31,818 nucleotides of DNA, from positions 1-31,818 of the IMG/VR virus record IMGVR_UViG_3300048839_000838. The stretch is one strand, 5' to 3'. Below the pieces are notes generated by a model that was given only the letters and a program-made list of their open reading frames with translations, did not search any database and was not told the DNA's origin. Origin of the DNA: a virus. Shown one piece after another: positions 1 through 31,818 of this stretch. The position numbers and the translations under genes were made by a program. Numbering within the stretch: the first letter of the stretch is position 1; each line of letters begins with the position of its first letter.

Positions 1-40
1 CCGTTACGCACACTCTGGCAAAATGGGGAAGGTCTGATTG

Positions 41-505
41 ATGGCCGGCCGACCCCGTAAGCCGACCGCTCAGCTCCGGCTCGCCGGGACCCTCCGCGCC
101 GACCGCGTGAAGAAGCAGGGCCGCGCGACAGAGCCGACGCCCAAGGTCGCGCTGCCGAAGCCCCCTGCCGGCATGAGCGCCGCCGCCCTGGCCGAGTACC
201 GGCGCGTCGGCGTGCTCCTCGTCCGCGAGCGCGTGCTGACCGAGCTCGACCGAAACGCGCTCGCCACCTACGCCGACGCCGTCGCCGACTACGCCTCTGC
301 CCGGAAGCGCATCAAGGCGCGCGGGTGGTTCACCGCCACCGGCGAGCAGCCCGCGGTCCGTGCCATGCGCGAGGCCGCGGAGCGGATCAACCGCCTCGGC
401 CAGCAGCTCGGCCTGACCCCGAGCAGCCGGTCGAAAGTCGCCGCGGCGCCGAAGCCGTCCGAACGCGAGAGCACCGCGGCCCGATTCTTCGGCGGGACGG
501 CCTGA
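41..505 (+). CDS. terS: Terminase small subunit, P27 type
   Basis: The small terminase recognises the phage packaging site and loads the large terminase. The 154-residue protein opens with the GRPRKPT segment and a following LAGTLRADR, both typical of the P27 small-terminase family, continues with a helical middle containing LTELDRNALATYADAVADY, and ends with LGLTPSSRSK, another family hallmark. The ATG at 41 is preferred to the in-frame TTG at 38 because GGGGAAGG lies 8 bases upstream of it. Its TGA overlaps the ATG of the large terminase (TGATG), so the two are translationally coupled. The HNH nuclease at the other end of the window would lie directly upstream if the molecule is circular, the usual HNH-terS-terL order. 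Family call is from motif recall, not a search. Confidence 0.85.
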   Translation: MAGRPRKPTAQLRLAGTLRADRVKKQGRATEPTPKVALPKPPAGMSAAALAEYRRVGVLLVRERVLTELDRNALATYADAVADYASARKRIKARGWFTATGEQPAVRAMREAAERINRLGQQLGLTPSSRSKVAAAPKPSERESTAARFFGGTA

Positions 506-2151
506 TGGCGGCGAGATCGAAGAAGGCCCCGGCGAAGAAGAAGCGACGCAAGACCGCGACCGCGCCGTCGCCGCGGTTCCACTTCGACGAGGACCGCGCG
601 TCGCGCATCGTCGACTTCATCCAGACCTTCTGCCGCCACGTCGAGGGAGAGCGGGCCGGCGACCTGTTCCAGCTCGAACCCTGGCAGAGTTCGCACCTTC
701 GGGAGGCCTTCGGCTGGCTTCGGGCGGACGGTTCGCGGCGATACCGCACCATCTACCTCGAGGTCCCGCGGAAGAACGGCAAGACGACGCTGATCTCCGG
801 CGTAGGCCTCTACATGCTCACCGCTGACGGAGAGCAGGGGGCGCAGGTCTACTCGGCCGCGGCGGACCGGGCGCAGGCGGGCCTGACCTTCGGCGCCGCG
901 CTGCGGATGACGAACGCCGACCCCGAGCTCCGGACGCGCATCAAGCACTACGCGAGCGCGAAGCGGCTCGTGGTCGGGTCGACGGGAAGCACCTGGCAGG
1001 TCCTCTCCGCCGACGCCTACACGAAGCACGGGCTCTCCCCGAGTGCGATCCTCTTCGATGAGTTGCACGCTCAGCCGAATCGCGAGCTCTGGGACGTCCT
1101 CACCACCGGCACCGGCGCCCGACTCCAGCCGCTCACCTACGCGATCACCACCGCCGGGCACGACCGGACGTCGATCTGCTGGGAGCTGCACGAGTACGCG
1201 GTGAAGGTCCGCGCCGGGCTGATCCAGGACGACTCGTTCCTCCCGCTGATCTTCGCGGCCGACGAGGGCGACGACTGGAAGGACCCCGCGACCTGGGCGA
1301 AGGCGAATCCGAACCTCGGCATCTCGATCCGGCAGGAGTTCCTCGAGCAGGAGGCGATCAAGGCGGCGGCGTCGCCGGGTCGCGAGAACGCCTTCCGGCG
1401 GCTCTACCTGAACCAGTGGACGGAGCAGGAGACTCGCTGGCTATCCGTCGATCGGTGGGACCGCTGCGCCTCGCAGAGCGAGCTCCACCCGAACGACCTG
1501 ATCGGGATGCCCTGCTTCGTCGGGCTCGACCTCAGCTCGACGACGGACTTGACCAGCTTCGGGCTCTGGTTCCCGGAGCAGGCGGCGATCCTGTCCTACT
1601 CGTTCATCCCGAAGTCGCGGGCGGCGCAGGCCGAGGAACGCGACCGCGTGCCCTACACCGCCTGGGAGCGCGACGGGTTCCTCGAGTTCGCGGGCGGCGA
1701 GGCGATCGACCTCGAGCACGTCTACGCGCGACTCGTCGACGTGATCTCGCAGTACGACGTCCGGGAGGTCGGCTTCGACAGATGGAACGCGGCACACATT
1801 GCGTCGATGCTCGAGCGTGACGGGATCCCGCACACGCCGGTCCGGCAGGGCTACGGCCTCTCCTCACCGATGAAGGAGGTCGAGCGCCGCGTGATCCGCG
1901 CCGAGCTGACGCACTTCGCGAACCCGGTGCTGCGCTGGGCCGTCGCGAACGTCGCCGTCCGCACCGACGCAGGCGAGAACGTGATGCCGGTGAAGGGGCG
2001 GAGCCGGGGTCGGATCGACCCGCTCGTCGCGGTGCTCATTGCGATCGAGCGGTCCCTGGCTGCGCCGATGCAGACCGGCTCGATCTACGACAGTCGGGGC
2101 GTGGTGCAACTCGGAGGGGAAGACGAGGAGTGGGATTCATGGGACGGGTGA
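505..2151 (+). CDS. terL: Terminase large subunit (ATPase and nuclease)
   Basis: This is the packaging motor that pumps DNA into proheads and cuts it. The protein is 548 residues, normal for the HK97-like/P27-associated family. After a lysine-rich start, the ATPase domain shows a Walker A at about residues 88-95 (PRKNGKTT) and a Walker B at about 181-186 (AILFDE). The C-terminal RNase H-like nuclease shows the expected acidic residues: D342 in FVGLDLSSTTD, D425 in VGFDRWNAA and D505 in GRIDPLVA. The start at 505 overlaps the small-subunit stop. The end overlaps the portal start by 13 bases. No disruption is seen. Confidence 0.96.
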   Translation: MAARSKKAPAKKKRRKTATAPSPRFHFDEDRASRIVDFIQTFCRHVEGERAGDLFQLEPWQSSHLREAFGWLRADGSRRYRTIYLEVPRKNGKTTLISGVGLYMLTADGEQGAQVYSAAADRAQAGLTFGAALRMTNADPELRTRIKHYASAKRLVVGSTGSTWQVLSADAYTKHGLSPSAILFDELHAQPNRELWDVLTTGTGARLQPLTYAITTAGHDRTSICWELHEYAVKVRAGLIQDDSFLPLIFAADEGDDWKDPATWAKANPNLGISIRQEFLEQEAIKAAASPGRENAFRRLYLNQWTEQETRWLSVDRWDRCASQSELHPNDLIGMPCFVGLDLSSTTDLTSFGLWFPEQAAILSYSFIPKSRAAQAEERDRVPYTAWERDGFLEFAGGEAIDLEHVYARLVDVISQYDVREVGFDRWNAAHIASMLERDGIPHTPVRQGYGLSSPMKEVERRVIRAELTHFANPVLRWAVANVAVRTDAGENVMPVKGRSRGRIDPLVAVLIAIERSLAAPMQTGSIYDSRGVVQLGGEDEEWDSWDG

Positions 2152-4448
2152 TCGACCGGATCGGGCAGGCGGTGACCGCTCTGCGGGGTGGCTACGAGCG
2201 CGACGCGCAGGCGATCGAACCCTTCGGAGAGCCCGAAGAGTTGGCGGCCGAGGCGCCGGACGCCGGTGAGCTCGAGATCCGCAGCGGCGGAACGACGCTG
2301 CAGGACCCGGCGGAGTGGCTCTACGAGTGGCTCGGGCTCGGCAAGGTCGCGGGCGTGCGCGTCAACCGGAAGACCGCACTCGGTCTCTCGGCCTACTACG
2401 CCGCGGCCAGGAACATCTCCGAGGACGTCAGCAAGATCCCGATGACCGTGCACCGCCGCCGCGCCGACGGCCGCGGGCACGAGCCCGCGCGCATGGATCA
2501 CCCGGTCACGAAGCTCTTCGGGGGCATGATGAACCCCGAGCTGCCGGCGATGATCGGGCGGCAGGTCCTCACGCTCTCGGCGCTGACCGCCCACGGCGGC
2601 TTCGCCGAGATCGTCTTCGACGGTCGCGGCGCGCCGATCGAGCTCTGGCCGATCCCGCCCGACAACGTCCAGATCCTCACGCCGACGAACGGCGCGCCGA
2701 CGTTCTACCGGGTCTGGCAGCGGCCGGGCGGAAACGGCAAGCACGTCGACCTCCCGGCGGAGCGCATGTTCCACCTGCGGTCGCCGCTCACGTTCGACGG
2801 CTTCTCGGGCGTCACGATCACCGCGGCGGCGAAGGACTCGCTCGCCTCGTACCTGGCCTCCCAGCAGTACGTCGTCTCGTTCTTCAGCCAGGGCACGCTC
2901 GCGAGCGGCATACTGTCCCACCCGAACACGCTCAAGCCCGACGCGGCGGCCCGCATCGAAGCGAGCTTCCAGAAGCGCTTCGCGGGCATGAAGAACGCGG
3001 GGAAGCCGATCGTGCTCGAGGAGGGGATGACGTTCGACGGCCTCTCGACGAAGCCGGTCGATGCCCAGCTCCTCGAGCAGCTCCGATTCGGCGTCGAGGA
3101 CGTGGCCCGGTACTTCCGGATCCCGCCGCACAAGATCGGGCACCTCGACCACGCAACCTTCAGCAACATCTCGGAGCAGTCGATCGAGTACGTCTCCGAC
3201 TGCCTGGAGGGGCAGGTCCTCCGCACGCGGAGCGAGATCAACGCGAAGCTCATCACCGACCGCCGCCTGGTGCTCGTGGCGAACATGAACGCGTTCTTGC
3301 GATCGCGGCCCGATGAGCGGGCGAAGCTCTACGAAATCCTCCTGAAGCACGGCGTGATGACGCCGAACGAGGTGCGTGAGCTCGAGGACCGGCCGCCGAT
3401 CGACCTCGAGATCGACGACCCCGCGACCGGCATGAAGTTCCGCGTCGCCGACGAGCCGCTGCTGCTCGCGAACTTCCGACCCCTGCGTGCGGCGATGCTG
3501 CCGCAGGGCAAGGCCCCCGACCCGGCAGCATCGGATGCCGCCGGGAGCGCACCGCCGGCGCAGGACGAGCCGGCGGCGCGTGCCGCGGGGCTGACCGCGG
3601 CCGCGCCCGTGGCGGAGCACGACGCCCGGCAGCTCGCCGGGCGCGTGGAGTCGCTGGCGCTCGGGATGGGGCCGCTGCTCCAGGCGGAGCTCGTCGCGGT
3701 CCGCACGCAGGAGATCGACCGGGCCGAGCGGGCGATGAAGAAGGGCGGCATCAACGAGTGGCGGCGCGGCTGGCTGCTCGCCGACGAGCACCGGACGCAG
3801 GTCGTCTCGCGCGTCGAGCCGATCCTGATCGCCTCCCTGCGCTCGCTCTGGGCGCTGGTCGCCGACGGCGCTCCGCCGGAATCGCTCGACCTCTGGTCGC
3901 GGCGCCGGGCCGGCGAGGTCGTCTCCGACGTGCTCCGCCAGGCCGAGGCCTCGATCACCGCCGAGCAGCGATCGGCCGAGGTCCTCGACGGCGGCGTACT
4001 GGTCGCTCGGTTCCTCTGCGACCTGATGCGGCAGATCCCGTCGGTTCGGCTCGTCGATCGGTCGGCCCCGGGCCAGCCGATCGTCCTGAACGTCGCGGCC
4101 CCGGCGGTCCAGCCGGCCGGGGACGTGCGCGTGGACGTTCACCCGACGCCGGTCGAGGTGCGCGTCGAATCCCCTCCGCCGATCGCGTTGCCGGCGCCCG
4201 AGGTGCGCGTCGATGTCCATCCGACGCCGCCGGCGCCGGTGGAGGTCCACGTCGAGCCCGCGGTCGCGCCGGTGCACGTCACGAACCGCAACGAGGTCTT
4301 CGTCGAGGCGCCGGAGGTGCGCGTCGAGAACCACGTCCACGCCGCGGCCGCTGCTTCGGGCGGTGAATCAATCGACCCCGACGGCGCGGACGCGGCGCGG
4401 ATCGTTCGTCTGCGCGGCCTCCTGCTGGGGCATGATGCCTCCGAGTGA
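2139..4448 (+). CDS. HK97-type portal protein with long C-terminal extension
   Basis: The portal is the dodecameric DNA gate at the capsid vertex. Residues 1 to about 430 match the HK97 portal family, including the hallmark HLDHATFSNISEQS near residues 333-347 and a following helix that ends in NAKLI. At 769 residues it is much longer than the usual 380-450. The extra part has an Ala/Pro-rich linker (about 450-490), a helical domain of about 160 residues, and a C-terminal region with repeated beta-like units (VRVDVHPTP, VEVRVE, EVRVDVHPTP, EVHVEP, EVRVEN). ATG 2139 is chosen over GTG 2130 because GAGGAG sits 8 bases upstream. The extension may act as a minor head or internal protein, but this is inference. 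Confidence 0.9.
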   Translation: MGRVIDRIGQAVTALRGGYERDAQAIEPFGEPEELAAEAPDAGELEIRSGGTTLQDPAEWLYEWLGLGKVAGVRVNRKTALGLSAYYAAARNISEDVSKIPMTVHRRRADGRGHEPARMDHPVTKLFGGMMNPELPAMIGRQVLTLSALTAHGGFAEIVFDGRGAPIELWPIPPDNVQILTPTNGAPTFYRVWQRPGGNGKHVDLPAERMFHLRSPLTFDGFSGVTITAAAKDSLASYLASQQYVVSFFSQGTLASGILSHPNTLKPDAAARIEASFQKRFAGMKNAGKPIVLEEGMTFDGLSTKPVDAQLLEQLRFGVEDVARYFRIPPHKIGHLDHATFSNISEQSIEYVSDCLEGQVLRTRSEINAKLITDRRLVLVANMNAFLRSRPDERAKLYEILLKHGVMTPNEVRELEDRPPIDLEIDDPATGMKFRVADEPLLLANFRPLRAAMLPQGKAPDPAASDAAGSAPPAQDEPAARAAGLTAAAPVAEHDARQLAGRVESLALGMGPLLQAELVAVRTQEIDRAERAMKKGGINEWRRGWLLADEHRTQVVSRVEPILIASLRSLWALVADGAPPESLDLWSRRRAGEVVSDVLRQAEASITAEQRSAEVLDGGVLVARFLCDLMRQIPSVRLVDRSAPGQPIVLNVAAPAVQPAGDVRVDVHPTPVEVRVESPPPIALPAPEVRVDVHPTPPAPVEVHVEPAVAPVHVTNRNEVFVEAPEVRVENHVHAAAAASGGESIDPDGADAARIVRLRGLLLGHDASE

Positions 4449-4461
4449 TCCGTGGCACGTT

Positions 4462-4516
4462 CGGCGCGACGCCGTCCGCTGTCGGGGATGACCGGGAGCG
4501 CGGCGCGACGCCGCGC
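4462..4516 (+). repeat. Two hairpins built on the same 13-mer, between portal and capsid genes
   Basis: The 124-base gap before the capsid gene carries CGGCGCGACGCCG twice, at 4462-4474 and 4501-4513. Each copy is self-complementary with a CGA loop, and the second extends to an 8-bp stem (GCGCGGCG/CGCCGCGC, 4498-4516). There is no T-tract. It could reduce readthrough, act as an RNA processing site or protect the capsid mRNA; none of these can be chosen from the sequence. Confidence 0.55.
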
Positions 4517-4572
4517 GAGCGGGTGTCGCAGGACGCGCCCCGACGGGGCGGAGAGACGAGAGAGAGACCCCC

Positions 4573-6024
4573 ATGAACCGCTTGAAGGAGCTCCAGGAGG
4601 AGCGACGGAACCTGCTGCGCGATGCGAAGGGCATCGCGGAGAGCGTGGAGCGTGAATCGCGGAAGTTCACGGACGACGAAGGCGCCAGGACCGACGAGAT
4701 TCTGACCCGAGTCGCGACGATCGACGAAGAGATCCGGGACCTCGAGGCCGACGCCGAGCGCCGACAGCGCATCACCGATGCGATCGGCTCCGGCACCGAC
4801 CAGCGTCGCACCGGATTCGCCGAGGGCGGCAACGCCGACGGCGACGGCGACGAGCGCCGCAGCCGGATGTCCGTCGAGCAGCGCTACATGCAGCACCAGC
4901 GGGCGGGCCGCCTGGTGGCGTTCGACGACACGGTCGAGGGACGCACCAACGCCCTCACGTTCGGCCTGTTCCTGCGCGGCATGGTCGCGGGCGACGCCCG
5001 CTGCCGGCGGCAGTACCTCGAGCTGCTCGAGAGCCGCGCCTACGCGAACTCGTCCGGCACCGGAGCCGAGCTGGTCCCGGCCCCGGTCGCGAGCACCCTC
5101 CTCAACCTGCGCGACAAGTACGGCAAGATCCGTCCTCTCGCGCGCACCTGGCCGATGTCGGCGGACACCGATTCGGCTCCCGTCCGCAACGGGCACTCGA
5201 CGGCGTACATCGTCGCCGAGGGCGTCGCGGGCACCCTCTCCAACGCGACGTTCCGCTCCGGCGGTCTCCAGTCGCGGAAGCTCGTGGCGATCTCCGCGAT
5301 CGGCTCCGAGGTCGACGAGGACGCCGTCATCTCCATGGCGGACTTCGTCGCCGACGACTTCGCGTGGGTCCTGTCGCGGCGTGAGGACGAGCTCGCGCTG
5401 CTCGCCGACGGATCGGGCGGCGACGGTGGGTGGACGGGCCTGCTCACGTTCATCGCCGAGACGGCGGCGTACGGCGGGCACGTTCCGCTGGCGACCACCG
5501 GCGGCGCTGACTTCGACATCGTCGACCTCACGATCGACGACCTGTTCGCGCTCATGGCGGCCGTGAACGAGTACGCGCACGAGGACGCCGTCTGGCTCTG
5601 CTCGCGGGCCTACCAGGCGCTCGTCTTCGCGCGGCTCGCCGCGATCACCGTCGATGCCGGCGCGAATGTCGCCGGCGGCGGCAACAGCTTCATGAGCTGG
5701 GAGCAGGGCCTCGGCCCGAAGTTCCTGGGCTATCCGATCGTCTTCTCCGAGCACCTGCCGCGTGCTGCGGCGGTGGCGAACCCGGGCGACGGCGAGTTCA
5801 CCCCGATCCTCGGCTTCGGCTCGCTGCGCTCCTCGATCCTCTTCGGTGACCGTCGCTCGCTGACGTTCGCGAAGTCGACCGAGCGCTACTTCCTCGAGGA
5901 CCAGGTCGCGATCAAGGCGACCGAGCGCATCGCCCTCAACTGCTCCTCGCACTTCTACGAGGCCGGCGTCCAGACCGATCAGGTCCCGTTCGCCGCCCTC
6001 TGCGTGGTCGGCTCCGACCCGTAA
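4573..6024 (+). CDS. Major capsid protein, HK97 fold, with N-terminal delta domain
   Basis: This is the main shell protein. The 483-residue product starts with a charged coiled coil (about residues 1-75: MNRLKELQEERRNLL, then an EEIRDLEADAERRQR helix), which matches the delta/scaffold domain that HK97 gp5 carries and that the prohead protease removes. The rest has the family pattern, including the region ELVPAPVASTLLNLRDKYGKI and a C-terminal part with RSLTFAKSTERYFLEDQVAIKATERI. No separate scaffold gene is visible, in line with a fused delta domain. The ATG at 4573 follows a weak purine-rich stretch (GAGAGAGAC). A strong hairpin lies just after the stop. The protease expected next to this gene is instead at 16037. 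Confidence 0.93.
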   Translation: MNRLKELQEERRNLLRDAKGIAESVERESRKFTDDEGARTDEILTRVATIDEEIRDLEADAERRQRITDAIGSGTDQRRTGFAEGGNADGDGDERRSRMSVEQRYMQHQRAGRLVAFDDTVEGRTNALTFGLFLRGMVAGDARCRRQYLELLESRAYANSSGTGAELVPAPVASTLLNLRDKYGKIRPLARTWPMSADTDSAPVRNGHSTAYIVAEGVAGTLSNATFRSGGLQSRKLVAISAIGSEVDEDAVISMADFVADDFAWVLSRREDELALLADGSGGDGGWTGLLTFIAETAAYGGHVPLATTGGADFDIVDLTIDDLFALMAAVNEYAHEDAVWLCSRAYQALVFARLAAITVDAGANVAGGGNSFMSWEQGLGPKFLGYPIVFSEHLPRAAAVANPGDGEFTPILGFGSLRSSILFGDRRSLTFAKSTERYFLEDQVAIKATERIALNCSSHFYEAGVQTDQVPFAALCVVGSDP

Positions 6025-6042
6025 TCCGAGCCCCCGGAACGC

Positions 6043-6074
6043 GGGCGCCCGGCACTTCCCTCCGCCGGGCGCCC
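6043..6074 (+). terminator. GC-rich hairpin after the capsid gene
   Basis: GGGCGCCCGGC (6043-6053) pairs perfectly over 11 bp with GCCGGGCGCCC (6064-6074) around a 10-base loop. No T-run follows, so it is not a textbook intrinsic terminator. Its place directly after the most highly expressed gene suggests an attenuator or mRNA-stabilising hairpin. Confidence 0.6.
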
Positions 6075-6103
6075 CGCATCCGAGGTCCAGACAGGGAGAC
6101 CCC

Positions 6104-6400
6104 ATGATCCGCATGAACAAGAACGGCCAGGTCGTCCGCCTGCTCGATCGGGTGGAGCAGGCCTACGTCGAGCGCGGCCTCGCGCAGTACGTCGACGCCG
6201 GAGAGCTCGAGGCGGCTTCTCGCCGCGGCGGGCGCCGCGCGAAGCCGGCCAAGGGTTCGAAGGGCGCGAAGGCGTCCGTCGTCGTCGACGAGGCGGGGAA
6301 CGCGACGGTCGATGGCGCCCCGGCGAAGGCCGGCGACGCGGCGACCGCCAAGGTGATCGAGGACGCCGCGTCGGACGCGGGCGAGGCCTCGGGCGGCTGA
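6104..6400 (+). CDS. Small protein after capsid, unknown function
   Basis: A 98-residue protein with a helical N-terminus (VVRLLDRVEQAYVERGLAQYV) and a low-complexity Ala/Gly/Lys C-terminus. AGGGAG lies 6 bases before the ATG. Small Ala/Lys-rich proteins directly after the capsid gene are frequent in siphoviruses and can be head decoration or head-completion proteins, but I recognise no family here. Its TGA overlaps the next ATG (TGATG). Confidence 0.8.
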   Translation: MIRMNKNGQVVRLLDRVEQAYVERGLAQYVDAGELEAASRRGGRRAKPAKGSKGAKASVVVDEAGNATVDGAPAKAGDAATAKVIEDAASDAGEASGG

Positions 6401-6639
6401 TGCTGCACCGCTGGCTCCTGCGATCGGCTCCGACGCCCGTCGAGGGCGGAGGTGAGACGCTGCCGGTTGCGGCGACGGTTCGCGCTCGCGCGGACGTCGC
6501 CGCAACGGTGGCGGCGTCGCGCGCCGTGGGCGCGGTCGTCCGGGCGCGGGCAGGTGCAGCGGCGACCGTGCGTGCCGTCGCCCGGGTCACCGCAGTCGTG
6601 CGGTCGACGGTGAGCATCGCTGCGAGGGTCGCGACGTGA
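6400..6639 (+). CDS. Short Ala/Val/Arg-repeat protein, unknown function
   Basis: A 79-residue protein. After residue 25 it consists of repeated, loosely 10-residue units such as VRARADVAAT, VRARAGAAAT and VRAVARVTAVV, built from A, V, R and T only. Alternating valines suggest a beta-rich repeat rather than a membrane helix. It is held by tight overlaps on both sides (TGATG at 6398-6402 and GTGA at 6636-6639), the best evidence that it is real. Function unknown; position suggests a virion role. Confidence 0.65.
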   Translation: MLHRWLLRSAPTPVEGGGETLPVAATVRARADVAATVAASRAVGAVVRARAGAAATVRAVARVTAVVRSTVSIAARVAT

Positions 6640-6992
6640 CCGCCTGCGACTGCAACCTCGTCGCCGACGGCCCCTGCATCAAGCAAGGGGCGACCGTCGC
6701 CGTCTCCTGGTCGATCACCGACGACGACGCCGCCGACATCGACTACACCGGGGCCACGGTTGGCGCCACGATCCTCGAGCCGGACACCGGATCGAGCATC
6801 ACGCTCAGCTCGGCCCTCACCGACACGCCGGAGGCCGGGCCGCAGGTCGAGACCACGGTCCCCGCCGCCGTCACTGAGGCCCTGATCGCCCCCCAGCGGG
6901 TGACGATCACCCTCCACCTGACGCGCGCCGACGGCACGATCGATCGCCCGGCGGCGACGTTCGACCTGGTGCCCTCGCCGGAGGTCGCCTGA
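6636..6992 (+). CDS. Probable virion protein with Ig-like beta sequence, unknown function
   Basis: A 118-residue protein starting at the GTG that overlaps the previous stop. It has an N-terminal cysteine cluster (CDCNLVADGPC) followed by beta-rich sequence (GATVAVSWSITDDD, RVTITLHLTRADGTIDRP) that resembles small immunoglobulin-like or BppU-like beta-sandwich proteins found among phage structural genes. The family is not firmly recognised. It lies between the capsid and connector genes, so a head or neck role is likely. Its stop overlaps the start of the connector gene. Confidence 0.7.
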   Translation: MTACDCNLVADGPCIKQGATVAVSWSITDDDAADIDYTGATVGATILEPDTGSSITLSSALTDTPEAGPQVETTVPAAVTEALIAPQRVTITLHLTRADGTIDRPAATFDLVPSPEVA

Positions 6993-7552
6993 TGTCGATG
7001 CAGCGCATCACGCCGATCACGTCCGCGGTCTCGGTGCGCGAGCTCATGCGGCACCTGCGGATCGACGAAGAGCAGGACGCCGCGACGCTCGCGTCGCTGG
7101 GTGCGGCCGCGACGCAGTTCGCCGAGGACTTCTGCCGGCGGGCGATGGGCACGGGCGACACGTTCCGGGCAACCTTCGACGGCTTCGCGGGCGAGCAGCA
7201 GCTCGTCATCCCGCTCGGCCCGGTCGTCGCGATCACGTCCATCGTCTACGACGACGCCGCCGGCGACGCCCAGACCTGGGACGCGGCCGAGTACGAGCTG
7301 CGGCGGAACGAGCTGGGCGAGGACATCGTCGTCCCCCTGGTCTCCTGGCCGAGCGACGTCTCGAGCCAGCCCGGCAGCGTGCGCGTGACGCTCACGGCCG
7401 GCGACGGCCCGCCGGTCAACGCGGCCCTCGCCGTGCGCATGCTCGTCGGCGAGTGGTACGAGCACCGCGAGGGTCTCGCGATGCGAGGCGGGAGCGGCCC
7501 GATCCCCGACGGCGTGATGCGGCTCCTCTGGCTCGTTCGGGAGCAGCTCTGA
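6992..7552 (+). CDS. Head-tail connector, HK97 gp6-like
   Basis: The protein forms the ring beneath the portal in the neck. The 186-residue product has the pattern of the gp6-like connector family: an N-terminal helical part (VRELMRHLRIDEEQDAATL, then a helix with the FAEDFCRR motif) and a beta middle (LVIPLGPVVAITSIVYDD) followed by a helix near AVRMLVGEWYEHRE. The order connector, stopper, gp10-like, completion protein is the normal neck/tail order. The start is coupled to the upstream gene by TGATG. Confidence 0.85.
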   Translation: MSMQRITPITSAVSVRELMRHLRIDEEQDAATLASLGAAATQFAEDFCRRAMGTGDTFRATFDGFAGEQQLVIPLGPVVAITSIVYDDAAGDAQTWDAAEYELRRNELGEDIVVPLVSWPSDVSSQPGSVRVTLTAGDGPPVNAALAVRMLVGEWYEHREGLAMRGGSGPIPDGVMRLLWLVREQL

Positions 7553-7875
7553 TGATCTCCGCCGGTCGCATGCGACACCGCGTCACGATCCAGCGCAGGA
7601 CGCTCGTCAAGGGCTCCGACGGATCGACGACCGAGGTCTGGTCGGACTGCAGCTCCCGATGGGCCGAGATCGCCCCGCTCCGCGGCCGCGAGCTCTTCAA
7701 CGCCCAGCAGGTGCGGGCGGACGTCTCGCACCGGATCACGATGCGCGGTCCGCTCACCCTGAGCCCCGACGACCGGATCGTCTACTGCGGCCGGATCTTC
7801 AACATCGGATCGGCGATCGACGTCGAGGAACGCGGTCGGGAGATCGAGATCCACGCGACGGAGCCAGTCCTGTGA
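7552..7875 (+). CDS. Head closure / head-tail adaptor (SPP1 gp16-like stopper)
   Basis: A 107-residue protein opening MISAGRMRHRVTIQRR, the typical start of the phage head-tail joining family, with the conserved WAEIAPLRGRELFNAQQV in the middle and a beta-rich end (RIVYCGRIFNIGSAIDV). It closes the connector after DNA packaging. The open frame extends upstream, but the ATG at 7552 overlaps the previous stop and gives the family's normal N-terminus and length. It ends in a GTGA overlap with the next gene. Confidence 0.9.
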   Translation: MISAGRMRHRVTIQRRTLVKGSDGSTTEVWSDCSSRWAEIAPLRGRELFNAQQVRADVSHRITMRGPLTLSPDDRIVYCGRIFNIGSAIDVEERGREIEIHATEPVL

Positions 7876-8321
7876 GCGGCTCCGTCGTCGATTTCAAGTA
7901 CCACGGCCTGGCGGAGATCCGGCAGGCGTTCGATCGCCTCTCCACGAAGGAGGCGAAGAAGCTCGCCCGACGCGCGGTCACGAAGGCCGCACGCCCGGTG
8001 CGCACCGCCGCGCGAGCGAGCGCCCCCGTGCGCAGCGGGTGGATGAAGCGTGGCGTGGACTCCGTCGTCCGGACCTACCCGCGGCGCGGGGCGGTCTGGG
8101 CCGGCGTCGGGATTCGGTCCGGCCTCAAGCCGAACCCGCGGCTCTACGCCCACCTCGTCCACAGCGGCACAACGCATCGCCGAACCAAGCGCGGCTACTA
8201 CCGCGGCCAGGTCATCCCAAACCCGTTCCTCGAGCGGGCCTACATCGAGACGCGGAGCATCGCGGCCCGGATCATGTTCGAGGAGTTCGCTCGGCTGACC
8301 CAGCCCGGAGGTGCCGCATGA
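7872..8321 (+). CDS. HK97 gp10-like tail terminator/neck protein
   Basis: A 149-residue protein matching the HK97 gp10-like family: an N-terminal helix-rich region (EIRQAFDRLSTKEAKKLARRAV), the motif ARASAPVRSGWMKRG, and a C-terminal PNPFLERAY where this family usually has a similar PFlrPA sequence. The GTG at 7872 overlaps the previous stop. It probably sits at the head-tail joint. Confidence 0.85.
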   Translation: MSGSVVDFKYHGLAEIRQAFDRLSTKEAKKLARRAVTKAARPVRTAARASAPVRSGWMKRGVDSVVRTYPRRGAVWAGVGIRSGLKPNPRLYAHLVHSGTTHRRTKRGYYRGQVIPNPFLERAYIETRSIAARIMFEEFARLTQPGGAA

Positions 8322-8743
8322 CGAGCTTCGCGGACGCCCTCTACGCGGCGCTCATCGCCGACGCGGAGATCGCTTCGACGATCGGGACGCGGATCGACCC
8401 CAGCGCCAGCGGCGAGGGCGTCCCGAACCCGCGCATCGTCTACGAGCAGATCTCGAGCGAGCACATCGGGCACCTGCAGGGGCCGTCGGGCCTCGTCAAT
8501 GCCCAATGGGCGCTCGTCTGCTACGCGGACACCCCGCCGCAGGCTCGGTCGGTGATCGATCGCGTGCGGCGTCTGCTCGACCGCTACCGAGGCGACCTGG
8601 GCGGAGTCGGGATCAACGTGCGGAGCCTGAGCGTCGGCGAGATCGTCGAGACGTTCGCGCCGCCCGTCGACGAGAGCGACCGCGGCAGCTACGCCGCGGG
8701 CATCGAACTGAACGTCTGGCACCGTGAATCGGTGGGAGTGTGA
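8318..8743 (+). CDS. Tail completion protein (DUF3168-like)
   Basis: A 141-residue protein of the size and pattern of the tail-completion family: N-terminal FADALYAALIADAEIASTIGTRI, central PRIVYEQISSEH, then QWALVCYADTPPQARSVIDRVR, and a final beta strand before a C-terminal SDRGSYAAGIEL. These proteins cap the tail tube where it joins the head. The ATG overlaps the stop of the gp10-like gene. Position immediately before the tail tube genes supports the call. Confidence 0.8.
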   Translation: MTSFADALYAALIADAEIASTIGTRIDPSASGEGVPNPRIVYEQISSEHIGHLQGPSGLVNAQWALVCYADTPPQARSVIDRVRRLLDRYRGDLGGVGINVRSLSVGEIVETFAPPVDESDRGSYAAGIELNVWHRESVGV

Positions 8744-8746
8744 GAG

Positions 8747-9154
8747 ATGGCTGACGTTGGAACCGGATCGACCCTGCACATCAACACCGCTGGGTCCTCG
8801 CCCCTGGGCGGAAGCGCGAGCACGCTCGAGATCACCGGAATCACGATGGACGGTCAGGAGCGACAGGCGTTCGACGTCTCGCACCTGGCCACGACCGGCG
8901 CACGCGTCAAGATCTTCGGCCGCCTGCACGACGAGGGCTCGATCAGCGTCGAGTTCCAGGTCGACGAGACCGACATCCCGGACATTCGCTCCGGGACGCT
9001 CCAGGCGGTCGGCGTGCTCTTCCCCGACGGCAACGGCTACTGGGGCGACGCCCAGATCACCCGCGTCAACTGGGGCCAGCCCGTCGAGGGCGTGATGACC
9101 GGCACGGTCGTCTTCACCTTCGCCGGCGTGGTCACCAAAGTCGCCGCGGTCTGA
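8747..9154 (+). CDS. Major tail protein (tail tube), first of two
   Basis: A 135-residue protein with the features of siphovirus tail tube subunits: a beta-rich sequence with GSASTLEITGITMDG, a central HDEGSISVEFQVDE and a C-terminal MTGTVVFTFAGVV typical of tube proteins. Its place, after the completion protein and before the chaperone pair, is where the major tail gene belongs. The next gene encodes a second beta-rich protein of similar size, so the two may both be in the tube, or one may be the tube and the other a minor tail protein. Confidence 0.7.
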   Translation: MADVGTGSTLHINTAGSSPLGGSASTLEITGITMDGQERQAFDVSHLATTGARVKIFGRLHDEGSISVEFQVDETDIPDIRSGTLQAVGVLFPDGNGYWGDAQITRVNWGQPVEGVMTGTVVFTFAGVVTKVAAV

Positions 9155-9156
9155 CG

Positions 9157-9606
9157 ATGCTCGGCACCGGCACCACGCTCTACGTCGGCGCCTCGCCGGC
9201 GGACGAGGAGAACCCGCTTCGGTCGGAGTTCTCGACGGTGGCCGCGTACGACGTCGAGGGCGTTGGCCAGGGCGCCACGCAGTCGGCGACGTTCGACGCC
9301 TCGGCGCTGGATGACGACTACGCGGACTTCGTGCCAGGCATGCTGGTCCGCGAGGGGCCATTCGAGCTCGCGCTGCGCCTGCCGACACCGGCTCTGATGC
9401 CGGCGCTGAGCGTGAACGATGAGCCGGAGTGGTACATGGTCGAGTTCCCGCTCGTGGACGACGGGAACACGCAGCCGTCCGCGGTGATCTTCCGCGGTCG
9501 CCTGAACGTGCGCGGCCCGTGGACGGCCGGCACCGAACAGCTCTACACCGCCGCCGTCCGCATCGAGGTCGTCGGCCAGACGTGGTGGTTCCAGGAGGAA
9601 GCCTGA
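9157..9606 (+). CDS. Second tail-tube-like protein
   Basis: A 149-residue, beta-rich protein starting MLGTGTTLYVG, very like the ADVGTGSTLHI start of the preceding tube protein, which suggests the same fold or an old duplication. It contains FDASALDDDYADFVPGML and ends with AAVRIEVVGQTWWFQEE. It lies directly before the frameshifting chaperone pair, which is the classical place of the major tail protein, so this one could be the true tube subunit. Which of the two is major cannot be told from sequence. Confidence 0.65.
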   Translation: MLGTGTTLYVGASPADEENPLRSEFSTVAAYDVEGVGQGATQSATFDASALDDDYADFVPGMLVREGPFELALRLPTPALMPALSVNDEPEWYMVEFPLVDDGNTQPSAVIFRGRLNVRGPWTAGTEQLYTAAVRIEVVGQTWWFQEEA

Positions 9607-9965
9607 TGGTTCTGGATCGGATTCTCGCGGCATCGGACCGCACCGAGATCGAGGTCGAGGTCGCCGCGTGGGGCGGCAAGGTGACGCTCCGCGAGCTGAG
9701 CGGCGCCGAGCGGCAGCGGGTGCTGTCGGAGGTCGCGGCGCTCACCGATGCCGAGAGCGGCAAGCTCGCCCCGATCATCCTCGCGGCGTCGCTCGTCGGA
9801 GAGAACGGGCGCACGCTCGTCGACGGGAAAACCGCCGACGAACGCGAGGCGATCGTGCAGCAGATCTGGACGCGATCGGCGACGCTGCTCGACCGGCTCT
9901 GCGGCGAGGCGATGAAGCTGAGCGCGTTGCAGCCGAAGGCGATCGAGGGCGCCGAGGGAAACTGA
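9606..9965 (+). CDS. Tail assembly chaperone, short form (lambda gpG analogue)
   Basis: A 119-residue, acidic and helical protein (MVLDRILAASDRTEIEVEV, then LRELSGAERQRVLSEV), the zero-frame product of a two-product locus. Lambda gpG and its analogues bind the tape measure and help start tail assembly. The gene lies directly after the tube genes and before the tape measure. The slippery heptamer GGGAAAC makes up its last codons before TGA (GGA AAC TGA). The ATG at 9606 overlaps the previous stop (TGATG). Confidence 0.85.
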   Translation: MVLDRILAASDRTEIEVEVAAWGGKVTLRELSGAERQRVLSEVAALTDAESGKLAPIILAASLVGENGRTLVDGKTADEREAIVQQIWTRSATLLDRLCGEAMKLSALQPKAIEGAEGN

Positions 9966-10279
9966 GGAGCGCCCCGGAGCGCGCGGCGTGGTTCCGGTTG
10001 GCGCTCGCCCTCCACATGCCAGTAGCCGAGGCGCAGCGCCGCGTCTCATCGTCGGAGTTCGTCGAATGGCTCGCGTACGACCGAATCTCACCGTGGGGAC
10101 CCGAGCGTGGCGACGTCCTCGCTGCGATGGTCGCATGGACCACGGCGTCGGTCGGGCACTCCGGGAAGGGTCGGCGGCCGAAGCTGCGCGACTTCATTCC
10201 GCGGTGGAGCATCGGAACCTCGAAGGCTGCCGCGACGGAGCAGGCGCGGGCGTTGATGGCCCGGCTCGTGGGGAAGTGA
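9606..10279 (+). CDS. Tail assembly chaperone fusion, made by -1 frameshift (gpGT analogue)
   Basis: Ribosomes that slip back one base at 9956-9962 read past the TGA at 9963 and continue to the TGA at 10277-10279, giving a 224-residue fusion of 119 plus 105 residues. The added part reads LRSAPERAAWFRLALALHMP and continues with EWLAYDRISPWGPERGD, which resembles lambda gpT-like domains (a W-A-Y-x-R-x-x-P-x-G-x-x-R pattern). The part after the slip site has no convincing start of its own; an internal ATG at 10016 would cut off the conserved beginning. The next start (tape measure, 10284) follows by four bases. Confidence 0.85.
9956..9962 (+). promoter_or_regulatory. -1 programmed frameshift slippery site GGGAAAC
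   Basis: The heptamer G GGA AAC stands in the correct phase (X XXY YYZ) directly before the zero-frame TGA. After slippage it is read GGG AAA, and the -1 frame is open to 10279. Lambda uses GGGAAAG at the same place. A purine stretch GAGGAG (9964-9969) and a small stem (GCGC/GCGC, 9969-9982, 6-base loop) begin 1 and 6 bases after it and could stimulate slipping. Confidence 0.85.
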
Positions 10280-10283
10280 CCTG

Positions 10284-12242
10284 ATGGGCCGCCGCACGGT
10301 CGGAAAGCTCGTCGCGGAACTCACGGCGAAGACGGACACGTTCGCCCGTGATCTCGGCGTCGTCGATAATCGGCTCGGCGGCCTGCAGAAGCGGCTCGAC
10401 GCGAACGCGAAGGCGGCGCGGAACTTCGGTCGGTTCCTGGTCGGCGCGGCGCTCGGCGGCGGGCTCATCGCCGCGTGGCGGAAGACCTCGCAGCTCGCGG
10501 ACGGGCTGGCGAAGCAGGCCAGGACGACCGGGATCGCGACCGAGCAGCTCGCCGGCCTGCGCCTCGGCGCAGAGCTCAGCGGCCTCGAGGTCAAGCAACT
10601 CGACGTCGGGCTCCAGCGCATGGTGCGGCGGGTCGCGGAGGCAGCCCAGGGCACGGGCGAGGCGGTGACCGCCCTCGAGGAGCTCGGGCTCTCCGCCAGC
10701 GACCTGAACAGCCTGCGGCCCGACGAGCAGATCGGCCGGATCGCCGACGCGCTCGCGCGGGTGCCGGAGCAGGGGGACCGCGTCCGGCTGTCGATGAAGC
10801 TCTTCGACCGTGCGGGTGCGGACTTCCTGAACCTGCTCGCCGGAGGCTCCGCCGGCCTGGCCGACTTCCAGCAGCAGGCGGAGGCGGCGGGGATCACGCT
10901 CAGCGCGATCGAGGCCGGGAAGATCGAGGAGGCGAACGACGCGATCTCCCGCATGAAGGCGACGGTCACCGGGCTCGCCCAGGACCTGGTCGTGCTGCTC
11001 GCCCCGGCGGTCGAGACCGCGGCGACGCTGCTGCAGTCGGTCGCGAAGATCTTCTCCACGGACCTCGGCGGCGCGGCGGTGACGTCGATCGCTGCGATCA
11101 CGGCCGGCATCTGGGCGACGAACAAGGCGCTGAAGGCGGTGCTCGGGACGGCGGTCGCGGTGCAGGGCGTCACCCTGGCGGGTGCGGGTGCCAGGGCGCG
11201 TGGCGTCGCTGGCGCCGCAGTCGGTGGTGCTGGTGCTGCCGCGGCAGGAGCAGGCGGCGGCGCCGCGGCCGGTGGACTGGCCACGTTCGCCAAGGCCCCG
11301 CTCTCGACCGCGGCGGGATTCGGCGTCAGAGCCGTCGGGATCTCCGGGCTCGGCGCGCTCGGCGGCATCGGCGCCGGCCTCGGGTACAAGGCGATCCGCG
11401 CGATTCAGGATTCCGCCCAGGAGGAGCGGTCGCTCGAGACGGTGCGGGCGCTGCGCGTCGAGTTCGAGCGCTTGCGCGACGTCGACTTGGAAGCCGCGGG
11501 CATGCCCGACGAGCTCGACGGCATCACGCAGCGCCTGACCGAGATCCGCGGGGAGCTCTGGAGCCTCTTCGGCACCTTCGACAAGACGGGCACGGCCGAG
11601 ATGCTCGCCCTGATCGACTCGACGCACGAGCTCGGGGTCGAGGTCCGCACCCTGCACGACGCCAGCATCGCCCAGATCGCCGCGCACGAGAAGCACGTCG
11701 CGAAGGTCAACGAGCTCACCGACGCCTACGCCGCCTGGAACGACGAGCAGATGAAGATCCAGGATGCCGCGAAGGCGTCCAGGAAGGCGATCGCCGACAT
11801 GCTCGGCGACCTCGAGGACCAGGTGAACGCGCTCGGGAAGTCCGAGGCGCAGCTCTTCATCGAGGACCTCGAGAAGATGGGGGCCGACCAGTACGACCTG
11901 AATCGAGCCCTCGAGCTCTTCGGGAAGATCGACGCGTTCGAGAAGCAGCGCCTCGAGGCGGAGAAGCTCGCGAAGTCGGTGGGAGGGGTCGGCCAGAGCT
12001 TCAACGACGCGGTGCGCAGCATCATGTCCGCCGTGCAGGCGGCCTTCGACGCGCAGAGGCCGTACCTGTCCGCGACCTTCCAGGAGACGCGGATCGAGAA
12101 CCTCGCCCTCGGCCCGTCGGCGATCGCCCTCGGTTCGTCACGGCCGGCGACGCAGGAGGAGCAGGAGAAGCTCAGGAAGGCCGCCGAGCGCACCAACCAG
12201 ATCCTCGAGAACGGGATCACCGCACGGATCCGGTTCAACTGA
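10284..12242 (+). CDS. Tail tape measure protein
   Basis: This sets tail length and passes into the host envelope with the DNA. The 652-residue protein starts with a coil-rich region (VGKLVAELTAKTDTFARDLG, then LGGLQKRLDANAKAARNFGRFL, a common tape-measure opening), has hydrophobic Ala/Gly stretches near residues 230-330, including a glycine-rich run at about 295-330, and a long helical C-terminus with many charged residues. It is the longest gene of the tail tip block and follows the chaperone gene as expected. At about 650 residues it predicts a tail of roughly 100 nm by the usual 1.5 angstrom per residue rule, which is inference. Confidence 0.88.
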   Translation: MGRRTVGKLVAELTAKTDTFARDLGVVDNRLGGLQKRLDANAKAARNFGRFLVGAALGGGLIAAWRKTSQLADGLAKQARTTGIATEQLAGLRLGAELSGLEVKQLDVGLQRMVRRVAEAAQGTGEAVTALEELGLSASDLNSLRPDEQIGRIADALARVPEQGDRVRLSMKLFDRAGADFLNLLAGGSAGLADFQQQAEAAGITLSAIEAGKIEEANDAISRMKATVTGLAQDLVVLLAPAVETAATLLQSVAKIFSTDLGGAAVTSIAAITAGIWATNKALKAVLGTAVAVQGVTLAGAGARARGVAGAAVGGAGAAAAGAGGGAAAGGLATFAKAPLSTAAGFGVRAVGISGLGALGGIGAGLGYKAIRAIQDSAQEERSLETVRALRVEFERLRDVDLEAAGMPDELDGITQRLTEIRGELWSLFGTFDKTGTAEMLALIDSTHELGVEVRTLHDASIAQIAAHEKHVAKVNELTDAYAAWNDEQMKIQDAAKASRKAIADMLGDLEDQVNALGKSEAQLFIEDLEKMGADQYDLNRALELFGKIDAFEKQRLEAEKLAKSVGGVGQSFNDAVRSIMSAVQAAFDAQRPYLSATFQETRIENLALGPSAIALGSSRPATQEEQEKLRKAAERTNQILENGITARIRFN

Positions 12243-12257
12243 CGAAGGAGGACGGGG

Positions 12258-13058
12258 TTGCCCATGTCGCCGACGGTCAAGATGCACATGATCGAGGACG
12301 TGCAGTGGCGTGAACGCGCCGGTGTCGTCGAAGAGGTGCAGCGCGGGGCGCTCGTCTACGGCCTGACGCCGAACGGCGGCAACCCCGAGATGCTCGTCGC
12401 AAACGCGCTGGCCGTCGCCGGCGTGCCGGAGTTCGGTGACGCGCACCCGATCTACTCCGGGTTGTACCTGGCCGAGCGTCGCCCGCGCGTCCTCGACCCG
12501 ACCGTCGTCCAGATCATGCTCGTCTACCGCCTGGCCTCGGGCGGGATCATCAACGAGCCGCCGCCGGGCTTCGCCGCCGCGATCCGCGGCGGCACCGCCC
12601 TCGAGCAAGAGACGACGATGGTCGACCGGAACGGCGACCAGATCCTCGTGCCGTGGACGCATCCCGGGAGTGGGATGACGCGCTACCACTCGGGCCAGGT
12701 GCCGGCGTTGCGACCCCGCGACTACCTCTCCTTCACGAACACACTCCAGTCCGCATCGCCCGGCACGCTCTCACGGCAGTACGTCGGCGCCGTGAATGAC
12801 GACACCTGGAACGGACTGCCCGCGGGCGGGTGGTTGTGCCAGGGGATGGAGTTCGAGCTGATCGATCGATCGACGACGCCGCCGACGTGGCGGTACGTCT
12901 ACTCGTTCCGCGCGAACGCGAAGGGGTGGCAGCCCGACGTCGTCTTCATCGACCCGCACACCAACAACCCGCCCGCGGGGATCTCCATCGGAAACGGCAT
13001 CGTCGCCGACGTGCTGCTCTACGACGAGGAGGACTTCGACGCGCTGTCGCTCGTCTGA
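12258..13058 (+). CDS. Tail tip protein, unknown family
   Basis: A 266-residue protein with beta-rich sequence (QRGALVYGLTPNGGNPEML, VVQIMLVYRLASGGIINEPP, SLSRQYVGAVNDDTWNGLP-like middle, and WRYVYSFRANAKGWQPDVVF). The TTG at 12258 lies 6 bases after a strong AAGGAGG (12245-12251); an ATG two codons later at 12264 would have 12-base spacing, so TTG is my choice. It follows the tape measure, where distal tail and baseplate proteins are encoded. I recognise no known distal-tail motif, so only a structural role is claimed. Confidence 0.75.
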   Translation: MPMSPTVKMHMIEDVQWRERAGVVEEVQRGALVYGLTPNGGNPEMLVANALAVAGVPEFGDAHPIYSGLYLAERRPRVLDPTVVQIMLVYRLASGGIINEPPPGFAAAIRGGTALEQETTMVDRNGDQILVPWTHPGSGMTRYHSGQVPALRPRDYLSFTNTLQSASPGTLSRQYVGAVNDDTWNGLPAGGWLCQGMEFELIDRSTTPPTWRYVYSFRANAKGWQPDVVFIDPHTNNPPAGISIGNGIVADVLLYDEEDFDALSLV

Positions 13059-13061
13059 TCC

Positions 13062-14777
13062 ATGGACCGCAACCCGATCGAACCCGGAGTCGAGCTGACC
13101 GGCCAGTTGCTGCGCGACGCGCTGGATGGTGCTGCGGCGCAGCCGATCGGCGGTCTCGGGATCAACGTCACGGGCGCCCCCTGGGGCGGCAGCCCGGTGA
13201 TCTCGCTCGCGAGGCCTCTGCCGCGCGTCCGGCAGGCGATCCCGGTGCGGCTGAGCAATCCAGCGGTGATCGCCGACAACGTCTGGGAGTACGAGTGGAT
13301 CGAGATCGCGAAGGCCGGATCCGGCGGAGCGGGCTGGGTCGAGGTCCCCGACGGCCGCACCAGCGACGACTTCGGCCTCGCGCTGAACATGGCCGAGATT
13401 GACAACAGCGAGAGCGGGGTGCAGGGGAACGGGATCGATGCCGACAACATCCCCGAGGGCTTCGCGATCATGCCGGCCACCGGATGCACGACGGTCTACC
13501 AGGTCGAGGTGCCGGCAGAGGACGACACGGGGACGGGGTACGACACGGAGTATTGGTTCGACAAGCCGAACGGCATCGACGGCCAGTGCACGACCGTCGT
13601 CTCGCCGTCGCTCGTCGGAGGCGACTGGCAGTTCGAACGATCGGCCGACGCCGGCGACCTCGCGCCCTACTGGACGGGCGACGTCTCGCTCTACTCCGTG
13701 GACCTCTCCGGAGGGAAGAACGTCAACGGCGTCCTCCGGATCGAGCCTGCGGCCGGCGTGGGCTCGACGGCCGACCTGCTCGGCCCGCTCGCGCCGATCG
13801 GCGTCCGCGAGGGTGATCGGCACCGGGTCCGCGCGCAGGTGATCGCCGACGGCACCGGCGCCGAGGTCCGCCTTGTCGCGGTGCTGTACGACGAGGCCGG
13901 CGCCGTGGACACGACCTACACCAGCTCGCCGACGACGCCGGGAGGCTCCTGGGCGGAGCTCACGCTCGAGTTCACGATCCCCGCCGGCGTCGCGACCGCG
14001 CGCGTCGGCGTGCGACACGACCCGAGCGTGTCGGCGGGGCCGGCTACGCTCGTCGACGACGTCTTCTGGACGACCTCCTTCGCCGCGACGGAGATCGAGT
14101 ACGACGGCAGCGGCGGCGACTGGTCGCCCGATCCCGACAACGTCGGCGACGCGCTCGACCAGGCCGAGTCGCGGATCGCAGTCGTCGAGGGGGTCGTCTC
14201 CGTGATCGCCGGCGACTACCTGACGAGCAGCAACGTCGCTAAGTCGGTCACGGTGTCGGGCGGAGCTCTCGAGCTCGTGTCCGACGAGACGACGCCGGAC
14301 GACTGGAAGGTCTACGGCCAGGCGGGCGGCTCGCGGGCATGGCTGCATCCGGTCGGGCGGCTGCTGCAGGTGCAGTTCGGCGAGAACGCCGCGAGCTCCG
14401 GGACGAACCGCTACCTCTACACCTCCAACGTCACCGGGACGACGGTCGAGGGCAAGAGCTTCATCGTCCCGGCGGCCTGCTCCGTCGTCGGCGCGTGGAT
14501 GCGCTGCGACGTCACGGCCTACACGAGCGGGGATATCCGGTTCGACGTGCGCAAGTGGTCGGGCTCCGAGGCGGCTCTCGTGACCGGCGGGACCTTCGGC
14601 CTCTCCGGCGCAGCGAACAACGTCTCGCGCGCCGAGGAGTACGCGCCGGGGACCTATCAGCTCGCAGCGGGAGACGGCGTGATCCTGCGCCGCGTGATCG
14701 ACTCCGGCGGCTGCACGACCGACGAGCACGTCGGCGGCGTGCTCCTGCTGCTCGATGAAACCTGGGCGGGAGCCTGA
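13062..14777 (+). CDS. Probable tail fibre or receptor-binding protein
   Basis: A 571-residue protein with an N-terminal part related in style to tail tip proteins, and a middle (about residues 180-345) that reads like a carbohydrate-binding jelly-roll: WQFERSADAGDLAPYW, then LAPIGVREGDRHRVRAQV, VRLVAVLYDEAGAV, WAELTLEFTIPAGVATARVG and TLVDDVFWT are the strand pattern of CBM-like modules. Residues of about 350-385 (DWSPDPDNVGDALDQAESRI) resemble the short coil and trimerisation segments of fibres. The C-terminal part is again beta-rich (VTGTTVEGKSFIVPAAC). This suggests binding of a host surface glycan. The target is not predictable. Confidence 0.7.
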   Translation: MDRNPIEPGVELTGQLLRDALDGAAAQPIGGLGINVTGAPWGGSPVISLARPLPRVRQAIPVRLSNPAVIADNVWEYEWIEIAKAGSGGAGWVEVPDGRTSDDFGLALNMAEIDNSESGVQGNGIDADNIPEGFAIMPATGCTTVYQVEVPAEDDTGTGYDTEYWFDKPNGIDGQCTTVVSPSLVGGDWQFERSADAGDLAPYWTGDVSLYSVDLSGGKNVNGVLRIEPAAGVGSTADLLGPLAPIGVREGDRHRVRAQVIADGTGAEVRLVAVLYDEAGAVDTTYTSSPTTPGGSWAELTLEFTIPAGVATARVGVRHDPSVSAGPATLVDDVFWTTSFAATEIEYDGSGGDWSPDPDNVGDALDQAESRIAVVEGVVSVIAGDYLTSSNVAKSVTVSGGALELVSDETTPDDWKVYGQAGGSRAWLHPVGRLLQVQFGENAASSGTNRYLYTSNVTGTTVEGKSFIVPAACSVVGAWMRCDVTAYTSGDIRFDVRKWSGSEAALVTGGTFGLSGAANNVSRAEEYAPGTYQLAAGDGVILRRVIDSGGCTTDEHVGGVLLLLDETWAGA

Positions 14778-14780
14778 CCG

Positions 14781-15098
14781 ATGCCGACCCTGAAGGCCTA
14801 CCTCGAGGGAGCGCTCGCCGCCGACGGCATCGCGATCTCCGACGTGCATTTCGTCGGCTTCCGGGACCGCTCCGGCGAGCTGCACGAGCTGAGCCCGGCG
14901 GCGTTCGGCCAGGCGGCGGCGCAGGTGCAGGTCGGCGAGGTGCCTGACGACGTCCGGTCCCGCGTCCTCGTCTCGCTCACGCTTCCGTCGGGCGAAGACG
15001 TGGTGGTCGAGTACCGCGACGGCGCCTGGCGCCGCGTGCGCGGCCCGGGCTCCGTTCCGTTCCTGCTCACGCCGGCGCACCTGCGGGGCGAGGCATGA
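14781..15098 (+). CDS. Small protein after fibre gene, unknown function
   Basis: A 105-residue protein (MPTLKAYLEGALAADGIAI), three bases after the fibre stop. It is mixed alpha/beta with no signal or membrane segment and no motif I recognise. Its stop overlaps the ATG of the next small gene (ATGA at 15095). The position suggests a tail tip accessory or fibre assembly role, unproven. Confidence 0.7.
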   Translation: MPTLKAYLEGALAADGIAISDVHFVGFRDRSGELHELSPAAFGQAAAQVQVGEVPDDVRSRVLVSLTLPSGEDVVVEYRDGAWRRVRGPGSVPFLLTPAHLRGEA

Positions 15099-15205
15099 GG
15101 CGGCTGCGTCGCGCCGATCCGGTGATGCTCCTCGCGGGCGTCATCATCGCGGCGGTCTTCGTCGCGTGGATGCTGTCGCTCGTGCTCGTCGGCGGGGGTG
15201 ACTGA
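15095..15205 (+). CDS. 36-residue single-pass membrane protein
   Basis: Below usual ORF cut-offs but well supported by coupling: its ATG overlaps the previous stop (ATGA) and its TGA overlaps the next ATG (TGATG at 15203-15207). Translation begins MRRLRRADPVMLL and continues with a hydrophobic stretch to SLVLVGGGD. The positive N-terminus and about 22 hydrophobic residues predict one membrane helix with the N-terminus inside. It could be a small holin-like or accessory membrane protein, but there is no family evidence. Confidence 0.65.
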   Translation: MRRLRRADPVMLLAGVIIAAVFVAWMLSLVLVGGGD

Positions 15206-15810
15206 TGGCCGCGAACCTCGCCCCAGCCTGCTGCTGCGGAGGTCCGCGCCGCGCGTGCCTGGCGACGTTCGGCTGCCCGGAGTGCGACTTCGACGCGATC
15301 GTCTACGCGAACACCGAGTTCCGCTGCACGCTCTCCTGGACCGACCCGGTCGAGGGCGCCGTCTCGGCCGACGTCGCCTTCACGCTGATCGACATGCCGA
15401 TGAAGCGGTCCAACGCCTTCTCCTGCCTGCTCGATCCGGCGCCGGGCTGGTACTGCGAGCCGGCGATCGGGCTCCCCGGCGACTGTTCCGAGGGCGGCTG
15501 CGCGATCTCCGGCACGTCGAAGACGATCGACGACCTCGGCGGCTCCTACGTCTGCGGGCTCGCCGCTGCCTGCCATCCGACGCCGACGCCGGAGTGGGTG
15601 GCGACCTACGACTGGAACGCCGCCCTGTACGGGGCATCCGTGCTGCCGGTGACGTTCCGGATCACGCCGCGCTGGGCGCGGATGGCGACGCTCGACTGTG
15701 CGGACGGGCTGTACGTCTTCACCGGGGCGAACTTCCTGCACCTGACCGGAGCGACGGTTTCGATGAGCGCCGAGGAGGCCGACGATCTCACGATCGCGGC
15801 GGGAATCTGA
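15205..15810 (+). CDS. Cysteine-rich protein, unknown function
   Basis: A 201-residue protein with a dense cysteine N-terminus (ACCCGGPRRACLATFGCPEC) and further cysteines in the middle (CLLDPAPGWYCEPAIG, CSEGGCAISG) and a beta-rich C-terminal half (LPVTFRITPRWARM). Some cysteine pairs have zinc-binding spacing. It has no signal peptide, so the cysteines may bind metal or form disulfides in the virion. It lies between the fibre genes and a zinc-ribbon gene and overlaps both neighbours, suggesting a virion or tail assembly role. Confidence 0.7.
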   Translation: MAANLAPACCCGGPRRACLATFGCPECDFDAIVYANTEFRCTLSWTDPVEGAVSADVAFTLIDMPMKRSNAFSCLLDPAPGWYCEPAIGLPGDCSEGGCAISGTSKTIDDLGGSYVCGLAAACHPTPTPEWVATYDWNAALYGASVLPVTFRITPRWARMATLDCADGLYVFTGANFLHLTGATVSMSAEEADDLTIAAGI

Positions 15811-16040
15811 TGGCGTGCGGCGGCTGCGGCAGGATGGCGCGCGGCGTCGCCGGCATCACGCGGGCCGCCGTCGGCGTTGGCACCGGCTCGCACGCGATGG
15901 TCGAGGCACGGCGGGCGGTCTGCCGGAGCTGCGAGCACAACACGGGGACGCGGTGCACGGTCTGCAAGTGCTTCCTGCGCCCGAAGACGGCCCTGAGATC
16001 CGAGCGCTGCCCGCTCGGCAAATGGAGTGACGAACGATGA
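15810..16040 (+). CDS. Small zinc-ribbon-like protein
   Basis: A 76-residue protein with two CxxC groups (CGGC near the start and CRSC in the middle), then CTVCKC and a final CPLGKW. The pattern CxxC...CxxCxC...K...CPxxKW occurs in small zinc-binding proteins often found in tail or head regions of siphoviruses; I cannot name the family surely. The ATG at 15810 overlaps the previous stop (TGATG), and its stop overlaps the protease start (ATGA). The longer upstream frame is rejected because it would lie over the cysteine-rich gene. Confidence 0.75.
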   Translation: MACGGCGRMARGVAGITRAAVGVGTGSHAMVEARRAVCRSCEHNTGTRCTVCKCFLRPKTALRSERCPLGKWSDER

Positions 16041-16708
16041 CCATGCCGACCCTCGAAACCCGACGCTGTCGGGCTGATCTGACGATCGAGACCCGTGGGG
16101 ACGGGAAGACCCGGCTGAAGGGCCGGGCGCTCGTCTACGGCGGGCTCTCGCACGACCTGGGCGGCTGGCGTGAGCGCTTCGCGCCCGGCGCAGTCCGACG
16201 CTCCGTGCAGGAGATCGCCAACGACCGCGACCCCGACCTGCTCTTCCTGGTCGAGCACGACTGGGGCCGGATGCTCGGGCGCACGAGCTCCGGCACGCTC
16301 GAGCTGCGACACGGCGACGACGGGCTCGGCTTCGTCCTCGACGTGCCCGACGTCACCGACGGCCGCGACCTGATGGCCTTCGTGCGCCGCGGGGACATGC
16401 GGGCGATGTCGTTCCAGTTCCGCGCGGTGTTGACGGACTGGACCGAGGAGGAGATCGACGGCGAGATCGTCCAGGTGCGCACCGTCGTCGACGCCGACCT
16501 CTACGAGATCTCGGCGGTCCACTCGCCGGCGTACCCGCAGACCATGCTCCAGGCAGCGAGCCGGCAGCGGGCCGACGTCGCCGCCGAGCTGGTCGAGCGC
16601 GACCCGGCGTTCCGGGCGCAGGTCGAGGCCGAGCTCGCCCGCCGCCGCATCCCGAAGGACGATCTCCGGCGGCTCGACGCGATCCGCGCCCTCCAGGTGG
16701 CGGGCTGA
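16037..16708 (+). CDS. HK97-family prohead protease
   Basis: This serine protease cleaves the capsid delta domain during head maturation. The 223-residue protein has the family order: GRALVYGGLSHDLGGWRERFAPGA, with H74 in LVEHDWGRMLGRT, S125 in MRAMSFQF, and the DLYEISAVHSPAYPQT segment (third catalytic residue probably E157). Length and motifs are normal and intact. The place is not: in HK97-like genomes this gene lies between portal and capsid, whereas here it is about 10 kb after the capsid gene, among tail genes. It is coupled to the zinc-ribbon gene by ATGA. Confidence 0.92.
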   Translation: MTMPTLETRRCRADLTIETRGDGKTRLKGRALVYGGLSHDLGGWRERFAPGAVRRSVQEIANDRDPDLLFLVEHDWGRMLGRTSSGTLELRHGDDGLGFVLDVPDVTDGRDLMAFVRRGDMRAMSFQFRAVLTDWTEEEIDGEIVQVRTVVDADLYEISAVHSPAYPQTMLQAASRQRADVAAELVERDPAFRAQVEAELARRRIPKDDLRRLDAIRALQVAG

Positions 16709-16711
16709 TCG

Positions 16712-17578
16712 ATGGCTGAACTCCTCGCCGGCGTCGCGACCCGCCTGCTGTTGGGGCCGCTCCTCGATCCGTCGGACTGGACCACCGACGACTCGATCGA
16801 GGACGACGACGTCTCCCTGCAGCTCCGCGTCGTGCACATCGACCCCGACGGCGTCGTCACCGTGACGCCGCTGACTCCTGCGACCTACGGCTGGCGCAAC
16901 GAGGGCGGCGGGTGGTACACCGTCGAGCTCACCGCCGGCCTGATCCTCGCCGGGCAACTCCAGGTCGGCGCGATCCACCCGGACATCGTGCCGGCGACCT
17001 CGCCGGTCTACACCGTGCGGGCGGCGGCCCTGTCGACGTTCAACGCGGGCGTCACGCCCGTCGAGCTGGCGGCGGGCACGATCACCGCGGGGAAGTACGA
17101 CCAGTCCACGGCGTTTCCGGTCGGTGGGTCGTTCACCCCGTCGTCCACGGCGCTCAAGGTGTCTGGGTTCGAGACCGCGGCGCTCAACCAGGTCGCCGGC
17201 GCGATGGTCGATCGCGCGGTCGCCGCGCCGATCGCGAACTCCGTCGCCGTGCGGGCGCGGGCGACCGCGGCGGTGGACGTGGCAAGCATCGCGGGCGACG
17301 CGGCTGCGGCCTCCGCCCTCGCACTGCTCTACGGAGCGGGCGTCACGCTCGGCGCGGTGACCGGGGCGGCCTCGGCGAGCGGGTGGCGGTCGGACATTGA
17401 CGCGCCGGACGGGTTCCACGACGACGCGGGGATCGTCTTCCTGACCGGCACGCAGGCCGGCCAGGCGAGATTCGTCGCGTCGCAGCTCAACGCGCTCGGC
17501 GTCATCACGCCCGACGCACCGCTGACGGCGGCGCCGGAGATCGGCGACCAGTTCGCCCTGATCGGGAGGCGGGAATGA
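16712..17578 (+). CDS. Beta-rich virion protein, possibly baseplate or fibre-linked
   Basis: A 288-residue protein with an N-terminal beta part (VSLQLRVVHIDPDGVVTVTP, GWYTVELTAGLILAGQLQVG, and TSPVYTVRAA), then an Ala-rich middle (AVRARATAAVDVASIAG) and a C-terminal part with GIVFLTGTQAGQARFV. The first half resembles upper baseplate/BppU-like strands and the domain arrangement of proteins of the kind that join fibres to tails. It starts four bases after the protease stop. No exact family is recognised. Confidence 0.65.
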   Translation: MAELLAGVATRLLLGPLLDPSDWTTDDSIEDDDVSLQLRVVHIDPDGVVTVTPLTPATYGWRNEGGGWYTVELTAGLILAGQLQVGAIHPDIVPATSPVYTVRAAALSTFNAGVTPVELAAGTITAGKYDQSTAFPVGGSFTPSSTALKVSGFETAALNQVAGAMVDRAVAAPIANSVAVRARATAAVDVASIAGDAAAASALALLYGAGVTLGAVTGAASASGWRSDIDAPDGFHDDAGIVFLTGTQAGQARFVASQLNALGVITPDAPLTAAPEIGDQFALIGRRE

Positions 17579-17835
17579 GCCCTTCGGACATCGAGAACGA
17601 CCGCACCGCCCAGGTCGGGATCGCCGGCGGCGTGCGCTTCCTGGACGCGGTGGTGGGTCTGACGACGACCGTAGCCGTCCTTGTGGGCGGCTGGACCGCC
17701 TCGCAGGTGGTGGAGCTGCTCAGGCAGCAGAGCCGCACCGAGGCACGCATCGAGGCACTCGCCGACCAGGTCAGCGAGATCAAGACGGAGCTCCGAACAT
17801 GGAGAGAGCGAGAGACATCCGGCGAGCGGTCCTGA
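17575..17835 (+). CDS. Small membrane protein with coiled coil, holin candidate
   Basis: An 86-residue protein with one hydrophobic segment at about residues 23-45 (VVGLTTTVAVLVGGWTAS) and a C-terminal amphipathic coil (RTEARIEALADQVSEIKTEL). The order, membrane helix then coil, is the reverse of XhlA-type proteins, but the combination is common in phage lysis genes. Its start overlaps the structural gene before it (ATGA), and its end overlaps the lipoprotein gene after it by 37 bases, which is typical of lysis pairs. A holin or inner-membrane spanin role is possible but unproven. Confidence 0.6.
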   Translation: MSPSDIENDRTAQVGIAGGVRFLDAVVGLTTTVAVLVGGWTASQVVELLRQQSRTEARIEALADQVSEIKTELRTWRERETSGERS

Positions 17836-18251
17836 CGCTCGGGGTGATGGCCATGCTGACGATCGTCGTCGGCGTGATGCTGGCGGGCTGCACGTCTGGC
17901 CAGTGGGAAGCGACGCAACAGGGGAGCGCCGCCGCCGCCGGCGCGCTCGGTGACGCGCCGGCGCCGCAGTCGCCGGCCGACGGGCTCACCGTCGCCGCGA
18001 ACGTCGCCGGCGCCGTCGGACCCGTGGTCGGCGCCGCGTTCGGGCCGCTCGGGGTGGCGATCTCGGCGACGGTCGCGTCGATCCTCAGCGGGATCGCGAC
18101 CTGGCAGCGCACGCGGAAGGCCACGGCGACGAAGATCGTCGCGTCGATCGAGAAGGCGAAGGTCCCCGCGACCGGCGGCGTTGACTGGGAGGCGGCGGCG
18201 AAGCTGCAGGAGGCGGCCGGCGTGCGCGGACTCGTGCGCGCGGTCCGCTGA
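17799..18251 (+). CDS. Lipoprotein with glycine-zipper membrane segment, candidate lysis protein
   Basis: A 150-residue protein with a lipoprotein signal: basic start (ERARDIRR), hydrophobic core, and lipobox LAGC with the lipidated Cys at residue 31. After the signal comes an Ala/Gly/Pro linker and a second hydrophobic segment at about residues 64-98 (AANVAGAVGPVVGAAFGPLG, then SATVASILSGIA) with small-residue spacing typical of glycine zippers. The gene starts inside the preceding small membrane gene, a nested layout seen in Rz/Rz1. The length is greater than Rz1, and a unimolecular spanin would also need a C-terminal anchor. Lysis role is inference. Confidence 0.65.
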   Translation: MERARDIRRAVLTLGVMAMLTIVVGVMLAGCTSGQWEATQQGSAAAAGALGDAPAPQSPADGLTVAANVAGAVGPVVGAAFGPLGVAISATVASILSGIATWQRTRKATATKIVASIEKAKVPATGGVDWEAAAKLQEAAGVRGLVRAVR

Positions 18252-18278
18252 CGATCCCCACGGGCCAGGGCTCCCGGG

Positions 18279-18306
18279 CAGCGCCCCCCGGTGACGGGGG
18301 GCGCTG
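18279..18306 (+). terminator. 12-bp perfect hairpin at the end of the late genes
   Basis: CAGCGCCCCCCG (18279-18290) pairs perfectly with CGGGGGGCGCTG (18295-18306) around a GTGA loop, a GNRA-type stable tetraloop. No T-tract follows. Its place 27 bases after the last gene of the structural block strongly suggests it terminates or stabilises the late transcript. Confidence 0.75.
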
Positions 18307-18515
18307 TCGTGCGCCCATCCCCAAGACCTGCACGGACGGCGGGGGTGGGCGCGGAAAGGACTCTGGCGATGGGATGCTACGGGTTCCCTCGGTCGACCGT
18401 AGCGCCGGGGACGCTCTTTCTCTGCCCCGCGCGGTATGCTCCCCCGAGCATCAACTGCGCCACTGCATGGGCGCAGCGGGTTCAGGTTTCCCGTCGCCGA
18501 CCCTGGCCGGCCGGC
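18307..18515. other. Non-coding stretch before the tRNA-like element
   Basis: I find no convincing gene here. Two small inverted repeats are visible: ATGCT/AGCAT (18435-18450) around six bases, and CTGCGCC/GGCGCAG (from about 18455) around an 8-base loop. TATGCT at 18434 resembles a -10 box, but no -35 is seen at a normal distance. The same TATGCTCCCC string occurs again before the integrase at 19415. Confidence 0.4.
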
Positions 18516-18591
18516 GGCGGGTTTCGGAGAGCAGCAGCAGCTCGCCGGGCTCATATCCCGGAGGTCGCGGGTGCGAATCCCGCCCCTGCCA
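18516..18591 (+). tRNA. Initiator tRNA-Met(CAT)-like sequence, probably imperfect
   Basis: The 3' part folds well: D stem GAGC/GCTC (18529-18532 with 18540-18543), anticodon stem CCGGG/CCCGG with loop CTCATAT (anticodon CAT at 18552-18554), variable AGGTC, T stem GCGGG/CCCGC with loop TGCGAAT, then CCCTGCC and discriminator A at 18591. The three stacked G:C pairs in the anticodon stem are the hallmark of initiator tRNAs, and the D stem equals that of E. coli tRNA-fMet. Defects: a possible 5' acceptor strand GGCGGGT (18516-18522) pairs 6 of 7 but stands 6 rather than 2 bases before the D stem, the D loop lacks GG, the T loop has G for the usual second T, and no CCA is encoded. It may be a degenerate tRNA or a tRNA-derived attachment site. 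Confidence 0.55.
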
Positions 18592-18635
18592 TTGGCCGCA
18601 CGCCGGGTCGGCCGATCCATACCCCCCAGCGCGAG

Positions 18636-18663
18636 GGCGCCGAGGTCTCCGGACCTCGGCGCC
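18636..18663 (+). terminator. 12-bp perfect hairpin after the tRNA-like element
   Basis: GGCGCCGAGGTC (18636-18647) pairs perfectly with GACCTCGGCGCC (18652-18663) around TCCG, a UNCG-type stable tetraloop. No T-run follows. It lies 45 bases after the tRNA-like sequence, so it may end that transcript or insulate the next gene. Confidence 0.7.
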
Positions 18664-18733
18664 GCGCGCGGCGGAAACGAACCTGAAACAAACGGCCGGC
18701 GTTCCTGCCGCGTGAGCGGCCTTTCGCCGGAGA

Positions 18734-19240
18734 ATGCGGGGTCCCCCGATGTTCGACGACATGGTCTCCGCCGTGATCTTCCTGCTCGTGGCGGGCACGG
18801 TGTTCTCGGTGCTCGCCTCGATCATCGGCCGCCTGGGCCGCGGGGCCACGCGCAAGGCGAGGGTGCGCGGGCCGAAGGCCGGTGACGTCTGGCAGCCCAG
18901 GCCGAAGGGCGTCCAGGACGACTCGGCGCGCTACGAGTACGACCTCCTCGAGCTCGGCGGAGCGACGTTCCCGCACGAGGCGCTCGAGGCGATCGCCCAG
19001 GTCGCCGAGAACGGCTGGGAGGTGGTCGGCGGACCGCTCGTGTTCCACGAAGGCGGGTGGGGGATCTTCGGCTCCGGGCTGCGCGTGAACGGGGTGCTGA
19101 TGGCGAAGGCGCCTGGGGTTCTCATGCGGCGCGTCAAGCTGGCACCGCCTCCGAAGCCGCCTGCGGCGGCGAAGCCGGCCCCGAAGCCTGTGCCGAAGCC
19201 CGTGCCTCCGGAGATCCCGAAGGACTGGCATCGGGCGTAG
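18734..19240 (+). CDS. Membrane-anchored protein with Pro/Lys-rich tail, unknown function
   Basis: A 168-residue protein with one N-terminal membrane helix (MVSAVIFLLVAGTVFSVLAS, about residues 10-30), a basic patch, and a small alpha/beta domain (RYEYDLLELGGATFPHEAL, AENGWEVVGG) like the short 'ENGWEvv' domain of some small bacterial proteins. It ends in a low-complexity Pro/Lys/Ala region (KPAPKPVPKPVPPE). A second ATG at 18749 is an equally possible start; neither has a good RBS. It stands alone between two non-coding stretches, so it may be expressed from a prophage as a conversion or exclusion gene. That is inference. Confidence 0.65.
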   Translation: MRGPPMFDDMVSAVIFLLVAGTVFSVLASIIGRLGRGATRKARVRGPKAGDVWQPRPKGVQDDSARYEYDLLELGGATFPHEALEAIAQVAENGWEVVGGPLVFHEGGWGIFGSGLRVNGVLMAKAPGVLMRRVKLAPPPKPPAAAKPAPKPVPKPVPPEIPKDWHRA

Positions 19241-19566
19241 GTCGCCAGACCAGGCCCGTGGTGCCGATGCTTGGCGACCCGCCGTCAGGTGGCAGGAACT
19301 GCGGCAGAAGACCTCGCGGCCGGCTCCTGTCGTGCGCGCGACCTGCACTCAGGCCCAAGAGGGGCGATGCTTGCCGAACGGCCGAATCTGATCCCAGCCG
19401 CCCGCGCGATCCGATATGCTCCCCGGCGTCGGCCATGCCGCCGACCCGCGGAAGCCGGGATGCACCGCGATCACGGACGACCAATCCCGAAGGACCGGCG
19501 ACGGCAGCTTTCCCGGCTTGCGCGTGTCGCCGGCCTTCGGGTGCGCGCTCACGCTGGGGACTGCTG
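19241..19566. other. Non-coding or leader region before the integrase
   Basis: Open frames run through this stretch, but they are Arg/Pro/Ser-rich and read as high-GC noise. Visible features are TATGCT (19415-19420), in the same TATGCTCCCC context as 18434, and directly after it an inverted repeat GTCGGC/GCCGAC around CATGCC (19428-19445). These could be the integrase promoter and an operator, but no -35 is found. No repressor gene or divergent promoter is visible. Confidence 0.35.
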
Positions 19567-20703
19567 GTGGCACACGCTCGGGGTGATGGATGGGTCGCGA
19601 GCACCGTCGTCGAGGGGCGACGGAAGCAGCGCCGATTCCTCACCCGATCGGCGGCCGAGGCCTGGGAGCGCCGCCACGCGAACGACCGCGACCTCGTCCG
19701 CGCCGGCCTCACCACCTGGCGGGACATCGAGCGCCGGGACCGGATCGTCGAGAGCTGCCCGCTCGAGGACGCGATCGCCGCGTACCTGGTCGAGAAGCTC
19801 GGCGACGCGACCGCGCCGCACCGGAAGGACTGCGAGCGCATGCTCTGCCGGCTGCTCGCCCCTCGGCTCGGAGGCCTGGTCGGCGACATCACCGCCGGCG
19901 AGATCGAGCGGGCGCTGCGCAAGATTCGCCAGGCGGGCCGGACGAACCGCACGCACAACGCGTACCTCATCTCGGCGCGGGCATTCCTGCGCTGGGCGAG
20001 GGAGCGGTCGATGATTGCCGACGACCCCACGGCCGGGCTCCGGCTGCTGCCCGTCCCCTACGGCGGCGAGTGGCGCTGCCCGAAGCGCGCGTTCTCGCCA
20101 ACCGAGGCGATCGCGTTGCTCTCGACGTCGGAAGTGATCGAGAGCGGGCGGCGCACCTGGTACCTGATGCGACTGCTCACCGGGCTCCGCGGCACGGAGA
20201 CGCTGCGGCTGCGCCGGGACGACCTGCTCGACGACGACGGGCTGTGGTACATTCGCGTCCGCCCCGAGGTGTCGAAGACGCGCCAGCTCCGACTCGTTCC
20301 GCTGGCCGACGTCCTCTCCGCCGAGCTGCTGCTGACCCGAGGGTTGATCCCGATGAGCCGGCCACTGTTCACCCGCGCCCCGAACATCCGCACCCTGCGT
20401 GCGGACCTCGAGCGTGCCAGCGTGCAGGTCGAGGTCGGTGGGAGATCGCTCTGCGGCGCGAGCTTCCGACTCTCGTGGGACTCGTGGTTGAAGGGCCTGA
20501 TGGTGCCGCTGCCCGACATCATGTCGATGGCCGGCCGCGTCGGCACCGGCGGCGCCGCGCTGACGGTCTGGGCCTACACCGATCAACTCGCGGCGCTGCC
20601 TCGCTGGAAGCACGCTGTGGACAACTTGTGGACGTGGCTCGTCGGCACCGCGCAGGCCGAGAGTTCGGCCCCCGTGGCGCAGGCGCCCCCGGAGAATCGA
20701 TAG
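19567..20703 (+). CDS. int: Tyrosine recombinase, phage integrase, with altered active site
   Basis: The integrase recombines attP with the host attB. With the GTG at 19567 the protein is 378 residues: an N-terminal arm-binding domain (WVASTVVEGRRKQRRFLTRS), a core-binding SAM-like domain (about 60-155: EDAIAAYLVEKLGD, then the HRKDCERML region), and the catalytic domain. Box I is present (LLTGLRGTETLRLRRDDL, R208), as are the beta-hairpin lysine (K237 in VSKTRQLRLVPL), the box II arginine R301 in GASFRLSWDSW, and Y337 in VWAYTDQL. The His three residues before R301 is replaced by Ala, and the second His/Trp position is unclear. The open frame extends upstream to 19057, but that part is noise. 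It lies beside a tRNA 3' end, as integrases do. Confidence 0.88.
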   Translation: MAHARGDGWVASTVVEGRRKQRRFLTRSAAEAWERRHANDRDLVRAGLTTWRDIERRDRIVESCPLEDAIAAYLVEKLGDATAPHRKDCERMLCRLLAPRLGGLVGDITAGEIERALRKIRQAGRTNRTHNAYLISARAFLRWARERSMIADDPTAGLRLLPVPYGGEWRCPKRAFSPTEAIALLSTSEVIESGRRTWYLMRLLTGLRGTETLRLRRDDLLDDDGLWYIRVRPEVSKTRQLRLVPLADVLSAELLLTRGLIPMSRPLFTRAPNIRTLRADLERASVQVEVGGRSLCGASFRLSWDSWLKGLMVPLPDIMSMAGRVGTGGAALTVWAYTDQLAALPRWKHAVDNLWTWLVGTAQAESSAPVAQAPPENR

Positions 20704-20713
20704 CGCAGATGGC

Positions 20714-20731
20714 GCAGGTCGCGCGACCTGC
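20714..20731. promoter_or_regulatory. 18-bp perfect palindrome after the integrase
   Basis: GCAGGTCGCGCGACCTGC is fully self-complementary and begins 10 bases after the integrase stop. As RNA it would make a 7-bp stem with a GCGC loop; as DNA it could be a dimer binding site (operator, Int or Xis arm site). The following ACAAAAACC is unusually A-rich for this genome. A second inverted repeat, CTGCAT/ATGCAG (20747-20752 and 20770-20775), lies 16 bases further. Confidence 0.55.
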
Positions 20732-20780
20732 ACAAAAACCGAACCCCTGCATACCAGGAGCCTTGGACCATGCAGCATGG

Positions 20781-20822
20781 AAAAAGGCCCGCAAGCCCAG
20801 TGGAATGGAAGACTTGCGGGCC
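20781..20822 (-). terminator. Rho-independent terminator on the minus strand
   Basis: Read on the minus strand, GGCCCGCAAG and CTTGCGGGCC form a 10-bp perfect stem (20813-20822 with 20786-20795) around a 17-base loop and are followed directly by TTTTT (20785-20781). This is the only hairpin in the window with a proper T-run. It stands 12 bases past the 3' end of the minus-strand tRNA-Pro half, where a tRNA terminator belongs. Confidence 0.8.
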
Positions 20823-20834
20823 GGAATCAAAGAA

Positions 20835-20881
20835 TCGGGCTGAGAGGATTCGAACCTCCGACCTCCTGACCCCCAGTCAGG
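20835..20881 (-). other. 3' half of tRNA-Pro(GGG): putative attP core
   Basis: On the minus strand the sequence folds as a tRNA 3' half: anticodon stem CCTGA/TCAGG around loop CTGGGGG (anticodon GGG at 20874-20872), variable AGGTC, T stem GGAGG/CCTCT with the standard loop TTCGAAT, acceptor strand CAGCCCG and discriminator A. Bases further 5' (20882-20910) do not give a proper D arm or acceptor partner. A tRNA 3' half beside an integrase gene, with its own terminator, is the classical structure of an attP that restores the host tRNA gene on integration. The host tRNA-Pro gene is therefore the predicted attB. The initiator-tRNA-like element at 18516 is the alternative. Confidence 0.65.
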
Positions 20882-20982
20882 ACGCCCACCACAAGCCGGC
20901 CGAGCAACGACAACGACTTGCGCCGACCTCCGCGCGGATGCGCCCCCGTGGCGCCCCCAAAACGCGTTGGTCTACGACGCCT

Positions 20983-21234
20983 GTGACGGCTGTCCCGGTC
21001 GTGCGGGCGCCCCTGCGCCCCCGCGCCGGCGCGGTCGCCAACCTGCGCAGGAACGGCATCGCGCTCGGCTGCGCCGCCCTCGGCACGGCCGCCGGCTGCG
21101 TCCTCCTCGACGCCGGCTGGGTCTCCGTCGTCCTGGTCGCCGCGTCCTGCGCGACGATCGGCACGCTCGTCGCCGAAGCCGGCGAGCTCGCGGGCCTCGT
21201 CTCCTGCGCCGGGCAGGGAAGGGGGCAGGGATGA
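20983..21234 (+). CDS. Small two-helix membrane protein
   Basis: From the GTG at 20983 the product is 83 residues with a basic start (RPRAGAVANLRRNG) and two hydrophobic segments (IALGCAALGTAAGCVLL and WVSVVLVAASCATIGTLV). There is no clear RBS, but the stop overlaps the ATG of the next gene (ATGA at 21231). It opens the gene run after the integration site. Function unknown; small membrane proteins at this place can act in superinfection exclusion, which is only a guess. Confidence 0.6.
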   Translation: MTAVPVVRAPLRPRAGAVANLRRNGIALGCAALGTAAGCVLLDAGWVSVVLVAASCATIGTLVAEAGELAGLVSCAGQGRGQG

Positions 21235-21614
21235 GGAACACCACGACCACGATCGGCGATGCATCGACGTCGCCGGATTCGCTCGAGTTCCCGCCGTTCC
21301 CGGACCTGCCATCGTGGGCTCTTGCGCACGAACGCCTCGAGCGCATCGAGCGATGGCTCATGGCTGTCCGCGACATCTCTCCGGGATGCCCGTCGGGGCG
21401 GACTATGCCGATCGCGGCATGGGTGGCGTCGTGCGTTGCCGTCGTCGTCGAGCACGCCGAGGAGCTCGACGACTACGTCCGTCGGGTCTGTGGAGCGGTC
21501 GCGAAATGCGGCTGCTGCAGAGCCGCCGAGCTTCAAAGCTTGATGCTGGCGGCGTTCGCTGCGACGGTTCTCATCGCTCCTGCGTCGACTGCTTCGAAAG
21601 GCGGTGCGGCATGA
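21231..21614 (+). CDS. Unknown early protein
   Basis: A 127-residue protein with Ser/Thr/Pro-rich start (EFPPFPDLPSWALAHERLERI), a hydrophobic stretch (PIAAWVASCVAVVVEHAEEL), a CGCC group and an Ala-rich hydrophobic C-terminus (LMLAAFAATVLIAPAS). The start overlaps the previous stop and has GGGAAGGGGGCAGGG before it. It ends with the residues KGGAA, encoded by AAGGCGGTGCGGC, a variant of the junction repeat seen at 24-25.7 kb. Family not recognised. Confidence 0.65.
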   Translation: MRNTTTTIGDASTSPDSLEFPPFPDLPSWALAHERLERIERWLMAVRDISPGCPSGRTMPIAAWVASCVAVVVEHAEELDDYVRRVCGAVAKCGCCRAAELQSLMLAAFAATVLIAPASTASKGGAA

Positions 21615-21955
21615 CGGAGCGCCTGACCGTTCCCGATCAGCCGACCTCGCCGGCGGGGCTCGAGCGATGGGCCGTCGACGTCCGGTCGATGCTCATCGCC
21701 GCGAGCGACGACGATCGTCGCGTGATGCTCGCCGACCTGCGCCGTCGCGGACTGCTGAGCGTCCGGCGCGAGTACGCCCGCGCGTCGCGTCGGATGGTCG
21801 AGCTGCTCGGCGTCGCCGACCGCTGCGGGCTGCTCCCGCCGATCTCGGAGGAGTTCCGGCTCGTCTCCTACCGCTGGCTCGTCTGCGGCGAGCTCCTCGA
21901 CGCGGTGAACACCTACGACGACCGGAAGGCCGACGCGAAGGGGGGTGCCGCGTGA
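21611..21955 (+). CDS. Unknown early helical protein
   Basis: A 114-residue, mostly helical protein (DDDRRVMLADLRRRGLLSVRR, and YRWLVCGELLDAVNTYDD). The ATG overlaps the previous stop. It too ends in KGGAA, followed by a GTGA junction. No family recognised; the arginine-rich helices might bind nucleic acid. Confidence 0.65.
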   Translation: MTERLTVPDQPTSPAGLERWAVDVRSMLIAASDDDRRVMLADLRRRGLLSVRREYARASRRMVELLGVADRCGLLPPISEEFRLVSYRWLVCGELLDAVNTYDDRKADAKGGAA

Positions 21956-22554
21956 GCGTGACCCTACTCGACTCCGTCCGCCTCATCCTCGAGATGGACC
22001 TGCGCGGGCTCGTCCCCCGTGCGCACCCGCGGGGACCGATGCCGCGGGCGGTCAAGGCCGTCTGCATCGTCATCCTCCTCGACCAGGCGGAGTGGGCGGA
22101 CGGCGTCGCCCGACTCCACGTCGCCAGCATCGCCCAGCTCGCCGGCGAGCATCAGGTTGAGGTCCTCCGCGTCCTCGCCTGGCTGCGCCGGTTCGGCGTG
22201 CTCGAGATCTACGCGGCGCGGAAAGACCTCAGCCGGTGCCGGACGGACCTTGCGGCGTGGCGGCGATGGCGGCTCGACATCGAGCGCCTCGTCGAGGCCT
22301 GCCGCACCGTCGAGCTGCGCCGTGCCGCCGTCGGCCGCCGCCAGTTCGCCCGAGCGCAGGCGGCGGCGGCCTCGCACGCGGGCGAGTACGACGGTGATGC
22401 CGGCGGAGATCGCCAGCAGCCAGAGCGAGGGCGGGGGAAGCGTGAAACGGTACGGCTCGAGCATGCCGCCAATGGTGGCGCAGCCCGGAGGCCTGCTGTG
22501 ACGGGATTCCGCGCGGAATCATCACGGCGAATGGCGAGAGGGGGCGGGCGATGA
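21952..22554 (+). CDS. Winged-helix-like protein upstream of the replication initiator
   Basis: A 200-residue protein starting at the GTG that overlaps the previous stop. Residues of about 40-90 (VKAVCIVILLDQAEWADGVA, then VASIAQLAGEHQVEVLRVL and LRRFGVLEIYAARKDLS) fit a winged helix-turn-helix: helices, a recognition helix and a wing. The C-terminal half is Arg/Ala-rich and of low complexity. It is coupled to the initiator gene (ATGA at 22551), so it may be a replication accessory or a regulator. Confidence 0.65.
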   Translation: MSVTLLDSVRLILEMDLRGLVPRAHPRGPMPRAVKAVCIVILLDQAEWADGVARLHVASIAQLAGEHQVEVLRVLAWLRRFGVLEIYAARKDLSRCRTDLAAWRRWRLDIERLVEACRTVELRRAAVGRRQFARAQAAAASHAGEYDGDAGGDRQQPERGRGKRETVRLEHAANGGAARRPAVTGFRAESSRRMARGGGR

Positions 22555-23474
22555 AGATGCAGGAGCTGAGTCCCTGGATCGACGCGGTCGCCGCCGCCGA
22601 CCTCACGCCGACGGCCCGGCATGTCGCCTTGACGCTGGTCCGCTGGACCGACGACCGGCTCGAGTGCTTCCCGGCGGTCGCGACGATCTCGCGGCTGACC
22701 GGCCGGAGCCGTCGGGCGGTGCAACTTGGCCTCGCCCAGCTCCGCGCATCGGGTCTGCTCGAGGTTGTGCGGCGGGGTGGAGGTCGGGCGCTCTCGACCC
22801 TGTACCGGCTGAGGCCAGACGCCGGGAAACAGCGCAACGCGTGCGCCGTATCGCAGCCCGAAACAGCGCAAAGTCGAGCCCGAAACAGCGCAAAACCGCG
22901 CACCGGAAACAGCGCAACCAGTGCGCCCGAACCATCCATCCATCTGAACCAATTCAGAGAACCTCCGGAGCGCGTGCGCACGCGACGGGAGTCGGCGCGC
23001 CCGGCGCGATCGGACCGGCCGGAGGGGATCAGCTCGCAGGGGCGATGGATGGATGGCCGGAGCCTGCAGCGACCTCGCACGTCGCCGCCTGCTCCGCCTG
23101 CTGCGTCGTTCCGGCTCTCGGAGGCCGATCGGGCACCGGAGACGAGAAACGCCGCAGAGGCGAACGACGGGCCTCTGGCGGCGCGGTCGGAGCTGAGCCG
23201 CTGCGGCGTCTCCGGGCCGATGCTCGACCGGCTCGTCGGAGCCGGCGTCACGCTCGGCCAGGTGCGCGAGGCATGGGGCTCGATCGCCCGGGACGGGAAG
23301 GTCCGCGACCGCGCGGCCGTGCTCGTCCGCAGGCTCGCGCCGGCCTCGGGCATCCGACTCGACCGGCCCGCCTCGATCGACCCGGCGCTCGCCCGTGCGG
23401 CCCGACTGATCGAGTCGCGCCGGAGGGACCTCGCCCGCTCGCGGTGCGGGGAGCTGGTGGAGGCGGTGGCATGA
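22551..23474 (+). CDS. Replication initiator with N-terminal HTH (lambda O-like)
   Basis: A 307-residue protein. Residues of about 15-90 form a helix-turn-helix domain of the HTH_36 type (LTPTARHVALTLVRWTDD, FPAVATISRLTGRSRRAVQLG, then LRASGLLEVVRRGGGR and LYRL), as in many phage replication initiators. A disordered middle (about 92-210) carries four DNA iterons in its coding sequence, and a C-terminal helical domain (VSGPMLDRLVGAGVTLGQVRE) may bind a helicase or loader. This matches lambda O and relatives, in which the origin lies within the initiator gene. No separate helicase or DnaC-like loader gene is recognised nearby. The stop overlaps the next ATG. Confidence 0.75.
   Translation: MKMQELSPWIDAVAAADLTPTARHVALTLVRWTDDRLECFPAVATISRLTGRSRRAVQLGLAQLRASGLLEVVRRGGGRALSTLYRLRPDAGKQRNACAVSQPETAQSRARNSAKPRTGNSATSAPEPSIHLNQFREPPERVRTRRESARPARSDRPEGISSQGRWMDGRSLQRPRTSPPAPPAASFRLSEADRAPETRNAAEANDGPLAARSELSRCGVSGPMLDRLVGAGVTLGQVREAWGSIARDGKVRDRAAVLVRRLAPASGIRLDRPASIDPALARAARLIESRRRDLARSRCGELVEAVA
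22826..22957. other. Predicted replication origin: four iterons and an AT-richer inverted repeat
   Basis: GAAACAGCGCAA occurs four times in the same direction at 22826-22837, 22860-22871, 22882-22893 and 22906-22917, with start spacings of 34, 22 and 24 bases (near two or three helical turns). Copies two and three share the 18-mer AGCCCGAAACAGCGCAAA. Directly after them comes the most AT-rich stretch of the gene, with a CTGAA/TTCAG inverted repeat (22944-22957). This is the arrangement of lambda ori: iterons in the initiator gene followed by an unwinding region. Confidence 0.75.
22932..23056. repeat. 13-bp inverted repeat around the AT-richer segment
   Basis: CCATCCATCCATC (22932-22944) is the exact reverse complement of GATGGATGGATGG (23044-23056), 99 bases apart. 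The arms are themselves triplicate 4-mers. It flanks the segment after the iterons and could form a large stem-loop or be a pair of binding sites in the origin. Confidence 0.55.
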
Positions 23475-23872
23475 GCCGGCGTGCGAGCACTTGGGAAGAC
23501 GGCCGCTGGTCGTGGGCGCATTGCGGCGCAGAAGTTTGGACCCACGATGCCGTTGATACACGCGAGGAGGCGATCGAGGCTGGGCGTGAGTGGGCAGAAT
23601 CGGCTGGCGTGATGAACTTCGCGGTCGGGCGATGCTCGCGGGTGAAGCCTCGCGTCAGGGCGAACGCGCTCGACTTTGCGATCGAGATGCTCAACGAGGA
23701 TGCCTACCACGAGTGCGGCGAGGCCTCTGAACTGTGGCCGGACCTCTCCGGGGACGACGTCCGGGAACTTGAGGCGGTCGTATCTGACTGGGTTCTCGCG
23801 AGGGCGAGGGCGATCTTCACGGTCGTGGACATCGAGGAGTTGTGGTTGACGCAGGACGGCGGTGGCCCATGA
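23471..23872 (+). CDS. Unknown early protein
   Basis: A 133-residue acidic protein (WSWAHCGAEVWTHDAVDTRE; then ALDFAIEMLNEDAYHECGEA; C-terminus VVDIEELWLT). A helical centre with DFAIEMLNEDAYHECGEASE and a later WVLARARAIF fits a small phage family that I have seen only as hypothetical. The ATG overlaps the initiator stop in GGAGGCGGTGGCATGA, and its own end GGCGGTGGCCCATGA (coding GGGP) is another variant of the repeated gene junction. Confidence 0.7.
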   Translation: MSRRASTWEDGRWSWAHCGAEVWTHDAVDTREEAIEAGREWAESAGVMNFAVGRCSRVKPRVRANALDFAIEMLNEDAYHECGEASELWPDLSGDDVRELEAVVSDWVLARARAIFTVVDIEELWLTQDGGGP

Positions 23873-24105
23873 CCCAGCGCACCGACCCGTCGATGACGCG
23901 CCCGCAGACGTTCCACGATCTCGACCTCTGGCGGCGATCCGACCCGCTCACCGCCGGGGACATCTCGGATGAGGTCGTCGGTCGCGTGGAGGCCGCTCTC
24001 GGTGCCGGCTCCGGCGCGTGGGACATGCTCGATGCGCGCGAGGTGATTGCCGCAGCGTGGAACGAAGTCCGTGCCACGATGCCGGCGGAAGGCGGTGGCG
24101 CGTGA
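23869..24105 (+). CDS. Chimeric short protein sharing its N-terminus with the gene at 25677
   Basis: A 78-residue protein. Its first 24 residues (…RTDPSMTRPQTFHDLDLWRRSDP) are almost those of the 117-residue protein at 25677, and the DNA is about 94% identical over 70 bases. After residue 26 the sequences differ completely: here the rest is an unrelated acidic helical part (DISDEVVGRVEAALGAGSGAW) that ends in AEGGGA. It looks like a gene start joined to a different body by recombination. Function unknown. Confidence 0.65.
   Translation: MTQRTDPSMTRPQTFHDLDLWRRSDPLTAGDISDEVVGRVEAALGAGSGAWDMLDAREVIAAAWNEVRATMPAEGGGA
23878..23947 (+). repeat. Duplicated gene start, copy 1 of 2
   Basis: About 66 of 70 bases match 25686-25755, in the same direction and reading frame. 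The match starts just after the start codon of each gene and stops sharply at the codons for DP. It is a direct repeat suitable for homologous recombination that would delete the 1.8 kb between. Confidence 0.85.
24087..24105 (+). repeat. Gene-junction repeat GGAAGGCGGTGGCGCGTGA, copy A
   Basis: This exact 19-mer encodes the end EGGGA-stop of the upstream gene and provides GGAAGG as ribosome binding site, 9 bases before the GTG of the next gene; TGA and GTG overlap. Exact copies occur at 24641 and 25662 and one-mismatch copies at 24871 and 25342. Confidence 0.9.
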
Positions 24106-24659
24106 GCGATCAGAGAACCGTCGTTGTCGCCGGCATCACGCGCAGCGGGCTGTCGGTGACGATGCAGATGCTCCACGCCGGCGGCTTCCCATGCGTCGGA
24201 TCTCCGCCGGCGTTCGAGGAGTTCCCGGTCGGAAAGATCCCGTGGGGCGATTGCGCCGGGAAAGCCGTGAAGCTGGTCGATGCCCATCTCCAACTTCCGC
24301 AGCCGGGGCGATACCACGTCATCACTCCTCGTCGCCTGCTGCGCACGCAGGCAAAGAGTTGGAACAGGTTTGCCGGCGTGCTGTTCGGCATCCAGCCCGC
24401 CGACGAGGCTCGCATCGTCGAGTCGTTCACCCGCGACTACGCGACGATCGCGGCATGGGCTCGGCGTCAGGAGAGCCGTTGCTACCTGAGCTTCGGGACA
24501 CTCGTAACCCAGCCGCGGGCGGCGGCCGAACACCTTGCGGCATCGCTGGGCGTCGATCTTGACATCGACGCGATGGCCGCTGTCGTGCGCCCCCGCGGGC
24601 CGGGGCTGCATCCGACCCTGCTCGAGCTCGAGATGGCCGAGGAAGGCGGTGGCGCGTGA
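24102..24659 (+). CDS. Sulfotransferase-like P-loop protein
   Basis: A 185-residue protein starting VVVAGITRSGLSVTMQMLHA near residue 7, which fits the G-x-x-R-S-G-x-S/T phosphosulfate-binding loop of sulfotransferase-like P-loop proteins. It also has the relatives' GKAVKLVDAHLQLPQPGRYH and VITPRRLLRTQAKS segments (the second corresponds to the usual 'R.l.e...S' region). The family normally uses PAPS to sulfate glycans or small molecules, but many bacterial members are uncharacterised and could be kinases. At 185 residues it is short, lacking part of the usual C-terminus, and it ends in EEGGGA at junction copy B. A cargo gene that modifies a host or phage surface is plausible; that is inference. 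Confidence 0.65.
   Translation: MSDQRTVVVAGITRSGLSVTMQMLHAGGFPCVGSPPAFEEFPVGKIPWGDCAGKAVKLVDAHLQLPQPGRYHVITPRRLLRTQAKSWNRFAGVLFGIQPADEARIVESFTRDYATIAAWARRQESRCYLSFGTLVTQPRAAAEHLAASLGVDLDIDAMAAVVRPRGPGLHPTLLELEMAEEGGGA
24641..24659 (+). repeat. Gene-junction repeat, copy B (exact)
   Basis: Exact GGAAGGCGGTGGCGCGTGA. It ends the sulfotransferase-like gene with EGGGA-stop and gives the RBS and GTG of the repeat-protein gene. Confidence 0.9.
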
Positions 24660-25360
24660 GCGAGGTCATCACCTACTTCGGCGAGGACGATGGCGACTCG
24701 ATCGCCGTCGATTGGTTTCCTGATCCCGTCGATCCAGGTGTGGTCATTTCTGTGCTGGAGAACTTCGGCCAGACACGACCAACCGAGGTGATGGTTTGCG
24801 CCACCGTTCGACTCTCGTCTGCCGCTGCTCTCCGGATCGCGGCCGAGATCATCGAGCGACTCGGGCCGGCGGAAGGCGGTGGCGCGTGCGTCCTCAACGA
24901 CCTGACGGTGGTCGGCCTGATCGAGAAGGCCGAACTTGCTGGGGCCGGCGAGCAAGTGCGCGCCGCCATCCGCGCGTGGTATATCGAGCATCCGGCCGCG
25001 ACGGTGGCCGAGGCGGCACGCGCAATGCCGAATGATGTGGGGTGGATCGCCTACTTTTCCTCTGATCTGACGGCTGAACAGCGCTTCGCGCTCGCGATGG
25101 AGACTGCGCCGGAGTGGCGCGGTTTGGTCGCCCGCGACGCTCACGACCTGACGGCAGAGCAGCGGGTGGCGCTCGCTCGCGAGAGCTCGCCTGGATGGCG
25201 TGGCATGGTCGCGTACAAGGCTCCGGGTCTGACAGCGCATGAGCGGTTCATGCTTGCTCACGAGAGCACGCCGGAGTGGCGAGGGTTGGTCGCCGAATGG
25301 GCACTCGACCTGTCCGACGAGGAGCGCGCAAGCCTGATGGCGGAAGGCGGTGCCGCGTGA
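24656..25360 (+). CDS. Fused gene with three 27-residue tandem repeats, unknown function
   Basis: A 234-residue protein in two parts. Residues 1-77 (MSEVITYFGEDDGDSIAVDW to AEGGGA) have the size and ending of a separate gene, because they finish with junction copy C. There the expected TGA is TGC (Cys78), so translation continues into a second part (VLNDLTVVGLIEKAELAGAG). Residues of about 137-217 are three tandem 27-residue repeats of the form DLTAEQRxALAxESxPxWRG plus LVA, with a partial fourth. The last residues are AEGGAA at junction copy D. The repeats are predicted helical pairs and could be an interaction solenoid. I recognise no family. Confidence 0.7.
   Translation: MSEVITYFGEDDGDSIAVDWFPDPVDPGVVISVLENFGQTRPTEVMVCATVRLSSAAALRIAAEIIERLGPAEGGGACVLNDLTVVGLIEKAELAGAGEQVRAAIRAWYIEHPAATVAEAARAMPNDVGWIAYFSSDLTAEQRFALAMETAPEWRGLVARDAHDLTAEQRVALARESSPGWRGMVAYKAPGLTAHERFMLAHESTPEWRGLVAEWALDLSDEERASLMAEGGAA
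24871..24889 (+). repeat. Gene-junction repeat, copy C, stop lost
   Basis: GGAAGGCGGTGGCGCGTGC differs from the exact copies only in the last base (TGA to TGC), which removes the stop codon. The frame then continues as one fused gene. The overlapping GTG remains but opens only a short, noise-like frame. Confidence 0.88.
25064..25330 (+). repeat. 81-bp tandem repeat, three copies and a partial fourth
   Basis: Units at 25064-25144, 25145-25225, 25226-25306 and a partial copy from 25307. The period is exactly 81 bases, so frame is kept. The DNA has diverged more than the protein: L-T-x-E-Q-R, L-A-x-E and W-R-G-x-V-A are kept, which points to selection on the protein. Confidence 0.88.
25342..25360 (+). 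repeat. Gene-junction repeat, copy D (one mismatch)
   Basis: GGAAGGCGGTGCCGCGTGA. It encodes EGGAA-stop for the repeat protein and provides RBS and GTG for the gene at 25357. Confidence 0.88.
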
Positions 25361-25680
25361 AGCGATGGTTACGCTGCCGGAAGGCTCGATCCGTCAGGAA
25401 GGAGCGACAGCGCCTCGGCCGCTGTGTCGTCCGTTCCGACGCCGAGAACAACGAGGGGCTCCTCCGCCGCGCGATCATGGACACTGGGTTCGTTACCCGG
25501 ATCGACGTTGTGACCGGGATCCGCGGATACGTCCAGGTCGATTTGCACGACGGCTGGTACACACTCGTCGGTTGGACACGCGGAGGTAGTTTCCGTTCGA
25601 CAGCCGAGCAACTCCGGGAGGCGATGCGCCGCGTCGTCGCATACCGGAAGCGGCAGATCCGGGAAGGCGGTGGCGCGTGA
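25357..25680 (+). CDS. Small basic protein, unknown function
   Basis: A 107-residue protein with a very basic start (KRWLRCRKARSVRKERQRLG) and a small beta-rich domain (VTRIDVVTGIRGYVQVDLHD, WYTLVGWTRGGSF) followed by a helix (RSTAEQLREAMRRVVAYRKR). It ends in REGGGA at junction copy E. The strand-strand-helix part looks like a compact fold, and the basic start might bind DNA or RNA. Family not recognised. Confidence 0.65.
   Translation: MKRWLRCRKARSVRKERQRLGRCVVRSDAENNEGLLRRAIMDTGFVTRIDVVTGIRGYVQVDLHDGWYTLVGWTRGGSFRSTAEQLREAMRRVVAYRKRQIREGGGA
25662..25680 (+). repeat. Gene-junction repeat, copy E (exact)
   Basis: Exact GGAAGGCGGTGGCGCGTGA, the last copy of the series. It joins the small basic gene to the winged-helix gene at 25677. 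Confidence 0.9.
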
Positions 25681-26030
25681 ATCCCCGCACCGATCCCTCG
25701 ATGACGCGCCCGCAGACCTTCCACGACCTCGACCTCTGGCGGCGATCCGACCCGCCGACGAGCCGGGCGGCGGGACGGGAGATCCGCGGGAAGCTCGCGC
25801 ACCTGCACCGCGTCGCGCTCGACCTGGTCGAGCGATTCCCGGGACGCACCGGCCAGGAGCTCTCCGCGCTCGCGGAGATCGGCGACCCGCGCACGATCAA
25901 CCGTCGCCTCGGCGAGCTCGAGAAGTTCGGCCGCCTGGTGCGCGGTGAGCCGCGCGCGTGCGAGATCACCGGGCGCGCCGCGGCGACGTGGTGGACGACC
26001 AGCAGCAGCAACGGAAGGAGCTCGCGATGA
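25677..26030 (+). CDS. Winged-helix DNA-binding protein
   Basis: A 117-residue protein. After the N-terminal segment shared with the gene at 23869 comes a helix-turn-helix with wing: VALDLVERFPGRTGQELSAL, EIGDPRTINRRLGELEKFG and RLVRGEPRACEITGRAA. This fits the wHTH of small phage regulators in which the 'T-I-N-R-R-L-x-E-L' helix reads DNA. It starts at the GTG of junction copy E. It is a candidate excisionase or regulator. The copy here appears complete, while the one at 23869 has lost the wHTH. Confidence 0.75.
   Translation: MNPRTDPSMTRPQTFHDLDLWRRSDPPTSRAAGREIRGKLAHLHRVALDLVERFPGRTGQELSALAEIGDPRTINRRLGELEKFGRLVRGEPRACEITGRAAATWWTTSSSNGRSSR
25686..25755 (+). repeat. Duplicated gene start, copy 2 of 2
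   Basis: Partner of 23878-23947 (about four mismatches in 70). This copy belongs to the longer gene with a full winged-helix domain, so it is likely the source copy. Confidence 0.85.
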
Positions 26031-27148
26031 CGAGGATTCACTGGCCCATGGCGATCGGACGAACGACCGTGCACGACGTCGCACGCGCGCAGATCACGCG
26101 GTTGCCCGACTTCCCGCGCGACGCGGTCGAGCCCGAGGCGATCGAGGCGTGGGAAGAGACGTTCGGCACCATGGCGGAGCAGATGCGATCGGACGTCGGT
26201 GAGGAGGCCGAGCAGGCGGAGCGGCGGCGCATCATGCAGCGCGACCGTTCAGCGATCGTCCAGGCGGCGGAGGCGCTCGTCACGCGGCCCCGAGACGCGG
26301 CTGCGTGGTCCACGGCCGCGAACATGCTCCGAGGCGTCGCCAAGATCGAGCCGCCCGAGAGCGAGCTGCCCCCGATGCCGATCACGCTCGAAGAGGCGGA
26401 CCTCGTCCGCTGGGCCGGGAGGTTCCACGGGCGGCTGCGCGCCGGTGGCCGGTGCCTCGCCGACCTCGATGAGTGGCTGCGCGTCGAGGCCGGAAACCTT
26501 CGCCGATGGGCGGCCCTCCTGACCGCGAGGCCGGTGCGATTCGATTCGCAGGCCGGATTCCTGGCCGGATCGGTGAAGACCTCGAGTCCCCAGTGCGTCG
26601 CTCAGGCGGCGAGCCGACTGCTGGGCGCGTACGGACTCGTCGTCGAGCTGTTGATGCGGCGTCTGTGCGGGGACGAGAGCGGCCGACCGATGACGAAACT
26701 GTCCAGGCACCTCGCTATTGCCTCGATCGGCGACGGTGAACGCGCGGTGCTGCGCCGGCTTTACGACAGGCGGGACGCAGAGATGGCGCTTCCGGTGAGC
26801 GTCAGCGGAGCGGATCGCGTGCACGCCCTGCGCCTCGGCAGGGCTGGCTTCGCGAAGGAGTGCGACGCCGGATGGAAGATCACGGGGGAGGGCAGGCGCT
26901 TCCTCGAGGAGTCCGAAGTCGAGCCCGTCCGGATCGTCGAAAGTGATGTCGCGGTTCTGCGGCTCATCATTGGGCAGGGCCACGGCAGACCGGCGAGCTG
27001 GTGCTGGGTGAGCCCGGAGATCGCTGAACACGTCCTGAGGCTCGTCGACGCCGGGTACGCGGAACGCGGGGCGTACGGCGCGCGCGCCACCAGCGCCGGC
27101 ATCGCGTTCATCACGCGGCTTGATGCCGAGGAATGGGGTGGGTCGTGA
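26027..27148 (+). CDS. 373-residue early protein with possible C-terminal wHTH pair, unknown
   Basis: The ATG at 26027 has a very good RBS (GGAAGGAG ending 7 bases before) and overlaps the previous stop. The N-terminal 110 residues are helical and acidic. A middle part (DLVRWAGRFHGRLRAGGRCL) follows. The C-terminal third has two similar helical units with winged-helix spacing (HLAIASIGDGERAVLRRLYD … HALRLGRAGFAKE, and VAVLRLIIGQGHGRPAS … VDAGYAERGAYGARAT), each with a 'L..aGy/f' element seen in MarR-like wings. I cannot name a family. The gene lies among replication and recombination genes. Confidence 0.65.
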   Translation: MTRIHWPMAIGRTTVHDVARAQITRLPDFPRDAVEPEAIEAWEETFGTMAEQMRSDVGEEAEQAERRRIMQRDRSAIVQAAEALVTRPRDAAAWSTAANMLRGVAKIEPPESELPPMPITLEEADLVRWAGRFHGRLRAGGRCLADLDEWLRVEAGNLRRWAALLTARPVRFDSQAGFLAGSVKTSSPQCVAQAASRLLGAYGLVVELLMRRLCGDESGRPMTKLSRHLAIASIGDGERAVLRRLYDRRDAEMALPVSVSGADRVHALRLGRAGFAKECDAGWKITGEGRRFLEESEVEPVRIVESDVAVLRLIIGQGHGRPASWCWVSPEIAEHVLRLVDAGYAERGAYGARATSAGIAFITRLDAEEWGGS

Positions 27149-27300
27149 TCCCGCCGCAGCAAGTGCAGGAGTTGGCCGACCTCCTCCGCGTGGCCCTCTT
27201 CCTGGGCATCGCCATCGGATTCGCGTTCATCGGGTACTGGATCGGTGGGCTCGGATGCGTGATCTGGTCGGCGTGGCGCGGACGGAGGGCCGGGCGATGA
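27145..27300 (+). CDS. 51-residue membrane protein
   Basis: Too short for usual ORF cut-offs but coupled on both sides: the GTG overlaps the previous stop (GTGA, 27145-27148) and the TGA overlaps the next ATG (ATGA, 27297-27300). The translation begins VIPPQQVQELADLLRVALFL and has a hydrophobic run through GIAIGFAFIGYWIGGLGC, then a basic end (WRGRRAGR). It predicts one long or two short membrane helices. Function unknown. Confidence 0.65.
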   Translation: MIPPQQVQELADLLRVALFLGIAIGFAFIGYWIGGLGCVIWSAWRGRRAGR

Positions 27301-27749
27301 TCGAGACCCAATCGACCCAGACGCCGTCGATCCCGCGCACGCAGATCGAGGCTCCGTTCGATGCGGAGCGGGTGATCGTCGAGAAGTGGCTCGACGGCGT
27401 CGACGCCTACGCCAAGGCGCGCACGCGCGCCGACGGAGAGCCGCTGATCTGGGATGAGGTCATCGCCGGCGAGATGCGACGGCTGCAGGTGGAGAACCGC
27501 AAGATCAATCGCGAGCTGCGCGACGCGACGAGACGAGTCGAGATCCTCGAGCACTGCTGGCAGCAGGCGCTGCGTGTGGAGGAGCGCCTCGGTCGCGAGC
27601 GGGCTGCCCGCGCCATGATGCGCGAGCACGCCGAGCAGATCGTCGCTGAGCTGCGTGAGCACGGGGATGCCGACAAAGTCGGCCGAGCCAGCCGTGGGCG
27701 GATCATGCAGCTCCTCGACAAGATCATCGACTGCGTGGCCCTGCCGTGA
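27297..27749 (+). CDS. Coiled-coil early protein
   Basis: A 150-residue protein. From about residue 55 it is a long charged helix (MRRLQVENRKINRELRDATR, then VEERLGRERAARAMMREHAE), strongly coiled-coil. The N-terminal 50 residues are polar. It overlaps both neighbours. Likely a dimer; role unknown. Confidence 0.7.
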   Translation: MIETQSTQTPSIPRTQIEAPFDAERVIVEKWLDGVDAYAKARTRADGEPLIWDEVIAGEMRRLQVENRKINRELRDATRRVEILEHCWQQALRVEERLGRERAARAMMREHAEQIVAELREHGDADKVGRASRGRIMQLLDKIIDCVALP

Positions 27750-28105
27750 TCCCCGCGCTCACCATCGAGGAGTGGCGCACCGACGCCGGCGTGCTCGTCG
27801 GCTGGCGCCTGCTGCTCGGCGCCGGCGACGTCTACCTCGTCTTCGACGACCAGAAGCAGATGCCCGGCGTGCGCCTCGGGGAGAGCTTCAAGGACGCTGC
27901 GCGGGCTCTGCGGTCCCGCGAAGTCTTCGTCGGCGGCGATACCCGGTCGCTGCTCGAGGAGCTCCGGGCGACCCAGGCCGAACGCGACGAGCTGCGGATG
28001 CGCGTGCGGGCGGGGCAGGCGGCGGCGTCGAACCCGACTTGTGGACCCCAGATCTCTGACGCGCTGGCGGCGCCGGCTCCGGCCGGCGCCGCCGGCGGAA
28101 CCTGA
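27746..28105 (+). CDS. Unknown early protein
   Basis: A 119-residue protein starting at the GTG that overlaps the previous stop. The first half is beta-rich (TIEEWRTDAGVLVGWRLLLG, DVYLVFDDQKQMPG), then a helix (DTRSLLEELRATQAERDEL) and an Ala/Pro-rich end. Family not recognised. Confidence 0.6.
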   Translation: MIPALTIEEWRTDAGVLVGWRLLLGAGDVYLVFDDQKQMPGVRLGESFKDAARALRSREVFVGGDTRSLLEELRATQAERDELRMRVRAGQAAASNPTCGPQISDALAAPAPAGAAGGT

Positions 28106-28117
28106 TGGAGCGTTGAC

Positions 28118-28879
28118 ATGGTGGAACTTGGACCGACAGAGCCCCCGATCGTGCTGCTGATGCGCGATCGTCGCGGCGGGCGATGGACGACGACCGACAA
28201 GCGGGGGAAGGAACGCCCGCGCCTCGCCTGGTGGATGACCGTCGCGGAGTTCTTCGACGTCCGGGCCGTCGAAGCGGCCTGCGTCGCCATGACCGCGCCC
28301 GGCGGCGAGGTGGTCGGGTACGAGTCAACGGTCGATCTGCGGAGCGCCTCGCACCACCTCGTCGGTCGCGCGACCTCGAGCTGCACGCGCGACGAGGTCG
28401 TCGGGTGGGACAAGAAGGCCGGGAAGCCGGTCACACGAGAGCGCGAGCCCGACTGCAATCTCCGCGGGATGGCTGGGAGCCGGGCAGCCGCTCGGGCCTG
28501 TGCGCTTGCGTGGGGCTGGCTCCCGGCGGCCTGCGGACTCGACACCGGGGACGACGCGGAGGAGGCCGATCGTCGCCGCGGTGGACAGCAGCCGGCCCGG
28601 CCACGCGACAACGCGATCCCGCGCCCGTCGCCGGTCGATGCGATCGTCGAGATCACCGGATTCGACCGGGCCAAGCGGCTGCTGCACGTCTACGGCAAGT
28701 CGCAGCCGGTCGCCGTCGCGCCGGGCGACGCCCTGGCCGACACGATCGAGGCCGTGATGCCGGGCCGGCTCAAGATCCGCATCGAGGACGTGCGCGGGGT
28801 CGCGACGGTGGTCCGGGCGCGACCGACCGTCGTCGAAGACGGCGCGGGAATGACGGGCGGAGACGCGAACCGGCCGTAG
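28118..28879 (+). CDS. Possible single-strand annealing-type recombination protein
   Basis: A 253-residue protein. The middle part, with CTRDEVVGW about 35 residues before CNLRGMAGSRAAARACALAW and GLDTGDDAEEA, has the layout of a group of phage proteins in which a 'DNAVRSMAQTRA-S-KAL' helix precedes an 'AGY..TPAEE' segment, sometimes compared with ERF-type annealing proteins. The C-terminal domain (VDAIVEITGFDRAKRLLHVY) is alpha/beta and unidentified. The ATG lies after GATGGAGCGTTGAC. Position among the replication genes fits, but the family call is weak. Confidence 0.45.
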   Translation: MVELGPTEPPIVLLMRDRRGGRWTTTDKRGKERPRLAWWMTVAEFFDVRAVEAACVAMTAPGGEVVGYESTVDLRSASHHLVGRATSSCTRDEVVGWDKKAGKPVTREREPDCNLRGMAGSRAAARACALAWGWLPAACGLDTGDDAEEADRRRGGQQPARPRDNAIPRPSPVDAIVEITGFDRAKRLLHVYGKSQPVAVAPGDALADTIEAVMPGRLKIRIEDVRGVATVVRARPTVVEDGAGMTGGDANRP

Positions 28880-28899
28880 GGCCGAGAGGAGGCGCAGGG

Positions 28900-29193
28900 A
28901 TGCGCGACGACAAGCGAGGACCGACCCGGCGCGAGATCGAGGCGCTGGTCGTGATCGTGGAACACCGCCGCCGCACGGGGGTCTCGCCGATGATGGCGGA
29001 GCTCGGCGAGGCGCTCGGCTGCCGTGCGAGCTGGGCGCACGTGCTCACCGTGCACCTGCGCCGGATGGGGCTGCTGCGCTCCTCCGCCACGGGCACCACC
29101 GGGCAGCTCTGGCCGACCGAGCAGGGCACGGCGCTCGCGGAGCAGGTGCGCGCCGCGGCGCGGACGGGGCGCGGATCGACGTCCCCGGCGTGA
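28900..29193 (+). CDS. LexA-like winged-helix regulator
   Basis: A 97-residue protein that is essentially one winged helix: REIEALVVIVEHRRRTGVSP, MMAELGEALGCRASWAHVLT, then HLRRMGLLRSSATGTTGQLW. The 'rrtGvsPmmaElgealG' helix pair is like the N-terminal domain of LexA. There is no LexA protease domain, so it is a stand-alone DNA-binder. GAGAGGAGGCGCAGGG precedes the ATG. It opens the block leading towards the terminase genes, so it may control late genes. It is the best repressor or late-regulator candidate in the window. Confidence 0.7.
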   Translation: MRDDKRGPTRREIEALVVIVEHRRRTGVSPMMAELGEALGCRASWAHVLTVHLRRMGLLRSSATGTTGQLWPTEQGTALAEQVRAAARTGRGSTSPA

Positions 29194-29216
29194 GCACGTG
29201 CGCGCACGATGAGGGC

Positions 29217-29942
29217 ATGACGCTCTTCTTCCGTGGCCTGCGGGCCGCATCTTGGACCGCCGCCGCTGCCGTCGCCCTCGCGGGCGGCGGCGCGGCCGCG
29301 TCCGGACCCGCCATCGCCGCCGCCGGCGCGGCAATCTCCGCGACTCCGATCGAGGTGGAGGCGTTCCGCACGACGTGGACGAACGACGTGGGCGCCTTCT
29401 CCGTCGCGCCGCAGCTCGAGCGGTGGCCGAGCCTGGACTCGCTGCTCGGCGTCGAGCTGCGACTGACCGGCGGCACGGTCGCCGCCGAGTTCTGCTCCGA
29501 GAATCCAACCGCGATCGACGGCTGCATCGGCGTCGGGCTCGCTGCCTGGGGCTTCGGCCTGCTCTCGAGCGACGACGGCCCGCTCGCCGCGTGCGGCGAC
29601 CTGGACGGCGTCGACTGCGTCGAGCTCGAGGCGGTCGACGTCCAGCGCTCGACGTCGCTGCTCCCGCGCGAATGGTTTGCCGGGGACGGCCTCGCAGGCG
29701 TGTCGCTCGCTGCCTGGTATTCCTGGCCGGTCTTCGACGCGGCCGGCGAGTACGTCTACCCGGTGCTCGTGGACGTCCACGAGGCCGGCGGGACGCTGAC
29801 CGTCGTCTACATCGTCGAGCCGGACCTCGACGGCTCCGGCCTCGTGGACTTCGGCGATCTCACCGCGGCTCTCGGCGACTGGGGCGGGCTCTGCAGCTTC
29901 GACTTTCTCGTCGAGCTGCTCGCCCGCTGGGGCGACGCATGA
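29217..29942 (+). CDS. Secreted protein with C-terminal dockerin-like calcium motif
   Basis: A 241-residue protein with a signal peptide (LFFRGLRAASWTAAAAVALA, cleavage after about residue 27), a beta-rich body with several cysteine pairs, and a C-terminal DLDGSGLVDFGDL followed by TAALGDWGG. The D-x-D-x-S/D-x-x-D-x-x-D-L loop with a W-G end is the calcium-binding dockerin-like repeat common at the ends of planctomycete secreted proteins. A second half-repeat lacking the loop ends the protein (FDFLVELLARWG). ATG 29217 is chosen because the signal peptide begins there; a GTG at 29190 overlapping the previous stop is the alternative. The motif probably comes from the host. Confidence 0.75.
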   Translation: MTLFFRGLRAASWTAAAAVALAGGGAAASGPAIAAAGAAISATPIEVEAFRTTWTNDVGAFSVAPQLERWPSLDSLLGVELRLTGGTVAAEFCSENPTAIDGCIGVGLAAWGFGLLSSDDGPLAACGDLDGVDCVELEAVDVQRSTSLLPREWFAGDGLAGVSLAAWYSWPVFDAAGEYVYPVLVDVHEAGGTLTVVYIVEPDLDGSGLVDFGDLTAALGDWGGLCSFDFLVELLARWGDA

Positions 29943-30166
29943 GGCGTGGCGACAGTCGTGGCGAGGTCCTCGGCCCTGATGGATCGCCGGCACCAACCAC
30001 GGCGACATTCGCGGCCCGCATGGGCTGGACCGCGGACCTGTCGGACGTGCGGTGCACGGACGGTGGCGTTTGGGGGGGCGACAACAGCCGCGGGCGCATG
30101 ATGGGTGGGTGGTACACCGTCGAGCGGGAGCAGATCGACCCCATGAACCAAGGGAGTGACCGATGA
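29939..30166 (+). CDS. Small protein, unknown function
   Basis: A 75-residue protein starting at the ATG that overlaps the previous stop (ATGA) and ending in an ATGA overlap with the next gene. It is polar, with a Gly/Trp/Arg-rich middle (GGVWGGDNSRGRMMGGWYTV). The sequence around 30069-30076 holds eight consecutive G, a possible indel site. No family recognised. Confidence 0.55.
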   Translation: MRRGDSRGEVLGPDGSPAPTTATFAARMGWTADLSDVRCTDGGVWGGDNSRGRMMGGWYTVEREQIDPMNQGSDR

Positions 30167-30612
30167 TCGAGCACGAGTACCTCTGGATCATCCCCGGCGA
30201 CGGACGCGAGCTCGACGAGGTCGTCGAGATCCCTGGCATGCCGGTCGGCACCTCGCGCGTCGTGATCGATTCGCCGGTGCGCCTCCACGGCGCCGGCGAG
30301 ACTGACCGCCAGCGGTCCGGCCGCTTCTCGCTGCCGATCGAGGCGACGGTCGCGGTCGGAGCGCCGGGCGCACGGGCGCGGACGAAGAAGTGGCTCGGCA
30401 CCGGGATCTCGGTGCCCTACGCGGACGGGCTGTACGAGATCGATCGGGTGCTCGCGGCTCGGGTGGAGCAGCCCTTCACGCGCGACCTCGAGCGATTCGC
30501 CACGCCGTGGGAGCTTCGGCTCGAGGCGACCGCCGAGCTTCGGCCACGGTCGCCGCTCGAGCGGCCGTCTTCGTCGGTCCTGCTCGTCCCGATCACGGTC
30601 CGCTACGAGTGA
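30163..30612 (+). CDS. Beta-rich protein, unknown function
   Basis: A 149-residue protein of alternating strands (EHEYLWIIPGDGRELDEVVE, SRVVIDSPVRLHGAG, GRFSLPIEATVAVGA, PWELRLEATAEL and SSVLLVPITVRYE). This reads as a single beta domain, perhaps a capsid or tail decoration. It overlaps the small gene before it and the gene after it (GTGA at 30609). Confidence 0.6.
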   Translation: MIEHEYLWIIPGDGRELDEVVEIPGMPVGTSRVVIDSPVRLHGAGETDRQRSGRFSLPIEATVAVGAPGARARTKKWLGTGISVPYADGLYEIDRVLAARVEQPFTRDLERFATPWELRLEATAELRPRSPLERPSSSVLLVPITVRYE

Positions 30613-31409
30613 CGCAGCCCTCCGCCAGCCTCGGGACGAAGCCGCTGGCCACGGGGCCACGGCTCGTCTGCTGGACCTGGAACGAGCCGCTCGGTCGAGC
30701 GGCCTCGATGGGCGATCAGCTCATCCCGATGATCCGCGTCAGCGCCGCCCGTGATCCGGTCGAGGCCGCGCGGTCGGTGGCCCGGAAGGTGAACCGCCGC
30801 TTCGGCGGGGACTGGGGCCGCGCCGTGATCATGCCCCAGAACTGGGGCGAGACCTACGCGCCGAACGTCCCCGACCTGATGGTCGACGGCGGACCAATCT
30901 GGTGGAACGCATGGACCGAGACGTTCGTCCGGGCGATCGAGGCCGAAGAGCCGCCGCGGGCGATCGTGTTCGACCGCGAGGGCTCGCGGGGCACGGACGC
31001 CGAGCGGCATGCCCGGGAGCTGCTGATGGAGGTCGCCGCCTACCGCGTGGTCCGCGACGCCTTCGACGAGCTGACCGACGTCGGCAACTACGGCAACACC
31101 TCGGAGGAGGGGGCCTGGTCGATCGCCGACGTCCTGCAGATGCCGACGCTGTACCGGGGCTACGAGCTCGACCGGCTGCAGACGAAGCTCCGCCTGGTCG
31201 ATCGCGAGGCGGGCGAGCTGGTGCCGTGGATCCCGACGCCGGGGTTCAGGATGCGAGACGAATCGATCCTTTCACGGTTCGACTTCCGCGATCTCGTCGA
31301 CCTGGCGGTCAAGGCGGGGGCGCGGCGCGTCGTGCTCTGGGGCGACAAGGGGTACGAGACCGAGGCGGGCTGGGACCAGGTCGCCGCGATCATCCGTCGG
31401 TGGCGCTGA
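30609..31409 (+). CDS. Possible TIM-barrel glycoside hydrolase, endolysin candidate
   Basis: A 266-residue protein starting at the GTG that overlaps the previous stop. Strand-like segments at regular spacing (RLVCWTWNEPLG, LIPMIRVSAARD, GRAVIMPQNWG, PRAIVFDREGSRG, LTDVGNYGNTS, LVPWIPTPGFR, ARRVVLWGDKGYE) suggest a (beta/alpha)8 barrel. Acidic residues at strand ends (D/E in FDREG, E in GYETE) would be the catalytic candidates, as in glycosidases. No signal peptide is present, as in many endolysins. No other endolysin is recognised in the window, which makes this the best candidate. The fold is inferred by eye only. Confidence 0.45.
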   Translation: MTQPSASLGTKPLATGPRLVCWTWNEPLGRAASMGDQLIPMIRVSAARDPVEAARSVARKVNRRFGGDWGRAVIMPQNWGETYAPNVPDLMVDGGPIWWNAWTETFVRAIEAEEPPRAIVFDREGSRGTDAERHARELLMEVAAYRVVRDAFDELTDVGNYGNTSEEGAWSIADVLQMPTLYRGYELDRLQTKLRLVDREAGELVPWIPTPGFRMRDESILSRFDFRDLVDLAVKAGARRVVLWGDKGYETEAGWDQVAAIIRRWR

Positions 31410-31410
31410 G

Positions 31411-31818
31411 ATGAGCGACCGGCGCTCGGCTGGCTGGCTCGCCGCGCGACGCGCAAAGCGTGCCGACCCGTTCTACACGTCGGCGCGGTGGCGCCGCGCT
31501 CGGGAGGCGCAGCTCTGTCGCTCTCCGCTCTGCGCCCGGTGCCAGGAGCGTGGGCAGGCGACGATCGCGACGATCGTGCACCACGTCACGCCGCGCAGCG
31601 AGGCGCCCGAGCGGGCGCTCGACGCCGAGAACCTCGAGAGCCTCTGTGCGAGCTGTCACGCCCGCGAGCCGGGCCACGGCTTCGCGGGTGCTGCGCGGCC
31701 CGATCCACCCGCGGCGGCCGGAGGGCCGGCCCCGCCGCCCCTGGGGCAGCGTCAGGGGGGTCCCCCCCCCGTCGAGATCGCTGCGCGGAGGGGGTCCCAA
31801 ACCGACCCGCTACCCGTT
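31411..31818 (+). CDS. HNH endonuclease, runs off the window end
   Basis: 136 residues up to the window end, no stop. It has the phage HNH pattern: FYTSARWRRAREAQL, then zinc cysteines in LCRSPLCARCQERG, HH in ATIVHHVTPRSEAP, NLESLCASCHAREPGH at the end of the motif, and a Pro/Gly-rich tail. Such HNH proteins lie directly before terS and help the terminase cut DNA at cos. If the window ends are joined through the shared CCGTT, the frame closes at TGA 39-41, giving 147 residues and a TGATG overlap with terS. A G6-T-C9 run at 31755-31770 is a possible sequencing indel site that would change the tail. Confidence 0.88.
   Translation, partial: MSDRRSAGWLAARRAKRADPFYTSARWRRAREAQLCRSPLCARCQERGQATIATIVHHVTPRSEAPERALDAENLESLCASCHAREPGHGFAGAARPDPPAAAGGPAPPPLGQRQGGPPPVEIAARRGSQTDPLPV

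Follow-up and report, generated by a model that had tools for sequence, protein, structure and literature searches.

A repeated stop/Shine-Dalgarno-like/start sequence inside coding sequence joins an array of small early genes in a 31.8-kb virus record

Background

It has long been asked whether phages become mosaic by recombination at short shared boundary sequences or by random breaks that selection then retains (PMC3233612). The known cases nearest to the locus described here are the boundary sequences of lambdoid phages and a gene pair from mycobacteriophage cluster I (PMC3029335, PMC3233612). The lambdoid sequences (Susskind and Botstein 1978; Clark et al. 2001, for HK620), to the extent that they are cited in PMC3029335 and PMC3233612, are short, common to gene boundaries, and were proposed to direct mosaic exchange. 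In the cluster I case, Island3 genes 67/68 compared with Brujita have 60 bp in common at the 3' end; unrelated proteins carry the same C-terminus, and the stretch between two copies may or may not hold a gene (PMC3029335). This pair is a closer precedent than the start-associated sequences (SASs) of cluster K mycobacteriophages, a repeated 13-mer with an SD-like core that occurs in the non-structural half, at starts of genes from different families and mostly where intergenic gaps exceed 50 bp (PMC3203893).

Two other arrangements share features with the locus. In the lambda nin region, small accessory genes are chained downstream of the O replication gene, many of them by overlapping stop and start codons. 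Kroger and Hobom reportedly described this region in 1982 as a chain of interlinked genes. Early cassettes of enterobacterial temperate phages (ASCH, DUF1382, MT-A70, DksA-like; e.g. in Klebsiella phage RothC) have 4-nt overlaps and GGNA-stop/SD/ATGA joints, with homology edges at some of these.

Results

The window, by which we mean the whole stretch of 31,818 nt that was analysed, is a linear virus record (31.8 kb, 71% GC) encoding terminase, portal, major head, tape measure and integrase proteins, and we propose that it represents a temperate, siphovirus-like phage. A head maturation protease-like protein (phrog_80; 16037-16708) is encoded downstream of the tail genes, away from the portal and major head genes, and a tRNA-Met gene (18516-18591) is situated between the structural genes and the integrase. 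A tRNA-Pro (20834-20903) stands just after the integrase, ahead of the early region; its identity to genomes of the presumed host class (96%) is confined to about 54 nt, the pattern that an att site in a tRNA gene would show. At 29190-29942, a secreted-looking protein without a PHROG match displays a dockerin-like motif (DLDGSGLVDFGDL), recognised by eye. On the strength of this motif and of the tRNA-Pro identity, the host is presumed to belong to the Phycisphaerae.

The early genes, from 21231 to 28105, are linked in a chain by 4-nt RTGA overlaps (the early genes and joints detailed below are all on the plus strand). Three genes without a family match (21231-21614, 21611-21955 and 21952-22554) precede a lambda O-like replication initiator (22551-23474; HTH_36, phrog_391). 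As in a nin-type chain, overlapping small genes lie downstream of this O-like gene. These comprise a small gene of phrog_1672, whose function is unknown (23471-23872), the small gene 23869-24105, a 185-aa gene with a weak sulfotransferase-like match below the Pfam cut-off (24102-24659), a 234-aa gene (24656-25360), a 107-aa gene with no assigned function (25357-25680) and a 117-aa gene of phrog_1123 (25677-26030). The window genes that were scanned included no recognisable recombinase.

Within 1.6 kb of this chain (24087-25680), the 19-mer GGAAGGCGGTGGCGCGTGA occurs five times with at most one mismatch, three copies being exact (24087, 24641 and 25662) and two differing at one position (24871 and 25342), while shuffled sequences gave a mean of 0.09 copies and a maximum of 1. 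A further copy, with three mismatches, is found at 23854. The initial annotation had placed the five copies at these same positions and had taken each to be at once the end of one gene, the ribosome binding site (RBS) and the GTG of the next. This anatomy was found in four of the five, which are GTGA junctions proper, combining the 3' end of one ORF (EGGGA-stop or EGGAA-stop), an SD-like stretch and, via a 4-nt overlap, the GTG of the next ORF. Thus, the exact copy at 24087-24105 ends gene 23869-24105 (AEGGGA-stop) and supplies the SD and GTG of gene 24102; the exact copy at 24641-24659 ends gene 24102-24659 (EEGGGA-stop) and does the same for gene 24656; the one-change copy at 25342-25360, of the GGAA-stop form, ends gene 24656-25360 and starts gene 25357; and the exact copy at 25662-25680 ends gene 25357-25680 (REGGGA-stop) and starts gene 25677. 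The fifth copy, at 24871, ends in GTGC and the ORF reads through it, so that the initial observation of the array as a whole is confirmed in part. The looser forms said to end genes at 21614 (SKGGAA-stop), 21955 (AKGGAA-stop), 23474 (VEAVA-stop) and 23872 (QDGGGP-stop) all proved to be real RTGA junctions, as is one more at 22554 (ARGGGR-stop). The sequence around the copies is mostly unrelated, the match extending a few bases further in some pairs (24/24 nt for 24081/24865; 29/32 nt for 24078/24632), and all exact repeats of at least 20 nt in the window fall within the joint array or its 94-nt duplication. Hence, a short sequence is common, within one genome, to four joints and one relic with different genes on each side.

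In the frame of the upstream gene, the joint reads GAA GGC GGT GGC GCG TGA and contains an in-frame Shine-Dalgarno sequence, AAGGcGGTG, in that gene's last codons, one synonymous change away from the anti-SD complement. The 3' end of 16S rRNA is AAGGAGGTG, and AAGGCGGTG in the joint is its complement save for a single base, the third of a Gly codon. For random 18-mers the SD duplex energy is -5.1 kcal/mol, while the joints reach about -11 to -12 kcal/mol, and a suitably spaced SD lies inside the upstream gene, as in translationally coupled RTGA overlaps. We infer that the joints act as RBSs in the window phage. C-termini of the form [K/E]GG..A-stop follow once Gly codons are combined with a 4-nt overlap and a good SD, and this form is open to convergence in any phage; the SD within the upstream gene accounts for the general form of the joint, not for the near-identity of its copies.

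Two features of the array bear on how the copies came to be so alike. The first is a 94-nt duplication with arms at 23854-23947 and 25662-25755 (88% identical), each consisting of a joint and the first 26 codons of the gene that follows, 23869 and 25677, respectively. The homology begins at the joint and ends after codon 26, and the remainder of gene 23869-24105 is unrelated to gene 25677; gene 23869 is thus a chimera that has, on a different body, a joint and the N-terminus of a 25677-like (phrog_1123) gene. As phrog_1123 relatives mostly align only from about residue 20 onward, most of the N-terminus common to the two genes is not a family feature.

The second is the copy at 24871-24889, in which TGA is changed to TGC. 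The ORF continues through it as AEGGGAC..., codon-position GC is alike on both sides in the frame of ORF 24656-25360, and the GTG within the copy opens no coding-like frame. This copy is a relic inside a fused gene and not a junction. The fused gene (24656-25360; 234 aa) carries the relic near residues 73-78, and its C-terminal part contains repeats of about 27 aa (DLTAEQR...PEWRGLVA; 25066-25294). As this copy forms no junction, RBS selection does not account for it, and yet its region 24865-24888 is identical to 24081-24104. The route to the fusion is not straightforward, given that a gene overlapping via GTGA would have been in another frame. The duplication that starts at a joint and the relic joint both indicate that joints were copied, and since the remaining flanks are largely unrelated, the pattern is one of mosaic joints.

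The explanation that competes best with copying is convergence alone, whereby a 4-nt overlap that includes an SD of the form AAGGNGGTG would impose Gly-Gly near the C-terminus, codon preference would settle the other positions, and unrelated genes would each arrive at the 19-mer on their own. In 257 Gb of genomes, the exact 19-mer had 11 matches, about 5 of which look like chromosomal operon joints (two in Phycisphaerae-named records), and convergence therefore contributes. Likewise, among the IMG/VR matches listed for RAAGGCGGTGSCGCRTGA, 94 of 122 lie where both ORFs stay open over a long stretch, and the genes on either side are diverse. When three spacer positions were allowed to vary, G predominated at the first and the other two were variable. 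In many phages, the pattern thus turns up where unrelated genes meet, and a global motif inherited as a single element was rejected, as the spacer varies freely. Against convergence as the whole explanation, the 248 genomes surveyed from the presumed host class yielded only 26 near-matches to GAAGGCGGTGGCGCRTGA, or ~1 per 40 Mb, compared with five in 1.6 kb of the window, a host-background argument that leans on the presumed Phycisphaerae assignment. Neither this count nor the 11 exact matches bears out the possibility, raised in the initial annotation, that the 19-mer is simply common in the host. Moreover, a position model built on 238 SD-bearing joint candidates from the presumed host class gave a probability of 10^-7.5 that two independent joints agree at 15 nt, the relic is free of RBS selection, and the 94-nt duplication begins at a joint. 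Convergence is real in general and insufficient for the window array; taken alone it was already disfavoured, and we regard it as unlikely.

Close relatives of the array were sought in several collections. IMG/VR contained no exact 19-mer and no relatives of genes 23471 and 24102, while the 17-nt core followed by ATGA or GTGA was present in 48 stretches, with one copy each. By tblastn in phages, gene 23471 gave only weak Bacillus phage matches, and genes 25677 and 24102 gave none. Prophages of the presumed host class with related terminases had neither early genes in common with the window nor such an array; no array was seen in thirty terminase-related virus records, nor were comparable repeated joints in prophages with phrog_1123 relatives. 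Exact AAGGCGGTGCCGCATGA was found in eight records of annotated phages, representing about five phages. Among the records examined, no relative shared the early genes of the window, and no filled/empty site was seen for its own array.

Gain, loss and exchange of genes at such joints could be followed in other phages, mostly of other hosts, whose loci were for the most part picked by motif and carry sister joints rather than the exact 19-mer. Wherever two same-strand copies of AAGGCGGTNNNGCRTGA lay less than 4 kb apart in the IMG/VR loci, the interval was exactly one gene, starting in the first copy and stopping in the second (21/21 intervals). At least two copies were present in 19 of 226 motif-picked loci, and none of 80 terminase-picked loci had any. 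One locus (L031) holds a single gene between two copies; two others (L030 and L051), about 93-95% identical to it beside at least one side of the joint, lack the gene and have just one copy. The protein of this cassette we take to be a C5 DNA methyltransferase. Similarly, a 62-aa gene of the DUF1382 kind present in L310 is replaced by one joint in L221, L224, L231, L242 and L298, and Klebsiella phage RothC has the same filled order as L310, ASCH-DUF1382-DksA. In a swap, L072 and L093 have flanks in common, with an ASCH cassette in one and a methyltransferase-like cassette in the other, and similarity stops within about 3 nt of the joints. The GGAA-stop/RBS/ATGA joint was seen at many different genes in diverse phages of IMG/VR (L006-L125, L206-L311), the genes it bounds including DNA methyltransferases, ASCH and DUF1382 proteins. 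A recT gene adjoins two of the comparator regions.

A motif-independent search of E. coli genomes was made with 400 nt on either side of one joint (positions 401-417 of the query). In the 14 records retrieved, matches to the upstream gene end at 417 in five and matches to the downstream gene begin at 399 in two, while seven have no edge at the joint and begin at 480/483, inside the downstream gene; several records are near-duplicates, leaving about four independent lineages with edges at the joint. The alternative neighbours there are an MT-A70 methyltransferase, a DUF1382 gene and a hypothetical gene. In E. coli ECONIH4 (L489, 668-1237), an HNH endonuclease ends in IEFKRVEGGAA-stop, with 37 nt identical to the end of the query ASCH gene. 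This HNH protein and an ASCH-type protein of E. coli E2348/69 (L486, 895-1608) have the last 11 residues and the joint in common, and comparison of the two revealed no further convincing similarity.

Discussion

In contrast to the lambdoid boundary sequences, as these are known from their citation, the window joint is embedded in coding sequence and combines stop, SD and start. The Island3/Brujita case differs in being a single pair with a longer repeat, to which the passages of PMC3029335 that deal with it ascribe no SD or start role. The initial annotation had likened the repeat to the SASs of cluster K; this analogy is loose, as the window joint has a different sequence and sits in 4-nt overlaps, not in gaps of >50 bp, and the window matches the SAS 13-mer GGGATAGGAGCCC just once, with one mismatch, where 0.85 such matches are expected; this match, on the minus strand, falls within a tRNA. 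Unlike the window, lambda is free of exact direct repeats of at least 13 nt between O and Q and hence shows no repeated joint. The enterobacterial early cassettes carry a sister motif, AAGGCGGTGCNGCATGA, usually in one to three copies per locus. What is new here is a boundary sequence inside coding sequence that doubles as stop, RBS and start, and literature searches, in which coverage of subscription journals was thin, returned no earlier description of this joint.

Overall, the locus is probably an early-operon array of small accessory gene cassettes with boundary sequences inside coding sequence. The codons that end most of the array genes would serve simultaneously as their own C-terminus, as the SD of the next gene and, through GTGA, as its start, and each cassette would bring an RBS for whatever follows. 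Because a cassette carries the RBS of the next gene, one gene could be inserted, deleted or exchanged between joints with both neighbours still translated. Selection for an SD that fits into Gly codons where two genes overlap by 4 nt would dictate the form of the joint, and the near-identity of the copies would stem from local recombination, including duplication, gain or loss of cassettes and one fusion that left the relic. The suggestion, made at the outset, that the repeat may favour insertion and swapping of cassettes accords with the chimeric and the fused gene in the window and with gain, loss and swap elsewhere, and so holds mainly by analogy. We infer that the window's own cassettes moved by gain, loss or exchange at the joints, and the joint itself was presumably used as homology by recombination, rather than marking random breaks kept by selection, although a similar picture would be expected from random breaks if only those were retained that leave both neighbours translated. 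Phage annealing proteins, acting through short-homology recombination, offer a plausible route (PMC3945230).

Selection for something other than ribosome binding might also keep the copies alike, if a protein or RNA bound the 19-mer as a phage-specific regulatory site and co-regulated translation of the array. The identity does reach past the SD pairing region, and the SASs offer a precedent for a start-site sequence conserved beyond rRNA pairing (PMC3203893). However, one copy is a relic within a coding region, the sister joints differ in their spacer, no regulator was identified and no known RNA family overlaps the array (cmscan of the window returned two tRNAs only), and we give this explanation little credence. 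An artefact of assembly or of recent tandem duplication in a metagenome-type contig, which might be suspected of a single virus record with no close relatives found, is very improbable, given that the genes between the joints are unrelated, the flanks lack wider homology except for the 94-nt duplication, and reading frames and codon-position GC are coherent.

Returning to the cassette array as the preferred reading, we can extend it only tentatively, to a proposal that may well prove too broad: an in-frame stop/RBS/start linker, AAGGNGGTGNNGCRTGA, might end each single-gene cassette across temperate phages of many hosts, act as the recombination site and keep both insert and neighbours translated, and so spread itself as a plug-in grammar of which the window array would be the largest example among the loci examined.

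Conclusion

The boundary between genes emerges from this analysis as a candidate functional unit, in which a C-terminus, an RBS and a start are held within 19 nt. Its copies can be counted, one of them is a relic, and other phages provide filled/empty sites and swaps, so that the two models of mosaicism become directly testable. The joint provides a sequence handle for accessory cassettes such as DNA methyltransferases, ASCH, MT-A70, HNH and DksA-like proteins, and it offers a reason why unrelated phage proteins can have C-termini in common.
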